Shown: positions 1 to 64,000 of the stretch, one piece after another
Position numbering within the stretch: position 1 is the first letter of the stretch
How the letters are laid out: every line of letters starts with the position of its first letter
The notes under the pieces: generated by a model
Told to the model about the DNA's origin: nothing
The model's input: only the letters and a program-made list of their open reading frames with translations
Database searches by the model: none
Position numbers and translations under genes: made by a program
From: Fidelibacterota bacterium
GTDB lineage: Bacteria > Fidelibacterota > Marinisomatia > Marinisomatales > UBA1611
NCBI GenBank assembly: GCA_018658715.1
Contig: JABHUQ010000111.1
Location: 1-64,000, forward strand
Direction: 5' to 3'
DNA: 64,000 nucleotides

Positions 1-1
1 A

Positions 2-1258
2 GGTGAACATATAATCCGAGTTGTCTTTAGCAATGGAGGATTTAACTTAGGTAAAATGACTTTCTCATTTGATAGAGATTTAGATTATTTTCCTCCAATT
101 GCTAATGCTGGAGATGATTTGCTGATTATTCTTCCTGAGACAACTGCAATTTTAAATGGGGATCAGAGTCAAGATGATGACACAAACACATTAAATTTTT
201 ATTGGGAGCAAATCTATGGTCCAACTATTGTTATTTTCTCAGATCAATACACTGATAATCCGGAAATATCTGAACTGGTGGAAGGAACATATAAGTTCAA
301 ATTAACAGTAAATGATGGAGAGCATTTCTCAATTGACTATGTTTATATTTTTGTCTCTTCTACTTCAGATTTCCCACCAAATGTTTCATTAAATACTTCA
401 GAAATGAATGACTCTTATTATTTTGGATCTCCAATTCAAATCTTTGCTTCTGCAAACGACATAGATGGAACAATAACTTTAGTGGAATTCTATGATTCTC
501 AAACAAAGATCGGTGAAGATGACTCACATCCATATAGTTTTCAATGGGACAATGCCACAATAGGGATTCATGAAATTAGTGCACACGCTACTGATAACGA
601 TGGATTGACTTCGGTTTCGGAAGCATACTCTATTGAAGTTTTAGAGGCGCCTGATTGTACAGGTGGTCCAGATAATGGTGATTATACTTATGAATTTTCA
701 GATGACTTAAATAACCCTACATTAACTTTTATTCCCAGTGCTGATCATGTAGGGAACCCTACTTGTATTTTATATTACAGTACAAGTGGAACACCTCCTG
801 GATATTATGTTACTCCAAATATTCCTTTTCAAATTAATGCAAGTGAAGGGGAAATAATTCAATTTTATTACACTTATTCCTTTAATGGATTAGAAAGCAA
901 TACTGCAGGTAATCCTCATACATATGAAATAGGAAGTTGTAATAGTGGTCAATTGACAAATGAAGAAGATTTGGTACCAGTTATCTATTCTTTATATCAA
1001 AATCATCCAAACCCATTCAACCCAGTGACGACACTCAGGTACGACCTGCCGGAGAACAGTTTTGTGAATATAACTATTTATGATATGATAGGCAGGTTAG
1101 TGAGAAATCTAGTTAGCACTCAGCAAGATGCTGGCTACAAATCTATCCGATGGGATGCGACCAACAACTCAGGTCAGCCCGTTAGTGCTGGTCTTTATTT
1201 GTATATGATACAGGCAGGAGATTTCAGGCAGACCAAGAAGATGGTACTGTTAAAATAG
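2..1258 (+). CDS. C-terminal part of secreted carbohydrate-active protein (CBM-like end, PKD, Ig-like, T9SS sorting domain); 5' truncated
   Basis: The reading frame is open to the left edge, so the true start lies outside the window; ATG 56 is internal. The first residues visible (GEHIIRVVFSNGGFNLGKM) look like the last strands of a CBM6/CBM35-type carbohydrate-binding module. After that come a PKD domain (starting PPIANAGDD), a bacterial Ig-like domain (starting PPNVSLNTS), and a DYTYEFSDDLNNPTLTF domain that I associate with the tails of bacterial glucanases. The last ~85 residues are a T9SS type A sorting domain (HPNPFNPVTTLRYDLP ... KKMVLLK). This architecture suggests a secreted polysaccharide hydrolase such as a GH16 laminarinase, but the catalytic domain is not in the window, so that is inference. 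The sorting-domain DNA is clearly richer in G+C than the rest of the gene. Confidence 0.8.
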   Translation, partial: GEHIIRVVFSNGGFNLGKMTFSFDRDLDYFPPIANAGDDLLIILPETTAILNGDQSQDDDTNTLNFYWEQIYGPTIVIFSDQYTDNPEISELVEGTYKFKLTVNDGEHFSIDYVYIFVSSTSDFPPNVSLNTSEMNDSYYFGSPIQIFASANDIDGTITLVEFYDSQTKIGEDDSHPYSFQWDNATIGIHEISAHATDNDGLTSVSEAYSIEVLEAPDCTGGPDNGDYTYEFSDDLNNPTLTFIPSADHVGNPTCILYYSTSGTPPGYYVTPNIPFQINASEGEIIQFYYTYSFNGLESNTAGNPHTYEIGSCNSGQLTNEEDLVPVIYSLYQNHPNPFNPVTTLRYDLPENSFVNITIYDMIGRLVRNLVSTQQDAGYKSIRWDATNNSGQPVSAGLYLYMIQAGDFRQTKKMVLLK

Positions 1259-1292
1259 TTATACCATTATATACTTAGAAATTTATTCCTTT

Positions 1293-2429
1293 TCAATCTC
1301 TTTGAACATAAACTATAAATGATGATGAATAATTACTGTAAAAAACACCCAAGCCACCTTCAAAATTCGAATCAGGTAATAGATACATATTTTGTCCACT
1401 AGGATCACCGCTAAAATAGTTAAAATAAGATTCGCTTGTTGCTTGGAATGTTAATAGCTGGTAACCATAATAATCAAAATATAACCACATAACTGGCGTA
1501 GGTGATTCTTCTACGTTCCACTGCCATGGATTAATGCGGTAAGGCGTATTGTTTTCATCTCGGAAATAAGGTCCTTTCCAAATTTGAAAGTTAAGTGTGG
1601 TATCATAAATCAAATTGGTAAAAATACTATCCCGGATGCCATTATAATTATAGTCAAAAAAACCACCACTATCGGAGTCAAATATGGTACTTAAAGAATC
1701 AAGTGGTTCTAACCCTTTGACATTGGACTCCAATGCATAATTTAATATATTTATTGTTTGAAAATTATTAGCATCAAAGTCAACTCCAAAAAAAGGATAA
1801 CTAGCAAAGCTCTTTGTAAAACAATCACCAAACCTATAAACAATAGAATCCACATCTATATTATTATCTAAAATAAATTCCCTTGGATCCATTAATAGCT
1901 GACTAAATTGTTCTATTGATGTCCCATCTAAATTATTAACATTTATCATTTTTGGAGGTATCACTTCACCATCTGGACATGTGTAATCAGGCAATTCAGA
2001 AGACGTCAGATCTAGTCTGTCAGGTACGGTTGTGGTAGCAAATACAGAATCTTGCTCTTGTTCAACAATGAGGTGATAGGTAAAACCTGACTGAATAATA
2101 AAATTCATGTAGGAGCCTAATTCTTCTGGGGTTGGATTTTCAGATAAGGGAAAATATTTACCTTCACCTACATTTTTAAATGTAAGTATTTGATTTGTGG
2201 AATCATTAACCAAGCTTACGGTTGCATCATTAACCCATAATTCATCGATGGTTACATCTTCATCTATAAAAGCCGAACGGGACACTGACACTGTATCTAA
2301 TACAGGGAGACCCGCGCTTATCGTAGCGAATACTACTAATTTTTGATCATACTTTAGTACATTGTCATTAAAATCGCATGATTGAAAAACCAGTATAGTT
2401 GTTATTATTAGTAAATAAGATTTTTTCAT
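1293..2429 (-). CDS. DUF4249-family outer-membrane lipoprotein
   Basis: A lipoprotein signal is visible: MKKSYLLIITTILVFQSC, with Cys as the lipidation residue. The following ~360 residues (KLVVFATISAGLPVLDTVSVS and so on) resemble DUF4249 proteins, which are usually encoded next to a TonB-dependent receptor and are thought to sit on the outer face of the outer membrane in a SusD-like role. The start at 2429 is preferred over the longer option at 2444 because a GGAG lies 8 nt upstream and the protein then opens directly with the signal peptide. The start is two bases after the stop of the TonB receptor gene, so the pair is translationally linked. The imported substrate is unknown. Confidence 0.75.
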   Translation of the reverse strand: MKKSYLLIITTILVFQSCDFNDNVLKYDQKLVVFATISAGLPVLDTVSVSRSAFIDEDVTIDELWVNDATVSLVNDSTNQILTFKNVGEGKYFPLSENPTPEELGSYMNFIIQSGFTYHLIVEQEQDSVFATTTVPDRLDLTSSELPDYTCPDGEVIPPKMINVNNLDGTSIEQFSQLLMDPREFILDNNIDVDSIVYRFGDCFTKSFASYPFFGVDFDANNFQTINILNYALESNVKGLEPLDSLSTIFDSDSGGFFDYNYNGIRDSIFTNLIYDTTLNFQIWKGPYFRDENNTPYRINPWQWNVEESPTPVMWLYFDYYGYQLLTFQATSESYFNYFSGDPSGQNMYLLPDSNFEGGLGVFYSNYSSSFIVYVQRD

Positions 2430-2431
2430 TA

Positions 2432-4819
2432 TTAAAACTCCCATGTAAAGCCGATAGTTGGAATAATTGGAAATAGACTGATGCTATTTTCACGTATCCT
2501 ACCTTCATCTGGTTCATCAACATTAGGCTCACCTGAGTCAGGTTTCCCATTCCCTGCACCTATTCCATTTTCATTACCAATATCATGTTTATCTTGATCC
2601 CAATCATCATCATCATCTAGACCATTATAAGTGTTTCCTAACGAATAAATTTTTGTAAATGTATTTTTTCGATTTAATGTATTAATAACTTGGAAAAATA
2701 CATCTACATTTGTTTTCCCTATTTTTGCATGATATACCATTCCTAAATCCAATCTGCTATATGGTTCGTAACGATCAGAATTCCGAGTCCCTGGAATTGT
2801 TTTAAAAATTTCTCCGGGGCTTCCAGGAAATTTTTGAATATAGTATCCTAGAATCGGAGTATAGGCTTGACCTGATTGCAAGGCTAATCTCCAGTTTACT
2901 TCCCACTTATCATTGAATTGGTAATTTCCTAATGCACTAAATGAATGTGTCCTATCCCAATTTGTATAATATTCTTGTTCACCTTCATCATAAATACTAT
3001 TCATAATTTTTCTAGAAATTGAAAACGTGTATGCCAGCCAACCACTTAGTTTACCAGACATTTTCTGTCCAAATAATTCAAGCCCATATGCATATCCATC
3101 AGCAGGAGTAACAATATTTGCCAAGCTTCCATCAGCTACTTGAGCATCTGTTGTTGATCTTTTTTCTTCATATGTAAGAAGGTTTTTTAAATCTTTATAA
3201 TACCCTTCAATCTGTATTTTGTACCCATTTCTTAAATATTCTTCATATCCCAATACAACCTGTATCGACTTGCCTGGGTTAACAGAACTATCCGCAGCAA
3301 TCCAATTATCTAAAACAGATGGATTAAAATCATCTTGAAATGTGCTGATAAACTGATGATAATTACCAATGGAAAAATTAATATACCTATCATCTGCTAA
3401 TACATATTTTGATCCAAAACGAAAGTCAGGGAATATCGAATCAGGGTAAACATTATAATAGTTTAATCTAATTCCAGGCTCTATGGTGAGTCGATCACTA
3501 AATTTATTTTTCAACTTAATGAAAGTTGCAAATTCTACAGGAGATGTCTTAATCTCAAATTGGGTTGAATCTTGAAATTTGTTTATGTACTCAAAGCCTA
3601 GAGTCTTGTGTTGTATACCAAATTTGACCGTTGATACTGACGAGGCAAACCAAGAAAAATTGCCAGAAACTGTTATATCATTAATTTCATTATCACTGAT
3701 AAGTCCACCCGATCCTCCTAATCCAAAACTTGTAAAAAATTGACTATTCGCAATTAAAAAATTACTGACTAGTTTTTCATTGATTATACGGCGATAATGA
3801 GCACTTATAGTATTATTCCCCCAGCGACCATTTAGTCCAAATGTATCAAATATAATATCATCTATCCCTGAGTAATAGCTCAAAGATATTCTGTCATTAG
3901 GTGTTAAATCTGTAAAGATGTGTCCTTGTATATCGTAAAAATAATAAGGTGGAATATTTTCTGCAGTTTCAGCAGGTAATATCTTAGGCAATATTAGGTC
4001 AAAATAAGTCCTTCGTCCGGAGAATATCCACGCACCCTTATAGAAAGGACCCTCAAGAGTTGTTTGCGCCGAGAGTAATGATAAGTTTGCTTTACCATTA
4101 AACTCATTTTTATTTCCCTCTCTACTTAACACATTTAGGACAGCTGAAAGTCGTCCACCATATTCAGCATTGTAGGCCCCCTTAATTAATTCTGCTTCTT
4201 TAACTCCATCTACAATAAAATTTGAAAATATACCTCCTAAATGAGAAGGGTTATATACAGTAATGCCATCTAACATAATTAAATTCTGGTCCGTATTCCC
4301 TCCACGTATGACTAAACCGGTACTATATTCAGAAGTCGTTAATACACCAGGAAGCGCCTGAATAGTTCGGAATAGATCAGGCTCTGCAAGAGCTGGTGCA
4401 GCCTTCATCATCCTTGGGTTCAAACTAATTTTACTTGGTTGAGTATTATATTTTCTTTCAATTTTTTCAGCTAAGACATTTACCTCGTTTAATTGTACAA
4501 GTTCTTTTAACAATTCGATATCCAGTTTCAAAGAATTATTAGGCTTCACTGCAATGGATTTACGAAACAGCTCATACCCTACATAAGACACCATAGTAAC
4601 CTTATTACCAATTGGTATATCCTGAATGATATAATAGCCATTCGCATCTGTGGCCATTCCTTGTCCAGTTTCCTGAATAAATACATTAGCACCAATCAAT
4701 GCTTCTCCAGATTTCTTATCCGTAATAAACCCATATATACTTCCAGTTTGGGCATAAATATTGGTTATCAAACAAATTTTAATTAAGCCAAATAGACTAA
4801 TTTTTTTTAGTAATATCAT
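2432..4819 (-). CDS. TonB-dependent receptor with carboxypeptidase-like regulatory domain
   Basis: This outer-membrane active transporter has a signal peptide (to about ITNIYAQ). A carboxypeptidase regulatory-like beta-sandwich follows (GSIYGFITDKKSGEALIGAN ... GYYIIQDIPIG). Next is a plug domain (ALPGVLTTSEYSTGLVIRGG, NLIMLDGITVYNP) and a ~22-strand barrel ending in the aromatic residue typical of outer-membrane proteins (TIGFTWEF). The start is uncertain: in-frame ATGs occur at 4837, 4831 and 4819, and 4819 puts the signal peptide at the N-terminus. All three overlap the 3' end of the peroxiredoxin gene. Near the C-terminus is a very acidic stretch (GLDDDDDWDQDKHD followed by a Gly/Asp/Glu-rich run) that may be a surface loop binding metal. 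DUF4249 follows immediately. Substrate unknown. Confidence 0.85.
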   Translation of the reverse strand: MILLKKISLFGLIKICLITNIYAQTGSIYGFITDKKSGEALIGANVFIQETGQGMATDANGYYIIQDIPIGNKVTMVSYVGYELFRKSIAVKPNNSLKLDIELLKELVQLNEVNVLAEKIERKYNTQPSKISLNPRMMKAAPALAEPDLFRTIQALPGVLTTSEYSTGLVIRGGNTDQNLIMLDGITVYNPSHLGGIFSNFIVDGVKEAELIKGAYNAEYGGRLSAVLNVLSREGNKNEFNGKANLSLLSAQTTLEGPFYKGAWIFSGRRTYFDLILPKILPAETAENIPPYYFYDIQGHIFTDLTPNDRISLSYYSGIDDIIFDTFGLNGRWGNNTISAHYRRIINEKLVSNFLIANSQFFTSFGLGGSGGLISDNEINDITVSGNFSWFASSVSTVKFGIQHKTLGFEYINKFQDSTQFEIKTSPVEFATFIKLKNKFSDRLTIEPGIRLNYYNVYPDSIFPDFRFGSKYVLADDRYINFSIGNYHQFISTFQDDFNPSVLDNWIAADSSVNPGKSIQVVLGYEEYLRNGYKIQIEGYYKDLKNLLTYEEKRSTTDAQVADGSLANIVTPADGYAYGLELFGQKMSGKLSGWLAYTFSISRKIMNSIYDEGEQEYYTNWDRTHSFSALGNYQFNDKWEVNWRLALQSGQAYTPILGYYIQKFPGSPGEIFKTIPGTRNSDRYEPYSRLDLGMVYHAKIGKTNVDVFFQVINTLNRKNTFTKIYSLGNTYNGLDDDDDWDQDKHDIGNENGIGAGNGKPDSGEPNVDEPDEGRIRENSISLFPIIPTIGFTWEF

Positions 4820-5312
4820 TAAGTATCTCATTTGCATGTGTGTTAACGTTTATCTTGTCATATATTTTCTTAACTATTCCATCCGGCCCAACCAAAAAAG
4901 TGATGCGTTTAGGAAAAAATATTCCATCAGCTCCAAACAATTTTGATACTTTTTTATCACTATCTGATAGGAAAGTGAAAGGTAAGTTAAATTTTTCTTT
5001 AAAAGTCAATAATGATTTTGGAGAATCATAACTAATGCCAAAAACCATAATATTTGCCTTTTTATATTCTTCATATACGTTGCGGAACCCGCAAGCTTCC
5101 TTTGTTCATCCAGGAGTTTCTGCTTTTGGGAAAAAGTAGATGACTACTTGCTTTCCTTTATAATCCTTTAAAGAAACTTTCTTCTGGTTTTCTGAAATTA
5201 ATGTAAAATTCGGGGCGACCTGTCCCACAGCCAAGATGTTGTCACTATTTTTGGCTTTAAGTCCTTGAAAGATACAGATTACGACTATTAAAATAATTAT
5301 TCCAATTTTCAT
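4797..5312 (-). CDS. Selenocysteine-containing peroxiredoxin (BCP/PrxQ type), TGA read through
   Basis: A single 171-residue peroxiredoxin is seen if the in-frame TGA at 5108-5106 is read as selenocysteine. Upstream of it are a signal/anchor segment (MKIGIIILIVVICIFQGLKA), the thioredoxin-fold start (VGQVAPNFTLISENQKKVSL) and VVIYFFPKAETPG. Downstream the same frame continues TKEACGFRNVYEEYKK, then IMVFGISYDSPKS and ITFLVGPDGIV. In BCP/PrxQ enzymes the motif is TPGCTKEAC, so TGA sits exactly at the peroxidatic Cys (residue 69) and the resolving Cys (74) is retained. The enzyme would reduce peroxides in the periplasm or at the membrane. A pseudogene is unlikely because the frame and all other motifs are intact, and a SECIS-like hairpin lies at the expected place. 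It lies 32 nt after the SDR gene and overlaps the TonB receptor gene. Confidence 0.85.
5080..5108 (-). promoter_or_regulatory. Putative bacterial SECIS hairpin just downstream of the Sec UGA
   Basis: On the minus strand the UGA (5108-5106) is followed, after 17 nt, by a three-base loop GTT (5088-5086). The loop is closed by a perfect 6-bp stem, TTGCGG (5094-5089) with CCGCAA (5085-5080). A short stem-loop with G at the start of the apical loop, about 16-37 nt after the UGA, is the known layout of bacterial SelB-binding SECIS elements. Structure was judged by eye only. Confidence 0.65.
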
Positions 5313-5344
5313 ACGATATATTATCCTTTATTTAGGTTTCAGGA

Positions 5345-6271
5345 TTAACTCCTTAAATAATCTAAAGTTTCAAAATTAAAAGGTATGGGTGTTATGTCAA
5401 ACATCCTGTAGATATTTTTTGATTGGCATACATTCCCTTCAATAAGCATCGTCAATTGGTCATTGGTGATAGGGAACCAAGAAAACCGCTCAAAAAGTTT
5501 TGCTATTCCTTTAATAGCGAAAACGGGTACTGGAATAGTCCATTTGTTTTTTTCATAAGCTTTGGAAATGATACTAATAATATCTCTCCAATAATAAGTT
5601 TCACCACCTAGACTAAATGTTTTTTTAACTGTTTTTTCTTCTTGAATGGACTTTACGAAAATAGTGGCTACATCTTTTGCGTGTATTGGGGATAAAGCAT
5701 AATTACCAGCTTTCAATGGATTGAGCCCAGTATAGAAAATAGGCGCAGGAAAGGGTAGACTAAGCATATCTTTTTTCAGCTGTGTACAAAACTCCGGTCG
5801 GTTATTCCCACGTGGATCACCAAATATCAATGATGGATGAAATATAGTATAATCAAGATCAGCACTCTTTAGATATTCTTCTGCCAATAGTTTTGATTTT
5901 TGGTATTCTGTTCTATTATTGTATACACCATTAGCAGACATTAAAATGAATCGGTTAATATTTAATTCTTTAGCGATTTCTACACATTTTTTTACCCCAA
6001 TATAATGTAAGCACTCAAAGGTAATTCCTTTTTCTGGGAATTCACGTATGATACCAATATTATAAATGATTGCATCACAATCCTGCATAGCATCTCTAAT
6101 AGCACTATCGTGAGAAATGTCACCAAATACCAATTCACATTGTTCTGCCTGAAGTAATTTATATTCTGATCCTTTTCTAATTAATAGCCGGGGTACTATT
6201 TCATTATTTATCAATTCATCAATGATATAGGAACCAACAAACCCTGTACCCCCCATTAATAATACCTTCAT
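5345..6271 (-). CDS. NAD(P)-binding atypical SDR (NDUFA9/NmrA-like epimerase)
   Basis: The N-terminus carries the Rossmann motif GGTGFVG (MKVLLMGGTGFVGSYIIDEL). An acidic residue follows at VFGDISHD, then CDAIIYNIG, the active-site-like YQKSK (YxxxK) and the substrate-side DYTIFHPSLIFGDPRG. At 308 aa it fits atypical SDRs of the complex I NDUFA9-like group, which often handle quinones or lipids or act as assembly factors. No substrate can be named. Its ATG overlaps the stop of the upstream SRPBCC gene by 4 nt, so the two are co-translated. It is in the CarH-like regulator's run of genes and is followed by the selenoprotein gene. Confidence 0.75.
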   Translation of the reverse strand: MKVLLMGGTGFVGSYIIDELINNEIVPRLLIRKGSEYKLLQAEQCELVFGDISHDSAIRDAMQDCDAIIYNIGIIREFPEKGITFECLHYIGVKKCVEIAKELNINRFILMSANGVYNNRTEYQKSKLLAEEYLKSADLDYTIFHPSLIFGDPRGNNRPEFCTQLKKDMLSLPFPAPIFYTGLNPLKAGNYALSPIHAKDVATIFVKSIQEEKTVKKTFSLGGETYYWRDIISIISKAYEKNKWTIPVPVFAIKGIAKLFERFSWFPITNDQLTMLIEGNVCQSKNIYRMFDITPIPFNFETLDYLRS

Positions 6272-6771
6272 ATAGCAGTGACTTGGTTTAAAGATAGAAG
6301 GAAGTTATGATAATCTTTTGAATTGAAAAGATTATGAATTACTTCCCTTCGATATTCAAAGATATAATTCAAATTGTTTTTTATCCATATAGCGTGTAAT
6401 AGTTTTCCGATAATGCCAAATGGTACACTATATTGTATTTCATCATGAATCTCAACTCCATCAGAACCTTCTACAAAGGTATGCGTATGATGCCAATACT
6501 TATATGGCCCTTTTATCTGTTTATCTACGAATTTGTATGGTGGTTCATAGGATGTAATTAAAGTTTGCCAATGAATTGGCGCTTTGAAAATTCGAATTAT
6601 ATAATCTATCAGCGCTCCTTTTTTCATTTCAATGGGTGGAGGCGTTAGGATTTTAAAATCTAGATGATCAGGTGTAATTAAGGATAGGTTTTCTGGTCGG
6701 GAAAAAAAGGCGAAGATTTCAACTAGGGGTCGCTTAATAATTTGCTTTGTAGTTATCTTATATATTTTCAT
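6268..6771 (-). CDS. SRPBCC-fold ligand-binding protein (polyketide cyclase/START-like)
   Basis: This 167-aa protein has the opening typical of SRPBCC proteins (TTKQIIKRPLVEIFAFFSRP, ENLSLITPDHLDFKI). It also has the later WHHTHTFVEG...GVEIHDEIQYSVPFG strand pair and a long C-terminal helix. Such proteins bind hydrophobic ligands in a helix-grip cavity. Small SRPBCC genes are commonly found next to SDRs and CarH/LitR-type regulators in light-response clusters, as here. The gene starts 6 nt after the CarH-like gene ends and overlaps the SDR gene by 4 nt. Ligand unknown. Confidence 0.75.
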   Translation of the reverse strand: MKIYKITTKQIIKRPLVEIFAFFSRPENLSLITPDHLDFKILTPPPIEMKKGALIDYIIRIFKAPIHWQTLITSYEPPYKFVDKQIKGPYKYWHHTHTFVEGSDGVEIHDEIQYSVPFGIIGKLLHAIWIKNNLNYIFEYRREVIHNLFNSKDYHNFLLSLNQVTAI

Positions 6772-6777
6772 TGTTTA

Positions 6778-7647
6778 TTATAATATAATCTTAGAAAGCA
6801 AATCGTTAAAATTATCTATGATAGAAAATAATTCGGTCTTGGTATCTGTTAATTGGGTAATTGCATTTCCGCCAACAAAAATTTTGATATTATGCTTTAA
6901 AGCTATAGTCAATAATTCATCTAACTCTTCTTCTATTTGGTCTAGGTTTTCAATGTAATTCACTGAGATTACTATATACTTTGGATTTAGTTGATCAATT
7001 AATCTTTTTAAAAACTTTATTGGGAAATTACGACCCAAATTAAGTGTCTTGATTTGATTCAATTCTAACAATTGTTTAACCATAATTAATGGTAATTCAT
7101 GATCATCGCCAGTAAAAGTGAAACATATGGCTGCGGTATCATCAACCAATGGAGGATATTCCAATAATTCGCCCAAATCATAGAGAGCTATACGAACTGC
7201 TTCAGATGCTAAATGTTCTTCATAAACTGACAGTTTATCAGCTGCCCATAAATAGCCTATTTTATGTAAAACTGGGAATACAAGTTTATCATAGATATTA
7301 TGCAATGGATTGCCTTTTAAATATAGGCCAGTAAGTATAGTAATGAGTCGTTTATTATCAGCAAGAATTGAAGCATTAAGAAAGAGAGGGCATAATTCGT
7401 TATAATCGCCCTTCTCGATATAATGTATCAAATTTTTATCGGCCAATCCCTGTAACTCAAAAAGATTTACCTTTTGAACTTTTTTCTTATTGTTTTTTAA
7501 AAATATATTGATATGGGCAAGTGTAAATTTTCTATGACCACCCTGTGTTTGAAAGCATGGTAACATATTAGCATCAGTCCAACGCTTTATGGTGGAAACA
7601 TTAACTCCCATTAATAGGGCGACATCTTTGGAGTTCAAGTATCTCAT
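6778..7647 (-). CDS. MerR-family regulator with B12-binding domain (CarH/LitR-like photoreceptor)
   Basis: The N-terminal ~55 residues are a MerR-type winged helix (LNSKDVALLMGVNVSTIKRW ... TQGGHRKF). A four-helix B12-capping domain follows, with the CarH signature W-x9-E-H: W134 and E144-H145 in LWAADKLSVYEEHLASE. Then comes a Rossmann-like cobalamin domain with GDDHELP; His183 matches the lower axial ligand, while the usual Gly of the DxHxxG motif is Pro. The known CarH family is a tetrameric repressor in the dark with adenosylcobalamin and is released by light. Residue 135 after the Trp is Ala rather than the His seen in Thermus CarH. It lies 33 nt after the RND gene and 6 nt before the SRPBCC gene. 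Targets are unknown. Confidence 0.85.
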   Translation of the reverse strand: MRYLNSKDVALLMGVNVSTIKRWTDANMLPCFQTQGGHRKFTLAHINIFLKNNKKKVQKVNLFELQGLADKNLIHYIEKGDYNELCPLFLNASILADNKRLITILTGLYLKGNPLHNIYDKLVFPVLHKIGYLWAADKLSVYEEHLASEAVRIALYDLGELLEYPPLVDDTAAICFTFTGDDHELPLIMVKQLLELNQIKTLNLGRNFPIKFLKRLIDQLNPKYIVISVNYIENLDQIEEELDELLTIALKHNIKIFVGGNAITQLTDTKTELFSIIDNFNDLLSKIIL

Positions 7648-7680
7648 ATTTTATATAGAATATTTCATATTTAAATACTG

Positions 7681-10600
7681 TTATTGAGTGTTTCGAGCGA
7701 ATTTATTTTTTATATTTTCAATAAATAAATAAGATGATGGTACAATAATTAGGGTAATTACTGTTGCAAATAACACACCAAATGCCAAAGAAATCGCCAT
7801 CGGAATTAGAAACTTTGCTTGGACACTTTTTTCCATTAACATAGGAAAGAGTCCAAAAAAAGTGGTTAGAGATGTTAGTAAAATTGGACGAAAACGCCTA
7901 GGGCCTGCCTCAAGTACAGCCTGCTCAACAGTATGACCATCATCTCTATAACGGTTAATAAAATCCACCAAGACAAGTGCATCATTCACAACGACACCAG
8001 AAAGCGCTACAATTCCAATCAGAGAGAGAATTGTCAAATTTTGGCCCATAATAATATGTCCAATGACAGCGCCTGTTAAACCAAATGGAATTGCACCCAT
8101 GATGACAAGGGGTTGTGAATATGAGCGAAATGGAATTGCTAATAAGGTATAAACCACAATCATTGCAAAAATAAAATTTTTGAATATGGATCCTAGACTA
8201 TCATTTTGTTCACGTTGCTCTCCCTCCAATGAAAAACGTACAGAAGGATAATTTTTCATAATATCAGGTAAATCTACTTGCGTTATAGCCGTCAGCACTT
8301 CGTTAGATGTTATTTTAGAAATGTCTACATTTGCTGTAACATTAACCGCCCGCTGTCGATTAACTCGATTGATACTTGAATACCCCTGAGTAAACTCCAT
8401 ATTCACCACTTGGCGTAATGGGATTGCACCTCCTTGATTATTTCGTACCATTAACCCTTCAAGATTTTTAATGGTTTTCCTTTCATCATCAGGGTATCGA
8501 ATGAACACTTTTACTTCATCGCGACCCCGTTGGAAACTTTGAACTTCTAATCCATAAAATGCCTGACGAACTTGACCTGCAACATTGGTCATAGTAATCC
8601 CATAATATTTTGCTTCTGGTCGCAAAGTCAATTCAATCTCTTCTTTGCCGAGGCTAAAGGAGTCTTTAATATCGATTACACCAGGATATCGAGCCAATTT
8701 TTGTTTGAGCAAAGTACTAACCATATTTAGGTCATCCATATTTTGGCTAGTTAGTTGAACATTGATAGGATCACCAGCGGAAAATAAATCAGAAGTAAAA
8801 ACAACTTCCTTAACACCAGTCAGTGGTGGTGTCAATTCACGCCATCGCCTAGCAATTTCTGTTGCACTAATAAGTCGCTTTTCACCTGGAGACAATTCGA
8901 TAGCGTATTCTGCCAAATGAGTACCACTTTGATTTCTGCTACCGCCATTAGGGCCTCCCCGGCTTTTATTCTTTACTGGTTGGTCGCCTGCAGTTGATAA
9001 AATATTTATAAATATTTTCTGATCTTTAAATTCATTAGATAATTCTTTTTCTAATTTATCAGCTGCTTCAGCAATAATACGTAACCCTTCTATTGATTGT
9101 TGAATGGGAGTCCCTTCTGGGTAAACAATGGTAGCATTGACTGAATCAGCTTCCAGCGGTGGGAAAAAGACAAATTTCATCCATCCACCAGCTAGTAAAC
9201 CTATAGTCAATAATAATACACTAATTGAAGATGCGAGTGTAATACCTTGATGCCTTATCGTCCAACCCAATAATGGTTTGTACTTTGTATGGATAAACCA
9301 CTGTAGTCCTACTTTAATTTTATTTTGAACTGATTCCCATCGCCGACTCAAAGTATTTATCCAGGGAAAACGGCTCTTGGGGGCTTCAGAAATATGGCCG
9401 AGATGGGAAGGAAGTATTGTGAGAGATTCAATCAGAGAAAAAACTAATACAATAATGGTTACTAAAGGAATAATTCTCCAAATTTGGCCAATATTACCAG
9501 CAACGGACAACATGGGTGAAAATGTTGCAATAGTTGTTAATATAGCAAAGATAACTGGTGTGGAGACTTGAGAAACACCTTTAATTGCTGCTTCTTTCGG
9601 CGATAGTCCACGCTCTCGCCATAAAAATACATTTTCTCCTACTACAATGGCATCATCGACCACTATACCTAGGACTAAAATAAAGGTAAACAAGGAAAGC
9701 ATATTTATAGATAAATCAAAAAGAGGCATTAACCAAAAACCACCCATAAAAGAGATTGGGATACCTAATGAAACCCAAAATGCCAATTTAGGTTTTAAAA
9801 ATAATGCTAATACCAATACGACCAACCCTAATCCTAGATAGGCATTTTTTGTAAGTAAATCTATTCTGCCCTGCAAAATAATAGCTTCATCTGACCACGT
9901 TTTAGCGGCTACTCCTTGAGGTAAAACTTTATTTAAGTTTTTCACATATTTTTTGACTGATTCAGATATGGTTAAGGCATTTTGATCTCCTACACGATAA
10001 ATACGAATCAAGATAGAAGGGTAGCCATTAAAATTTTGAGCTAAATCAAACTTAGCGAAACCATCCTGAATCTTTGAAATATCACCAAGAAGTAGACTTG
10101 ATCCATCTGATCGGGATATTATGGGGATATTTGCAAATCCATCTTGAGTGTACTCTTGTCCTTTTGAACGAATCAGGATTTCTCCAACTTCCGTCTCGAT
10201 AACTCCCCCAGGAATATCCATTGAATTTAATTTGATTGCTGAAGCCACTTGTTCCAAAGTCAATTGATGCTTTTTTAAGGACAACTCAGAAATTTCAATG
10301 GACATTTCTCTATCTTTTTTACCAACAACTTTTGTTAAAGACACTTCAGGAAGGGCATCAATTTCGTCTTTAACCTGATCTGCAACAGCAACTAAGCTTT
10401 CTTCATCAATATTACCATATACAGCTACTGTGATGACATCAGAAGTAGGACTTATATTCTGAATAATAGGTTTTTCAGCATTATCAGGAAATGTATTAAT
10501 AGCATCAATTTGTGTTTGGATTTTATCTTGAATTTCATTTACATCTTCACTAGGTAATATTTCAACACTAGTTACACCAACGTTTTCTGATGCGGTAGAT

Positions 10601-10845
10601 GTGATTCGTTTAATGCCCTTTAACCCTTGGAGTTTCTCTTCAATTCGTAAACAGATTCCTTCTTCAACATCTCCAGGTGATGCCCCTGGATATACAACAG
10701 AAATAGAAACAATATCCAATTCAATATCTGGAAATACTTCCATTTTTAACCGGGGCAAGGTTAGCGTACCTGCAACCAATATAAATAACATAAACATATT
10801 AGCAGCTACCGAATTATCGATGAACCATCGTATGATTCGGTCCAT
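7681..10845 (-). CDS. RND-family efflux permease
   Basis: A 1054-aa inner-membrane pump of the AcrB/MexB type. It opens with MDRIIRWFIDNSVAANMFML (TM1), then the porter segment VEVF-like MEVFPDIELDIVSISVVYPG and GASPGDVEEGI. The proton-relay Asp pair is present in TM4 (GIVVDDAIVVGENV). A second porter domain and the TM7-12 half follow (LSLIGIVALSGVVVNDALVLV). It drives drugs, metals or lipids out with the adaptor and outer-membrane genes immediately upstream. Its start overlaps the adaptor stop by 1 nt. Substrate cannot be told from sequence. Confidence 0.92.
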   Translation of the reverse strand: MDRIIRWFIDNSVAANMFMLFILVAGTLTLPRLKMEVFPDIELDIVSISVVYPGASPGDVEEGICLRIEEKLQGLKGIKRITSTASENVGVTSVEILPSEDVNEIQDKIQTQIDAINTFPDNAEKPIIQNISPTSDVITVAVYGNIDEESLVAVADQVKDEIDALPEVSLTKVVGKKDREMSIEISELSLKKHQLTLEQVASAIKLNSMDIPGGVIETEVGEILIRSKGQEYTQDGFANIPIISRSDGSSLLLGDISKIQDGFAKFDLAQNFNGYPSILIRIYRVGDQNALTISESVKKYVKNLNKVLPQGVAAKTWSDEAIILQGRIDLLTKNAYLGLGLVVLVLALFLKPKLAFWVSLGIPISFMGGFWLMPLFDLSINMLSLFTFILVLGIVVDDAIVVGENVFLWRERGLSPKEAAIKGVSQVSTPVIFAILTTIATFSPMLSVAGNIGQIWRIIPLVTIIVLVFSLIESLTILPSHLGHISEAPKSRFPWINTLSRRWESVQNKIKVGLQWFIHTKYKPLLGWTIRHQGITLASSISVLLLTIGLLAGGWMKFVFFPPLEADSVNATIVYPEGTPIQQSIEGLRIIAEAADKLEKELSNEFKDQKIFINILSTAGDQPVKNKSRGGPNGGSRNQSGTHLAEYAIELSPGEKRLISATEIARRWRELTPPLTGVKEVVFTSDLFSAGDPINVQLTSQNMDDLNMVSTLLKQKLARYPGVIDIKDSFSLGKEEIELTLRPEAKYYGITMTNVAGQVRQAFYGLEVQSFQRGRDEVKVFIRYPDDERKTIKNLEGLMVRNNQGGAIPLRQVVNMEFTQGYSSINRVNRQRAVNVTANVDISKITSNEVLTAITQVDLPDIMKNYPSVRFSLEGEQREQNDSLGSIFKNFIFAMIVVYTLLAIPFRSYSQPLVIMGAIPFGLTGAVIGHIIMGQNLTILSLIGIVALSGVVVNDALVLVDFINRYRDDGHTVEQAVLEAGPRRFRPILLTSLTTFFGLFPMLMEKSVQAKFLIPMAISLAFGVLFATVITLIIVPSSYLFIENIKNKFARNTQ

Positions 10846-11993
10846 TAGTTACTATCCTTTTTTTGATTCAATTTCATACCTTCCACTAGGACAGCTAAAC
10901 GAGTAAGAAGTATAGCGTCTTCCGATGATAGTCCACTACGAATGAATGCAGAATTATGTTCATAACGTAGCACTTCTACGTCTTTTTGGAATAAAACACC
11001 TTCTTCATTTACCACCCATATTTTATTATCTCTAACTGTATAACGCGGGACAACAGCAATTTGAAGAAATTGTTTTCCTTCAATTTCAGCTTTAACAAAC
11101 ATACCAACTTTCAAAGGGAGATTATGAGTATATGGATTTGATACTTGTGCAATAACTGAAAGCATTCGTGTCCGAGAATCGATTTCAGCAGCTGAGCGAA
11201 TTATTTTCCCTTCCCAAAAGGCCTGATTACCTGCATACAGTGTATGTAATAAAACACTGGGTTGTTCATTTGTAGGAATATTTCTTCCATCTAAGGGGAT
11301 ATTTAAAAATGCTAAATCTTTCTCAGCAATGGGCAAAGATATTTCCACAATATCTGTGGCATACACCTGTGCCAAAGCAATACTAGGTCCAACCACCATC
11401 CCTACATCAACATTTTTTTTACGAATGCGCCCATTAAAGGGAGATATAATATCAGTGCGAAAAAGGTTCCGTTCAGCTTGCTCGTAACCTGCTTCCATAG
11501 CTGCTAACAAAGCCTTTGCTTGAGCAAGTTGAGGTTTTCGCAATGTAAGATCACTGGCTTCCCCACCATTAATTCGTTCCCATTCTCTTGCGGCCAATAA
11601 TGATTCAGCCATTTCCCTCTCATAATTAACCTTAGCTTGGGATAGATTAGATTCTGCGGCAATGAGCGCTAATTCATAATCACGCTTATTTAGGCGGAGA
11701 AGAACGTCACCTTTATGAAAGGTAGCACCACTTTGTAAATTGTCAGAAACCCAATCAATTTTGCCAGATATTTCAGGCATTAACCTAATTTCAGTTCTTG
11801 GAGTAACCGTACCTTGGGATTCGACTTTAACACGAATATCCTTCATAATTACGGGCTGAGTTTCAACTAATGGAGGTATGAATTTCTTTTCTGTTGATTG
11901 TACAGCTGGCTTTGCTAAAATCATGACAACTGTCATGATAAGACTACCTAGTAAAATCCAAAACGGAGTATATTTTTTAAATATTATTTTCAT
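10845..11993 (-). CDS. RND efflux periplasmic adaptor (HlyD/MFP family)
   Basis: This 382-aa protein has one N-terminal membrane anchor (FWILLGSLIMTVVMILAKPA). A barrel-sandwich half follows (VESQGTVTPRTEIRLMPEI), then a coiled-coil hairpin with long Ala/Glu/Leu-rich helices (NLSQAKVNYEREMAESLLAA ... AQAKALLAAMEAGYEQAERN), the second lipoyl half (DIISPFNGRIRKKNVDVGM) and beta-barrel/membrane-proximal domains. It bridges the permease and the TolC-like channel. It sits between those two genes (9 nt after the channel gene, 1-nt overlap with the permease). Confidence 0.9.
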   Translation of the reverse strand: MKIIFKKYTPFWILLGSLIMTVVMILAKPAVQSTEKKFIPPLVETQPVIMKDIRVKVESQGTVTPRTEIRLMPEISGKIDWVSDNLQSGATFHKGDVLLRLNKRDYELALIAAESNLSQAKVNYEREMAESLLAAREWERINGGEASDLTLRKPQLAQAKALLAAMEAGYEQAERNLFRTDIISPFNGRIRKKNVDVGMVVGPSIALAQVYATDIVEISLPIAEKDLAFLNIPLDGRNIPTNEQPSVLLHTLYAGNQAFWEGKIIRSAAEIDSRTRMLSVIAQVSNPYTHNLPLKVGMFVKAEIEGKQFLQIAVVPRYTVRDNKIWVVNEEGVLFQKDVEVLRYEHNSAFIRSGLSSEDAILLTRLAVLVEGMKLNQKKDSN

Positions 11994-12002
11994 TTTATTG
12001 CC

Positions 12003-13484
12003 TTAATTATTTTTGTAGGTGAATTCACCACCTAGTGCGAGTAGCAGATTTATTCTAGCATTAATTTGTTGTGATTGAATAGTAATTTTACTTGAACGGG
12101 CACTGAACCATTGCTGTTGACTATTCATTACTGTCACCAAATCTGTTAATCCTTTTTCATAACGATCAAAGGCTAATATGTAAGCGGAAGCCGCTTGCTG
12201 TTCAGCATCTTTTATTGCAATGAATTGACGTTGAACCGATGCATCAGCTGTTAGACTTTGTTCTACTTCAGAAAAAGCAGTAATAATAGTTTTAATCACA
12301 TTTTGTTCTGCAAGCGTTAACTCATTTTTAGCTAGAGATACATTAGCTCGAAGGCGACCACCCTGAAAAATTGGAGCAGTCAAATTAGTACCTATATTCC
12401 ATACTGAATAATCACCATTTAAAATATTTTGGATATCTGATGTAGATGTGCCTCCGCTTGCTGTAAGAGTAATAGATGGTAATAAATTACGCTTAGCTTG
12501 CGCCATTCGATAGCTAGATGCATCTGCTTTTAATAAAGCAGATTGGATATCTGGTCGTCTGTTGATTAACTCTGATGGTATGCCAGCTGGTACATTCGGA
12601 AAGTGAATTGGGAATGTTGAAGGAATCATTAATGAACCAGCAGGGTATTTACCCATCAACATTTCGAGGACTCTTAACGAATTTTTATATTGAATGGATC
12701 GATTTTCTTTTTGAACGATACTCATTGCAAAGGAAGACTCAGCGATTCGAAGATCTAAACTAGATGATAGTCCATTATTATATCGATCTTGGACAATATT
12801 GCGTATGTCAGCGAGAGTTGATGATGTTTCTATTGCTAGTTGATTTTGTATTGCAGCTTCAACGGCATTGTAGTAGGCATTAGTGAATTGAGCTGATAAT
12901 GAAAATAGGAGGTATCCCAATTCATTTTGTGTGGCTTCATATTCTTTCAATGCAGAACGTCTTTGGTTCAATAGTTTCCCCCAAATATCAATTTCCCATT
13001 GGACACCAAGGTTTATCCCATAATTTTGTGAATCGAAACTGACTTCTGAGTTTGATGAACTACTAGATGTTGAGGTATTGGGTGAATTACCACCAAGCCC
13101 TAACATACCACCCGATAAGCCAAAAGCAGATAAATTTTGTTTACGATTACTATTAGAGTTTGTCCCTGAGACATTTGGTAATATAACCGCTCCATTTATT
13201 TTTGCAGTTTGTTTAGCAATTTCTAATTGAGCGAAAATTGATCTTAAATCGGGATTATTGTTTTGAAATATTTCAAAATATTTTTGGAATGTTGTATCTG
13301 AGAAGGATTTCCACCAAGGACCAGTTATGTTTTCTTGCTGAGGTAAAGGCGTTAACCATGTTTGGGGTATTTCTTCCGGTAGCGATATGTTAATTTCTTG
13401 TATACTAGCACAGCCTTGAATATTAAATTGTCCAAAAAGCATAAATACTATGAAAATTATTCTAGTTGTATGCTCAACTAACAT
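12003..13484 (-). CDS. TolC-like outer-membrane efflux lipoprotein (NodT family)
   Basis: A 493-aa outer-membrane factor with a lipoprotein signal ending FNIQGC. Two outer-membrane-efflux repeats are visible, each with the long alpha-barrel helices (PDLRSIFAQLEIAKQTAKIN; RRPDIQSALLKADASSYRMA) and the conserved LINRRPDI and GTNLTAPIFQGGRLRAN blocks. A Ser/Gly/Asn-rich insertion (about residues 110-150) lies in the first repeat. It forms the exit duct for the pump. Its start overlaps the end of the MarR gene by 11 nt, so expression should follow MarR control. Confidence 0.9.
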   Translation of the reverse strand: MLVEHTTRIIFIVFMLFGQFNIQGCASIQEINISLPEEIPQTWLTPLPQQENITGPWWKSFSDTTFQKYFEIFQNNNPDLRSIFAQLEIAKQTAKINGAVILPNVSGTNSNSNRKQNLSAFGLSGGMLGLGGNSPNTSTSSSSSNSEVSFDSQNYGINLGVQWEIDIWGKLLNQRRSALKEYEATQNELGYLLFSLSAQFTNAYYNAVEAAIQNQLAIETSSTLADIRNIVQDRYNNGLSSSLDLRIAESSFAMSIVQKENRSIQYKNSLRVLEMLMGKYPAGSLMIPSTFPIHFPNVPAGIPSELINRRPDIQSALLKADASSYRMAQAKRNLLPSITLTASGGTSTSDIQNILNGDYSVWNIGTNLTAPIFQGGRLRANVSLAKNELTLAEQNVIKTIITAFSEVEQSLTADASVQRQFIAIKDAEQQAASAYILAFDRYEKGLTDLVTVMNSQQQWFSARSSKITIQSQQINARINLLLALGGEFTYKNN

Positions 13485-13923
13485 TTGTTCCTAATCTCTC
13501 TATTATTGCAATCAGTACTTTCCTAGTAATATTTGCGTCATTTTCCGATATAATAGATCTCATATTATTTCGAGTATTCTTCATAAGTGGCTCAATTTTA
13601 TCAAATAATGACATACCCTTTTGGGTTAAATGAATATGCTTTTTACGTTGATCAGTATGACCTTTTACGCGAACTACAATGTTTTTATTCTCAAGAGTAC
13701 TAATTATTCTTGTGACGGATGCTTTGCCTTTCCCACATTTTTCGACAATTTCATTTTGAGCAATACCATTATTTTTCCATACGGGCATTAATACCATCCA
13801 CTGATCTAATGAAAGATCATATCCCGCATGACTCACTATGTACATGAATTTTTTAACCGTTGTGCGGTGGGCTAACCCCAGCAACACAGGTAAGGGTTCT
13901 TTGTTTAACATTGACTTGTCCAT
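13474..13923 (-). CDS. MarR-family transcriptional regulator
   Basis: A 149-aa winged-helix regulator. The core is LDQWMVLMPVWKNNGIAQNE, followed by the recognition helix region GKGKASVTRIISTLENKNIV and the wing VRVKGHTDQRKKHIHLT. It is the first gene of a MarR-channel-adaptor-permease operon, an arrangement in which MarR proteins usually repress the pump until a ligand binds. A 7-bp inverted repeat typical of MarR operators lies 17-36 nt upstream of its ATG, which supports autoregulation. Confidence 0.88.
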   Translation of the reverse strand: MDKSMLNKEPLPVLLGLAHRTTVKKFMYIVSHAGYDLSLDQWMVLMPVWKNNGIAQNEIVEKCGKGKASVTRIISTLENKNIVVRVKGHTDQRKKHIHLTQKGMSLFDKIEPLMKNTRNNMRSIISENDANITRKVLIAIIERLGTNVS

Positions 13924-13939
13924 AATAATACCTTAAATA

Positions 13940-13959
13940 ATAGTTGAATATACAACTAT
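13940..13959 (-). promoter_or_regulatory. Putative MarR operator (inverted repeat)
   Basis: ATAGTTG (13940-13946) and CAACTAT (13953-13959) are perfect 7-bp inverted arms around a 6-bp AT spacer, just upstream of the marR ATG at 13923. TAGTTG/CAACTA half-sites with this spacing resemble known MarR-family operators. Confidence 0.6.
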
Positions 13960-13993
13960 AAATTTCATATTTAAACTATAATATTAACATTCT

Positions 13994-14022
13994 ATAGTAA
14001 ATAATAAAGCATATTTTAACAA
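13994..14022 (-). promoter_or_regulatory. Candidate promoter of the marR-efflux operon
   Basis: On the minus strand TTGTTA (14022-14017) and TACTAT (13999-13994) are separated by 17 nt, a loose -35/-10 match (four of six bases each). The proposed transcript start would lie shortly before the inverted repeat, so a bound MarR would block it. The region is very AT-rich, so chance matches are likely. Confidence 0.3.
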
Positions 14023-14054
14023 TTATAGTCACGATTAATATGCATTATTCTTTA

Positions 14055-14615
14055 TCATTTTATTTGAACTAATATTTCATTGCGGCGGAAAGGCGGCAAT
14101 ACCCAAGGTGAATTATATTGCGCAACCATAAAATTTCCAATTTTACTCAAATTGAGTTCATTTATTCTTGTTTTAAGTATTTTTTGGTAGTCTGCTACTT
14201 TGTCTTGAGTTGCCCAGCCACCAAATTGAATAACAGCTACACGGCTTAGTGATCTTTCTTCTAATTTTACATGATCCAAATTAGGTTGAGGCAACATTGG
14301 CATTGCATATTCTTTAGGCATAACAAACAATATTTCATGTTCTTCAAGATCTGTTGAAAGTTTTTGAGAAATCACTGGCGCGGTCATTGCTATACTCATA
14401 TTTTTATCATTTCCACCAAAAATATAATTTGCAATCCGGTGGAATCCTTCACTCTGTGCTTCTCTATAACTAAGATGAACGTTAGTCTTAGCTATAATCA
14501 TTGGCATATATTCTCGAATTTCTACCTTACCATAGTTTTGAATTACTTTATAATTAGGTTTTTCAATAGCCAATATTGTACTCACTCCAAAAATGTAAAT
14601 AAGCATATTTTTCAT
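14055..14615 (-). CDS. SOUL-family haem-binding protein
   Basis: A 186-aa SOUL/HBP protein with a short N-terminal hydrophobic segment (MLIYIFGVSTILAIEKPNYK). Family signatures are VEIREYMPMIIAKT, FHRIANYIFGGNDKN, SIAMTAPVISQK, RVAVIQFGGWATQDKV and the closing YNSPWVLPPFRRNEILVQI. SOUL proteins bind haem or porphyrins. In many aquatic bacteria the gene sits with photolyase, LitR/CarH and DUF1295/DUF2878 genes. It is the last gene of a four-gene minus-strand cassette, 17 nt after the DUF1295 gene. The porphyrin ligand is inferred from the family, not from visible ligating residues. Confidence 0.9.
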   Translation of the reverse strand: MKNMLIYIFGVSTILAIEKPNYKVIQNYGKVEIREYMPMIIAKTNVHLSYREAQSEGFHRIANYIFGGNDKNMSIAMTAPVISQKLSTDLEEHEILFVMPKEYAMPMLPQPNLDHVKLEERSLSRVAVIQFGGWATQDKVADYQKILKTRINELNLSKIGNFMVAQYNSPWVLPPFRRNEILVQIK

Positions 14616-14632
14616 GTTATTGTTAATTCATT

Positions 14633-15505
14633 CTAGCCATTTCCTTTATAAAAAGGAATGAGAACGGCAGTGTTGTTCTTATATGTTTGGTATTCATCTA
14701 GATTTCCCCATTTCTTATCAGCATACTCTTCTAAAAGATTTATTCCACTAATTTTAGTCAGCATCAGAATAACGAATAGCGGTGAAATCAAAGTTGCATT
14801 TTGCCAACCAGAAAGTGATGGATAAGATATGATTGCCATACCAATCCAAATTAAAATTTCACCGAAATAATTTGGATGTTGTGATATAGACCAAAGTCCT
14901 GTTGTAATAAACTGACCGCGTAATAATACGTTTTTTCTGAACTGTCTTTTCTGTTCATCTGCAATTACCTCAAATAAAAATCCAATGACCCAAATAAATC
15001 CGCCAATACCAAGAAATAAATCAGCTTTGATTTCTGGATTATTTAGAATTAGAGTCAAAGCATTTGCTATTGTCAAAAAGGCCCATAAACCTGAAATACT
15101 AAAAAACATCAGAAATTTGAAAAAGGATATTTTGGCTTTTAAAAATCGTTTGTCTTCCCCTACATGAAAAACTCGGATTAGCAAAAATAAACCTAGTCGT
15201 AATGCCCAGGCGAGAACCATTACAGCAATAGTTTTAGACAGAAGTGAAACAGAACTACTCTCACTTGTAATATATACCGCCAAACCAACCATGACAAAAT
15301 ATGCTGCTGTTCCGGTAATATCATAAAATTTTTCCGTTTTTGAAAAGAATGATGGTAAAAACAATATCCAATGAATGATGAATCCTATCCCCATTATCAA
15401 CATTAATGCAGGTAACCCAGTAAAAGATGGTCCACCACAAGACCCAGCCCAAGCAAATGCAGCTGCGATGATGATAGAAATGATTGAAATAAATAAATCA
15501 CGCAT
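14633..15505 (-). CDS. DUF1295 membrane protein (steroid-reductase/ICMT-like fold)
   Basis: A 290-aa polytopic membrane protein with about seven to eight hydrophobic segments. It carries the DUF1295 core: LFEVIADEQKRQFRKN, FITTGLWSISQHPNYFGEIL and a C-terminal NLLEEYADKKWGNLDEYQTY. These motifs are shared with NAD(P)H-dependent steroid 5-alpha-reductase-like and isoprenylcysteine methyltransferase-like enzymes, so a lipid-modifying role is likely. The substrate is unknown. It begins 2 nt after the small hypothetical gene and precedes the SOUL gene. Confidence 0.85.
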   Translation of the reverse strand: MRDLFISIISIIIAAAFAWAGSCGGPSFTGLPALMLIMGIGFIIHWILFLPSFFSKTEKFYDITGTAAYFVMVGLAVYITSESSSVSLLSKTIAVMVLAWALRLGLFLLIRVFHVGEDKRFLKAKISFFKFLMFFSISGLWAFLTIANALTLILNNPEIKADLFLGIGGFIWVIGFLFEVIADEQKRQFRKNVLLRGQFITTGLWSISQHPNYFGEILIWIGMAIISYPSLSGWQNATLISPLFVILMLTKISGINLLEEYADKKWGNLDEYQTYKNNTAVLIPFYKGNG

Positions 15506-15507
15506 AA

Positions 15508-15726
15508 TTAATAAACCTTATTTATTTGAAATTTATTTGGTTCATGCTCGCAGTCATCTATTATATTGCCACTTAAGTGAATAAAATCACTTGTCATTTC
15601 TGAAGTTTCCCATTTTGTATTAGTATTTAATAAAGTCAATAAAGTATGGCTTCCAAGAGTTGATACTTTAGAATAACCGGAATAAATAGGTAACATATAA
15701 ATACCTTTAACAAATAATTTTCTCAT
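15508..15726 (-). CDS. Hypothetical 72-aa protein
   Basis: A short reading frame sits between DUF2878 and DUF1295. It overlaps the former by 4 nt and ends 2 nt before the latter, so gaplessness and coupling argue that it is real. The protein starts MRKLFVKGIYMLPIYSG, is not clearly membranous after the first ~20 residues, and has a C-terminal half rich in Asp, Glu, His and Asn. I do not recognise a family. It could be a shortened remnant of one of the other small genes (for example DUF3833 or chalcone-isomerase-like) found in similar photolyase-linked cassettes. Confidence 0.5.
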   Translation of the reverse strand: MRKLFVKGIYMLPIYSGYSKVSTLGSHTLLTLLNTNTKWETSEMTSDFIHLSGNIIDDCEHEPNKFQINKVY

Positions 15727-16241
15727 TTTTCTAATACGATTTTATTATTTAAATAAAATAAAAATGGAAGAGTCAAGCCCCATACTATAGCTAGAATAGT
15801 TATCGAAAAAAATGATACATGAAAAACAAGCGCATCAAATTTTACACCAGCTATATATGAAAAAGGGCCAAAAATGGATCCAAAGAGAATGGCATAAAAC
15901 CATTTACCATCTAACCTAGATAAAGAATGGTTAATTGTCGTCGCAAAGCCTGCCCACATAGCAAGGATCCAAATTGGAGCCATGAATTCAAAAGTTAGTC
16001 CCTGATAATTAATTAACGTAGTCTGTAGCATTACTGTATCTAGGACAGCACCCAGAAATATTACAATTGCAATAAAGATAATTTCAGATGTATTGATTTT
16101 AAAAAAGAAAATATGTACAAATAAAAAAAAAGCCATAATAATTGAGCCAAAATGGGGATGTCCGTTTTGAACACCGAATACACAAGCCCACCAACTCAGT
16201 TGAAAACCAGCAATATTGAACAATTTATTAATATTTGACAT
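15723..16241 (-). CDS. DUF2878 membrane protein
   Basis: A small integral membrane protein (~172 aa) with about five hydrophobic segments. It has the DUF2878-type opening (NKLFNIAGFQLSWWACVFG), LGAVLDTVMLQTTLI, APIWILAMWAGFATTINHSL and GPFSYIAGVKFDAL. DUF2878 genes are a regular part of photolyase/LitR light-response neighbourhoods with DUF1295. Function is unknown. ATG 16241 is chosen; a TTG at 16247 is possible. No Shine-Dalgarno sequence is visible. The ATG lies in the loop of a perfect 27-bp inverted repeat, so translation may depend on opening that hairpin. Confidence 0.8.
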   Translation of the reverse strand: MSNINKLFNIAGFQLSWWACVFGVQNGHPHFGSIIMAFFLFVHIFFFKINTSEIIFIAIVIFLGAVLDTVMLQTTLINYQGLTFEFMAPIWILAMWAGFATTINHSLSRLDGKWFYAILFGSIFGPFSYIAGVKFDALVFHVSFFSITILAIVWGLTLPFLFYLNNKIVLEK

Positions 16242-16270
16242 GATCAAATATTAATAAATTGTTCAATATT
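16212..16270 (-). repeat. Perfect 27-bp inverted repeat around the DUF2878 start codon
   Basis: Positions 16212-16238 are the exact reverse complement of 16244-16270, with a 5-base centre (16239-16243) that contains the ATG of the DUF2878 gene. In the transcript this would be a 27-bp AT-rich hairpin presenting the start codon in its loop. It could also be a DNA-level operator. The left arm is coding for the first residues of the protein. Confidence 0.9.
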
Positions 16271-16374
16271 ACGCAAGATAAAAATGAGCGATATAAGCGA
16301 TTTATAGAAATAAAAATATAAAATATAATATACGCCTAATGAATGTCCTTATTATTTCAAAAATAAAATAATTT

Positions 16375-16415
16375 ATACGAGACTAGTAATGAACTTTTTA
16401 CTCGTGAGTTCGTAT
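16375..16415 (+). promoter_or_regulatory. Leader hairpin upstream of the 41-aa gene
   Basis: ATACGA (16375-16380) pairs with TCGTAT (16410-16415), ACT (16382-16384) with AGT (16407-16409), and AGTAA (16385-16389) with TTACT (16398-16402). The result is an interrupted 14-bp stem with an 8-nt loop, ending just before the AGGAG ribosome-binding site. It may stabilise or control the short transcript. The pairing was found by eye. Confidence 0.4.
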
Positions 16416-16434
16416 TAATACAAAGGAGTATAAT

Positions 16435-16560
16435 ATGGAATTCTTAAAAACACTGAAAAAAGTTGAAGTTGTGATTCTTGGTGAGAAGAAACCTATGGAC
16501 CATTGGAAGAAATACAGGAAAGATCATTGGAAAAAATATCGTACGAAGAATAAGGTCTAA
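16435..16560 (+). CDS. Small basic 41-aa protein with DHWKKYR tandem repeat
   Basis: ATG 16435 is preceded by a strong AGGAG (16425-16429) at good spacing, and TAA ends at 16560. The protein begins MEFLKTLKKVEVVILGEKK, then PMDHWKKYRKDHWKKYRTKN and ends KV. The second half is a near-perfect tandem repeat, DHWKKYR-K-DHWKKYR, rich in Lys, Arg, Trp and Tyr. A leader hairpin precedes it and a strong intrinsic terminator follows 10 nt later, so it looks like an independent, well-expressed gene rather than a chance frame. I do not recognise a family. Nucleic-acid or membrane binding, or a ribosomal-peptide precursor, are possibilities only; no modifying enzyme gene lies nearby. Confidence 0.7.
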   Translation: MEFLKTLKKVEVVILGEKKPMDHWKKYRKDHWKKYRTKNKV

Positions 16561-16570
16561 CTTTAGACAC

Positions 16571-16612
16571 ACCAAGCCTCACATCAGTGGGGCTTGGTTA
16601 ATCTTATCTATA
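16571..16612 (+). terminator. Strong intrinsic terminator of the 41-aa gene
   Basis: ACCAAGCCTCAC (16571-16582) and GTGGGGCTTGGT (16587-16598) form a 12-bp stem with one G-T pair and a 4-nt ATCA loop. A T-rich tail follows. It is the most G+C-rich hairpin in the surrounding AT-rich spacer. Confidence 0.85.
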
Positions 16613-16681
16613 TCTTAATAAGATTGAGATGATACGAAATTTATTAGCAATAAATCAAATATTGGGAAATCATACTTTTTT

Positions 16682-17128
16682 TCAAAATTTTTCTTCTTCA
16701 TCCAAACCGTCAATATGAATTCCCAATTGGTTTTCAATGACTTGTAAGGAATCGACTTCACCAGACATGACCATTCCATCAGCAAGTATAAGATTTTTAA
16801 GATGATCTTTTAGTGCCCCTTGAATTTGTTCTTGAGGGAGTGCAATCTTAATTTGGTCTAAAATTTGAATAAAGAATGATTTTCTATCATTCCTATTAAG
16901 CTGATTTAGTTTTGTGTAGGCATCATTTATAAACTGGTCGGCTCTTTCTGAAGAATGCATGGGAAACATTTCTGCTAATGCATTTGACCAAGCTTCCCTT
17001 TCTTCGTAAGCTGCTTCGTTATCTGATAACTGAATAATGGCAAATAAATGTGTAACCACTTCAACAGGTGACATGTCTTTTGGTTCTGTAAATGTTGGTT
17101 CTTTTTCTTTTCTGCTAAATAATCCCAT
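16682..17128 (-). CDS. TerB-like hypothetical protein
   Basis: About 148 aa, all helical and acidic. It starts MGLFSRKEKEPTFTEPKDMS, with KEPT-type charged linker and then helices such as VVTHLFAIIQLSDNEAAYEE, KSFFIQILDQIKIAL and NLILADGMVMSGEVDSLQVI. The last phrase (LADGxxxxxEVDxLxxI) resembles the repeated unit of TerB/tellurite-resistance-like proteins. The start at 17128 (AAAGGAA just upstream) is preferred over the longer frame from 17161, which would overlap the divergent neighbour's leader. Cellular role unknown. Confidence 0.6.
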   Translation of the reverse strand: MGLFSRKEKEPTFTEPKDMSPVEVVTHLFAIIQLSDNEAAYEEREAWSNALAEMFPMHSSERADQFINDAYTKLNQLNRNDRKSFFIQILDQIKIALPQEQIQGALKDHLKNLILADGMVMSGEVDSLQVIENQLGIHIDGLDEEEKF

Positions 17129-17190
17129 AATGAATTCCTTTGTTATTGATTGCCATTGCATTTCAATTCAATCCTATTGAAGTTAATCCT

Positions 17191-17574
17191 ATGGCGAACG
17201 AGAAATTATTTCAGCTAACCGAGGAAGATAAAGAAAAATATCGAAAATTGATTAATAGTATTGATTTAAAAACTCAAAAAATAATTATTAATATTGCTGT
17301 TCAGAAAATCAGAGAAATTGTAAAAAATAATATAAATGAAGTAGAAGCTCAGCTCGTCAAAGATATAATGCAACTAATTGGATTGATAGAAACTTTTCCA
17401 GGATTAACAGATCATATGAAACAAAGAATTATCTTTGCTTTAACATATTTTTGTGATGAGAATGATGAGATACCCGACTTTATTCCAGATATTGGGTATT
17501 TGGACGATGCGTCTGTTGCGCAGTGGATTGTAAATGGTATTCTTCTTGAATTGCCACCACCTACTAAGGCTTAA
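17191..17574 (+). CDS. DUF1232 (YkvA)-like protein
   Basis: About 127 aa, starting MANEKLFQLTEEDKEKYRKL. The family mark is near the C-terminus: DENDEIPDFIPDIGYLDDAS, matching the DxIPDxIPxxGxxDD core of DUF1232 proteins, although the hydrophobic membrane segment usual in that family is weak here. The start at 17191 is favoured over 17140, which lies inside the leader of the divergently transcribed TerB-like gene. It ends 5 nt before the converging zinc-ribbon gene. Function unknown. Confidence 0.6.
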   Translation: MANEKLFQLTEEDKEKYRKLINSIDLKTQKIIINIAVQKIREIVKNNINEVEAQLVKDIMQLIGLIETFPGLTDHMKQRIIFALTYFCDENDEIPDFIPDIGYLDDASVAQWIVNGILLELPPPTKA

Positions 17575-17579
17575 GAAAA

Positions 17580-17792
17580 CTAATCTGTAACTTTATTTTC
17601 AGGTAAATCTTCTTCTGAAAATTGCCATTGACATCGTCCACACCACCAAGGTTTCCCTAGGTAAGCTGGCTCATTATTTTGTAATTCTAAAGGTTGTTTA
17701 CATTTAGGACAATCTTTTTCAGTCCCAGTCTCAGGCCATTTATAATCTTCGCGATATTTTAGCCCTTTTTCATGTGTATGGTGATCTTGCAT
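17580..17792 (-). CDS. Small zinc-ribbon protein
   Basis: A 70-aa soluble protein with two CxxC pairs, DCPKCKQPLE and WWCGRCQWQF, spaced about 23 residues apart as in a treble-clef or zinc-ribbon fold. The N-terminus is His-rich (MQDHHTHEKG). It probably binds one zinc ion; partner and role are unknown. It converges with the DUF1232-like gene and is followed upstream by the PEGA-like gene on the same strand. Confidence 0.7.
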   Translation of the reverse strand: MQDHHTHEKGLKYREDYKWPETGTEKDCPKCKQPLELQNNEPAYLGKPWWCGRCQWQFSEEDLPENKVTD

Positions 17793-17837
17793 AGGGAGAA
17801 ATTACGGTGATTAGCAGTTGTGTGAAATTAAAGTTTT

Positions 17838-18263
17838 TTATATCGCATTTAAAATAAGCGTAATAACGATGAGAAATAATCCTATGCCCGAAAAAGATTG
17901 TATTTTGAATTCTTTATGAAGTGATTCAGCTTGTGCTGCATAATGGTCATAAAAAAGAAATACATCTAGCGTATCATTCGGAATAACATAAACTCTTTTA
18001 ACAGCTTCTGATAAATTTCCTTTTACAAATTTATTCGATATTTCTGGTGGTAAATACCCCACTTCATGAAATCCGGGTAATACAGGGATAACATCTTCCA
18101 ATGGATCTTTTCCAATATAAACACCATCGATATAAAGGGGAGCACCTAAACTATCAGTATGAATATATAAGAATCCAAAATTTTCCATATCTGTTTTTGC
18201 TGATTGACCAAATGCAATTGAGCTTCCAAGAATCAAAAGGAATAAAAATAATATTTGTTTCAT
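17838..18263 (-). CDS. Exported PEGA-like domain protein with C-terminal membrane anchor
   Basis: About 141 aa with a cleavable signal (MKQILFLFLLILGSSIAFGQ). It has a PEGA-type beta-sandwich segment (GFLYIHTDSLGAPLYIDGVY, IGKDPLEDVIPVLPGFHEVG) and one C-terminal hydrophobic helix (FSGIGLFLIVITLILNAI). PEGA domains are found on cell-surface proteins. ATG 18263 is chosen over 18329 because it starts directly at the signal peptide and does not run into the divergent TPR gene. Role unknown. Confidence 0.65.
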   Translation of the reverse strand: MKQILFLFLLILGSSIAFGQSAKTDMENFGFLYIHTDSLGAPLYIDGVYIGKDPLEDVIPVLPGFHEVGYLPPEISNKFVKGNLSEAVKRVYVIPNDTLDVFLFYDHYAAQAESLHKEFKIQSFSGIGLFLIVITLILNAI

Positions 18264-18317
18264 AGTGCAAATTATTTTTATCTCACATTGAAAGCAAATA
18301 AGTAAATTCAATATTAA

Positions 18318-20081
18318 ATGAAAAAACAATTACGACATTTATGGCTCATTTCCATCTTTTTCACGATATCATGTGCCTATTTTAACACATTCTATAATGC
18401 TCAATCGTATTTTGATAAAGCAGAAGATCAGAGGCTCGAAAAATTAGGACAAAAATTGCCCAACTCTGTTTTGGATGCTTATGGCAAATCGATTAAACGG
18501 TGCCAGAAAGTGATTAATGATTATCCTGAGTCTCGATTTAGAATCCCAGCTATGATGCTTATGAGTAAAGCAAGATATTATCGAAGTGAATACAAAAGTT
18601 CATTAGAACAACTTCAAGAGATTAAACAAAGCGATCGTGATGAATACGCGGAAGAAGTTGACTACTGGATAGCTTTATGCAAATGGAGGCTAGGTAAAGT
18701 TCAATTTGCATTAGATGCACTACATCAATTAAGTGAAATATCTAAATCAAGAGATCTAAAATCTCGATGTTTACTTTCTCGTGCAGATATTAACCTAGAA
18801 TTATCACAAGATAGTGTTGCTCTCGAAGAGTTGGAAGCGGCAGCCGAATTAGCAAGGAATAATACCCAAAAGTCCCAGATCTATACTCGTTTAGCAGATC
18901 TTGCATTTAAAAAAGGAGATTATGAAAAAGCTTTATCTGCTTTTAAAGGTGTTGTTAAAGCATCTCTATCTCGAACGAAAATTGAAAATTCTCATCTTCA
19001 AATATTAAAGATATATCGTATACAAGGGGATTATAAAACGGCTACCCGAAAAATTAAATCTATGTTGGCTGATGAGAAATTTAAGAAAATTGCTGGTCAA
19101 CTTGATTTGGAACTTGTTCAACTCTACATTGCGCAAGGGGAAATGGCACAGGCAGAGACACGGTTACAATCAATAGTTAATGATTACCAAAGGTCTGCTG
19201 TATCAGCTGAAGCATATTATTTATTAGGTCAAATAATGATTGAATCCTATTGGGACTTAGAGAAAGCTGACGAATATTATGGAAAAGTAGGGAAAGAATA
19301 TAATAAAACACCATTTAAATTTTTGGCAAGTGAGAAACAAAAAGACATTCAATTATACACGACGACAAGAGAAAATATAATCATTTGGGTAGATGAACAG
19401 TCCAACCCAGATACGCTTAATACTTTGAATGATACAACTGAAGTAGAACCAAAATTATTATCAGATTTTGATCCTGCAGAAGCTTACTATTTACTCGCTG
19501 ATTTAGAAGCATTCAAATTCAATCGATTAGATTCAAGCTTAATAATAATGGATAAAATCCAGACGGATTTTACAGAATCAGCATTTTATCCGAAGTCACT
19601 CTTTACATCAATCTTTATTCATAATCAATTAGGTGATTCGTCAAAGAGCCAAATTGCAAAGAATAATTTAGTACTTCATTTTCCGAATTCTGAGTATGCC
19701 TATTTCTTATCAGAAAAAGTAAATACCAAAGAATTAGAACCCATTGAAATAAAATTTAAAAATGCAGAATCCTATATCTCCACAGATATGAGTCGAGCGT
19801 TATTATCATTTATTGAAATTACAAAAACTGATTCTTCAGACGAATTATCTGCTTCAGCAGGTTATTATTTAGGGCATCATTATGATTGGATTAATGTAAT
19901 CCCTGATAGCGCAGTTAAATATTATTCATGGGTTTCAAATCATCATTCAAATACTGATCAGGGCAAATCTGCATTAAATCGATTAAATACTATTTTAAGT
20001 GTTTTAGCAGACACATTGGCTCAAGATATTTCTTTAACACCAGATTCCACAATTTTAGACACTATAAATATTGATCAATAG
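18318..20081 (+). CDS. TPR-repeat outer-membrane lipoprotein
   Basis: A 587-aa protein with a lipoprotein signal (LWLISIFFTISC) followed by AYFNTFYNAQSYFDKAEDQR. Many TPR-like helical pairs run through the rest (SRFRIPAMMLMSKARYYRSE, KKGDYEKALSAFKGVVKASL, QGEMAQAETRLQSIVNDYQR, SAEAYYLLGQIMIESYWDLE). The architecture resembles envelope-assembly TPR lipoproteins of the BamD or SprE/PorW kind, but family membership cannot be settled by eye. It heads a compact plus-strand run and shares a short divergent intergenic region (18264-18317) with the PEGA-like gene. The next gene starts 1 nt after its stop. Confidence 0.7.
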   Translation: MKKQLRHLWLISIFFTISCAYFNTFYNAQSYFDKAEDQRLEKLGQKLPNSVLDAYGKSIKRCQKVINDYPESRFRIPAMMLMSKARYYRSEYKSSLEQLQEIKQSDRDEYAEEVDYWIALCKWRLGKVQFALDALHQLSEISKSRDLKSRCLLSRADINLELSQDSVALEELEAAAELARNNTQKSQIYTRLADLAFKKGDYEKALSAFKGVVKASLSRTKIENSHLQILKIYRIQGDYKTATRKIKSMLADEKFKKIAGQLDLELVQLYIAQGEMAQAETRLQSIVNDYQRSAVSAEAYYLLGQIMIESYWDLEKADEYYGKVGKEYNKTPFKFLASEKQKDIQLYTTTRENIIIWVDEQSNPDTLNTLNDTTEVEPKLLSDFDPAEAYYLLADLEAFKFNRLDSSLIIMDKIQTDFTESAFYPKSLFTSIFIHNQLGDSSKSQIAKNNLVLHFPNSEYAYFLSEKVNTKELEPIEIKFKNAESYISTDMSRALLSFIEITKTDSSDELSASAGYYLGHHYDWINVIPDSAVKYYSWVSNHHSNTDQGKSALNRLNTILSVLADTLAQDISLTPDSTILDTINIDQ

Positions 20082-20082
20082 A

Positions 20083-21147
20083 ATGAGACTAACACTCTTT
20101 TCTTTTTTGTATAAAATAATTCGAAAAATTTCAATTATGCTATATTCTTTTTGGTCGATGTTAATGGGGAAACCATTCGATTTAGAAACTATCTCGGATT
20201 TTGGTAATCGCCAATTGTCTCATTTGGATTCTATGCCATTCGATCTATTTTATTCATTTTCAATTCCAAATGGAATTATCACATCTTTTTTAAATTATGA
20301 ATTTAAATCTCCCTTAATTGCGGCTTCATTCCAGCCTGATAAGAAAGCTCTTTCAAGATGGCTAAGATTTGGGCTCGGTGGAGTTACATTTAAAACTATG
20401 ATGCTTGATCCCCAAACTGGCAATGAGAGACCACGCTTATCAGAAATAATGGTTAATGGTAAAAAATCGTTTATAAATGCAATGGGTTTGCCAGGTGAAG
20501 GAGTTCAGTCATTTGTAAACACCATTCTAGATGAAAATATTTTTCCTAGGGAAATACCATTAGGTTTAAGTATTGGAGGCGATAATAAAGAAGAATATGT
20601 ACAGGTATTTCATGACATTAATCGGAAAATGAGTTCTATATATTCTCAATTATTTTATGAATTGAACATTAGTTGCCCAAATACAAATGATGGGAAAATG
20701 TTAAGTGAACATCCAGATGATTTATTATATGTTTTGTCAAAAATTCGAGAAGAGAGCCAGTGTCCTATAATCATAAAATTATCGCCAGATCAAGACGAAA
20801 TTGAAATACTTCGTATGATTGAAACAATTAAATCCGTTTCAGATATTGGAATTAATACAGGTAATACATCATATATGAGTAGAGAAAAAGCCGGATTAAA
20901 TGAATACAACTTCAAGCCTGTTGGTGGTGGCGTGAGTGGACCTAGCCTTTTTCTCAAAGTATTAAATATGATTAAATTACTTAAACCCTTTAAGTTGCCA
21001 ATTATTGCAACAGGTGGTATTGATTCTGGGGAAAAAGCAAAAGCAGCTATCCATGAAGGGGCCACTCTAATTGGAATGGCGTCAGCTCTAGTAATTGATC
21101 CATATTGTATTCCTCGAATAAATCAATATTTGGGTATTCATAAATGA
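20083..21147 (+). CDS. pyrD: Dihydroorotate dehydrogenase
   Basis: A FMN-dependent TIM-barrel enzyme of pyrimidine synthesis. Motifs are SPLIAASF near the start of the barrel, GLGGVTFKTM (flavin-binding loop), FINAMGLPGEGV, FYELNISCPNTNDGKML, CPIIIKLSPD, INTGNT, GGGVSGPSL and LPIIATGGIDSGEKAKAAI. An N-terminal hydrophobic segment (LTLFSFLYKIIRKISIMLYS) is like class 2 membrane-bound enzymes. The NISCPNT motif with Cys is instead more like class 1, where Cys is the catalytic base. ATG 20083 is used; the earlier TTG 20071 overlaps the TPR gene. Its stop overlaps the trmL start. Confidence 0.85.
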   Translation: MRLTLFSFLYKIIRKISIMLYSFWSMLMGKPFDLETISDFGNRQLSHLDSMPFDLFYSFSIPNGIITSFLNYEFKSPLIAASFQPDKKALSRWLRFGLGGVTFKTMMLDPQTGNERPRLSEIMVNGKKSFINAMGLPGEGVQSFVNTILDENIFPREIPLGLSIGGDNKEEYVQVFHDINRKMSSIYSQLFYELNISCPNTNDGKMLSEHPDDLLYVLSKIREESQCPIIIKLSPDQDEIEILRMIETIKSVSDIGINTGNTSYMSREKAGLNEYNFKPVGGGVSGPSLFLKVLNMIKLLKPFKLPIIATGGIDSGEKAKAAIHEGATLIGMASALVIDPYCIPRINQYLGIHK

Positions 21148-21599
21148 TTACAGTCGTTTTATTAGACCCAAAGATACCACCCAATACGGGAAGTACAGCT
21201 CGTTTATGTGGTGCCATGAATGTTAAACTAGATATTGTAGGAAATATTGGTTTTGAGTTAACGGATAGTCGATTGAAAAGGGCGGGGCTTGATTATTGGG
21301 ATCATATAGAGTGGAAATATCATGCGGATAGAGATTCATATATTTCAGAATTAGTGAAAAAACGGTTCCATTTTTTAAGCACAAAATCAGATAAACCATA
21401 TACAAAATGCGAATTTAAAGATGGAGATTATCTTGTTTTTGGGAGTGAAACAGCTGGGATAGAAGAATCATTGCTAAAAAAATATTGGGATAATACTTGT
21501 ACAATTCCCATGATTAATCCAAATATCAGAAGTTTAAACTTAGCCACAAGTGTAGGAATTGTGTTGTATGAAGCCCTTAGGCAAACAGATGCATATTAA
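21144..21599 (+). CDS. trmL: tRNA (cytidine/uridine-34 2'-O)-methyltransferase TrmL
   Basis: A 151-aa SPOUT (trefoil-knot) methyltransferase. The three motifs are visible: PKIPPNTGSTARLCG, LVFGSETAGIEES and IPMINPNIRSLNLATSVGIV with LYEALRQ at the end. TrmL methylates the wobble ribose of leucine tRNAs using S-adenosylmethionine. Length is normal for the family. ATGA overlap with pyrD at its start and an overlap with rlpA at its end indicate one transcript. Confidence 0.9.
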   Translation: MITVVLLDPKIPPNTGSTARLCGAMNVKLDIVGNIGFELTDSRLKRAGLDYWDHIEWKYHADRDSYISELVKKRFHFLSTKSDKPYTKCEFKDGDYLVFGSETAGIEESLLKKYWDNTCTIPMINPNIRSLNLATSVGIVLYEALRQTDAY

Positions 21600-22056
21600 A
21601 GGATCAGTATATTTATTAATTTTATTGTTTGGTGGATGTGCTAGTTCTCCGCGGTATGGTGCGTCATCTACATCTGTACCAAAACTTAGTAAACCAGGAA
21701 AATCAAAGAAGCCCATTCGCCATCAAAAAATAATGACAGGTATTAGTTCATTCTATGCAGAAGATTTCCATGGAAAATTGACAGCTAATGGAGAAGTCTA
21801 TGATATGTATGGTGTAACAGCAGCTCATAAAACACTTCCATTGAACACCATTGCTCGTGTAACAAACCTTGATAATGATAAATCACTAATCCTTAGAATC
21901 AATGATCGTGGCCCCTATGTTAAAGGAAGAATATTGGATTGCTCATATGGTGCAGCAAAGAAACTAGGATTCTTGAATAAAGGGACTACACGTGTTAAAA
22001 TCGAAGTCATAGAGTGGGGAGATAATAAGTATATGAAACATAGAAGTAAGCCATAA
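21589..22056 (+). CDS. rlpA: RlpA-like septal ring lipoprotein / lytic transglycosylase
   Basis: About 155 aa. A lipoprotein signal (HIKGSVYLLILLFGGC) precedes a double-psi beta-barrel domain: TGISSFYAEDFHGKLTANGE, YGVTAAHKTLPLNTIARVTN and NDRGPYVKGRILDCS. RlpA proteins cleave peptidoglycan lacking stem peptides at division sites. There is no SPOR domain, so this is the short form. ATG 21589 is preferred (TTAGG 5-9 nt upstream, immediate signal peptide) over ATG codons nearer 21559 inside trmL. The stop overlaps the next start. Confidence 0.85.
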   Translation: MHIKGSVYLLILLFGGCASSPRYGASSTSVPKLSKPGKSKKPIRHQKIMTGISSFYAEDFHGKLTANGEVYDMYGVTAAHKTLPLNTIARVTNLDNDKSLILRINDRGPYVKGRILDCSYGAAKKLGFLNKGTTRVKIEVIEWGDNKYMKHRSKP

Positions 22057-22943
22057 TGAAAAAAATGTTTATGATAGTTAATCCTCATGGAGGATTAAAA
22101 AAGGGAATTGGAATTCTTGAAAAAGTTAGACCAATCTTTCAAAAAGCCCAGATTGAATTAACAATCCTTAAAACAGAATATGCAGGTCATTGTCGAGATT
22201 ATGCTAAAGAAGTTGATTACACTGGTTATTCAGGCATATGTGCTATCGGCGGTGATGGGACCATGCATGAAGTAATCAATGGTATGTTATGTAGGCCTGA
22301 CAGGCGACAATTACCTATTGGGCTTGTAACTGGAGGTACGGGTAATTCGTTCATGCATGATTTAGATTGCTTGGACCCAGAAATAGCAGCAAAACGCATT
22401 GTGACAGAAAGAAAAAGAAGTATTGATGTTGCAAAAGTTGATGCAAATGGTGAAATAATTTATGGGTTCAATATTATTGGATGGGGAATGCCAACTGATA
22501 TTAATGAGCTTTCAGAAAAAATGAGATGGCTCGGTGGACAGCGGTACAATATTGCTTCTATTATTGAAGTATTTAAGTATAAGCAACGTTTAGCAAAACT
22601 AATTATTGATGGAAATACCGTCGTTGGTGATTTTGGGTTCATTCTAGGGTGCAATACTATTCACACTGGGAAAGGAATGAAAATGGCTCCTTTAGCGCAG
22701 TTAGATGATGGATTAATAGATCTCATTATAGCTCGGAAAGCAGGAAGATTAAAACTTTTATCCGTATTCCCAAAATTGTTTGGAGGGACACACGTAGGTG
22801 ATCCAATTGTGGACTATCGGCAAGTGAAAGAATTCTCAATAATTCCCCAAGAAGATAACATTTTAAATATTGATGGAGAAATGATTGGTAATACACCTAT
22901 CCATGTAACTGTAATGCATAATGCGATCGAAGTTTTGGTGTGA
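22056..22943 (+). CDS. Diacylglycerol kinase-family lipid kinase
   Basis: A 295-aa DagK/YegS-type kinase. The nucleotide motif is CAIGGDGTMHEVINGM, preceded by FMIVNPHGGLKKG and followed by GLVTGGTGNSFMHDL. The C-terminal part has GCNTIHTGKGMKMAPLAQLD and DGLIDLIIARK, as in lipid kinases (including sphingosine-kinase relatives). It phosphorylates a diacylglycerol-like lipid. It starts at the last base of rlpA and stands before cdsA, which uses phosphatidate, so the two steps fit together. Confidence 0.88.
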   Translation: MKKMFMIVNPHGGLKKGIGILEKVRPIFQKAQIELTILKTEYAGHCRDYAKEVDYTGYSGICAIGGDGTMHEVINGMLCRPDRRQLPIGLVTGGTGNSFMHDLDCLDPEIAAKRIVTERKRSIDVAKVDANGEIIYGFNIIGWGMPTDINELSEKMRWLGGQRYNIASIIEVFKYKQRLAKLIIDGNTVVGDFGFILGCNTIHTGKGMKMAPLAQLDDGLIDLIIARKAGRLKLLSVFPKLFGGTHVGDPIVDYRQVKEFSIIPQEDNILNIDGEMIGNTPIHVTVMHNAIEVLV

Positions 22944-22996
22944 TATCCATCACGATTCATTATTAATAAAGAATGTAAAATAGGAGTCAATTTTTA

Positions 22997-23821
22997 ATGT
23001 CTGCTCAATCTTCTGACAGAATGTTTATTAATATTATCGGGATACCTAGCTGGATAGCAATCATCTGGCTTGGTGGATTTTATTATTTTAGTTTTATAGC
23101 TGTATGTGCGTTAATTGGTCTTGTTGAATTTTATAGCATGTCTGAGCTAAAGGGTGTAACTCCAAATCGTTATGTAGGGATTACATTTTCTATTCTGATA
23201 TTAGCTTACTATTGGTTTACTCCACAGGTGAGTGAAACTCTTTTTATTGGTTTCTTAATTATTGGAATTATGTGGCTTCTTATGGAAGAATTATATCGTG
23301 GATTACCAAACGCTGTAGGGAATATGTCCTATACATTTTTTGGTATTTTTTATAGTCCACTATTGCTTGGGACAGCAATACCTATTCGTCAATTTGATTC
23401 AATAAATAATATTTCCTTAACCTTCGCATTAATAGTTAGCGTTTGGGCTTGTGATTCTGCCGCATTTTTCTTTGGTACAAAATGGGGTAAAAAGAAAATA
23501 TTCCCCAGAGTAAGCCCTAAAAAGTCATATATAGGATCCATTGCAGGTGTATTTGCTTCATTCTTAGTAATGACTATGTTTCAATATTTTGGATGGCTTG
23601 GGGCAATGTTTACTGGGTATGATATATTTATTTTTAGTATGATTACAGGTATTTTAGGTCAAGTGGGCGATTTCGCAGAATCATTAATAAAACGTGATGT
23701 GGGCGTAAAAGATTCAGGAACAATTTTAAGAGGTCATGGAGGTGTGCTTGATCGATTTGATTCCTTGATATTCGCCATGCCTATTGCCTACCTTTACACC
23801 CACTTTTTAGAACTTATTTAA
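22997..23821 (+). CDS. cdsA: Phosphatidate cytidylyltransferase CdsA
   Basis: A 274-aa polytopic membrane enzyme with about seven to eight hydrophobic segments. The family signature is near the C-terminus: GQVGDFAESLIKRDVGVKDS and ILRGHGGVLDRFDS. FPRVSPKKSYIGSIAG is the conserved SPKK block. It makes CDP-diacylglycerol from phosphatidate and CTP for phospholipid synthesis. The preceding gap of 53 nt may hold a minor promoter; TAGGAG lies just ahead of the ATG. The seven-gene membrane cluster starts 19 nt downstream. Confidence 0.92.
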   Translation: MSAQSSDRMFINIIGIPSWIAIIWLGGFYYFSFIAVCALIGLVEFYSMSELKGVTPNRYVGITFSILILAYYWFTPQVSETLFIGFLIIGIMWLLMEELYRGLPNAVGNMSYTFFGIFYSPLLLGTAIPIRQFDSINNISLTFALIVSVWACDSAAFFFGTKWGKKKIFPRVSPKKSYIGSIAGVFASFLVMTMFQYFGWLGAMFTGYDIFIFSMITGILGQVGDFAESLIKRDVGVKDSGTILRGHGGVLDRFDSLIFAMPIAYLYTHFLELI

Positions 23822-23840
23822 TCTTTTCAGACCACCGTAC

Positions 23841-25655
23841 ATGGAATTAAAATCAATTCTTGCCACAGATTGTGGGAGCACTACAACAAAAGCAATCCTT
23901 ATAGAAAAAATTGATGGTGAATTTCGTCTCAAAGTGAGAGGTGAAGCTCCAACTACCGTTGAAGCTCCTTTTGAAGATGTTACAAAAGGAGTCTTAAATG
24001 CGGTAATGGAAGTTGAAGAACTAGCAGGTCGTAAATTATTAGATGGTGACAATATTATGTCTCCTCAAAAAAATGGTTCCGGCGTTGACATCTATATCTC
24101 TACAAGTTCGGCTGGTGGTGGGCTCCAAATGATGGTGGCAGGCGTGGTTAAATCTATGACTGGCGAATCTGCAGAACGCGCTGCATTGGGTGCAGGGTCG
24201 ATTGTTATGGATGTTATTGCATCAAATGATGGAAGATTACCACACGAAAAAATCAAACGTATACGCCAGTTACGACCTGACATGATTCTACTGTCAGGAG
24301 GGATTGATGGCGGAACGGTGTCCCATGTTGTCGAATTGGCTGAAATATTAAGTGCAGCCAATCCTAAACCGCGGTTAGGGCAAAACTATAAGTTGCCCGT
24401 AATCTATGCTGGAAATATTAAAGCACAAGACCAAATACGTGACACACTTGGTGAATTAACTGATTTAGATATTGTTGATAATATTAGACCCGTTCTAGAA
24501 CGCGAAAACCTTGGACCATCACGCGATAAAGTACATGATTTATTTATGGAACATGTGATGGCTCAAGCTCCAGGTTATAAAAAATTAATGTCTTGGACAG
24601 ATGCACCAATAATGCCAACGCCAGGCGCAGTTGGGTTTTTAATTGAAATGATTGCCAAAGAAGAAAATATTTCTGTTGTTGGGGTAGATATTGGCGGAGC
24701 AACTACTGATATATTTTCTGTTTTTTCAGGGAAATTTAATAGAACGGTAAGTGCCAATTTAGGGATGAGTTATTCTGTATGTAATGTATTAGCAGAAGCT
24801 GGATTAGATAATGTATTGCGTTGGGTACCACTTGATATTGATCGAAAAGAATTAACAAATCGCATTGGCAATAAAATGATTCGACCCACAACAGTCCCTC
24901 AGTCTCTAGAAGAATTAATTATTGAACAAGCCATTGCAAGGGAAGCATTGCGACTATCCTTTAAACAACATAAAGAATTTGCTGTTGAACTAAAAGGAGT
25001 TCAAACTGAAAGAACAATTTCAGATGCATTTGAGCAATCTGGATCCGGACAATCATTAGTTAATATGATGGATTTAGATTTACTAGTAGGATCTGGAGGT
25101 GTATTATCTCATGCACCTCGTAGGTCACAATCAGCACGAATGCTTGTGGACGCGTTTCAACCTGAAGGAATTACTCAATTAGCTGTTGATTCCATATTTA
25201 TGATGCCGCAATTGGGTGTTTTAGCCAATATTGACAATAAGGAATTATCAGAAGAGGCTCTAAAGGCAGCTTTAGAAGTATTTCATAAAGATTGTCTTAT
25301 TCGTTTAGGTACATGTATTGCCCCTGTGGGAAAAACAAAACCTGGAACACTTGTTTTATCGGCTCATTTAGTATTTCAGGATAAATCCACACAAACGGTT
25401 GAATTGCACAATGGTGAATTAATAAAAATTGATGCACCTTATGAGCCTATTAAGGTAATATTAACACCAGCTAAAAAAATGGATGTTGGATCAGGGGTTG
25501 GTGAACCAATTGAAACTGAAATATTCGGAGGCGTTACTGGACTTCTTTTTGATGGTCGCGGGCGACCGCTAGATGTTCCAATTGAAAAAGACAAGCGATT
25601 AGGCTTGCTTGAAAAATGGTCAAATGCAGTTGACGAATATCCGAAAAATAATTAG
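23841..25655 (+). CDS. MutL/GlmL-family ASKHA ATPase (no mutase nearby)
   Basis: A 604-aa protein of the glutamate-mutase-L family. Actin-fold motifs are present: phosphate-1 ILATDCGSTTTKAIL, phosphate-2 VGVDIGGATTDIFSVFSG and the adenosine region LVGSGGVLSHAP. Between them are STSSAGGGLQMMVAGVVKSM and ILLSGGIDGGTVSHV, which are typical of this family. In clostridia the relative GlmL lies with the B12-dependent glutamate mutase and is proposed to act as its chaperone or reactivase. Here no mutase subunit is present in the window. The gene instead opens a run of seven packed genes, most of which code for membrane proteins. It may be the energy-using or assembly factor of that complex. Confidence 0.85.
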   Translation: MELKSILATDCGSTTTKAILIEKIDGEFRLKVRGEAPTTVEAPFEDVTKGVLNAVMEVEELAGRKLLDGDNIMSPQKNGSGVDIYISTSSAGGGLQMMVAGVVKSMTGESAERAALGAGSIVMDVIASNDGRLPHEKIKRIRQLRPDMILLSGGIDGGTVSHVVELAEILSAANPKPRLGQNYKLPVIYAGNIKAQDQIRDTLGELTDLDIVDNIRPVLERENLGPSRDKVHDLFMEHVMAQAPGYKKLMSWTDAPIMPTPGAVGFLIEMIAKEENISVVGVDIGGATTDIFSVFSGKFNRTVSANLGMSYSVCNVLAEAGLDNVLRWVPLDIDRKELTNRIGNKMIRPTTVPQSLEELIIEQAIAREALRLSFKQHKEFAVELKGVQTERTISDAFEQSGSGQSLVNMMDLDLLVGSGGVLSHAPRRSQSARMLVDAFQPEGITQLAVDSIFMMPQLGVLANIDNKELSEEALKAALEVFHKDCLIRLGTCIAPVGKTKPGTLVLSAHLVFQDKSTQTVELHNGELIKIDAPYEPIKVILTPAKKMDVGSGVGEPIETEIFGGVTGLLFDGRGRPLDVPIEKDKRLGLLEKWSNAVDEYPKNN

Positions 25656-25667
25656 ATAAATAACATA

Positions 25668-26795
25668 ATGGCACACGCATATACACCGGGACTTAAAGTA
25701 TTACATCAATCTGATGTAGAAAAAAATAGACGACTGCCAATTAAAGGGAAAGTCGTTAAAAATATTGGCGATAATGTATCTCCCGATATGATTGTCGCTA
25801 AGACTGATTTGCCCGGAAATGTTCAAATGGTAAAGGTATCAAATTTGCTGAATATTGGGCCTGGAGATATTAAGGATGCAATGATTGTGGCTATTGGAGA
25901 TCATGTGGATAAAGATCAAGTCATTGCTGAAATGGCTGGTCTCTTTGGTCTTTTTAAATCAGACGTTAAATCACCAATAGATGCAACAATTGAGTCCATT
26001 TCCGATATTACAGGCCAAGTTGTCTTAAGAGAAAAACCAATTCCTGTAGAAGTGGATGCATATATGTCTGGAACAGTGAAAGATATTATTCCTGAAGAAG
26101 GAGTTATCGTCCAAGCAACTGCTGCCTTCATACAGGGGATTTTTGGTATCGGTGGTGAAAGCCGTGGTGAAATTGTAATGGTGACTGATAATAGGAGTGA
26201 TGAAATTACTCCCAATCATATTTTAGAAGAGCATGCTGGGAAAATAATCGTAGGTGGTTCATTCATAAGTTTAGAGGCTTATCGGAAAGCAATTTCAATG
26301 AAAATAGCTGGTGTTGTTGTTGGTGGTTTTAATTATTTTGATCTTGAACCTATTTTGGGATATACATTGGGTGTAGCTATTACTGGTAGTGAAGATTTAG
26401 GAACATCTTTAGTTGTAACTGAAGGATATGGGAAAATATATATGAGTGATAGAACATTTTCCTTATTGAAAGAACATGAAAACAACTTTGCGTCAATTAA
26501 TGGGGCTACTCAGATTCGCGCTGGTGTTATTCGGCCAGAAATTGTTATTCCATTGAGTGATGCTCAAAAGTCAAATATTGAAGAAACTCGAGATCAGGAA
26601 ATAGGAATCGGGGTTGGTAGTTTGGTCCGGATAATTCGTGCACCATATTTTGGTAAAATTGGAAAAGTAAAATTATTACCTTCAGAATTGAATAAAATGG
26701 AATCAGAAACGATGGTACGCGTAGCAGAAGTGGATGTAAATGGAGACATCCTAATAGTTCCACGGTCCAATTTAGAAATGCTGGAGACTAATTGA
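25668..26795 (+). CDS. Uncharacterised protein with lipoyl/barrel-sandwich-like and KOW-like parts
   Basis: A 375-aa soluble protein without signal peptide. Residues ~20-130 contain two barrel-sandwich-like repeats (RLPIKGKVVKNIGDNVSPDM; VKSPIDATIESISDITGQVV), similar in feel to RnfC or lipoyl domains but without a lipoyl Lys. The middle has Gly-rich Rossmann-like strands (AGKIIVGGSFISLEAYRKAI, IAGVVVGGFNYFDLEPILGY). The end resembles a KOW/SH3 barrel (GSLVRIIRAPYFGKIGKVKL ... VDVNGDILIVPRSNLEML). The family is known to me only as a partner of MutL-like genes. It begins 12 nt after the MutL-like gene and overlaps the next gene. Confidence 0.7.
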   Translation: MAHAYTPGLKVLHQSDVEKNRRLPIKGKVVKNIGDNVSPDMIVAKTDLPGNVQMVKVSNLLNIGPGDIKDAMIVAIGDHVDKDQVIAEMAGLFGLFKSDVKSPIDATIESISDITGQVVLREKPIPVEVDAYMSGTVKDIIPEEGVIVQATAAFIQGIFGIGGESRGEIVMVTDNRSDEITPNHILEEHAGKIIVGGSFISLEAYRKAISMKIAGVVVGGFNYFDLEPILGYTLGVAITGSEDLGTSLVVTEGYGKIYMSDRTFSLLKEHENNFASINGATQIRAGVIRPEIVIPLSDAQKSNIEETRDQEIGIGVGSLVRIIRAPYFGKIGKVKLLPSELNKMESETMVRVAEVDVNGDILIVPRSNLEMLETN

Positions 26796-27118
26796 ACTCT
26801 ATCGCAACTCACTCCAATAATTCTGCTGATTTAACTCAGCAAGATATTCAATTTATCAAAAATATTGCAAAGAGAATTTATAATTCAGGATTAGTGACAC
26901 CTGCAGTTTTATTTCTAGAAATGACAAAGCCACTTTCCTTATTAGGAAGTCATTTTCTTGTATTCTTTGGTCCCATTATTAATGCTTTTATTCGCGCAGA
27001 AAATTATTATAGGGCAACTGAAATAATGGAAGAACCAAAAAATGTGGAATTATTAATTAAAGAAATTGAAGCTTTAGAATGGGCAAATGAAAAGCCCGAA
27101 ACGGAGAAACACTCATGA
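26792..27118 (+). CDS. Small uncharacterised membrane-associated protein of the MutL/DUF6754 cluster
   Basis: A 108-aa protein starting at TTG 26792, with GGAG 5 nt upstream and an ATTGA overlap with the preceding stop. The N-terminal third is polar, followed by IAKRIYNSGLVTPAVLFLEM and a hydrophobic stretch LSLLGSHFLVFFGPIINAFI (one membrane or hairpin helix), then a charged C-terminal tail (LLIKEIEALEWANEKPETEK). No family recognised. ATGA overlap with the DUF6754 gene shows it is co-translated with the cluster. Confidence 0.75.
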   Translation: MNSIATHSNNSADLTQQDIQFIKNIAKRIYNSGLVTPAVLFLEMTKPLSLLGSHFLVFFGPIINAFIRAENYYRATEIMEEPKNVELLIKEIEALEWANEKPETEKHS

Positions 27119-27978
27119 GAGACAAACAGTTCTGGATTGGTTCTGGTATTATTATAGTCTTTTTATTGATCTATAATATAATTGGACATCCACATTTCTT
27201 AACAAATCGAACCGTCATGTTTTTTGCGATTTTATTATTCTCTGGAACGTTAATTTATTACACAAGAATGGCAATAATGGGAGAACCCATCTTCCTACGT
27301 GATATTCCGGGACTTAAAGCTGTTGAAGAAGCAGTCGGAAGATCCACGGAAATGGGCAAGCAAGTCCTTTTTGTCCCTGGTATAATGGATATGGACCAAG
27401 TCGAAACGGTGGCTGGCGTCATTGTATTGGGGCATGTGGCTAAAATGACAGCAAGATACGAAACGCCATTAAATGTGCCTGTATCACGAGCCATTGTGAT
27501 GAAGGCAGGCCGAGAAGCATGTAAAGAATCTTACCTAATGGAAGGTCGTCCTGATTTATTTCAAGATGATATGGTGCATTATTTAACTGATGACCAATTT
27601 GCTTATGCAGCAGGTGTAAATGGAATTATGGTTAGGGAACAGCCAGCTGCATGTTTGTATATGGGGAAATTTTTTGCAGAATCCCTCATTTTAGCTGAAA
27701 CAGGGAATTCTATTGGAGCTATTCAAATTGCTGGTACAGCATCTCAGTCACAAATTCCATTTTTTGTTACTGCATGTGATTATACATTAATCGGAGAAGA
27801 ATTTTTTGCAGCTAGTGCCTATCTCTCACAAAAACCAGAATTATTGGGAGGCATCAAAGGTCAGGACGTTCTAAAGGCTATTGTGGTTGGAACAATATTA
27901 TTCGCAACCATTCTTAGATTTTTCCATGATATGGGTTGGGTGTCTTGGGATATCATGAAATTTTTAACCATTCAGTAG
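27115..27978 (+). CDS. DUF6754 membrane protein
   Basis: A 287-aa protein. It has two N-terminal membrane helices (WIGSGIIIVFLLIYNIIGHP; VMFFAILLFSGTLIYYTRMA), a ~200-residue conserved soluble part (FLRDIPGLKAVEEAVGRSTE, QVLFVPGIMDMDQVETVAGV, VMVREQPAAC-like IMVREQPAACLYMGKFFAES, AIQIAGTASQSQIPFFVTAC) and a C-terminal helix. It matches my memory of DUF6754, a family with no assigned role. The conserved AGTASQSQIPFF and Cys residues suggest a functional site. It lies between the 108-aa and 272-aa genes. Confidence 0.75.
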   Translation: MRDKQFWIGSGIIIVFLLIYNIIGHPHFLTNRTVMFFAILLFSGTLIYYTRMAIMGEPIFLRDIPGLKAVEEAVGRSTEMGKQVLFVPGIMDMDQVETVAGVIVLGHVAKMTARYETPLNVPVSRAIVMKAGREACKESYLMEGRPDLFQDDMVHYLTDDQFAYAAGVNGIMVREQPAACLYMGKFFAESLILAETGNSIGAIQIAGTASQSQIPFFVTACDYTLIGEEFFAASAYLSQKPELLGGIKGQDVLKAIVVGTILFATILRFFHDMGWVSWDIMKFLTIQ

Positions 27979-27988
27979 GAATTTAATT

Positions 27989-28807
27989 ATGTTTTGGAAA
28001 AGAACTATTCCCATTGCCATCGTAGGTCTTGTGGGGTTTTTAACATTATTTGGCTGGTTTATCGATCAGCCCAACATTAAAGCATTCGTCGAAGATGATG
28101 CAACACAATGGTATGATATTTTAGCCAGTTTTGCCATTTTCCTTGGAGCATTAAACCTATTGAAAATGCAATCGCAAAAAATTCTTAAAAAACAAAAAGG
28201 ATGGCAATACAGTATCTTCGCTGTTGGTGGATTTGTATTCTCAATATTAGCTGGATTTGTAATTAAGGGAAACGATGCTATTCAATGGGGAGCACATGTT
28301 ACTGGAAAAGGAACATTATTTAAATGGATGTTTGAATTTATGTTTACACCATTGGCAGCAACAATGTTTGCCCTATTAGCATTTTTTGTGGCATCAGCAT
28401 CATATCGTGCATTTCGAATCAGAAATTTCGAAGCAACTCTTTTATTAGTTGCAGGAATTATAATTATGCTGGGTCGAGTTCCAATCGGGTTAAGAATATC
28501 GTCTTGGTTTGTTATGTATATTACATTGTTAGGATTTAGTATTGTTGTGAATACATATTTTAAAAATAAACAAATTACATTAGCCTTTGTTGGGGGTGGG
28601 ATACTCCTAATAACCATAGCAGGATACTTAATGGGATGGCCGATTGATGAGCCGGGATTATTTTACCTACCTGTTTTACAAGATTGGATTTATAATATAC
28701 CAAACGTAGCTGGAACAAGAGCAATTATGATTGGAATTGGACTAGGTATATTTGCAACATCAATGCGATACATTCTTGGCATTGAAAAATCATACATTGG
28801 AGAATAA
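27989..28807 (+). CDS. Uncharacterised polytopic membrane protein (cluster member)
   Basis: A 272-aa protein with about eight hydrophobic helices, including IPIAIVGLVGFLTLFGWFID, YDILASFAIFLGALNLLKMQ, IFAVGGFVFSILAGFVIKGN and a C-terminal AIMIGIGLGIFATSMRYIL. Few charged residues are buried; a KNxQKILKKQK-like basic cytoplasmic loop follows the second helix. No family recognised. AGGA precedes the ATG. Spacing is 10 nt after DUF6754 and 2 nt before the next gene, so it belongs to the same transcript. Confidence 0.75.
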   Translation: MFWKRTIPIAIVGLVGFLTLFGWFIDQPNIKAFVEDDATQWYDILASFAIFLGALNLLKMQSQKILKKQKGWQYSIFAVGGFVFSILAGFVIKGNDAIQWGAHVTGKGTLFKWMFEFMFTPLAATMFALLAFFVASASYRAFRIRNFEATLLLVAGIIIMLGRVPIGLRISSWFVMYITLLGFSIVVNTYFKNKQITLAFVGGGILLITIAGYLMGWPIDEPGLFYLPVLQDWIYNIPNVAGTRAIMIGIGLGIFATSMRYILGIEKSYIGE

Positions 28808-28809
28808 TC

Positions 28810-29658
28810 ATGAATAGTTTTTTAAATATGATTTCACAGTTTGGCCAATTAGATAGACGATGGATTTTCCTTATTATTGCACTTGTTGTATTGTTACCTT
28901 TATTCTTCCCAATAGGATTACCCATTCGTGCGACTGAATCTACAAGGCAAGTTTGGGAAACTGTTGAAAACCTAGAGCCAGAATCAAAGGTTCTAATGTC
29001 TTTGGAGTATGGACCAAGTACAAAACCAGAACTTCACCCTATGGCATTTGGCATCATTCGGCATTTGCTAAAAAATGGCCACAAAATATATATTACATGC
29101 TTATGGCCTGATGGCCAGTTCATGGCTGAAGATATCATAGAAAAAGTCATTGAAAAGGAATTTCCCCATAAATTCTATGGTGAAGATTTTGTTCTTTTAG
29201 GATTCAAACCAGGCAATGAAGCAGTTATAAAAGGGATTGTTAGTAATATTAGAAAATTATATACAGTGGATGCACGCGGAAAATCTGTAAATAGTATCCC
29301 AATGATGAAAGGTGTAAATCAATTTAAAGATTTTGACTTTCTATTTTCAGCAAGTGCAGGATACCCTGGCACCGTTGAATGGGTACAGTACGCATCGGAT
29401 CCAACAGGTGTTCCAATGAGCACAGGTACAACTTCTATTCAAGTGAATGAAGTGATGCCGTATGTGCAAGGTGGGCAAGTGAAAGGCATCTTAGCTGGTA
29501 TGCCGGGAGCAGCCGAATATGAAGCATTAATTGGGATCCCTGGAATTGGAACAAGTGGAATGGATGCACAATCTATTGCCCATGTTGTTATAGTATTATT
29601 CATTGTTTTTGGAAATGTGGCTTTTTTCGTTGAACGGAAAAAATCACAAAAATATTAG
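28810..29658 (+). CDS. Uncharacterised membrane-anchored protein with central soluble domain (cluster member)
   Basis: A 282-aa protein with an N-terminal helix (WIFLIIALVVLLPLFFPIGL), a ~210-residue soluble domain and a C-terminal helix (IAHVVIVLFIVFGNVAFFVE). The soluble part alternates strands and helices in a Rossmann-like manner: SKVLMSLEYGPSTKPELHPM, HKIYITCLWPDGQFMAEDII, FKDFDFLFSASAGYPGTVEW and QGGQVKGILAGMPGAAEYEA. No known motif was identified. Its topology resembles that of the DUF6754 protein, which suggests paired subunits. GGAG precedes the ATG. Confidence 0.75.
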   Translation: MNSFLNMISQFGQLDRRWIFLIIALVVLLPLFFPIGLPIRATESTRQVWETVENLEPESKVLMSLEYGPSTKPELHPMAFGIIRHLLKNGHKIYITCLWPDGQFMAEDIIEKVIEKEFPHKFYGEDFVLLGFKPGNEAVIKGIVSNIRKLYTVDARGKSVNSIPMMKGVNQFKDFDFLFSASAGYPGTVEWVQYASDPTGVPMSTGTTSIQVNEVMPYVQGGQVKGILAGMPGAAEYEALIGIPGIGTSGMDAQSIAHVVIVLFIVFGNVAFFVERKKSQKY

Positions 29659-29669
29659 AGGTGGTTGAA

Positions 29670-30506
29670 ATGAGTGGTGAAATTATTGGTGCTTGGATAG
29701 CGGTATTTTTAACATTAGCTATTTTCTCCTATTTGTATAAAGATAATGCATTTTACAAAATCGCTGAACATTTATTTGTTGGAATTTCTGCAGGCTATTG
29801 GACATCCATGTTTTTTTGGACTCAGATTCAACCCAACCTATTTGGACGACTATGGCCATCAAGCCACTATAATGCTGATTCTTTTTGGTATTCTATTTAT
29901 AATGGGTTAAGCTGGTTTAGTAGTTCAGTATTTCCTGTTGGTGGAATCGATAAAGGTCATGAGTTGCATTTAATTTATCTTATACCATTTGCGTTAGGTA
30001 TTATGATGCTATTAAGTGTGGTAAACCAATGGAGTTGGTTTGCACGGTGGGGTATTGCTTATACAGTTGGAATGGCAGCTGGCTTAAGGGCTTATGGCTA
30101 TTTAAATTCAAATGTTATTGCTCAAGTTCGAAATTCTACGCTTAATTTTTCTGATCCTGATTTGCCAGTTTTTGCATTAATAGGCAATAGCTATTTCAAT
30201 GGATTACTTTTGCTAATTGGAACCATCGCTGGATTATTGTATTTCTATTTTTCTAAGGAGCATAAAGGCACATTTGGAAAAGTAGCACGTGTTGGTATTT
30301 ATTTTCTAATGGTGAGTTTTGGCGCATCATTTGGATTTGCTGTAATGGGGCGAATATCTTTACTAATCGGTCGTTTTGTAGATTTGATTACTTATAATGG
30401 TGCTGAGTACCATCATGCTACGTCTTGGATATTGATAAGTATGATTATTCTATTAGGGTATTCAACATTTAAAAATGATAATCATGGTGAAACCCCAGTA
30501 GAATAA
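29670..30506 (+). CDS. Uncharacterised polytopic membrane protein (last cluster member)
   Basis: About 278 aa with six to seven hydrophobic helices: GAWIAVFLTLAIFSYLYKDN, AEHLFVGISAGYWTSMFFW, LIYLIPFALGIMMLLSVVNQ, FNGLLLLIGTIAGLLYFYF and YFLMVSFGASFGFAVMGRIS. ATG 29670 is chosen because the stretch AGAGGTGG at 29657-29664 is a strong ribosome-binding site; the upstream GTG 29661 lies inside it. Aromatic and Trp-rich loops (NADSFWYSIYNGLSWFSSS) face one side. No family recognised. A hairpin at 30538-30559 may mark the end of the transcript. Confidence 0.75.
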   Translation: MSGEIIGAWIAVFLTLAIFSYLYKDNAFYKIAEHLFVGISAGYWTSMFFWTQIQPNLFGRLWPSSHYNADSFWYSIYNGLSWFSSSVFPVGGIDKGHELHLIYLIPFALGIMMLLSVVNQWSWFARWGIAYTVGMAAGLRAYGYLNSNVIAQVRNSTLNFSDPDLPVFALIGNSYFNGLLLLIGTIAGLLYFYFSKEHKGTFGKVARVGIYFLMVSFGASFGFAVMGRISLLIGRFVDLITYNGAEYHHATSWILISMIILLGYSTFKNDNHGETPVE

Positions 30507-30537
30507 ATTTTCTATAAAATACGTGTTATTTTAGTAT

Positions 30538-30577
30538 GAATGTGCCTTACGTCACATTCGAGGCTTTGAACCTTTCT
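30538..30577 (+). terminator. Possible terminator after the membrane cluster
   Basis: GAATGTG (30538-30544) and CACATTC (30553-30559) form a perfect 7-bp stem with an 8-nt loop. A T-rich tract (CTTTCTTTTTTG) begins about 12 nt further on rather than directly after the stem, so the fit to an intrinsic terminator is imperfect. Confidence 0.4.
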
Positions 30578-30623
30578 TTTTTGTCTTGTGTCCATTATAT
30601 TTCATCTCTGGGAACCTACCAAA

Positions 30624-31376
30624 ATGAACATATTTAGGCTAAAAAAGATCATTCTTGCGACTTTTACAATCGTGTCTATCACGAGTCAAGTCTTTGGTGT
30701 TGAGCTAAATCAATTCATCGGGACCTGGACAGGGACTGAATCATTATCTAGCGATTTTGTTGATAATTATAGCAATAAACCAATTTCGATTGATATTTCT
30801 GATGCAGAAAATAGGGAGGGGTTCCTCTCATTTTTATCTTCATCAGAATTTATTTTTAATGAAGATTTAATTTGGGCTATCCATTATTTTACTTATGATA
30901 AAGAAACTCATCAAATTATTTTTTATAAATGCTTTATTACTCCGCTAGGCTTACTTGGGAATCACGAACTAAGATATAATATTTTAGAAATTAATGAAAA
31001 TCTCATGGTATTAGACTATAGTACGCAAGATAATGATACGGTACATCAGATCAGAGTTTCTAGAGATGCGCTGGGAGTTGACTCTAAATCGATAGCTTCA
31101 ATTTTTAAATTATCACAAAACTACCCAAACCCATTTAATCCTGAGACTGCCATTCAAGTGAATCTTCCTCAAGATGAATTTATTCAGCTTGAGATTCTAG
31201 ATATTAGTGGACGAATTGTGAATCAGCTTGTTAAAGGTATACAATCTGAAGGTATTCATTCTTTTCGTTGGAATGGGACTAATGCTTCAGGAAAATCTGT
31301 GAGTGCTGGAACATACATCTATCGTTTATCAAGTGAGAGTGGAATTGAATCTAAAAAAATGATTCTATTAAAATAG
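30624..31376 (+). CDS. Secreted lipocalin-like protein with T9SS sorting domain
   Basis: About 250 aa. A signal peptide (KKIILATFTIVSITSQVFG) precedes a ~130-residue domain beginning LNQFIGTWTGTESLSSDFVD, which resembles lipocalin/THAP4-like small beta-barrels (GxW at the start, ENLMVLDYST). The last ~85 residues are a T9SS sorting domain (NYPNPFNPETAIQVNLPQDE ... SKKMILLK). ATG 30624 is used because it begins the signal peptide; the frame is open from 30588. Likely secreted or surface-bound; ligand unknown. Confidence 0.75.
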   Translation: MNIFRLKKIILATFTIVSITSQVFGVELNQFIGTWTGTESLSSDFVDNYSNKPISIDISDAENREGFLSFLSSSEFIFNEDLIWAIHYFTYDKETHQIIFYKCFITPLGLLGNHELRYNILEINENLMVLDYSTQDNDTVHQIRVSRDALGVDSKSIASIFKLSQNYPNPFNPETAIQVNLPQDEFIQLEILDISGRIVNQLVKGIQSEGIHSFRWNGTNASGKSVSAGTYIYRLSSESGIESKKMILLK

Positions 31377-31396
31377 ACACTTTAGTTGTCTTTTTA
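31375..31396 (+). terminator. Intrinsic terminator after the lipocalin-like gene
   Basis: AGACA (31375-31379) pairs with TGTCT (31387-31391), a 5-bp stem with a 7-nt loop that starts inside the stop codon and runs straight into TTTTTA. Short, but correctly placed. Confidence 0.45.
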
Positions 31397-31430
31397 ATAT
31401 TCCTATTTAATCATTCATTTCAAAATATCT

Positions 31431-31458
31431 GGGGCTTTATGAGAGGGGCTTTATGAGA
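31431..31458 (+). repeat. 14-bp tandem duplication carrying two ATG codons at the M6 protease start
   Basis: GGGGCTTTATGAGA occurs twice in a row (31431-31444 and 31445-31458). The ATG of the second copy (31453) starts the metalloprotease. The ATG of the first copy (31439) opens a five-codon frame whose TGA overlaps the real start. Confidence 0.9.
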
Positions 31459-34400
31459 AAAATTTTACTCATACCATTATTTATTTTTCAATCTATATTA
31501 TGGGCTACTTGGTTTAATAATGTTCCAAAAACTCTTTTACAACCAGATGGTGAAAAAGTAGAATGTTTTATTTCAGGTGATCAATTTTATCATCGACTTC
31601 ATGACAAATCTGGGTTTACTATCGTTCAAAACCCAGCAAATGGATATTTTGTATATGCCATAGAAAATGCAGATACTATTAGACCATCTTCATTCATTGT
31701 AAATCAAATTGACCCAACCCAAATGGGATTGATCCCAAATCTTATGCTCTCATCTGAAGCATATCATGAACGTAGAAATCTTTTTGAAGATGAAATTTCT
31801 CGTGATGGGCGTGATGCCCCTACGTCAGGAAATATCGAGCAAATCAATGTATTTATAAAATTTGCAGATGACCCTGCATTTCCTAATCCACGATCTTATT
31901 ATGATGCTGTTTTTAACTTAGAGAATGAACCTTCTTTAAAACATTATTTCCAAGAAGTTTCATACAATTCACTCGATGTAAACACACATCAATTCCCAGG
32001 CACTTTTACAGATGCTAATACAGCATACATTGATGAACATGAAAGAGGGTATTATAGTCCTTATACTAATACTAATCTGATAGGATATCAAACGGATGCA
32101 CAACGAAGTGAGCGTGAACATAATTTGTTAAAAAATGCTATTGAAGCTATTGCATCTCAAGTCTCATCAGACTTAGTGATTGATGCAAATAATGACGGAT
32201 ATGTAGATGCTGTTTCATTTGTTATTTATGGTGAACCGGATGGGTGGGCGGAATTATTATGGCCCCATCGTTGGGCTCTATATTCGGAAGATGTCTATAT
32301 CCATGGCATTCGTGTTTGGGATTATATGTTCATGCTGAGTGAATCGTGGTACTTTAATGTGGGTGTTCTTTGTCACGAATTTTTCCATGTATTGGGCGCT
32401 CCAGATTTATATCATTATGAAGATACAGGTGCTCCGTCAGCTGTTGGTGGTTGGGATATTATGGAATCTACTAGCCAGCCACCCCAATATATGTCTGCTT
32501 TTATGAAATATAAATATGGCGATTGGTTTGATAATATTCCTGAAATCACTGAATCGGGTCAATATGAACTAAATCCATTACAATCTCCTGAGAATGCTCT
32601 CTATAAAATTGCATCCCCTAATTCTGAATCAGAATATTTCGTGGTTGAATATCGGAAAAAAGAAGGTATTTATGAAGTAAATACACCTGGAAGTCGATCT
32701 GGATTGGTAGTTTATCGAATTAATACAGAAGCGGGGAATGGAAATGCAGGTGGACCGCCTGATGAAATATATGTTTATCGCCCAGGAGGAACTTTATCAG
32801 CGAATGGGAATTTCAATAATGCTCCATATAGTAGTGATTACAACCATACAGCTATCAATGATGGTACAAATCCATCTAGTTTTTTATATAACAATGGGTC
32901 AGGTGCTCCTGGTGGTTTAAATATTTTTGATGTGGGTGAAGCTGGAGAAACAATTACATTTTATGTCGGATTTGGCATACCGCATTTAGTTGTAACACCT
33001 GAATCTTATGAACCTTCTATTAATTTGAATAATATTTTAACTGAATCATTTGTTATAACCAATGAAGGAGATGATGGGTCTGCGGTAAATTATAGTGTGA
33101 CGGCCACAGATCCACCTGCATTTGAGACGCCAGCACTGGGGCCAGATGGTGGGAATTACATTGTAGCATATTCAACCGATGAAGTTTCTCTAGGCTATGA
33201 TTGGATTGAAATAGAAGGACTGGGAACAGAAGCTATATTTGAACATAATGATGTATCAACAAGTCCAATATCTCTTCCTTTTGCATTCCCTTTTTATGAA
33301 AATAATTATTCCCAGTTCATTATTAACCCGAATGGATGGATTGGTTTTGGGGAAGATAATAGCAATTGGTCCAATGTAGAAATACCATCTCCGGATGGCC
33401 CGATTCCTGGTATTTTGGGATTTTGGGACGATTTAAATCCTGAGAATACAGCTGGCGGTGGTTCGCCTTCAGGAAATGTTTATTATCATTTTAATGATAA
33501 TAGGATTGTTGTTTGGTATGATCATGTTGTTCGGTGGAATACATCTGATCCTGGGACTTTCGATTTCCAAATTGTCCTATATCCTGACGGAGAATTCCGT
33601 GTGAATTATAGACAAATGACTGGTATTGTTAATTCTGCTACGGTTGGTTTTCAAAATGCTGAAGGAAGTGACGGATTATTAATTACATATAACGCATCTA
33701 TGCCAGATAATAATGAATTTACATGGGCAGCAGATCGACCTAACAATTTACCATGGCTTAGTTTAGACGGTCTTGTAGCCGGGCAATTAAATGGCGGAGA
33801 ATCAAGCACTTTTACTGGAATTATCAATACGACCAATTTGAATGTTGGATACTATCAAGGATCCATTAACGTGGTAGGGGAAGGGGCAAATACAGTTTTA
33901 GTTCCGGTTAATTTGACTGTTACAGATAATAATGGCGATACACCAACACTTCCAGTTTTAGATATTTCATCTTCTGAAAATGGTATTGTGGAGCTTCCAG
34001 ACTGGGTAAACCCATTATTTAGGGATGCATTTAGCAGATACACACATATTCCAGTTAATAATGGAGATGTTATTCCGATACTAATCCAAGACGATTTAAC
34101 AGAAAAACAAATCAATCATGTGCGGAAAATATTAGAATCTCATTTAACTTCGATTTTTGGAAGTGAATGGGGAAATGACAAAACGGCTGTTCGAGATTCG
34201 ATTGCGATGAGTAATGCTATTTTATTTTTATTGAATGATGAAGATGAATATGATAATCCAAATCTAGAAGCATTAATGAATGCTGATGTTGTTGGACAAG
34301 ATTTATTAGCAACCGAAATATTTCCAGAGTCAAGCCCGGAATATATAATGAGTTCTGAAAGAGATGCTAGTTATGAAGAAATTCTTCATTTCATTCATGG

Positions 34401-35409
34401 CTTTGGTATACAAAGTGCGTTTCCAAATTATCAAGATTCTTTATTGGTTGCCATGGAAAATGCGATTTCAAATAATATATATAATCCACTATGGGATATT
34501 CCTCAGGAACATTATGATGAAGAATATTTAGCCATGGGTTTAGAATGCTATTTTGGACTTTGGTCACACGATCCAAATGAAAATGGCTATTGCGGAGATA
34601 ATGAATATGCATTTATTACACGCGAAGAGATGGAAAATGGTGATCCAAAATTATTTGAATTAGTGAAAGGTTTCTTTGGGGAAACACTTGAATATGAAGC
34701 AGAATGGGGTGTGTCTGCGGGACTTGACTTTCTATTGCATAGAGAAGAATCATTAGACTATACACACCGTTCCCAATATTTGAAGAATGCACGGTTAATT
34801 GGTGATAATACCATCAATCTATTAGGAAATAATTTTGATAATTTATTAGTCGGTAACGATGGTGTGAATAGACTAGCAGGATACGGCGGTCATGATGTTT
34901 TAATTGGTCAAATTGGAAATAATGATATTGCCAAATTTCAAGGCGAACCATCGGAATATACGGTTGTAGAAATGGATGATGCGGATGGACATGATGATTA
35001 CTTTATTACAGATTTAATTTCTAATCGTGATTCTACATGTCATATTATAGATATTCATTTATTAAACTTTAATGGAATTGTGTATGAAATCGAAAATTTA
35101 CTTGATGTAAAGAATCAACTGATTCTTCCAACAGAAACCAAGTTGTTACCAGCATATCCAAATCCATTTAATCCAGTAACTACCATTCGATACCACCTTG
35201 CCCAAAATGATTGGGCTCAATTAACGATTATTGATTTATTAGGACGTCCTGTCCGAACATTACTTCAGCAGCAAAAAACAGCTGGAAAGTATAGTATAAA
35301 ATGGGATGGAAAAAATGATGTTGGCCAACCTATGAGTGCTGGTATGTATTTCTATCAATTGCAGACGCAATATATGACAGAAACACAAAAAATAATCCTT
35401 ATAAAATAA
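31453..35409 (+). CDS. Secreted M6-family metalloprotease with RTX-like repeats and T9SS sorting domain
   Basis: A 1318-aa secreted protein. A signal peptide comes first (RKILLIPLFIFQSILWA). The peptidase M6 (immune-inhibitor-A-like) domain has zinc site CHEFFHVLGAPDLYHYED (HExxHxxGxxD) and Met-turn GGWDIMES. Next is a beta-sandwich domain (YSQFIINPNGWIGFGED ... ILGFWDDLNPENTAGG) that is shared with the C25-like protein at 51.5 kb. A helical domain follows (SYEEILHFIHGFGIQSAF). Around residues 1117-1165 there are Gly/Asp repeats like RTX calcium-binding units (LAGYGGHDVLIGQIGNNDIA). The T9SS domain ends the protein (AYPNPFNPVTTIRYHL ... QKIILIK). It presumably digests proteins outside the cell. 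Confidence 0.85.
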   Translation: MRKILLIPLFIFQSILWATWFNNVPKTLLQPDGEKVECFISGDQFYHRLHDKSGFTIVQNPANGYFVYAIENADTIRPSSFIVNQIDPTQMGLIPNLMLSSEAYHERRNLFEDEISRDGRDAPTSGNIEQINVFIKFADDPAFPNPRSYYDAVFNLENEPSLKHYFQEVSYNSLDVNTHQFPGTFTDANTAYIDEHERGYYSPYTNTNLIGYQTDAQRSEREHNLLKNAIEAIASQVSSDLVIDANNDGYVDAVSFVIYGEPDGWAELLWPHRWALYSEDVYIHGIRVWDYMFMLSESWYFNVGVLCHEFFHVLGAPDLYHYEDTGAPSAVGGWDIMESTSQPPQYMSAFMKYKYGDWFDNIPEITESGQYELNPLQSPENALYKIASPNSESEYFVVEYRKKEGIYEVNTPGSRSGLVVYRINTEAGNGNAGGPPDEIYVYRPGGTLSANGNFNNAPYSSDYNHTAINDGTNPSSFLYNNGSGAPGGLNIFDVGEAGETITFYVGFGIPHLVVTPESYEPSINLNNILTESFVITNEGDDGSAVNYSVTATDPPAFETPALGPDGGNYIVAYSTDEVSLGYDWIEIEGLGTEAIFEHNDVSTSPISLPFAFPFYENNYSQFIINPNGWIGFGEDNSNWSNVEIPSPDGPIPGILGFWDDLNPENTAGGGSPSGNVYYHFNDNRIVVWYDHVVRWNTSDPGTFDFQIVLYPDGEFRVNYRQMTGIVNSATVGFQNAEGSDGLLITYNASMPDNNEFTWAADRPNNLPWLSLDGLVAGQLNGGESSTFTGIINTTNLNVGYYQGSINVVGEGANTVLVPVNLTVTDNNGDTPTLPVLDISSSENGIVELPDWVNPLFRDAFSRYTHIPVNNGDVIPILIQDDLTEKQINHVRKILESHLTSIFGSEWGNDKTAVRDSIAMSNAILFLLNDEDEYDNPNLEALMNADVVGQDLLATEIFPESSPEYIMSSERDASYEEILHFIHGFGIQSAFPNYQDSLLVAMENAISNNIYNPLWDIPQEHYDEEYLAMGLECYFGLWSHDPNENGYCGDNEYAFITREEMENGDPKLFELVKGFFGETLEYEAEWGVSAGLDFLLHREESLDYTHRSQYLKNARLIGDNTINLLGNNFDNLLVGNDGVNRLAGYGGHDVLIGQIGNNDIAKFQGEPSEYTVVEMDDADGHDDYFITDLISNRDSTCHIIDIHLLNFNGIVYEIENLLDVKNQLILPTETKLLPAYPNPFNPVTTIRYHLAQNDWAQLTIIDLLGRPVRTLLQQQKTAGKYSIKWDGKNDVGQPMSAGMYFYQLQTQYMTETQKIILIK

Positions 35410-35554
35410 TCCCTTAAAAAAATGAGTGCTTTAAGTCATTAACTCGTTATTTTTGTAGCGGGCGGGGGACTAGTGTATCTTTTTTATTATCCGAGTTAAA
35501 AATTGAACCTAATTATTAAACTAAATACTTGAAGAAAAAAGGAGAAAAATCATC

Positions 35555-35968
35555 ATGATTCAAACCAAAAAACGTGAAGCCGGCTTTACCATGATTGAAA
35601 TTATGGTTGTGGTTGTTATTGTTGCTATTCTAGCTGCAATTGCTGTACCTATTTACGTAGAATATGTGAAGAGTGCTCGTGCGTCAGAAGCGCGATCAGT
35701 GATTGGAAGTATTTCCAATTCATCTGATATGTTTTACCAAACAAATGGTGAATGGCCATCTTCAACGGAAGATCTTGAACGCCAAGGGCAATTGGACTTA
35801 AAACGTTCCACTAAAGCGAAATGGCAATTTGAACTTCAATTGAGTGATGAAGGCGGTCAAATAACAGCTACCAGCTCAGAAGAAATGGCAGGAGGCGGTG
35901 GGCACCAAGTTATTTTTAATAGAGAAACTGGGAAATTCACCGGCTACGGTTCTAAAGGCGAAGAGTAA
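35555..35968 (+). CDS. Type IV pilin / major pseudopilin
   Basis: A 137-aa prepilin with a short positive leader and cleavage site: MIQTKKREAG before FTMIEIMVVVVIVAILAAIA, with Glu at +5 of the mature protein. The C-terminal part is a small globular domain ending in AGGGGHQVIFNRETGKFTGY, similar to GspG/PilA pilins. It begins a large pilus operon and has a good GGAG ribosome site. The 145-nt upstream gap, with an unusually G-rich patch near 35460-35470, likely holds its promoter. Being first and close to PilT suggests it is the main structural pilin. Confidence 0.88.
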   Translation: MIQTKKREAGFTMIEIMVVVVIVAILAAIAVPIYVEYVKSARASEARSVIGSISNSSDMFYQTNGEWPSSTEDLERQGQLDLKRSTKAKWQFELQLSDEGGQITATSSEEMAGGGGHQVIFNRETGKFTGYGSKGEE

Positions 35969-35976
35969 TTTATTGT

Positions 35977-37029
35977 ATGGATATCAATAAATTACTCAAC
36001 TATTCTCTCGAAAGTGGTGCATCTGATTTACATTTAAGTGTAGGGTCTGTACCTATGGTTCGCATCAATGGAGGGATGAAACCATTGAACATGGATAAAT
36101 TATCTCAAAATGATATGGAATCCATTTTACCGCAAGTGATGAATGAAGATCAAATAGCTTTATTTAAAGAAAATAAGGAAATGGATTTATCAGCTAAGCT
36201 TGAAGGGAAAGGGCGTTTTCGCGTCAACTTCTTTAACCAAATTAATGGTTTAGCAGGCGTATTTCGTACAATTCCTGAAGTGGTGAAAGATTTTGATGAT
36301 TTGGGGATTCCACCCATTCTCAGAAATTTAGCCAACATTAATCGTGGATTGGTTTTGTTAACAGGACCAACAGGTTCTGGGAAAAGTACAACATTAGCCG
36401 CAATGATTGACCATGTGAATACAACGAGGGCTTGCCATATTATAACCATTGAAGATCCCGTAGAATATTATCATCGATCGAAGGAAAGCCTTATTAATCA
36501 ACGTGAATTGGGTGCGAATACAAAAAGTTTTTCCAATGCACTGAGAGCAGCGCTTCGGGAAGACCCAGATGTCATCTTAGTTGGAGAAATGCGTGATTTG
36601 GAAACTATTTCACTTGCATTAACAGCAGCTGAAACAGGGCATTTAGTATTATCGACACTTCATACATCGAGTGCGGTTAAAGCAATTGACCGTATTATTG
36701 ATATTTTTCCTCCAGGGCAAAAGGATCAAATACGTTCGATGCTATCGGAAAGTTTAGAAGCTGTTATTGCTCAAAAACTACTCCCATCCAAAGATGGTAA
36801 AGGTAGAATTCCTGCGTGTGAAGTTATGATTGCTTCGACGGCAATTCGCAATTTAATTCGTGAAGATCGTATTTATCAAATACCTTCAGTCATTCAGTCT
36901 GGTGGCGTGGACGGAATGCAGGGCTTAGATCAAGACTTGCAACGTCTGGTGTCACAAGGAAAAATTGAACGAAAATCTGCAGCTGCTATTGCAGAAAATC
37001 CAAAATTATTTCAATCTAGCGTGTTGTAG
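35977..37029 (+). CDS. pilT: Type IV pilus retraction ATPase PilT
   Basis: A 350-aa hexameric secretion ATPase. Walker A is LTGPTGSGKSTTL (about residues 129-141), Asp box HIITIEDPVEY, Walker B DPDVILVGEMRDLETI and His box HLVLSTLHT. The motif AIRNLIRE near the C-terminus is characteristic of PilT rather than PilB. It powers pilus depolymerisation and hence twitching. It lies 8 nt after the pilin gene. Confidence 0.93.
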   Translation: MDINKLLNYSLESGASDLHLSVGSVPMVRINGGMKPLNMDKLSQNDMESILPQVMNEDQIALFKENKEMDLSAKLEGKGRFRVNFFNQINGLAGVFRTIPEVVKDFDDLGIPPILRNLANINRGLVLLTGPTGSGKSTTLAAMIDHVNTTRACHIITIEDPVEYYHRSKESLINQRELGANTKSFSNALRAALREDPDVILVGEMRDLETISLALTAAETGHLVLSTLHTSSAVKAIDRIIDIFPPGQKDQIRSMLSESLEAVIAQKLLPSKDGKGRIPACEVMIASTAIRNLIREDRIYQIPSVIQSGGVDGMQGLDQDLQRLVSQGKIERKSAAAIAENPKLFQSSVL

Positions 37030-37047
37030 AGAATCCAATATTTCATA

Positions 37048-37518
37048 ATGAAATCATTCATACAAAATAATAGTGGTTTTACTTTCATCGAAGTTATGAC
37101 AGCTTTTATGATTATTTCTATTGCTGCTGTTGGAATGATGATGGGTGCATCTCATGCACAAGGTGAATTAAGGTCTTTAGGGCTAAAAGAACGTGCCACA
37201 GAAGAACTTCTAAACTATACTGAATATTGGCGTGGAAGGATTGCTGATGGTCGATTGTCTCAATCTGAAGTTGTAGGAAATCTTGAAGGTGAGCAAGTTT
37301 ATTTACGTGGAAGTGCTACATCACAGGATAAGGTTGTTGCTAAAGTTTATTATGATATTACTCAACTTGATGATGATACCGAGTTTGGGAAAACAAGTTT
37401 TTCGAGATTGAAACTTGAGACATGGATTAAATGGTCAGATTTTTTACCAAAGGGAAATGTCCAATCTAGACCTCAGAGAAAACGAAGATTAGAAACCGTT
37501 ATGGCGGTATTTAATTGA
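37048..37518 (+). CDS. Minor pilin, PilV-like
   Basis: A 156-aa protein with a prepilin leader (MKSFIQNNSG) followed by FTFIEVMTAFMIISIAAVGM, with Glu at mature position 5 and a 20-residue hydrophobic helix. The rest is a small globular head ending in basic residues (RPQRKRRLETVM). It fits the PilV/GspI class that primes pilus assembly. It is followed by a TTG-started minor pilin gene that overlaps its stop. Confidence 0.75.
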   Translation: MKSFIQNNSGFTFIEVMTAFMIISIAAVGMMMGASHAQGELRSLGLKERATEELLNYTEYWRGRIADGRLSQSEVVGNLEGEQVYLRGSATSQDKVVAKVYYDITQLDDDTEFGKTSFSRLKLETWIKWSDFLPKGNVQSRPQRKRRLETVMAVFN

Positions 37519-38111
37519 AACAATTCTTAAAAAAATCATCTGCTGGACTCACATTAATGGAATTAACGGCTGTAATGACAGTAGTAGGTGTCATTGCTCT
37601 AGGAATGGGAATTGGATTTAAAAATATTTTATACCATTATCAGCATGATGCAGTTCGGCAAGATATTCGCCATTACGGGAATACAGTACTACGAGAAATT
37701 AATCGTGAAATGGGGCTTGCTGAAAAAATAGAAGATGATCATTTTAATGGATATTCACGACTGAAAATCTATTATGCAGAAGAAAGTCTCGTCCCGGACG
37801 TTGTTATAACAGCTTCAATAGATGATGGCGTGTATTTCAATGGTGAAAGACCACTCGCTGGTAGTTTAAAATTACCAACAGATGGCAGATATAGAGGTGA
37901 GAATAAGAGATATGTTCTAATGGGTGATTTTGATGTAGAACGTCATGTAGATGTCAGGACAAATTTGAAAAAATTTTCAGATGCTTTCTTTCATGTTAAT
38001 CTCAAATTGGAGTTGAAATCACACGTATATACTGATGGGAGAAGTGTCAAAGAAGAATTTCCATTTTTTAGAACCAGTTTTATGTCAAGGTCTTATCTTG
38101 CAAGTCTTTAG
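37515..38111 (+). CDS. Minor pilin, PilW-like
   Basis: A 198-aa protein with the prepilin motif KKSSAG before LTLMELTAVMTVVGVIALGM (Glu at +5). Its head domain continues to SFMSRSYLASL. The TTG start at 37515 overlaps the previous TGA. The size and place after a PilV-like gene fit PilW/GspJ. It overlaps the next gene's start. Confidence 0.72.
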   Translation: MKQFLKKSSAGLTLMELTAVMTVVGVIALGMGIGFKNILYHYQHDAVRQDIRHYGNTVLREINREMGLAEKIEDDHFNGYSRLKIYYAEESLVPDVVITASIDDGVYFNGERPLAGSLKLPTDGRYRGENKRYVLMGDFDVERHVDVRTNLKKFSDAFFHVNLKLELKSHVYTDGRSVKEEFPFFRTSFMSRSYLASL

Positions 38112-40329
38112 AAAACGCGAAGCAGGTTCAGTCGCACCTTTAGCTGTTTTATTCACCATGCTGAGTATGGGATTTACGATTGCATATTTAAGAAACAGCT
38201 CAACCGTAGCATCTATGGAACGATATCGATATGCGGAAGCCAAAGCACAATACCTTGCAGAAGCAGGGCTAAATGAAGTTGGTATTGTCATGTTACCAGG
38301 CATTACATCTGCTGACACAACTATGTTTGAAGACGGACGCGATTTCGGAATCGATGAGCGGGGGGACGTCTTAGGACAATATCGAAATATTCATATGTGG
38401 ACTGATTTGATTGAAAATTCTACACGGAAATACTATTCTGCCACATCAGAAGGAGTTGTTAAATATACAACCCCTAGCGGAAATGAAGTGGATGTAGTGC
38501 AACGCGTTTCAACCATAATGAAGCCAGAAGGCTTTGAAGAATTTATGTATTTTACGAATGAAGAATTGCCCACAGGGCCTCCGAATGAAGAAATGAATGG
38601 TGGTGTTATTAATTTTGGCGGAGATGATAAACTGGAAGGGCGCGTTCATACAAATGGGACTATAAATTTTAGCAACTTTGGATGTCCTGAAATTGACCCA
38701 AATGCTGAAGTAACTATTACATATGAAGCTGTAGACGGTGGAGGTGGTATAGGCTCCATGGGTGCTTGTAGTGATGATGTATTTGAATTTGAAGATGCTA
38801 GTGGTGAATCGTACACCATTTTAGATACGGTATCTCAAATAATTTGGCCACCATCTACATCAGCAGAAAATGCAAAATCAAACGCAAATAATACAATTAT
38901 CGCTGACAGTAAAATTACTTTTTCTCCTTCTAAACAAGATACAATGATTATGTCGGAAATACATTTTGCCGATGAAGGATATTATTTAACACAATGGTGG
39001 TATTTAATCCCACCAATTGGAGGCCCCCCCAACGAATTCTCTTATTTATGGGATGAAACGAGCGCAACAAATTTCAATATTGATGCTGGGCATTTACGTA
39101 TTGGATTTGATAATACATACACTCCGGGAGTTGGATACACCTTCCCAGCTTGGTTAATTATAAATCCACAAACGTCTGAAGGTGAAAATGTATATTCAAT
39201 ATTGAATGGCATTGAATCTGGAAGCCAAATACAAATTCAAAATATTTCTGGATCTAAAACTATGATTATTGAAGTTGGTAATCATTTAAATCCATCTGGA
39301 AATGTGGCTTATAATGTGGCCAACTTTTCATATACTTCTATCGATGATATAGGGTTTTTGCAGAATGAGGCCGTAACATTTATTAATTTAAGTGCGGACA
39401 CTGATTTAGACCCAACAATTGAATTTAATGCTTATGCAAATTTTCACAGCCACACTTCTACAGATTATTGTCGTGTTGATGGATTGCAACATTTTGATTT
39501 AGAATATTGGCGGGTTTCTGATATTTTCTCTAATCCAGATGCAGTTTACAATAGTGATTATGTTGTATTCCCAAAAACATTTTTTCCATACCCAAATAAA
39601 CCGCAAGTTTTATATGTAAGAGGAGGACAGGTTCTTATAAGGGGAACAATCAAGGGAAAGTATACAATTGTAACAGATGATTATATCGAATATAGAAGGC
39701 ATGATAATCAAAGTATAGTGGATCGTGTTTGGGGAAATATTTGGCTTATAGATGATATTGTATATGAAGATTCAAACCCATTAACTGGAGAAGTGATTCA
39801 TCCTGAAGCGGGCGGAACAGAAAATATTTTGGGGCTAATTGCAGGTGGAAACGTAATTATAGCGAATACAAGACCGAATGGTGCCCGCGCACAGCAATAT
39901 GGGCAAGATATAAAAATTAATGCTGCAATGATGGCTATGCATGGTGGTTTTTTATCACACTATTGGCAGAATACATTATCTAATTATGGAAATCCTAATA
40001 CATCAAATCCATATAACTCTTTGGCTGATGGCCAGGGACGTTATCGTAACCCTTATTATGTGGAAGCATCAAGCCCGGGAAATACAGGACAAAATGATAT
40101 TAGGGGAACTGTATATGTTTGGGGGGCTATTGTACAATCAAAACGTGGGTATATGAAACGAAATACAGTTGGCCCTTATAATGCATCTCCCGGTGTGGGA
40201 TACGATAAAGATTACCATTACGATTATAATTTAAAGGATAACCCACCACCGCATTATCCAAATCCGGAAGATGTGGATGGGAATGTCATTTTACATATGT
40301 CATCTTATGGCATAGCACAGAAAGAATAA
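38098..40329 (+). CDS. Large PilX-like pilus-associated protein
   Basis: About 743 aa. A leader-like QVFRKREAGS precedes a hydrophobic helix (VAPLAVLFTMLSMGFTIAYL) and then RYRYAEAKAQYLAEAGLNE, as in PilX proteins. The remainder is a very large beta-rich region (LEGRVHTNGTINFSNFGCPE, NILGLIAGGNVIIANTRPNG, MNAAMMAMHGG-like INAAMMAMHGGFLSHYWQ), far longer than normal PilX (~170 aa). I choose TTG 38098, which has AAGG 7 nt upstream; the in-frame ATG 38035 has no ribosome site and lies deep in the PilW-like gene. It could be an adhesive tip component. Confidence 0.65.
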   Translation: MQVFRKREAGSVAPLAVLFTMLSMGFTIAYLRNSSTVASMERYRYAEAKAQYLAEAGLNEVGIVMLPGITSADTTMFEDGRDFGIDERGDVLGQYRNIHMWTDLIENSTRKYYSATSEGVVKYTTPSGNEVDVVQRVSTIMKPEGFEEFMYFTNEELPTGPPNEEMNGGVINFGGDDKLEGRVHTNGTINFSNFGCPEIDPNAEVTITYEAVDGGGGIGSMGACSDDVFEFEDASGESYTILDTVSQIIWPPSTSAENAKSNANNTIIADSKITFSPSKQDTMIMSEIHFADEGYYLTQWWYLIPPIGGPPNEFSYLWDETSATNFNIDAGHLRIGFDNTYTPGVGYTFPAWLIINPQTSEGENVYSILNGIESGSQIQIQNISGSKTMIIEVGNHLNPSGNVAYNVANFSYTSIDDIGFLQNEAVTFINLSADTDLDPTIEFNAYANFHSHTSTDYCRVDGLQHFDLEYWRVSDIFSNPDAVYNSDYVVFPKTFFPYPNKPQVLYVRGGQVLIRGTIKGKYTIVTDDYIEYRRHDNQSIVDRVWGNIWLIDDIVYEDSNPLTGEVIHPEAGGTENILGLIAGGNVIIANTRPNGARAQQYGQDIKINAAMMAMHGGFLSHYWQNTLSNYGNPNTSNPYNSLADGQGRYRNPYYVEASSPGNTGQNDIRGTVYVWGAIVQSKRGYMKRNTVGPYNASPGVGYDKDYHYDYNLKDNPPPHYPNPEDVDGNVILHMSSYGIAQKE

Positions 40330-40332
40330 AAT

Positions 40333-41391
40333 ATGATACTTGGACTCGATATTGGGAGACATACTATAAAAATAGTCTCCATCGAAAAAACAAAAGAAGG
40401 CTTCAAAATTTTGGATGCTGCAAGCAGAATAGTTCCTGATGTAAACAGTGCTTTTGATCCTGAAAAAATTGACCAACCCATGTGGATTATGGCCATTAAG
40501 GAATTAATGCGATTGCAAGGAATTAATCCCAAGCGTGTGAAAAATATTGTAACAGGAATCGGTGGAGTGCATGCTAGTGTAAAACAAATCACTACATTAG
40601 ATATGCCAACTGAAGAATTGCATTCATCAATGACGCTGGAAGCAAGAAAGCATATTCCTATGGATGGTACAGATGCTGTGATTGATTTTGAAATATTTGG
40701 TCCGAATGCACGGGAAGTTGATAAAATTGATGTTGGGTTAGTTGCATGCACAAAAGGAATTTTATCTAAGCATTTAGATTTATTGAAGGAATGTGGATTT
40801 AAACCAGGAATCGTAGATGTTGAACCTATTGCATTGACCAATTCTTTTTCTCATGCGAAAGATATGCCTGATGATGGATTAGTTGTCATGTTAGATATAG
40901 GGGCTGTATCATCTGGACTTGTGGTATGGGGACATCAACAACAATATTTTACTAGGGATATTCAAATAGGCGGACATGAATTTGTGAAGGCAATAATGGA
41001 GAAAAAAGATTTATCCTATATAGATGCCCAGGATCTTCTTCAAAAAGATGGGTTATCTGCACTATTAAAACAAGCATCTGATGATAATGGTAATGATAAT
41101 GCTATTGGATTAGCTGAAAGAACAGTTTTTGATAACTTAGTAGAAGATATTAGACGATCACTCCGTTTTTACGCCAAAACAACAGGACAAAGTTTTTTCC
41201 TTAAAATTCTACTGAGTGGTGGAGTTGCCGAAACACCAGGTTTGGTCGATTTTATCCAATCTAAGTTAAATGTTGATACAGCCGTTTTTAATCCTCTTGA
41301 ATCCCTTTCAGGTATAGACGAATTAGAGACTGCTAATCCTTCTCAATATTCGATTGCTATGGGGCTAGCAATTCGTGGAGGTTTATCATGA
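40333..41391 (+). CDS. pilM: Type IV pilus assembly ATPase-like protein PilM
   Basis: A 352-aa actin-like cytoplasmic protein. Motifs are MILGLDIGRHTIKIVSIEKT (phosphate 1), VVMLDIGAVSSGLVVW (phosphate 2) and LKILLSGGVAETPGLVDFIQ (adenosine). PilM binds the N-terminus of PilN and links the inner-membrane platform to the ATPase. ATGA overlap with the PilN-like gene. Confidence 0.9.
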   Translation: MILGLDIGRHTIKIVSIEKTKEGFKILDAASRIVPDVNSAFDPEKIDQPMWIMAIKELMRLQGINPKRVKNIVTGIGGVHASVKQITTLDMPTEELHSSMTLEARKHIPMDGTDAVIDFEIFGPNAREVDKIDVGLVACTKGILSKHLDLLKECGFKPGIVDVEPIALTNSFSHAKDMPDDGLVVMLDIGAVSSGLVVWGHQQQYFTRDIQIGGHEFVKAIMEKKDLSYIDAQDLLQKDGLSALLKQASDDNGNDNAIGLAERTVFDNLVEDIRRSLRFYAKTTGQSFFLKILLSGGVAETPGLVDFIQSKLNVDTAVFNPLESLSGIDELETANPSQYSIAMGLAIRGGLS

Positions 41392-41993
41392 AAAAATATA
41401 TAATCATAAACCTTAATCAATCTGAAAGTAAAGAGACGCAACAGGAAAGAGTTAATGAACAAATTAGATGGGCTCTATTTTCAGTATTTCTAATTTTATT
41501 TCTTGGAGCCAATATTCGTATTTGGATGATATCAAGTGGATATGATCGAATTATTGTTCAAAAAGAACAAGAGATAGAAGAAGTAAAGAAAGAAATCAAA
41601 GCATTAGAAGCAAAAGGTAAAAATTTATCTAAAGAAGATATTTTGTCATTTGCTGAATTGGAGCAGACACGCTATTTGTGGGCTAGAAATATGGAAATGC
41701 TTGGTGAAATGACACCAAATGATATGGCAATAACTGGATTAAAATTTAAACATGATAAATTAACCATTAATGGAATAGCTCCAGTCTATGATGATAGAAA
41801 AGATTTTGAGATTATAAATAGTTATGTCCACAAATTGAATAATCATTCGGAATTTGCTTCTCATTTCCAACGGATTAAATACGTGGGGCATAATCGATTA
41901 AATTTTAGAGGACAGGATATTGTGAAATTTGAAGTACTAGCGCCAGCAAAATACTCTTCTGGTAAGAAAAAAGTGAAACGGAAGGGACGATAA
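41388..41993 (+). CDS. pilN: PilN-like pilus assembly protein
   Basis: A 201-aa bitopic protein. The N-terminus is short (KKYIIINLNQSES), like the PilM-binding INLLP-type motif of PilN. A helix follows (WALFSVFLILFLGANIRIWM), then a coiled coil (VQKEQEIEEVKKEIKALEAK) and a ferredoxin-like domain. Together with PilM and PilO it forms the alignment subcomplex. The stop overlaps the next start by 1 nt. Confidence 0.8.
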   Translation: MKKYIIINLNQSESKETQQERVNEQIRWALFSVFLILFLGANIRIWMISSGYDRIIVQKEQEIEEVKKEIKALEAKGKNLSKEDILSFAELEQTRYLWARNMEMLGEMTPNDMAITGLKFKHDKLTINGIAPVYDDRKDFEIINSYVHKLNNHSEFASHFQRIKYVGHNRLNFRGQDIVKFEVLAPAKYSSGKKKVKRKGR

Positions 41994-42568
41994 TGGCTGA
42001 AAAACGAAACTTAATTCTGTTGGGTGTTGTGGTTCTATTGTCCATTTCTTTTTTTATGGGTTCATCAATGCTTATTGGTGAAAAACCATTAACAATTAAA
42101 ATGTTGGAACAGGAACAAGAAGAATTAAATGAAAATTTAATTAGTGCGCAAATTTTAGCAAGTAAGCTGGATCGCGTTTATACATTATTCCAAGAAAATT
42201 TAGCATTATCATTAAAAGATTCATTGGCAGAAGATGCATCCATGCCATTCCTTCGTGATTTGACAGATAAATTGGAAGGTCTAAATATTGAAGTTATGAG
42301 TATTAAACCCAGAAAACGGATTAAAGAAAAAGGATATTACAGATCCCCTTATGAGTTAACTGTTAAATGTAGCTTTGATCAATTTGGTGAATTTTTAACA
42401 GAATTAGAGCGGTCACCAAGATTAGTAAATATTGATGATTTTATTGTTAAAAATGGAATCGAGAGAGTGAAGTCAAAAATGAAAGAAGAAGATTTAGTCG
42501 ATCAAGTATTTGAACTGGGCCTTTCAACGATTACGTTGGTAAAAGGGAAAGGAAAAATTAAATCATGA
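41993..42568 (+). CDS. pilO: PilO-like pilus assembly protein
   Basis: A 191-aa bitopic protein with one helix (NLILLGVVVLLSISFFMGSS), a coiled coil (MLEQEQEELNENLISAQILA) and a ferredoxin-like fold (SPYELTVKCSFDQFGEFLTE, LERSPRLVNIDDFIVK) characteristic of PilO. It overlaps pilN by 1 nt and the next gene by 4 nt. Confidence 0.82.
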   Translation: MAEKRNLILLGVVVLLSISFFMGSSMLIGEKPLTIKMLEQEQEELNENLISAQILASKLDRVYTLFQENLALSLKDSLAEDASMPFLRDLTDKLEGLNIEVMSIKPRKRIKEKGYYRSPYELTVKCSFDQFGEFLTELERSPRLVNIDDFIVKNGIERVKSKMKEEDLVDQVFELGLSTITLVKGKGKIKS

Positions 42569-43527
42569 CAAATGAAGGACGTGCACGTACCGTTTGGATG
42601 CTCATCTCTTGGTTGAGTCTCATTCTTTTAGTCATAATTGGTTTTAAGCTTTATCCCTTGAATAAAAAGTGGGCCAAAATTCAAGATAGATCATCACAAG
42701 TTGAGTTTGGTACCGATGAAGATTTAGAAGATGTTATAACCTTTTTAGAAACACGATTAAAAGATCGTGGCAAATTTCAATTCCAATTAGACAATACACC
42801 ATTGCGTATTACTAACGTTTTATTTTTAACGGATGGATCTGGACGCCGGCTAAGACGAGATCGTTCTGCTGTGCGCGTATCCATGATTTATCAGCGAGAG
42901 AATTATTTTCAAGCTCAGTTATCTTATCGAGGAAAAACAGTCACAGCAAAATCAGGAGACTTTTTAGTCGAATTGGGTAAAGTATTGATGATAGATCAAT
43001 CAAGGGTCATTATTGAGAATGAAGGTAAAATAATGGCATATCCTGCACCTGGTTCTGATTTAGAAAAGCCAACAGAATTAATTGACTTTGTTCTACCTGA
43101 ATCATCTAAGAAAAAAATAGAGTTACCCAAGAAGCCAATTACTGCACTTGTACAGCCAGCTAAAGAAGAAAAAGTTGTACCTAAATCAAGTGCTATTAAA
43201 GAGAATGAACCTATTATTGTCACAGAAACTGTTAATCAACCTGAAAATAATTCAATTGAATCATCTACGTGGGTAAATGACCCAGAGTGGAAAAAAACAA
43301 TTCAATTATCTCTTGGCACTATTCAATCTGAATTAAGTGGTAAACCCGCTGAAAAAACATTTGAAGCATTAAAAATAAAAGCTCAAGAAAAGGGTATTTC
43401 CGACGAAATATTTAATAAGCAATTTGATGAAATTGGCTTTTACCAGTTTCAAGCTTATTTGGAAAAAAATCAAGAAACAGTTTTATCACTTATCGAAAAA
43501 AATATTAAAAGAGATTATAAGGAATAA
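42565..43527 (+). CDS. Uncharacterised inner-membrane protein in the PilP position
   Basis: A 320-aa protein with one N-terminal helix (VWMLISWLSLILLVIIGFKL). A soluble domain (~residues 70-165) contains FQFQLDNTPLRITNVLFLTD and LGKVLMIDQSRVIIENEGKI. A Pro/Lys/Glu-rich linker follows (LPKKPITALVQPAKEEKVVP), then a C-terminal helical part. Its place between pilO and the secretin gene is that of PilP, and the IDQSRVIIENEGK segment could match the PilP homology domain that touches the secretin. However, it is an integral protein rather than a lipoprotein and has a much longer tail, so the call is tentative. Confidence 0.5.
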   Translation: MTNEGRARTVWMLISWLSLILLVIIGFKLYPLNKKWAKIQDRSSQVEFGTDEDLEDVITFLETRLKDRGKFQFQLDNTPLRITNVLFLTDGSGRRLRRDRSAVRVSMIYQRENYFQAQLSYRGKTVTAKSGDFLVELGKVLMIDQSRVIIENEGKIMAYPAPGSDLEKPTELIDFVLPESSKKKIELPKKPITALVQPAKEEKVVPKSSAIKENEPIIVTETVNQPENNSIESSTWVNDPEWKKTIQLSLGTIQSELSGKPAEKTFEALKIKAQEKGISDEIFNKQFDEIGFYQFQAYLEKNQETVLSLIEKNIKRDYKE

Positions 43528-43529
43528 TA

Positions 43530-44930
43530 ATGAAAAATAAATTTATTAAATGTCTAATAGTTCCCATTTTTTGTATTGGTCTAGCATTTGGGCAATCAGC
43601 AACAGGGACTGTTGCTTCCAGCGAAGCTGAAGACCCCACCTTAGTGACAATTCATGCAGAAGATGCACATCTTCCAGGGATTTTATCTGTTCTAGCTAAA
43701 GAAAGTGGATACAATATTGTCACAGATCCAAATGTGAATCATCAAGATAAAATTACGATTCATTTGGATAATGTCCCGATTGAGCAAGCGATTAATTTAG
43801 TTGTACGTGCAGTAGGACTTAGTTATGAAGTTGTAGGGAACTCATTCCTTGTTGCAGAACCGAGTAAGCTCAAGGAAGAAGTGGGTGTTTCTTCTTATGT
43901 CCTCAATTTGAAATATGCGAATGCATTAGAAGTTCAATCCATGTTAAAAGATATTACAAAACAGGTTCAGGTAGATACTTCTGGCAATAAACTCCTCATA
44001 AATGCTTCACCAAAAAGAATTGCTGAAATTGAGGATATGGTTTTTCAAATTGATGTGCCAGCGACTCAAATTATGTTGGAAACTCGACTCATCGAAGTAT
44101 CTGTTGATGCGGAAGAGCAATTAGGAATTGATTGGTCAAAACTTGCTTCATTTACAAATATACTGGGAGAGAATGCAACACCTACTACATCAAATAGTGG
44201 TGGCATACCTGCTTCGACTACAATGGGGCAAATGCCGAGCAATGGACCTTTTGAAAAATTAAGGTGGGGATCATGGTCAGACCAAACTTTAATTCCTCGC
44301 TATTTTAGTCGACAATTGACTGCATTTAATATTACATTAGATTTATTATTGAAAAATAATAAAGCTGAAATTTTAGCGAACTCTCGTCTGACGACATTAA
44401 ATGGTCGGCAGGCATCCATCGATTTGCTTGATATTGTCCCTTATATTCTAAGTTCTGGTGGTGTGGGTGGTCAGGTCCAGGTTCAAAGAGAAGAAGTGGG
44501 TATTAAACTGAAAATCCTACCAGCAGTGAATATGGATGGGTATATCACAGTGAAGGTTGAGCCCGAAGTATCATCCATCTTTGAATTCATTGGTCCAGAT
44601 AAAAATATTCCACGTGTAAAAAGTAGAAAATCATCTACGACTATCCGAGTTAGAAACGGAGAATCTATCATAATTGGTGGTCTATTAAGTCGCGACAAAA
44701 AAAATACAACTTATCGATTTCCTATATTACACAAAATACCTTGGTTAGGTAAAAAAGTGTTTACAAGTAATAATGTTGTAGAGAGAAAAACAGATTTAAT
44801 TATCCAAATTACTCCGCACATTGTTGAGGATAATTATACAGGCATAACTAAATCAGAAGATATGAAATCATTCGAAGGTGAAACAGTCCAAAAATCTGAA
44901 GAAACATTAAATAGTGAAACAGGGGAATAA
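43530..44930 (+). CDS. pilQ: Type IV pilus secretin PilQ
   Basis: A 466-aa outer-membrane secretin with signal peptide (IKCLIVPIFCIGLAFGQS). It has an STN/N0 domain (VTIHAEDAHLPGILSVLAKE), one N1-like domain (VLNLKYANALEVQSMLKDIT) and the secretin core (QIMLETRLIEVSVDAEEQLG, VGIKLKILPAVNMDGYITVK, SIIIGGLLSRDKKN, IPWLGKKVFTSN, DLIIQITPHIV). It forms the gated pore through which the pilus leaves. No AMIN domains are seen, so it is shorter than proteobacterial PilQ. Confidence 0.9.
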   Translation: MKNKFIKCLIVPIFCIGLAFGQSATGTVASSEAEDPTLVTIHAEDAHLPGILSVLAKESGYNIVTDPNVNHQDKITIHLDNVPIEQAINLVVRAVGLSYEVVGNSFLVAEPSKLKEEVGVSSYVLNLKYANALEVQSMLKDITKQVQVDTSGNKLLINASPKRIAEIEDMVFQIDVPATQIMLETRLIEVSVDAEEQLGIDWSKLASFTNILGENATPTTSNSGGIPASTTMGQMPSNGPFEKLRWGSWSDQTLIPRYFSRQLTAFNITLDLLLKNNKAEILANSRLTTLNGRQASIDLLDIVPYILSSGGVGGQVQVQREEVGIKLKILPAVNMDGYITVKVEPEVSSIFEFIGPDKNIPRVKSRKSSTTIRVRNGESIIIGGLLSRDKKNTTYRFPILHKIPWLGKKVFTSNNVVERKTDLIIQITPHIVEDNYTGITKSEDMKSFEGETVQKSEETLNSETGE

Positions 44931-44931
44931 C

Positions 44932-47853
44932 ATGATTTTAAATGCTATAATAAAAAAGGTTAGTTTATTCTTATTCATCGGGATTGCAATGACTATTATG
45001 AGCTGTGATGAAAGAATTGCTGTAGATGAAGATGCAAATTATACAATCACCATTACCCAAAAAGCATTCGTTGGGTCAACTTATTCTTCTTTTTCGGATG
45101 AAAATGTTGTTGGTGAAGATGTTGTTGGTGAAGCTATTTCAACTTTGATTGAAGCAAAATTGACTGATGAAGATGGAAAGGCTATTAAAGATAAAACAAT
45201 CTATTTCTCAAGCAGAAATAACTATGGTTCTACTGATATAGATGAAGGGAAAACAGGCGAAGATGGCACCATTACTGTTGTTTACACTGATGGGGCAGAG
45301 AGTGGTGCTGTTGACATAGCATCCACATCTACCTTCGAAGGTGTGACAGTTACAGCTAAGTATTCTGATAAAGTGACTGCAGATGCAACATTCAATGTAT
45401 ATAGCTCACAAGACGATGTTTGGCCTTATGGGATTAATATTAGCACGGATAAATCATCCTTATTGCTAGATGGAAGTTCTTCCAATGCAACTATATCTGT
45501 TACATTAGCCAATAAATTGGGAACAGTTGGTGGAAATATGACCATAGAATTTGCTTCAGATAAAGGCGGATATAATGCAGATGGAAGTAGCACAGCTTCT
45601 ATTTCAACTAACGATGAAGGGAATGGCAGTATCTCTTTTGATGAAAACAATACACTTGAAGATTTAGGGTTAGCAACATTGGTAGCAAGCTATACTCATG
45701 CAGGGTTTAGCGCTACCGTTTCTGATACAGTTTATATTTCTATTTCAGACATATATACTGTTCAAATGAATACATATTCCGGTGCATTTAATCAGAATGA
45801 TGAGTTTGTATTAGTCGGAGAAGATATTGCTGGTGACTATGCTCAGACACTATTAGTCGCTTCAGTAATAGATACTGCTGATAATCCTGTCTCCGGTGTG
45901 GAATTAACGATGGCAACTAAAGTTTCAGGGAGCAATGTTGGGTCCATTACTTACCTTAATTCTGTGACCGATTCTGAAGGTTTAATTCGAGCCTATTTTG
46001 ATGATGGTGGTAATAGTTATGCAGATACCCCTGGGACTCCAAGTTTTGAGGGAGTTGTTGCAAGTGCATCCTATGGCAATAATGATGATGTGTCTGTTCA
46101 GTTTAATGTATATAACCAAGGAGATGTATGGCCATACTCTCTTATTATGACTTCTGATGTAGATGTGATATATATTGATGGCGGAGAAACAAAAGCAAAA
46201 ATAACGACGCGCCTATTAAACTCAATGGGGAACCCAGTAGAGAATGTATTGATTTCTTATGAATCAACACTAGGCTTTATTCCTTCTGTTGGCAATGAAA
46301 CAGATTCTACAGGTGTAGATTCTGTTGAGTTTACCGATTTAGGTGATCCTAATGAAGTAGGTGTATCAGAAGTAACAGGTAGTTTTATTCACCCAGGTTT
46401 TCAAGACGAGAATATTTCTAATTCTTTAGAAATATATATCGAAGATCAATCATTTCAAGCATGTGCATTTATTGAAATTCCACCATCAAATCCTGGACAA
46501 ATTGTAGTCAGAGATGGGGGCGGAGTAGAATCCACAACTATAAAAGCTGAGATTTATGATGATGCAGGAAATTTAATAGATACACCAACACCAGTTACTT
46601 TTCGATTGAACCCTGTTTTATCAGGCGCCTTTCTAGAAGATGCAGGTGAATCAGAAGTAACAATTTATACAGTCAATGGTGTAGCCACAGTATCCGTGAA
46701 TAGTGGCACAGAACCAGGAGTTATTCGAATCGAAGTGGATGTTGATTGTGATGAAGATGGAATTGTAGACTTATCTGCGAGCAAATCACAGGCTATTATT
46801 GCTGCTGGTGCCCCTTACCATATTGAGCCAGAATATGATCCTCAATCTACTGAATCTATTGGTGGTGGTTTTTATCAGACAGAAGTGGCATCTATTGTGT
46901 ATGATAAATGGTATAATCCAGTAGAATGTAGTACGTATGTTTATTGGACTATTGATCCGACACCTCCAGATACTTTAATTGATGCATTTGTTCAGGGAAT
47001 AAGTTATACATGTAATGAAAATATGAATGGCGATACATATGATGGTGTTGCATACTCATCTATCACATATTCAACGGATGCAATTGGAGATATTGGTTCA
47101 GTTTCTGCTACAACATTTGGGGCTAATGGAGATACTATTACTGCACAAATTAATGAAGGTGATGGTGATGCTGTTATGTTCTTTGTGCCTGGTGCACTCA
47201 CTTTAATGGCAACCACACAATATTGGGACTTTACTCTCCCTATAGCAACTGATGAAGCTGAAATTACAATCACAGCAATGCTCATTGATTATTATGGAAA
47301 CCCTGTTGTAGATGCCCCTATAGCATTTTCAGGAATGGGTGTCTCTGAATGGAAAGAAGTTGGATATGAAAGTTACACGGATGGTAGTAATGATTTAGCC
47401 GCTGATGGATGTTTTACTTGGCGAGATTATGGTACAGATGACGATCCTGAAACGTTAGATATGGGAACCTTTAATGATTTGCATGATGCGTTTGATACTA
47501 CAGGCAACGGCGAATGGGATGTTGCTGAAGTGTCCGAAATATTTGATGATTTTGGATTAGATGGTATAGATAATACATTTGATGAAGGTGAAGGTAATGG
47601 CGAATGGGATGGATACCCCATGATTGATTGTGAGCCGTTAGTTCTAACAGACAAAGATGGATTTGCTCGGATTACAGCTGTATTTCCAAAAGAATTATGT
47701 TTATGGCAAAGTACTGATGATGAATCAGGTTTATGTACTTTCGAAGATTTTACAGGTTCTATTTCAGCTAACTTGATGATTCCACAGCAAACGGCAAGCG
47801 ACCCTCTTGATATCCAATTGGTTCGATCACAAACAACTGTAGGGTGCCCATAA
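44932..47853 (+). CDS. Large Ig-like (invasin/Big_1-type) lipoprotein inside the pilus operon
   Basis: About 973 aa. A lipoprotein signal (ISLFLF-like VSLFLFIGIAMTIMSC) leads into repeated Ig-like domains. Two long copies share the same layout, each ending with a VWPY motif (FNVYSSQDDVWPYGINISTD and FNVYNQGDVWPYSLIMTSDV). Phrases like AKLTDEDGKAIKDKTIYFSS and GEDGTITVVYTDGAESGA are Big_1-like. Near the C-terminus are acidic loops reminiscent of calcium-binding sites (FDTTGNGEWDVAE, GEGNGEWDG). ATG 44932 with AGGGGA upstream is used. Place between secretin and PilB suggests a surface partner of the pilus (tip adhesin or secretin-associated lipoprotein), which is inference. Confidence 0.75.
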   Translation: MILNAIIKKVSLFLFIGIAMTIMSCDERIAVDEDANYTITITQKAFVGSTYSSFSDENVVGEDVVGEAISTLIEAKLTDEDGKAIKDKTIYFSSRNNYGSTDIDEGKTGEDGTITVVYTDGAESGAVDIASTSTFEGVTVTAKYSDKVTADATFNVYSSQDDVWPYGINISTDKSSLLLDGSSSNATISVTLANKLGTVGGNMTIEFASDKGGYNADGSSTASISTNDEGNGSISFDENNTLEDLGLATLVASYTHAGFSATVSDTVYISISDIYTVQMNTYSGAFNQNDEFVLVGEDIAGDYAQTLLVASVIDTADNPVSGVELTMATKVSGSNVGSITYLNSVTDSEGLIRAYFDDGGNSYADTPGTPSFEGVVASASYGNNDDVSVQFNVYNQGDVWPYSLIMTSDVDVIYIDGGETKAKITTRLLNSMGNPVENVLISYESTLGFIPSVGNETDSTGVDSVEFTDLGDPNEVGVSEVTGSFIHPGFQDENISNSLEIYIEDQSFQACAFIEIPPSNPGQIVVRDGGGVESTTIKAEIYDDAGNLIDTPTPVTFRLNPVLSGAFLEDAGESEVTIYTVNGVATVSVNSGTEPGVIRIEVDVDCDEDGIVDLSASKSQAIIAAGAPYHIEPEYDPQSTESIGGGFYQTEVASIVYDKWYNPVECSTYVYWTIDPTPPDTLIDAFVQGISYTCNENMNGDTYDGVAYSSITYSTDAIGDIGSVSATTFGANGDTITAQINEGDGDAVMFFVPGALTLMATTQYWDFTLPIATDEAEITITAMLIDYYGNPVVDAPIAFSGMGVSEWKEVGYESYTDGSNDLAADGCFTWRDYGTDDDPETLDMGTFNDLHDAFDTTGNGEWDVAEVSEIFDDFGLDGIDNTFDEGEGNGEWDGYPMIDCEPLVLTDKDGFARITAVFPKELCLWQSTDDESGLCTFEDFTGSISANLMIPQQTASDPLDIQLVRSQTTVGCP

Positions 47854-47857
47854 GATT

Positions 47858-49579
47858 ATGACGACAAATTTCAATCCACAATTCTCAAAAATAGGAGAAA
47901 TATTAATTCATTTAGGTAAAGTGAATGAATCGCAAGTTAATGAAGCTTTAGCTCAACAAAAAGGGAGTCAGGAAAAAATTGGACAAACGTTGATTGACTT
48001 AAATTTTATTGAAGAAGATGATTTCGCGTCTGCATTTGCACTTCAACTGGGTGCAAAAAAGGCTGATAATTTTCTATTACTTGAAGCAGATGCTACGGTG
48101 GCTGCTTTAATTCCAGAAGATTTTGCTCGCACAAATCGAGTGTTAGCTGTTAGCCAGAATCAATCTATGATTGTTGTAGCTATGGAAGATCCAGAAGATT
48201 TAGTTACAATCGATTCTATCAAACGATTAACAAACTTAAATCCTGAACCATTAGTTGCAGGCTCATCGTTACTCGAAAAAGCGTTAGATAAAGTTTATGG
48301 TGATATTCAGAAAACTGCAGAAGTCAGCCAAACCATTGATGATATAAAAATCGTTTCTGGCGATGAAGGTTCTCAAGAAGTTGTGGATTTATCTCCAGAT
48401 AATGCTTCGGAAGAAGATGCGCCTATTGTCAAATTGGTGAATTTGATTTTTAAGGAAGCCATTAAAGAGCGGGCAACGGATATTCACGTGGAGCCACAAG
48501 AAAAAAAGGTAATTATTCGAATTCGGATTGATGGCGTATTGCAAACTATTATGACTCCACCATCAACGTCACTGAGTGGATTAGTAACAAGGATTAAAAT
48601 TTTATCAAAATTGAATATTGCTGAAAAGAGATTACCACAAGATGGGCGTTTCTCCATTAAATCAACAACAAAAGATATTGATGTTCGTGTTTCTATTTTG
48701 CCAACTGTTTATGGTGAAAAAATAGTTATGCGATTATTAGATAAAACTGGTTTTGACTTTAACCTTACATCTCTTGGATTTCCTTCTGAAAACTTAAAAA
48801 TCTTTAAGAAAATTATTAGTCAGCCATATGGAATGGTCGTTGTCTCTGGTCCAACTGGATCTGGTAAATCAACATCTTTATATGCTGCATTAAAAGAGAT
48901 TAAAAGTGATACAACCAACATAACAACAGTTGAAGATCCAGTTGAATATCAATTAGATGGTGTAAACCAAGTTCAAGTTTTTGAAGATATTGGATTAACG
49001 TTTGGTTCTACATTACGATCAATTCTTAGGCAGGATCCGGATGTATTACTCATTGGTGAAATTCGAGATGGAGAAACAGCGGATATTGCTGTAAAATTTT
49101 CACTCACAGGTCACCTTGTATTTTCAACCGTTCATGCTAATGATGCGGCTGGTACTATAACTCGATTACTCGATATTGGGATTCAACCCTTCTTAGTAGG
49201 ATCGTGTTTAAATATGGTTATGGCGCAAAGATTGGTAAGGCGTATTTGTAGTAATTGTAAGGAAGAATACACTCCAACCGCGGAAGAGCTTGCGTTGTTA
49301 GATTTAGAAGCATCAAAAGTATCTGGACCTTTATATCATGGAAAAGGGTGTGCTGATTGTCGAAATACTGGATATCATGGACGAATTGCAATTTTCGAAA
49401 TGATTCCTATGGGAAAAAATATTCGAAAGCTTGTTTTTGAAAATGCTAACGAAGATGAAATTAGGCAATGTGCTTTAGATGCAGGAATGGTGACATTAAG
49501 AGATAGTGGTGTTCGTCGTGTTTTAGATGGGACAACAACCATTGAAGAGATATTACGCTCAACTGTAGAGGACTTTTAA
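47858..49579 (+). CDS. pilB: Type IV pilus assembly ATPase PilB (GspE family)
   Basis: A 573-aa extension ATPase. The N-terminal MshEN-type domains (LIHLGKVNESQVNEALAQQK) are followed by the ATPase core: Walker A VVVSGPTGSGKSTSLY, Asp box ITTVEDPVEYQL, Walker B DPDVLLIGEIRDGETA and His box HLVFSTVHAND. The zinc-binding tetra-Cys is CSNCKEEYTP with GCADCRNTGY. It powers pilus polymerisation and works with the PilC platform encoded next. Confidence 0.94.
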   Translation: MTTNFNPQFSKIGEILIHLGKVNESQVNEALAQQKGSQEKIGQTLIDLNFIEEDDFASAFALQLGAKKADNFLLLEADATVAALIPEDFARTNRVLAVSQNQSMIVVAMEDPEDLVTIDSIKRLTNLNPEPLVAGSSLLEKALDKVYGDIQKTAEVSQTIDDIKIVSGDEGSQEVVDLSPDNASEEDAPIVKLVNLIFKEAIKERATDIHVEPQEKKVIIRIRIDGVLQTIMTPPSTSLSGLVTRIKILSKLNIAEKRLPQDGRFSIKSTTKDIDVRVSILPTVYGEKIVMRLLDKTGFDFNLTSLGFPSENLKIFKKIISQPYGMVVVSGPTGSGKSTSLYAALKEIKSDTTNITTVEDPVEYQLDGVNQVQVFEDIGLTFGSTLRSILRQDPDVLLIGEIRDGETADIAVKFSLTGHLVFSTVHANDAAGTITRLLDIGIQPFLVGSCLNMVMAQRLVRRICSNCKEEYTPTAEELALLDLEASKVSGPLYHGKGCADCRNTGYHGRIAIFEMIPMGKNIRKLVFENANEDEIRQCALDAGMVTLRDSGVRRVLDGTTTIEEILRSTVEDF

Positions 49580-50826
49580 TGGCCATTTTTCAATATCTAA
49601 CAAAGGATGGTGATGGTAACCGAAAAGAAGGTGAAATCCATGCCGACTCCTTAGATATTGCTGCTCAAAAATTATCAAGCGGTGGCATGATTGTTGTCAA
49701 TTTAAAAGAAGTGGATACAACATGGGATTTCCTTGGCCCTTTCTTAGATGAAGTTTCATTATCTATTGAGCGGTTCAAAAATCGTATTCCATTGAGTAAT
49801 ATTGTTTTTTTTACACGACAATTGTCAACAATGTTTTCTGCCGGCTTAACTATTGAACGGGCTATTCAAGGACTTGCACTTGAAGAAAAACATAAAAAAT
49901 TCAAAAAAGTATTGACAAATGTTGGTGGAAATATTCGCAAAGGGCTTAATCTTTCAGAATCATTGGAAAAACATCCAGGTGTATTCTCAAATTTATTTGT
50001 GGCTTTAACTAAGGCAGGTGAAGTCAGTGGTAACTTGAATGATATTTTAGATCAATTAGCCACTTATTTAGAAAATCTCGACGATACAAGAAGAAAAGTT
50101 CGTTCTGCCATGAATTATCCTATTTTTATGGTTATTTTTCTTGCAAGCATGATTGGCGCAATGTTTGTATTCATAATCCCTAAATTTTCTGAAGTTTATG
50201 AACAATTGGGTGCTGGTTTACCGGGAGCGACGAGAGCGCTTGTAAATTTAAGTGATTGGATCAGTGTCCATTTTTACGGTATGTCTATGATTTTGATCAT
50301 GATTATTATAGGATTGTGGCTAGTATCAAAAACAAAAAAAGGAGGCTATGTATTTGATTCAATATTTTTAAAACTTCCCGTTTTTGGTCCATTAATTGAT
50401 CAATCTATTTTGAACAAATTTTGCAAAACATTTGGCATTTTATTGGGAGCGGGGGTTCCAGTATTAGATACAATGGCTTTATTAAAGAAGGTAGTAAATA
50501 ATAGAGTGTATGAGAAAGCCATTGAAGATTCTGCTAATTATATTCGAGATGGGTACAATATTTCAACAGCCTTAAGAAGAACAGAAGTGTTCCCATCAAT
50601 TTTACTTCAATTATCTTCAACAGGAGAAGAAACAGGTGAATTAGACTCTCTTCTTGATAGAGCCGCAGATTATTATTATAAACAAGTGAATGCACTTGTG
50701 GACAGAATGACATCATTAATTGAACCAATTCTAATCTTGGCCGTTGGTGCTGTCATTGCATTAATGGTTGTTATTACATATTTGCCTGTATTCTATTTGG
50801 GCTCAGCATTGCAAACAGGATTATAA
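49579..50826 (+). CDS. pilC: Inner-membrane pilus platform protein PilC (GspF family)
   Basis: A 415-aa polytopic protein with two T2SSF repeats: NIVFFTRQLSTMFSAGLTIE (first) and NKFCKTFGILLGAGVPVLDT (second). Membrane helices include YPIFMVIFLASMIGAMFVFI and the terminal LILAVGAVIALMVVITYLPV. It starts at the last base of pilB and ends at the first base of the peptidase gene. Confidence 0.93.
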   Translation: MAIFQYLTKDGDGNRKEGEIHADSLDIAAQKLSSGGMIVVNLKEVDTTWDFLGPFLDEVSLSIERFKNRIPLSNIVFFTRQLSTMFSAGLTIERAIQGLALEEKHKKFKKVLTNVGGNIRKGLNLSESLEKHPGVFSNLFVALTKAGEVSGNLNDILDQLATYLENLDDTRRKVRSAMNYPIFMVIFLASMIGAMFVFIIPKFSEVYEQLGAGLPGATRALVNLSDWISVHFYGMSMILIMIIIGLWLVSKTKKGGYVFDSIFLKLPVFGPLIDQSILNKFCKTFGILLGAGVPVLDTMALLKKVVNNRVYEKAIEDSANYIRDGYNISTALRRTEVFPSILLQLSSTGEETGELDSLLDRAADYYYKQVNALVDRMTSLIEPILILAVGAVIALMVVITYLPVFYLGSALQTGL

Positions 50827-51476
50827 TGGAAAATATTTTCATATTCATTCCTGTAATACTTGGTGTAATGGCTGCAAATACAATGAAATATTTATTTGCC
50901 TTTTTTGATGTAGCTGAACCGAAAGCTATATCACATATTCCAATTTATGAATTATCGTTAGGGCTTTTATGGGCTTGGGCATTTGTTGAACTTCCAATGA
51001 TTGAAGCATTTATTTTCTCATTGATTACACTGTTAATAACCGCAATTGGATGGATTGATTTAAAATCATTCAAAATTCCATTTCTATTAATTATAACTTC
51101 AAGTTTAATTTTAATTGGATCAATCTTTTTAGACCAAATCCAAGCTACACCAGCATTTTTGGGTTTAAGTATTGGAGGAATAATCCCTTGGGCTATTATG
51201 GTAACTACGTCCATATTTACTAAAAGAAAAGGCATGGGAACTGGAGATTTTCAACTAGGAATTATTCTTGGAATATGGCTTGGTCCTGTTCGAATGGCAC
51301 TTACATTATTTATGGCAAGTTTTTTCAGTCTATTAATGTGGGCCTATATATCAATGTCCTTGGGTATTGATAAAGATCGTGCTTTGCCATTTGCCCCTTT
51401 TCTAGTTTTCGCAGCCATAGATATTTATATAGCAAGTTATTATTATCCAAAATTTTTCCATCATTTAATGATTTAA
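50826..51476 (+). CDS. pilD: Prepilin peptidase (A24 family, short form)
   Basis: A 216-aa membrane aspartyl protease. The two catalytic Asp motifs are GWIDLKSFKIP (first Asp) and GMGTGDFQLGIIL (GxGD, second). About six helices are seen. The usual N-terminal methyltransferase domain with Cys-pair zinc site is absent or much reduced, so N-methylation of pilins may be lacking or done elsewhere. It cleaves the prepilins encoded in the same operon. Confidence 0.85.
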   Translation: MENIFIFIPVILGVMAANTMKYLFAFFDVAEPKAISHIPIYELSLGLLWAWAFVELPMIEAFIFSLITLLITAIGWIDLKSFKIPFLLIITSSLILIGSIFLDQIQATPAFLGLSIGGIIPWAIMVTTSIFTKRKGMGTGDFQLGIILGIWLGPVRMALTLFMASFFSLLMWAYISMSLGIDKDRALPFAPFLVFAAIDIYIASYYYPKFFHHLMI

Positions 51477-51489
51477 TAGAGAGGACTTA

Positions 51490-54400
51490 ATGAAACACAT
51501 ATTATTAATAATTAGCATCTTTTTTGTCGCTATTAGTTCAGCTACAGATATACCAACTTCAAAAATTGATGATGGCTTTTCCTTTTTAGGGATTCAAAAT
51601 GGAAAGCAAACAATTGGATTTGAAAATATTAATTATTCTCTAAAAACAATTGAACATTCCGGCACAGTATATCAAAAACCAGAATTATTATCTGCTGGAT
51701 CTGTTGTGGATGAAGGTGAACCATATTTACCTTCAGTAACAACCTATTATGCTGTCGAACCTGGAAAAACTTTTGAAGCCCAGATTGAAATATTAGAATC
51801 TGAGATCATTGAAAATGTTAATGTTATTCCATTCCATGGCTGGGAAAAAGATTCATTTGACCCAGAAATACCGTTAGCTCGAAATTCATCACTTTATTCT
51901 GACAATCAACTTTTCCCAAACAATATTGTGCAAGTTTCAGAACCGATCGTCATGAGAGAATTAACGATGGTAAAGGTGACTATAACTCCATTTCAATACA
52001 ATCCAGTTACACAAGAATTAAAAGTCATCCAAGAAGCAAATATTACAATGGATTCAGAAGGAACAACGGATGCTGGTTTTCGTCCGTTAACACGTTCTCG
52101 TGCTTTTGAACCACTTTATAAATCAATGGTTGTGAATTATGAAGATTATAGCCGTGATGATGTGCCCTATCAACGTCCGTCTATATTATATGTTATTCCA
52201 TCCAATATTGGAAGTTTAATGTCTACTATAGAACTATTGATGGACTGGAAACATCGATTAGGCTATGAAGTGAATTATGTATCAAGTACAAGTGTTGTAA
52301 ATAATTCTACTAATTTAAAAAACTACATTGAAGACGCCTATGAAACGTGGGACAATCCACCTGAATTTGTAACGTTCTTTGGGGATGCTAGTGGTACATA
52401 TGATATTCCAACTTATTACGAAAATTGGAGTGGATATAATGGAGAGGGGGATCATCCCTATTCACAACTAGAAGGATCAGATATATTCCCTGAAGTATTC
52501 TTGGGAAGAATGTCTTTTTCAACCCAATCACATTTAAATACAATAGTTGGTAAAATATTAAATTATGAAGCATCCCCTTATATGGGAGAAGATTGGTTTA
52601 CAAGAGCCTGTTTAGTCGGGGATCCTTCAACTTCTGGAATTTCTTGTGTCATAACGAATGAAAATATTAACTCAATATTAGATATTAATGGCTACACAGA
52701 TGTAAATACAATTTATAGTGGATCCTTTCCATCACAAATGGTTAGTGGCATCAATGAAGGTGTTTCCTTCTTCAATTATCGGGGATATTATGGTGTAAGT
52801 GGATTCACAAGTTCAAATGTGAATAGTACATCAAACGGATTTATGCTCCCTGTAGCGACAGTAATAACATGTGGGACGGGTTCTTTTGGTGGCGATTCTA
52901 TTGCTGAATCATTTTTGCGTGCAGGAACTGCTACAAATCCTAAAGGAGCAGTAGCTAGTATTGGAACGGCTACTACTGGAACACACACCATGTTTAATAA
53001 TATAGTTAACATGGGCTTTTATTATGGGACATTTATTGATGATATTGAAACAGCTGGGGCAGCTTTAATGCAAGGTAAACTTTATTTAGCAAAAGGTTAT
53101 CCATCTAATCCAAATAATTATGTGTCTATTTTTACACATTGGAACAGTTTAATGGGAGATGCTTCACTCCAAATGTGGACTGAATTTCCAAGTACATTTA
53201 ATGTGGAATATGAAAGTTGGGTTATGTCCGGGACAAATTATATGGACATTCATGTAGCTTCAGGACCTGTTTCTGTAAGTGATGCATGGGTTACCATATT
53301 AAGAGATGGTGATATTTTTGAATCAGGTTATACTGACCAATCTGGAAATGTAACGCTCGATATACCTTCATCTGATGATGGTGAAGTTTTAATTACAGTG
53401 TCGAAGAAAAACCACGTACCATACCAAGGATCTTTCCAAATTTATGACCCAGGTGTGAGTGTATACATTGTAGAAGATTATGTAACCTATAATGATGACA
53501 ATGTTGGTCAATCTTCTGGGAATAATGACGGATTAATAAATGGGGGCGAAACGATTGAACTTTATATTCCTTTTAAGAATTATGGTACCGAAGATGGAAC
53601 AGAATTAAGTATATCACTTTCGACTGATAATTCTCATGTTGTTATCATGAATTCTGATTTATTGATTGGAGATTTAGACGCACAGCAAATGGTAATTCCA
53701 GAAACACCATTTGTTCTATCCATAGAGAGTGGTGTTCCTGAAGGCATGAATATTCCAATTATAGTGAATATTTCAGATAATAGTGGTGGTGCTTGGCAGG
53801 GAATGGTGAATCTTGAAACGCGTGGAAATAATATAACAGCTCATATTATTAATGTTCTAGGAAATAATGATAATGTATTAGAATCTGGGCAATCATCTCA
53901 AATTGAAATAATATTAGCTAACAATGGGTCAACAAATGCTACATCATTAACAGGAACAATGATAAGTCCTTCACCAATGATAGATATTGTAGATAATGAA
54001 GGTTCTTGGCCTTTGATTGGAGCAGGATCCGTTGGATCAAATTCATCCAATACATTTGAAATAGCCGTTTTAGAAGGAACAATCCCAGGGACCATCGTCC
54101 ATTTAATTATAAACCTAGAATCTAGCGATGGGTACGAAACAAATATTGTTGTTCCAGTTCAAATTGGAATGCCAACTGTATTCGATCCTTTAGGCCCAGA
54201 TGATTATGGTTATTACATTTATGATAGTGGTGATGCTTTATATAATCTGGCACCTTATTATTCTTGGGTGGAGATAGATGATCGTCAAGGTGGGCCTGGC
54301 TTTCATCTTAACTCATTAACAGATTCAGGCAACAATGGTGATGATGTTGAAACGGTTACTCTTCCATTTTCTTTTAAATTTTATGGACTATCTTATGATG

Positions 54401-55080
54401 AAATAAGTATTTGTAGTAATGGTTGGATTGCAATGGGTGAATCAACATTAGAATCTTTTCGGAATTATGAATTGCCAGGTCCTGCAGGACCATCTCCTAT
54501 GATAGCAGGATTTTGGGATGATTTACAATTGACGAATGGCGGTCGAGTTTATACGTATTATGATCAAGCAAATCATCAATATATTGTTCAATGGTCCCAA
54601 GTAAGAACATATCAAAATAATTCTACGAATACATTTCAAATTATTTTGAGAGATCCTGCATATTATTTTGGTCCCACTGGGGATGGGGAAATATTAATTC
54701 AATACAAAGAATTTAATAATACATCCTATGGTAGCTATGGCTGGGGACAAACACATGGTAATTATGCAACAGTTGGAATTGAGGATCATACAATGACGGT
54801 AGGATTAACCTATACATGGAATGATACTTATCCTACAGCATCCATGGAATTGGGTGATGAAACAGCCATTCTTATTACCACGCGTGGAAGTGAAGTTCGC
54901 ATGTTTGGAGATTTGAATATGGATGAAGTCATTAATCTTTTTGACATTCTTGGTCTGGTAGATTATATCTTAGGCAGTGGCGCACCAATAAATCCATATC
55001 TTGGCGATATTAATCAAGATGGTATGATAAATGTATTAGATATGCTTGGCCTAGTTCAAATTGTAATGGGGTGGCGATAA
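51490..55080 (+). CDS. Gingipain-like (C25-type) secreted protein with dockerin end; catalytic His replaced
   Basis: A 1196-aa exported protein: signal peptide (HILLIISIFFVAISSA), a gingipain propeptide-like domain (PYLPSVTTYYAVEPGKTFEA), and a C25-like caspase-fold domain (PSILYVIPSNIGSLMSTIEL, PEFVTFFGDASGTYDIPTYY, FPEVFLGRMSF). The catalytic Cys position is kept (VITCGTGSFGGD, Cys461). In the usual YxGHG His motif the sequence reads FNYRGYYG, with Tyr433 in the His place, so activity is doubtful. A beta-sandwich shared with the M6 protein follows, and the C-terminus is a two-repeat type I dockerin (GDLNMDEVINLFDILGLVDY; GDINQDGMINVLDMLGLVQI). It ends the pilus operon, 13 nt after the peptidase gene. 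Confidence 0.8.
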   Translation: MKHILLIISIFFVAISSATDIPTSKIDDGFSFLGIQNGKQTIGFENINYSLKTIEHSGTVYQKPELLSAGSVVDEGEPYLPSVTTYYAVEPGKTFEAQIEILESEIIENVNVIPFHGWEKDSFDPEIPLARNSSLYSDNQLFPNNIVQVSEPIVMRELTMVKVTITPFQYNPVTQELKVIQEANITMDSEGTTDAGFRPLTRSRAFEPLYKSMVVNYEDYSRDDVPYQRPSILYVIPSNIGSLMSTIELLMDWKHRLGYEVNYVSSTSVVNNSTNLKNYIEDAYETWDNPPEFVTFFGDASGTYDIPTYYENWSGYNGEGDHPYSQLEGSDIFPEVFLGRMSFSTQSHLNTIVGKILNYEASPYMGEDWFTRACLVGDPSTSGISCVITNENINSILDINGYTDVNTIYSGSFPSQMVSGINEGVSFFNYRGYYGVSGFTSSNVNSTSNGFMLPVATVITCGTGSFGGDSIAESFLRAGTATNPKGAVASIGTATTGTHTMFNNIVNMGFYYGTFIDDIETAGAALMQGKLYLAKGYPSNPNNYVSIFTHWNSLMGDASLQMWTEFPSTFNVEYESWVMSGTNYMDIHVASGPVSVSDAWVTILRDGDIFESGYTDQSGNVTLDIPSSDDGEVLITVSKKNHVPYQGSFQIYDPGVSVYIVEDYVTYNDDNVGQSSGNNDGLINGGETIELYIPFKNYGTEDGTELSISLSTDNSHVVIMNSDLLIGDLDAQQMVIPETPFVLSIESGVPEGMNIPIIVNISDNSGGAWQGMVNLETRGNNITAHIINVLGNNDNVLESGQSSQIEIILANNGSTNATSLTGTMISPSPMIDIVDNEGSWPLIGAGSVGSNSSNTFEIAVLEGTIPGTIVHLIINLESSDGYETNIVVPVQIGMPTVFDPLGPDDYGYYIYDSGDALYNLAPYYSWVEIDDRQGGPGFHLNSLTDSGNNGDDVETVTLPFSFKFYGLSYDEISICSNGWIAMGESTLESFRNYELPGPAGPSPMIAGFWDDLQLTNGGRVYTYYDQANHQYIVQWSQVRTYQNNSTNTFQIILRDPAYYFGPTGDGEILIQYKEFNNTSYGSYGWGQTHGNYATVGIEDHTMTVGLTYTWNDTYPTASMELGDETAILITTRGSEVRMFGDLNMDEVINLFDILGLVDYILGSGAPINPYLGDINQDGMINVLDMLGLVQIVMGWR

Positions 55081-55100
55081 TAAAGTAATCTAGGAACATT

Positions 55101-56282
55101 ATGACAGCTTTTCCCTTAATCATACTTGGATTTTTATTACTCTTCTTGTTAGGGGCGGGTGTATTAGAGTTCCAACTTCATCAGCGTGTTCTTGCTACGA
55201 TTCCATTACGAATTCACGTAAATGGAACTCGGGGAAAATCTAGTGTAACGCGTCTAATAGCGGCTGGATTAAGAGCAGGCGGTTTACGCACATTTGCAAA
55301 AACAACTGGAACAGCGCCTCGTGTAATAGACATGGAAGGGAAAGATAGAATCATTCATCGACTTAGGTTACCATCCATAGGCGAACAGGTAAGGTTAATG
55401 TCTTTTTTCTCAAAAGAAAAACCAGATGCAATGGTGATGGAATGCATGGCAGTACAACCACAATATCAATGGATAGCAGAGCACCAAATGATTCAATCAC
55501 AAATTGGCGTTATTACAAACACTCGACCAGATCATCTGGAAGAAATGGGACCAACAGAAAAGGATGTTGCATTGTCTCTATGTAATACAATTCCAGAAAA
55601 TGGAAGCTTAATTACAGGGGAAGTTGAAAAATATTCTATCTTAAAAGATGTGGCTGCTTCTCTAGATACATCTTGCATATTATCCAACGAATCCACCGTT
55701 TCTGAAGATGAATTAAATGCCTTTAATTATTTAGAACATCCACAGAATGTAGCCGTTGCTTTAGATGTATGTGATGCCGTGGGTATTGATAGAAATGTTG
55801 CTTTAAGTGGGATGCAAAATGTGCAACCTGATTTAGGTGCATTGGTCGTTTGGAAATGTGGTTTTGATAATAAAACAATTTCATTTGTAAATGGAATGGC
55901 TGCCAATGACCCTGTTTCAACTTTACAAATTTGGAAATTTATAATTGATCGATATCCTGCTAAAGGTGGAACATGTGTTTTACTGAATTCGCGTGAAGAT
56001 CGACCTGTACGAACACGGCAAATGATAGAATTAACACTTGAAGAAATAAAACCAGATCATTTTATAGTCAGAGGGAATAAAGTAGACTCATTATTAGATC
56101 GTTTGCATCATCATTCGCCCTTGACTCAATTTCATACTATTGGATTAGATCAACCGACCCAAAAAACAATTGAAATGATAAAAACTTTAACAAATGATTC
56201 ATTGGTATATGCCATTGGGAATCAAGTGGGTGCTGGACAGGAAATTTTAAACCAATTAAACATGGTAAGAGTAAATGGTTGA
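55101..56282 (+). CDS. pgsB: Poly-gamma-glutamate synthase ligase subunit PgsB/CapB
   Basis: A 393-aa Mur-ligase-like amide ligase with an N-terminal membrane helix (PLIILGFLLLFLLGAGVLEF). The ATP site is RIHVNGTRGKSSVTRLIAAG, followed by CMAVQPQYQWIAEHQMIQSQ and GVITNTRPDHLEEMGPTEKD, typical of CapB/PgsB. It activates glutamate chains with ATP and adds further glutamates by gamma-peptide bonds. The stop overlaps the pgsC start by 8 nt. Confidence 0.9.
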   Translation: MTAFPLIILGFLLLFLLGAGVLEFQLHQRVLATIPLRIHVNGTRGKSSVTRLIAAGLRAGGLRTFAKTTGTAPRVIDMEGKDRIIHRLRLPSIGEQVRLMSFFSKEKPDAMVMECMAVQPQYQWIAEHQMIQSQIGVITNTRPDHLEEMGPTEKDVALSLCNTIPENGSLITGEVEKYSILKDVAASLDTSCILSNESTVSEDELNAFNYLEHPQNVAVALDVCDAVGIDRNVALSGMQNVQPDLGALVVWKCGFDNKTISFVNGMAANDPVSTLQIWKFIIDRYPAKGGTCVLLNSREDRPVRTRQMIELTLEEIKPDHFIVRGNKVDSLLDRLHHHSPLTQFHTIGLDQPTQKTIEMIKTLTNDSLVYAIGNQVGAGQEILNQLNMVRVNG

Positions 56283-56718
56283 AGTGTCAATTGGTTTAGG
56301 GATTGTTCTTAGTCTAATATTATCAGAATCGTTAGGTGTTACTGCAGGAGGCATTATTGTTCCTGGGTATATATCACTTTATTTGCATCAGCCGTTACAA
56401 GTTTTAATTACATTTGTAGTGGCAGCGATTGTATATGGAATTATTCATTTATTGAGTAAAGTTATGTTCCTATATGGAAAAAGACGATTGGTATTAGCAT
56501 TAATTCTTGGCTTTTTCCTGGGGTATATATCGAGGCATTATATTTATTCGCCATTTGATAATTTATCTTTTGCTGTGATTGGTAATATTATTCCAGGTCT
56601 CATAGCAAATTGGATGGATCGTCAAGGTGTTGTTCGAACATTATCAGTGGTTATTGTAACGGCAGTACTTGTAAAACTATTGGTTATGATTATATTTGGA
56701 GGACAACTCGTTGTCTAA
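56275..56718 (+). CDS. pgsC: Poly-gamma-glutamate synthase membrane subunit PgsC/CapC
   Basis: A 147-aa membrane protein with four to five helices and the CapC-type opening IGLGIVLSLILSESLGVTAG, then GIIVPGYISLYLHQPLQVLI. PgsC forms the membrane part of the synthase with PgsB. It overlaps both neighbours. A GGAGG within its last codons serves as ribosome site for the next gene. Confidence 0.9.
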   Translation: MVEVSIGLGIVLSLILSESLGVTAGGIIVPGYISLYLHQPLQVLITFVVAAIVYGIIHLLSKVMFLYGKRRLVLALILGFFLGYISRHYIYSPFDNLSFAVIGNIIPGLIANWMDRQGVVRTLSVVIVTAVLVKLLVMIIFGGQLVV

Positions 56719-57862
56719 TTATAAAAAACAACCCTTTATTCCAATGATTCAGAAAACATCTACTTTAGTAGGGCTAGCAGTATTAAGTATTGCATGTTTT
56801 ACATTTTCAGTCAACAATAAAGTAATTGATGTTTCTCCTACATATGATTTAAAAGTAAAAGCAGCTCAATTAATGAAAAAGGGCATGGAAGAACTCAAAC
56901 AAGCTCGAATGGAAAAAAGTATATTTGTTGATTTAGAGAATGACCCAAATGAAACAGGGTTGGTTGGGAGTCCATTTAGCTTAATAACGACTGATGAAGG
57001 TGATTTAGACGCAAAGCTTACGACTCTGGATCCTAACTTTTCTGCTGCATTAGTTGAACTTTATTATCGCGCAGGTCTCAAATCAGGTGATACTGTTGCT
57101 GTCTTACTAACAGGGTCAATGCCTGGTGGTAATATAGCTGCCCTAACTGCATGCAAAACGATGGGAATAACACCTGTAACAATAACATCTGTCGGTGCAT
57201 CTCAATGGGGAGCTAATCATGAAGATTTTACATGGCTCGATATGGAAAATATTCTTTTTCAAAAAAGTATTATTTCAAATAGAAGTATAGCTGCTTCTAT
57301 TGGAGGTAGGAATGATTTGGGACGATTATTGAGTCCTAAAGGTCGTGATCTTATTCGTAAAAATATTGCTGACCATGAATTGCCCATTATTCATTATAAT
57401 CGTTTAAAAAATAATATTCAGGAACGGCTCAAACAATTCTCATCAATATTGCCTATTAAGTCGTATGATGCATTTATTAATGTTGGGGGTGGAGTTGCAA
57501 GTTTAGGAACATCTTTTAACCATAAGTTGCTCCCTCCGGGTGTAATTCTTCGGAATCATATAACTGACATTACACGTCCAGGTGGTATTGAGGGTGTGTT
57601 ATCTCATTTTGCAAAACAGAATGTACCTGTTGTTCATATTTTAAACATTAAATCGCTCACGGAATCGTTAAACCTTCCATTTGCACCAATACCAATTCCT
57701 GATATCGGTTCAGGCAAATTATATGCTAATGAGACATATAATCTCATTATTACCTTTTTAGCATTTATGGTTGTTGCAGGTGCTGTAGTAGGAGTTGGAT
57801 TTCATAGTAAGAAAAGAATTAAGGAACACTTATTACAACATGAACCAGATAGTTTATTATAG
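56711..57862 (+). CDS. pgsW: Poly-gamma-glutamate system protein (PgsW-like)
   Basis: About 383 aa with an N-terminal helix (LVGLAVLSIACFTFSVNNKV), a long periplasmic domain and a C-terminal helix (NLIITFLAFMVVAGAVVGVG). Conserved-looking blocks are LKSGDTVAVLLTGSMPGGNI, TITSVGASQWGANHEDFTW and DAFINVGGGVASLGTSF. It matches my memory of the family named poly-gamma-glutamate system protein, found beside pgsB/pgsC in Gram-negatives. TTG 56711 is chosen (GGAGG 8 nt upstream) over TTG 56696. No PgsA/CapA gene is present, so this protein may take its place in polymer handling. Confidence 0.8.
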   Translation: MSNYKKQPFIPMIQKTSTLVGLAVLSIACFTFSVNNKVIDVSPTYDLKVKAAQLMKKGMEELKQARMEKSIFVDLENDPNETGLVGSPFSLITTDEGDLDAKLTTLDPNFSAALVELYYRAGLKSGDTVAVLLTGSMPGGNIAALTACKTMGITPVTITSVGASQWGANHEDFTWLDMENILFQKSIISNRSIAASIGGRNDLGRLLSPKGRDLIRKNIADHELPIIHYNRLKNNIQERLKQFSSILPIKSYDAFINVGGGVASLGTSFNHKLLPPGVILRNHITDITRPGGIEGVLSHFAKQNVPVVHILNIKSLTESLNLPFAPIPIPDIGSGKLYANETYNLIITFLAFMVVAGAVVGVGFHSKKRIKEHLLQHEPDSLL

Positions 57863-58721
57863 AAAAATTCTTATAACCATTTTAGGTATTATTTTTGTAG
57901 GTACCTTAGATGCCACATTGTTGAAACCTTCGGAGAATGGTGAAAAGAAAGAAATACTCATAATTAATAAAAAAAGACGTCTGTATTATCCTGTGCAAAA
58001 TGAAGGATTAGTTTACTCGGTCTCGGGTCCAATTCGGCTAGAGTTTATTTCTCGATATCCTATTCTTAAAAAAAATAAAAAAAGTCATCCATTCCAATAC
58101 AAAATTGTTGTGAATAAACAGGATACTATTCAGGTAAAACATCGATATAAAATTCAAAAAAGGATTAAATCGGTTCAACACCCAAAGCACTATTACTCAT
58201 ATTCTGGGAATTATTTCATAAATATTCCAAAGGGTGAACATCATATTCAAGTTCTTCCATCAGGCAAATCAAAATATCCCGTTCTCTCTCGTGTATTAGC
58301 AAAAGATTTTGAAAAGGTTGGGAAAGAAAAGCGAATTATAATGCCAATGGTACATCAATCAGCTATTCCATTAAAAATCCAAGGGAAAAAAATGGATTAT
58401 TATGAATGTTCACAGAAATTGCCACTTCAGATTGAATCTAATGGCCCTAAGTCGATTAAAATATTAAGTCGACTTTCATTTAATGAATTAATGGGACAAG
58501 AATCTTCATATAGGGTTCGAATTAAAAGTGGTCAAAAAGTAGTTGGAACATTCTATTTTAACACTGAGCGATCATCTGAAACAACCATACCTGACCATCC
58601 TGAATGGGTACCAGGAAAATGGAGATCCTGTGAAATTAAGGTCCCAAAGGGTAAACATGTTTATACTATTAAAATTTTAGATGTAAACAAATCTATTTTG
58701 GCACGTTTTATTGAGTATTAA
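57840..58721 (+). CDS. Very basic exported protein downstream of pgs genes
   Basis: About 293 aa. One N-terminal hydrophobic signal (RKILITILGIIFVGTLDATL) precedes a beta-rich protein unusually full of Lys and Arg (KKNKKSHPFQYKIV, VKHRYKIQKRIKSVQHPK, GKHVYTIKILDVNKS). No family recognised. Given that the three genes before it make an anionic polyglutamate chain, a periplasmic polymer-binding role is an attractive but unproven idea. ATG 57840 lies within the end of pgsW and starts nearest the signal; the frame is open from 57795. TAAATG joins it to the next gene. Confidence 0.7.
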   Translation: MNQIVYYRKILITILGIIFVGTLDATLLKPSENGEKKEILIINKKRRLYYPVQNEGLVYSVSGPIRLEFISRYPILKKNKKSHPFQYKIVVNKQDTIQVKHRYKIQKRIKSVQHPKHYYSYSGNYFINIPKGEHHIQVLPSGKSKYPVLSRVLAKDFEKVGKEKRIIMPMVHQSAIPLKIQGKKMDYYECSQKLPLQIESNGPKSIKILSRLSFNELMGQESSYRVRIKSGQKVVGTFYFNTERSSETTIPDHPEWVPGKWRSCEIKVPKGKHVYTIKILDVNKSILARFIEY

Positions 58722-59741
58722 ATGAACAGGTTCTTATTATTTGTAGTATTGGCCTCTACATTGGGTGCTAGTACGCCACTTTATATGACTTTTGGATTGG
58801 AAAATGGCTATGACTCCAATGTATTAAGATTGTCTGAACTTGAAAAAGGGGAAGCTGCACATTACTTAGACATGTTAGGCGGTATGGAAACATTTGATTC
58901 CCACATACTTAAAGGATCTATTCAAGGGAAAAAAGAATATTATATTCGTGGTAGAGTTCTTGCATTTTCGGGCTCGTTTGGGTTAACAAATTATTCCCAT
59001 TCTACACACAAGCAATATAATTCTCATCGTTTACTAGTTTCTTATAAATTAGGGTCATATAAAAAAATTGATTATTTGATTAACCATTTAGATCAATACT
59101 ATTTAAGGCATTATATAGATAGGGATATTTCTTCTACACTTTTAAATGCTGCTGCCTTTACAGATAGAAACCAAAGAATTGGATTTTCATATCCATTATT
59201 AAAGCGTACATGGTTAAATATATGGGGCGGATATTTACAGAGATATTATAACAATCCATTTACAGAATTTGATTTAGATATATATTATGGAAAGATAAAA
59301 ATAAATCGATCAATTCGAAAATTTGGTACGGTTGGAATTCAATTTGAACAGGGTAGAGCTGTAAATAAAACTTTTGGAGAAACGGCTGTAGCAAGTGATT
59401 TTGACAGGAGTTATAATTATTATCAATTCTATATCCCTATTAGCAAAACAAAACGGAACCGTTGGACAGATGGAGTTGGATTTTCAACAAGGGCGGATAT
59501 TCGTACCTATGATGCTGAAAATTTGAGTGATCCATTACATGCAGGGAGAAATCATTTAGATTTGAAACTAGATGTTTGGGCGAAAAAAAATATTACAGAA
59601 TGGATTACGTTAAAGTCTACTCTTCGTTATCGATCACGAAGTACCAAGTCTCAATTTGAGTGGGTAGAATCTCTCAAGAGTTTTAGTCAATGGCAACTAG
59701 CGTGCAAATTAGAATGGAATATGATTTATGATAAATATTAA
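58722..59741 (+). CDS. Predicted outer-membrane beta-barrel protein downstream of pgs genes
   Basis: A 339-aa exported protein (signal RFLLFVVLASTLGAS). It is rich in alternating aromatic strands (LYMTFGLENGYDSNVLRLSE, RTWLNIWGGYLQRYYNN, YNYYQFYIPISKTKRNRWTD, ITLKSTLRYRSRSTKSQFEW) typical of outer-membrane barrels of the surface-lipoprotein-assembly or porin kind. No family is certain. The direct stop-start junction with the basic protein suggests the two act together, perhaps moving polyglutamate across the outer membrane. That is inference. Confidence 0.65.
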   Translation: MNRFLLFVVLASTLGASTPLYMTFGLENGYDSNVLRLSELEKGEAAHYLDMLGGMETFDSHILKGSIQGKKEYYIRGRVLAFSGSFGLTNYSHSTHKQYNSHRLLVSYKLGSYKKIDYLINHLDQYYLRHYIDRDISSTLLNAAAFTDRNQRIGFSYPLLKRTWLNIWGGYLQRYYNNPFTEFDLDIYYGKIKINRSIRKFGTVGIQFEQGRAVNKTFGETAVASDFDRSYNYYQFYIPISKTKRNRWTDGVGFSTRADIRTYDAENLSDPLHAGRNHLDLKLDVWAKKNITEWITLKSTLRYRSRSTKSQFEWVESLKSFSQWQLACKLEWNMIYDKY

Positions 59742-60747
59742 TAAAAAGTTATTAATAGGGTTTATAGGATTCATCTTTTTATCAGGGTGTATGGAGCCCA
59801 AAACAGAATTGTTATGGGATGTAGAAACATATACCGTAATAGAGACAAATGGATTTTGTCGCTTTGTGGATATTCACAATGATACCGCTTTTGTTGCTGC
59901 GGGACAGGCAGGGGTTCAAATTTGGGATTTGAATTCTGTCACAAAAATTATTGGCTTAGATCAATATTCGGCTTCACAGGATTTAAGTGATATTGCGCAA
60001 ATAGAATATGCACCGACGATAAAAAAAATATTTGCACTTGAAAATAATAGCCGAGTGGTTATTATGGATTTGATTCATGGTGATTCCCTTGCTGTTCTAG
60101 GTGAAGAAATGAGTGAAAAAACACGAGAAATCCGCATTTTAGAAGGGAGTGATTCTTATATCATTTTAGCTGCTGATAATGATGATGGATTAAAGTGGAA
60201 TAAGTTTGATTTTTTTGCTGATTGGGGAATATGGTCCAATGTGGCGGGTACTGAATTATCCACACCAGGCAAACCTATGGGGTTGGACTATTTAAATGGG
60301 AATATTGCATTAGCAGTAGACCAACAAGGCATAGAACTTTGGACATTAGATTCTTTAGGTGCCGACCCTGTATTTGTAAATAGACTAGATACACCGGGAA
60401 ATGCTGAAAAAGTAACATTGACAGAAACAGGTGTTTTTGTAGCCTGTGATGATGCAGGAGCCAGGTATATTCCATTGGATATTTTGTATTTACCTGTACA
60501 AGATAATTTATATATTGAAAAGCAATTTGCTGAAGATTTAACTGTGGACCACATTGCAGTTTCTGGAGATAAAGCTGTTTTGTCCGTCGGAGGAAAGGGA
60601 ATTGCACTATACGATATTTCTAATCCTGGAAGTCCTGAACCGCGAGGAATATTTGATGTGGGATATACGTATTATTCCACTTTTTGGGAAGAGAAGTTAG
60701 TCGTATGTACAAGAGAAGGGCTTGTTGTACTTAATATTATTCAATAA
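59728..60747 (+). CDS. Beta-propeller (LVIVD-type) lipoprotein
   Basis: A 339-aa protein with lipoprotein signal (GFIGFIFLSGC). Repeated units of about 45 residues follow, with patterns such as VDIHNDTAFVAAGQAGVQIW, LDYLNGNIALAVDQQGIELW and IAVSGDKAVLSVGGKGIALY. These are like LVIVD repeats, which fold as a propeller on the cell surface. Function unknown. Its start overlaps the end of the barrel gene by 14 nt. Confidence 0.75.
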   Translation: MININKKLLIGFIGFIFLSGCMEPKTELLWDVETYTVIETNGFCRFVDIHNDTAFVAAGQAGVQIWDLNSVTKIIGLDQYSASQDLSDIAQIEYAPTIKKIFALENNSRVVIMDLIHGDSLAVLGEEMSEKTREIRILEGSDSYIILAADNDDGLKWNKFDFFADWGIWSNVAGTELSTPGKPMGLDYLNGNIALAVDQQGIELWTLDSLGADPVFVNRLDTPGNAEKVTLTETGVFVACDDAGARYIPLDILYLPVQDNLYIEKQFAEDLTVDHIAVSGDKAVLSVGGKGIALYDISNPGSPEPRGIFDVGYTYYSTFWEEKLVVCTREGLVVLNIIQ

Positions 60748-60757
60748 GAAAGAAAAA

Positions 60758-63700
60758 ATGAAACATATACACAAAATAATTATTATACTTTTAAGTTCAA
60801 TCTTATTTGGGCAAAACTTATTAAACGAAGCTGGAATTCCAATTCGTCAAGGAATTCACATAGAATGGTTTAAAACGGTTAGTCCAGGAACAGATGGGAC
60901 CGCCATATTTGTATGGTCAGACAATAGATTTGGACCGCGTAATATTTTTGCTCAAAAAGTTAATGGAGATGGAGAATTACTTTGGGGTGAAGCTGGTGCA
61001 GTTGTAACTGATCTACCAGGTAGACAGGAAGACCCTGTTTCTATTTCTGATGGAAATGGTGGTGTTTTTATTGCTTGGATCGATTATCGTTTTGATGAAG
61101 AGGGGGATGTATTCTACCAACACATAGACTCTGATGGGTATAGATTACTTGATGATAACGGGATACCATTGGCTTTAATACCAAGCAAGCAAATATCAAT
61201 AAATATGTGTACTGATAGTCTTGGTGGTGTATTTGTTACTTGGCAAGATAAGCGAAATCAGGTTGATGAAGATATTTATGGAACCCATATTTCTTCAGAT
61301 CATTTAGTGGTAGAGCCAGGATTAGGTGTGCCTGTCATTGTTGCCGGTGGAGCTCAAATGGCTAAGAGTATTGAATATGCTGGAAATAATGAAGCATTTA
61401 TTGTTTGGGCTGATGCACGAAATGGCGGAAATATGGACATTTATGGTCAACGATTGGATATGAATATGAGTCCACTTATGACTAGTGATGGATTTCCTGT
61501 TGCGTCATCTGATATGCTCGAAACACGTCCTAGAACAACTTATATGTCGAATAATCAATCATTTGTAACATGGAAGTCTGGCGATGAAAGTTCAGAAATT
61601 TTATATCAAATTATAGATCCTAATGGTTTTGTGCTAATGGCGCCTGTTAAAGTTTCACAATTTGATGCGATTCAGAAATCACCACGTATCAAACGAAATG
61701 CCAACGGAGAAGTATTTATTAGTTGGACAGATTTAAGATTTGATTCAATTGATGGTGATATATTTTTCCAAAAAATTGGATTGGATGGAACTATTTTATG
61801 GGGAGACGGAGTTCAGTTGGATACATCCGATGAAAAAAATCTGAATGGACGATTTGCAGGAGACGAAAATGGTGGATTATATGTTGTATGGGAAAGAGGC
61901 AGCTTCCCCGATACGGATATTCCTGCTCAATATTTTTCTCCTGATGGTGTAGCAGAATGGACAAATGATCAGCATATCTCAAATGCGAATGGGAATCAAG
62001 ATGCTCCAAATGTTGTTTATTCTGCAGATATTGGTTTATTTACAATTTATGGAGACAAATCATCTGGAAGTGTCGATTTGCGAGTTGATTACCCTCTGGA
62101 TGGTAGTTCTCCTTTCTCTGAGAATGATATTCTTGGTGCAACAGGAATGGATGGCGATGTAAAATATATTAAGGGATTCAATGCAAATGCAGGTGAATCC
62201 ATTTTATTATGGGAAGATAACCGTTATTCACAAAAGATTTATGCTGATCGTGCCATTAATGAAGATTTAGAACATACAAATGGAGTCCAAATTACTTATT
62301 CAGATGATTCTGCATCTGATGATGATTTAACTTATCCTCGATATCATTTTGATGGGAATCATTTATATGTTGCCACATTCGATGGTTCTGGAACACCAAA
62401 ATCCATGCGTATCAATAAATTAACCACGGATTTTGAAAATGTTTGGGGTGACTCAGGTGTAGTAGCTACTAGTTCAATGGATCAGTGGAATGGGCAGCTC
62501 ATAGGTCTTGATGGAACAATCGGTTGTTTTTGGAGTCAATATCAATCCATAAGCATGGATGCATTTTTTCAACGATTTGATGATAATGGTACACCATTAC
62601 TAGATGGAAATGGGAAAGTATTATTAGATGGATGGAATGATGAATTCTTATTAAAAGCATTTAATACACCTGATAATAAAATTATGATATTCTGGTTGGA
62701 TAATGCATGGCATAATGCAACATTGAAAGTTAAAAAAATAGATTTAAATGGAAATCTAGCTGTAGGTTGGCCATCCGATGGGTATAACTTGAGTGCTGGT
62801 GTTTATGAAATACATGATTTTAGTGCCAATATTGTTTCAAATGACGATGGTATTTTTACAGCATGGCGACAAACAACAAGCACAGAAACGGAAATATACG
62901 GCCAAATGGTTGATTGGGATGGAAATATGGTTTGGGGTGATGCTGGAATTTCTATATCTAATGCTGAGCAAGATCAGGTGAATCCATCCATGGATATTGA
63001 TCCTATAGGCAAAACTGCTTTTGTAGCTTGGGAAGATTTAAGGAATGGAAATGATTATAACATTTATGGACAAGAAATAGATTTAATTACAGGTGAATTA
63101 TCCGGCGAAGCTGTACAATTTTCATCTGATACAACCCAACAATTAAAACCATACGTAAAAAATGTATATGAAAATCACTATTTTATTTTGTGGGAAGATG
63201 GACGTGGATTTAATACAATAGACCCACTGCTAACAGGTGGGACAGATATTTATGGCGCAGGGTATAGAACAACAATTGGTATGACATCCGAAATAGATGG
63301 ATTTTCTGTTGTAAAGAATTATCATGACCAAAAAGATATTCAAGTGACATCTTACAATCAAGAATCGCAATATTTGCTCCATTGGATTGATTTAAGAAGT
63401 TCAGGGAAAGAAGATATTTACAATTATTACGGTCGTATTGTTGAAGTGGCTGATTTACTGAATGTAAAAGACGATCATGAAGTTTGGGCTCAAGATTTTA
63501 GCCTCCATTCAGCTTATCCAAATCCATTTAATGGTGCAGTTCAATTTTCATTCAATATGAAAGGAACAAACCCAGTCGAATTTGCAATATTTGACCTAAC
63601 AGGTAGAAAAGTTTCTGATCGCTTAATTCTTCCTAATGCATCTGGGACATATCAGATTTCATGGAATGGTACAGATATGCGTGGAGTAGATTTATCTAGC

Positions 63701-63769
63701 GGAATATATTTTTATCAGTTCAAAGCTAATAACGTAATAATTAAAGATAAAATTACATACTTAAAGTAA
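60758..63769 (+). CDS. Large secreted repeat protein (propeller-like) with T9SS sorting domain
   Basis: About 1003 aa. A signal peptide (HKIIIILLSSILFGQ) precedes many repeats of the form FVWSDNRFGPRNIFAQKVNG, VTWQDKRNQVDEDIYGTHIS, IVWADARNGGNMDIYGQRLD and VAWEDLRNGNDYNIYGQEID. Each has W-x-D-x-R and D-I-Y-x-Q blocks, probably blades of beta-propellers. A T9SS domain ends the protein (SAYPNPFNGAVQFSFNMKGT ... KDKITYLK). ATG 60758 is used; the open frame from 60722 overlaps the lipoprotein gene. Role unknown, possibly adhesion. Confidence 0.8.
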   Translation: MKHIHKIIIILLSSILFGQNLLNEAGIPIRQGIHIEWFKTVSPGTDGTAIFVWSDNRFGPRNIFAQKVNGDGELLWGEAGAVVTDLPGRQEDPVSISDGNGGVFIAWIDYRFDEEGDVFYQHIDSDGYRLLDDNGIPLALIPSKQISINMCTDSLGGVFVTWQDKRNQVDEDIYGTHISSDHLVVEPGLGVPVIVAGGAQMAKSIEYAGNNEAFIVWADARNGGNMDIYGQRLDMNMSPLMTSDGFPVASSDMLETRPRTTYMSNNQSFVTWKSGDESSEILYQIIDPNGFVLMAPVKVSQFDAIQKSPRIKRNANGEVFISWTDLRFDSIDGDIFFQKIGLDGTILWGDGVQLDTSDEKNLNGRFAGDENGGLYVVWERGSFPDTDIPAQYFSPDGVAEWTNDQHISNANGNQDAPNVVYSADIGLFTIYGDKSSGSVDLRVDYPLDGSSPFSENDILGATGMDGDVKYIKGFNANAGESILLWEDNRYSQKIYADRAINEDLEHTNGVQITYSDDSASDDDLTYPRYHFDGNHLYVATFDGSGTPKSMRINKLTTDFENVWGDSGVVATSSMDQWNGQLIGLDGTIGCFWSQYQSISMDAFFQRFDDNGTPLLDGNGKVLLDGWNDEFLLKAFNTPDNKIMIFWLDNAWHNATLKVKKIDLNGNLAVGWPSDGYNLSAGVYEIHDFSANIVSNDDGIFTAWRQTTSTETEIYGQMVDWDGNMVWGDAGISISNAEQDQVNPSMDIDPIGKTAFVAWEDLRNGNDYNIYGQEIDLITGELSGEAVQFSSDTTQQLKPYVKNVYENHYFILWEDGRGFNTIDPLLTGGTDIYGAGYRTTIGMTSEIDGFSVVKNYHDQKDIQVTSYNQESQYLLHWIDLRSSGKEDIYNYYGRIVEVADLLNVKDDHEVWAQDFSLHSAYPNPFNGAVQFSFNMKGTNPVEFAIFDLTGRKVSDRLILPNASGTYQISWNGTDMRGVDLSSGIYFYQFKANNVIIKDKITYLK

Positions 63770-63772
63770 AAT

Positions 63773-64000
63773 ATGAATATCATACGCTCTTTAGGATGGA
63801 TAATTATCTTTCTGTTTTCAACAGTTATTAGTCAGGAACTTGATTCTCGATACCATACGTTAGAAGAAATCTATGAAGCTATTTATGCCATAGATGAAGA
63901 TTCAAATACAGATTATTTTTTTAGGATTGATACAATTGGGTTCTCGACGCTTGAGAACATTCCAATTCTAGCTGTAAAAATCTCCAATAATGTAAATGTG
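63773..64000 (+). CDS. N-terminal part of an M14-type zinc carboxypeptidase (cut by window edge)
   Basis: The first 76 residues are visible. They comprise a signal peptide (IRSLGWIIIFLFSTVISQ) and then SRYHTLEEIYEAIYAIDEDS and RIDTIGFSTLENIPILAVKI, as at the start of M14 carboxypeptidase domains (YHT-EEI ... GxSxxxxPIxAVKIS). The zinc ligands HxxE lie beyond the edge. It starts 3 nt after the preceding stop, so it continues the secreted-protein run. Confidence 0.7.
   Translation, partial: MNIIRSLGWIIIFLFSTVISQELDSRYHTLEEIYEAIYAIDEDSNTDYFFRIDTIGFSTLENIPILAVKISNNVNV

Follow-up and report, generated by a model that had tools for sequence, protein, structure and literature searches.

We identified a ten-gene operon, in the order C25a–pgsB–pgsC–pgsW–P4–BAR–P6–P7–M14–C25b, in a marine bacterium of the phylum Marinimicrobia (Fidelibacterota). 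It probably is a diderm operon for poly-γ-glutamate or a closely related γ-glutamyl polyanion, equipped with a module of its own for the envelope crossing and the surface. This reading is built on gene families, predicted folds, and a conserved cross-phylum association, all of which are shown by the analysis. The window analyzed is a 64,000-nucleotide stretch, beyond the end of which the operon continues. An earlier note on this DNA placed the locus at 55101–59741, with five open reading frames (pgsB, pgsC, pgsW, P4, and BAR) of which the first three overlap one another. All five are present, and their coordinates bear out the overlaps (8 bp for pgsB/pgsC and 23 bp for pgsC/pgsW), which continue with 23 bp for pgsW/P4 and 14 bp for BAR/P6, P4 and BAR being directly abutting. 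The boundary was nevertheless drawn too small, since the run spans from C25a to C25b; the lipoprotein, the M14 carboxypeptidase, the two C25 proteins, and the type IX secretion system (T9SS)-type repeat protein had been missed. Promoter and terminator patterns at the locus did not rise above chance, and neither Rfam nor tRNA scanning of the window gave a match.

Table 1. Genes of the operon, with positions in the window unless marked as contig positions.
Feature	Position	Strand	Evidence
C25a, secreted C25 (gingipain-family) protein	51490..55080	+	Pfam C25 165 bits; alignment to gingipain R
pgsB, Mur-ligase-type poly-γ-glutamate synthase	55101..56282	+	TIGR04012 414 bits
pgsC, membrane subunit	56275..56718	+	Pfam PF14102 113.8 bits; TIGR04011 119.4 bits
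pgsW	56696..57862	+	TIGR04332 300 bits; hydropathy
P4, exported Lys-rich protein, 293 aa	57840..58721	+	AlphaFold2; Foldseek; pI
BAR, predicted 14-strand outer-membrane β-barrel, 339 aa	58722..59741	+	AlphaFold2; Foldseek; charge analysis
P6, acidic lipoprotein	59728..60747	+	LSGC lipobox; conserved position after BAR
P7, large secreted repeat protein, 1003 aa	60758..63769	+	Por_Secre_tail; repeats; conserved at locus
M14 zinc-carboxypeptidase gene, start only in window	63773..64000, runs to contig position 66091 (L106:10774-13092)	+	PF00246 111.7 bits
C25b, after M14, outside window	contig 66070-69228 (L106:13071-16229)		

PgsB, a Mur ligase (PF08245) and the sole match of its kind in the genome, scores 414.1 bits against TIGR04012 (equivalog cut-off, 222.7), and PgsC also exceeds the equivalog cut-off of TIGR04011 (96.45). 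PgsW matches TIGR04332 with 300.1 bits, above the curated cut-off of 100, and its hydropathy profile shows hydrophobic stretches around residues 21 and 350; the 300 residues between them therefore probably lie in the periplasm. The earlier claim that the locus contains neither PgsA/CapA nor CapD was borne out: no CapA (PF09587) or CapD homologue was found in the cluster. The sole copy of PF09587 in the whole-genome family search forms part of a 1587-aa PKD/dockerin protein encoded on a different contig, and γ-glutamyltranspeptidase (GGT, the CapD family) occurs only on a third contig, outside the operon. We infer that PgsW takes the place of PgsA/CapA in the cluster. The identity of the polymer is likewise inferred, and there is no chemistry on the polymer, its linkage, or its location.

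P4 had been described as an exported, strikingly Lys-rich β protein, in agreement with its computed isoelectric point of 9.96, Lys content of 13%, and net charge of +30, and with the all-β AlphaFold2 model consisting of two β-sandwich domains (pLDDT, 90.3; pTM, 0.59). The P4 family has a median pI of 9.63, compared with 5.92 for 826 neighboring proteins, and a pI above 9.5 is found in 64% of P4 proteins and 9% of the background; basicity is not universal, the family ranging from 5.2 to 10.15. The best Foldseek matches are tandem CBM51 and CBM22 modules. These matches reflect the common β-sandwich fold, with TM-scores of 0.2–0.3 over the two-domain model. P4 is a candidate for a periplasmic polymer-binding protein, the binding being inferred.

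The earlier assignment of BAR as an outer-membrane barrel is consistent with its AlphaFold2 model, a high-confidence 14-strand β-barrel (pLDDT, 91.7; pTM, 0.86), which remains a prediction and not a structure. The solved folds nearest to BAR are monomeric 14-strand channels; Foldseek matched it to CymA and OmpG and, lower, to PgaA. Because porins (OmpG and CymA) are its nearest solved folds, diffusion or uptake is possible. The residues facing the lumen carry a median net charge of +10 over 60 homologues, compared with +0.5 on the lipid side, and include the conserved Arg129, Arg261, and Arg306. BAR is a candidate outer-membrane conduit for the polymer, whose passage is inferred. Neither P4 nor BAR belongs to a Pfam or NCBIfam family, and sequence-profile comparison with the PDB gave no credible solved relative of BAR, P4, or PgsW; their functions were therefore not taken from PDB sequence similarity.

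Downstream of BAR, P6 has the lipobox LSGC and a weak similarity to LVIVD β-propellers, and its position after BAR is conserved among loci. P7 contains WxDxR repeats. The T9SS sorting signal (Por_Secre_tail) occurs in P7, M14, and C25b, and SprA is encoded in the genome, as expected for T9SS cargo; the sorting domain of C25b is marginal (TIGR04183, 23.1 bits with a cut-off of 23; Pfam, 18.6 with a cut-off of 27), and the C-terminus of C25a is a dockerin rather than a T9SS sorting domain. M14, conserved in its position at the locus, has the HxxE...H zinc ligands and the catalytic Glu of a zinc carboxypeptidase (H90/E93/H241 and E318), which are invariant in 19 homologues, the zinc site being intact. 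C25a, which immediately precedes pgsB in most loci of Marinimicrobia, is composed of C25, propeptide, nidogen-like, and C-terminal dockerin domains. When aligned to gingipain R, it keeps the Cys motif ITCGTGSF and has NYRGYYG where gingipain has NYTGHG; in both C25a and C25b the gingipain Cys is conserved and the His position is replaced (NYRG), and neither protein has the complete catalytic Cys–His pair of an active C25 peptidase. Judging from these motifs, the catalytic histidine has apparently been lost from the operon C25 proteins. We do not take these proteins for the T9SS sortase, since a separate, intact PorU, which keeps GHG, is encoded in the genome.

The occurrence of the genes was surveyed in other genomes, using PgsB for the genome contig scans; the PgsW alignment lacks a sufficiently conserved stretch. 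Among 245 Marinimicrobia genomes, 100 have PgsB, 94 have BAR, and 89 have both (Fisher p = 1.9e-47), and BAR lies downstream of pgsB on the same strand, at a distance of ~2.5 kb, in 84 of 101 matches. The gene order within the phylum is very stable, and in the orphan BAR contigs that were inspected the locus is truncated by the contig end, P4 and PgsW preceding BAR in most of them. PgsB and BAR occur together in 99 of 125 Cloacimonadota genomes, with 91 of 109 BAR matches adjoining pgsB, and in 395 Bacteroidota genomes every strong P4 match (7/7) abuts the PgsW gene. With WOR-3, Calditrichota, Zixibacteria, and Gemmatimonadota also carrying the P4/BAR module, the association with pgs genes extends to at least seven phyla. 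In seven Bacillota genomes with pgsBCW, BAR was not found genome-wide, nor P4 at the locus; the absence of BAR is as an outer-membrane route would predict. The proposal of the earlier note, that P4 and BAR are candidates for polymer binding and export in a diderm, is supported by this absence and by the pgs association, with binding and export still inferences, and it would have been refuted by finding the two genes mostly without pgs genes or the barrel in a family of other clear role, neither of which was the case.

The association has exceptions: in at least one Cloacimonadota genome (G270) BAR and pgsB lie apart, one Marinimicrobia locus (L089) is without P4, and in Flavobacteria, which keep P4, the place of BAR is taken by another barrel-like gene. 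PgsBCW–P4 loci occur in MAGs of Kordia and Seonamhaeicola. The loci with P4 group inside a single clade of a PgsBCW tree, on which the state changes four times. Diderms with a second type of PgsBCW, which belong to some of the P4/BAR phyla, likewise have neither P4 nor BAR and must thus use another route. Matches to C25 of ~40 bits at the second-type loci were attributed to a shared C-terminal tail and not counted, true C25 genes scoring hundreds of bits. The P7–M14–C25b set lies downstream in Marinimicrobia, whereas two Cloacimonadota-type loci have it on the upstream side of pgsB; its retention despite this shift argues for functional linkage, not a frozen order. The comparison of the M14 position leaves out G149 (L202) and G222 (L213, in which the stretch ends before that position).

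The resemblance of BAR to the diffusion channels OmpG and CymA, together with the secreted M14 carboxypeptidase of the operon and the SusC/SusD uptake genes adjoining some second-type PgsBCW loci, would fit another function of the pair, namely to retain the polymer at the surface or to import its breakdown products, with BAR serving as a porin specific for the glutamate oligomers that M14 releases and P4 as their periplasmic binding protein. We regard this as unlikely, though it deserves to be kept in view, for P4 and BAR track the synthase, being rarely or never found without PgsBCW in Marinimicrobia, Cloacimonadota, and Bacteroidota, and no M14 was detected in the stretch examined at several P4/BAR loci outside Marinimicrobia (e.g. 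L147, L169, L179, and L183). A slightly weaker case can be made for a different product of PgsBCW, such as a γ-glutamyl tail on a lipid, lipopolysaccharide, or T9SS-secreted protein, to be delivered or attached by P4, BAR, and the C25 proteins; the operon does encode several secreted T9SS-type proteins, and the C25 family includes the sortase PorU, a true copy of which is present in the genome with SprA. PgsB and PgsC, however, exceed the equivalog cut-offs for poly-γ-glutamate synthesis, the operon C25 proteins lack the catalytic His kept by PorU of the same genome, and a C25 gene is missing from the stretch examined at several P4/BAR loci.

The very stable gene order within Marinimicrobia could also mean an inherited neighborhood only, in which a general porin (BAR) and an unrelated envelope protein (P4) remain beside pgs genes by slow rearrangement. 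This is very improbable in view of an association across at least seven phyla that survives permutation of the surrounding genes, the close genome-level pairing of BAR and P4 with pgs genes, the absence of BAR from the Bacillota pgsBCW genomes, and the small number of BAR or P4 cases without pgsBCW in the surveys, those read being contig edges.

In the preferred reading of the operon as a γ-glutamyl polyanion system, PgsB and PgsC would polymerize glutamate at the inner membrane, with PgsW standing in for PgsA/CapA. The polyanion would be received in the periplasm by P4, a basic tandem β-sandwich protein, and passed across the outer membrane by BAR through its predicted 14-strand barrel with conserved lumen-facing arginines, perhaps with the help of the lipoprotein P6. 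At the surface, the secreted M14, the two C25 proteins without the canonical catalytic His, and P7 may trim, hold, or organize the polymer. It is quite possible, though less secure than the general reading, that these parts form a dedicated envelope-spanning machine for a γ-linked polypeptide, comprising PgsBCW, a P4 carrier, an arginine-lined BAR channel, and proteins secreted by the T9SS, which would trim and hold the capsule in place of CapD; if true, this would be a capsule-polymer export distinct from Gram-positive Pgs/Cap and Gram-negative polysaccharide exporters. Points against the preferred reading are the lack of chemistry, the porin-like folds of BAR, the common fold of P4 and its pI as low as 5.2, the exceptions G270 and L089, the other barrel-like gene of Flavobacteria, and the diderms with second-type PgsBCW that have neither P4 nor BAR.

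To our knowledge, the crossing of the diderm outer membrane by polyglutamate is not settled. The published work that we found goes no further than the synthesis genes (PMC13082233), and the operon adds two candidate proteins for the outer-membrane step. As the candidates are common to several phyla and the barrel is absent from the tested Bacillota, the crossing becomes directly testable. The operon further links polymer synthesis to secreted T9SS-type proteins, including C25 proteins apparently without the catalytic histidine, which suggests that, in mostly uncultured marine and anaerobic bacteria, the polymer has an enzyme set of its own that processes or organizes it at the surface.

We regard the operon as a diderm form of an already known polymer system. 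It shares with Bacillus PgsBCA(E) and CapBCA(D)E a PgsB and PgsC above the NCBIfam equivalog cut-offs, but is without PgsA/CapA and CapD and has instead PgsW, P4, an outer-membrane barrel, a lipoprotein, and secreted enzymes; the absence of a GGT-family CapD from the operon also separates it from the CapD-anchored capsule of the B. anthracis type. On paper, it resembles synthase-dependent secretion (cellulose Bcs, alginate Alg, and PNAG Pga) in having an inner-membrane synthase, a periplasmic polymer handler, and a predicted outer-membrane barrel encoded with the synthase, and the weaker Foldseek matches in the BAR and P4 searches include PgaA and a BcsB–BcsC fusion. The synthase, however, is a Mur-type ligase instead of a glycosyltransferase, Pfam gave no TPR scaffold in the cluster (P4 being all-β), and the barrel has 14 strands without detectable sequence relation. 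The known γ-PGA hydrolases have carboxypeptidases and N-formylglutamate amidohydrolases as structural relatives (PMC6506827); the operon M14 shares with PghP and PghL the broad zinc carboxypeptidase-like fold, but is a classical M14 enzyme with a T9SS signal, whose substrate is not established. Like gingipains and PorU, the operon C25 proteins are secreted and have a C25 domain with the conserved Cys, and differ from them by a conserved NYRG motif in place of the canonical GHG His. A further comparison is with the PGA operon of Cloacimonadota, a related diderm phylum, in which a PGA biosynthesis gene was reported for 99% of digester genomes and clumps were stained by PGA-DAPI (PMC13082233). 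That operon is described as three genes (CapB, CapC, and CapA/PgsF) arranged in the usual Gram-positive manner, and the main text of that report does not use the term 'outer membrane', whereas the Cloacimonadota genomes in the present search carry P4 and BAR besides the PGA synthase genes.

The five genes reported in the earlier note (pgsB, pgsC, a pgsW-like gene, and those for a Lys-rich protein and a barrel) were all found in the sequence. PgsB, PgsC, and PgsW (the TIGR04332 protein) score above the NCBIfam cut-offs, and the exported basic protein of 293 residues (P4) and the predicted outer-membrane barrel (BAR) gave no family match in Pfam or NCBIfam. Neighbouring genes overlap or abut throughout from 55101 to 60747, and because gaps and overlaps remain small from C25a through C25b, the secreted C25 (gingipain-family) proteins at the two ends, ten genes form an apparent operon, C25a–pgsB–pgsC–pgsW–P4–BAR–P6–P7–M14–C25b, in which P6 is an acidic lipoprotein, P7 a secreted repeat protein, and M14 a zinc carboxypeptidase. 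About 330 bp separate C25b from the next gene; transcription as one unit is inferred from gene spacing and orientation. Just upstream of C25a (49579–51476) are genes for a type IV pilus inner-membrane protein and a prepilin-peptidase-like protein, which also occur near pgs loci in close relatives.

Genes of the apparent operon outside pgsB–P6
Gene	Start	End	Spacing
C25a	51490	55080	20 bp gap to pgsB
P7	60758	63769	10 bp gap from P6
M14	63773	66091 (contig; beyond the window)	3 bp after P7
C25b		69228 (beyond the window)	overlaps M14 gene

P4 and BAR, proposed earlier as candidates for polymer binding and export, are indeed conserved next to pgs genes in other diderms of several phyla. Among 245 genomes of Marinimicrobia (Candidatus Neomarinimicrobiota, now Fidelibacterota), PgsB is encoded in 100 (98 with scores above cut-off) and BAR in 94, with 89 carrying both; 84 of 101 BAR matches lie 1.8–3.8 kb downstream of pgsB and in the same orientation. 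Five of the remaining BAR contigs were inspected: three start within PgsW and continue with P4–BAR, one is short with P4 preceding BAR, and one starts within BAR. The profile search also detects BAR at loci that first looked BAR-less. One genome (G174, locus L089) lacks P4, and BAR directly follows a PgsW of 461 residues; the additional PgsW residues might make up for the missing P4. Both PgsB and BAR occur in 99 of 125 Cloacimonadota genomes (106 each), with BAR adjacent to pgsB in 91/109 matches and located elsewhere in one real exception (G270). A record labelled Armatimonadetes (L177), probably wrongly, has a pgs locus grouping inside Cloacimonadota, and its genome was counted there. Of 395 Bacteroidota genomes, 13 have PgsW above cut-off and 7 have a strong P4 match; each of these seven P4 genes abuts PgsW, and the same gene order is seen at WOR-3, Calditrichota, Zixibacteria, and Gemmatimonadota loci. 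In Flavobacteria, P4 is kept, and the genes after it encode a small protein (with a carboxypeptidase-regulatory-like domain in L126) and, in place of BAR, a different barrel-like family (L125–L128, L131, and L139). Profile comparison with BAR gave the Kordia/Seonamhaeicola type a probability of 91.6% and the other type 61%, so a relationship judged from these profiles is possible but unproven.

The PgsB+C+W tree (midpoint root, SH-aLRT support only) groups the P4-bearing loci in one clade, interrupted by a few losses, and the state changes four times over the tree. Spirochaetota and Myxococcota loci, which branch at the base of the P4 side, are without P4. BAR was not found genome-wide in seven Bacillota genomes carrying pgsBCW, nor was P4 at their pgs loci. 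Of the Bacillota pgsBCW loci (L129, L165, L168, L144, L145, L157, and L175), the first three were looked up and have two-component or unrelated genes downstream. Two-component systems in this position, seen in Fusibacter, Anaerotruncus, and a Clostridia MAG, suggest regulated polymer synthesis without CapA in those Bacillota. The PgsBCW loci L133 and L140, close relatives of each other from MAGs labelled as Hyphomonadaceae and Comamonadaceae, lie on a long branch near Bacillota, possibly through transfer or misbinning. Neither P4 nor BAR accompanies a second, divergent type of PgsBCW (L097, L098, L099, L100, and L108–L124), which occurs in Bacteroidales, Ignavibacteria, Calditrichota, Zixibacteria, and some Marinimicrobia. 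Both types are present in G114, and G232 has a second-type locus and a P4–BAR contig. The second-type locus L118 (Bacteroidales) is followed by a SusC/SusD pair, and L108 (Marinimicrobia) by a secreted protein of T9SS type whose N-formylglutamate amidohydrolase domain is related to γ-PGA hydrolases.

P4 proved to be exported, Lys-rich, and basic as described from the sequence, with a computed pI of 9.96; the family median is 9.63 versus a background of 5.92, with exceptions as low as 5.2. Its model (mean pLDDT, 90.3; pTM, 0.59) suggests two confident β-sandwich domains of uncertain relative placement, and tandem carbohydrate-binding modules head its fold matches, at low TM-scores over the whole model. 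The barrel prediction was likewise borne out, BAR being modelled with 14 strands (pLDDT, 91.7; pTM, 0.86) and resembling CymA and OmpG (TM about 0.5–0.6), with PgaA further down the list. Strand positions were assigned from alternation and family-averaged hydrophobicity, without model coordinates; over 60 homologues the median net charge is +10 for in-facing positions versus +0.5 outside, and the conserved Arg129, Arg261, and Arg306 face inward by this assignment. The direction of transport is an inference, and the porin-like fold of the predicted barrel leaves open that BAR serves uptake.

C25a or a relative adjoins pgsB, or lies a few genes off, in most Marinimicrobia loci, and relatives stand near pgsB in Bacteroidota, Gemmatimonadota, WOR-3, and Cloacimonadota. 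Only three C25 genes occur in the window's genome, two flanking the operon and the third encoding a genuine PorU with His and Cys motifs (NYIGHG and GTCSFG). C25a and C25b (L106:13071-16229, on the window's own contig) keep the Cys and have NYRG in place of NYTGHG of gingipain R, a replacement conserved in many C25 homologues beside pgsB in several phyla; judged from these motifs, the operon proteins would therefore be either inactive as classical peptidases or using different chemistry. Where Marinimicrobia loci are long enough to tell, P7 is nearly always followed by M14 and C25b, and in L160 and L177, two loci of Cloacimonadota type, P7–M14–C25b lies upstream of pgsB. This rearrangement of the same set is the best evidence that these families work together. 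The zinc ligands and catalytic Glu of M14 are invariant; known γ-PGA hydrolases have a carboxypeptidase-like fold, and their near relatives include N-formylglutamate amidohydrolases (PMC6506827).

Marinimicrobia are regarded here as diderms that possess a type IX secretion system, and SprA scores above cut-off in the window's genome. The absence of PgsA/CapA and CapD stated in the earlier note holds for the operon: in its own genome, PF09587 was found only inside a 1587-residue protein on a separate contig, and γ-glutamyltranspeptidase only on a third. The former protein (G000:C106; L105:4181-8944, minus strand), unlinked to the pgs operon, carries PKD and dockerin domains alongside a PGA_cap domain of the CapA type. 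The two hydrophobic segments of PgsW lie around residues 21 and 350, so that ~300 residues would be periplasmic, and PgsW is inferred to fill the topological place of PgsA.

In the scheme judged most likely, PgsBC(W) would synthesise the polymer at the inner membrane, P4 would handle it in the periplasm, and the polymer would pass through BAR, to be processed at the surface by M14 and held or organised by C25, P7, and P6. Only the gene set, predicted folds, and associations are observed. Within the literature searched (open-licence papers only), P4, BAR, and the wider operon are apparently undescribed; synthesis by PgsBC is already known. The identity of the polymer is presumed from family membership and from the Cloacimonadota PGA genes, reported as a three-gene operon together with PGA staining (PMC13082233).
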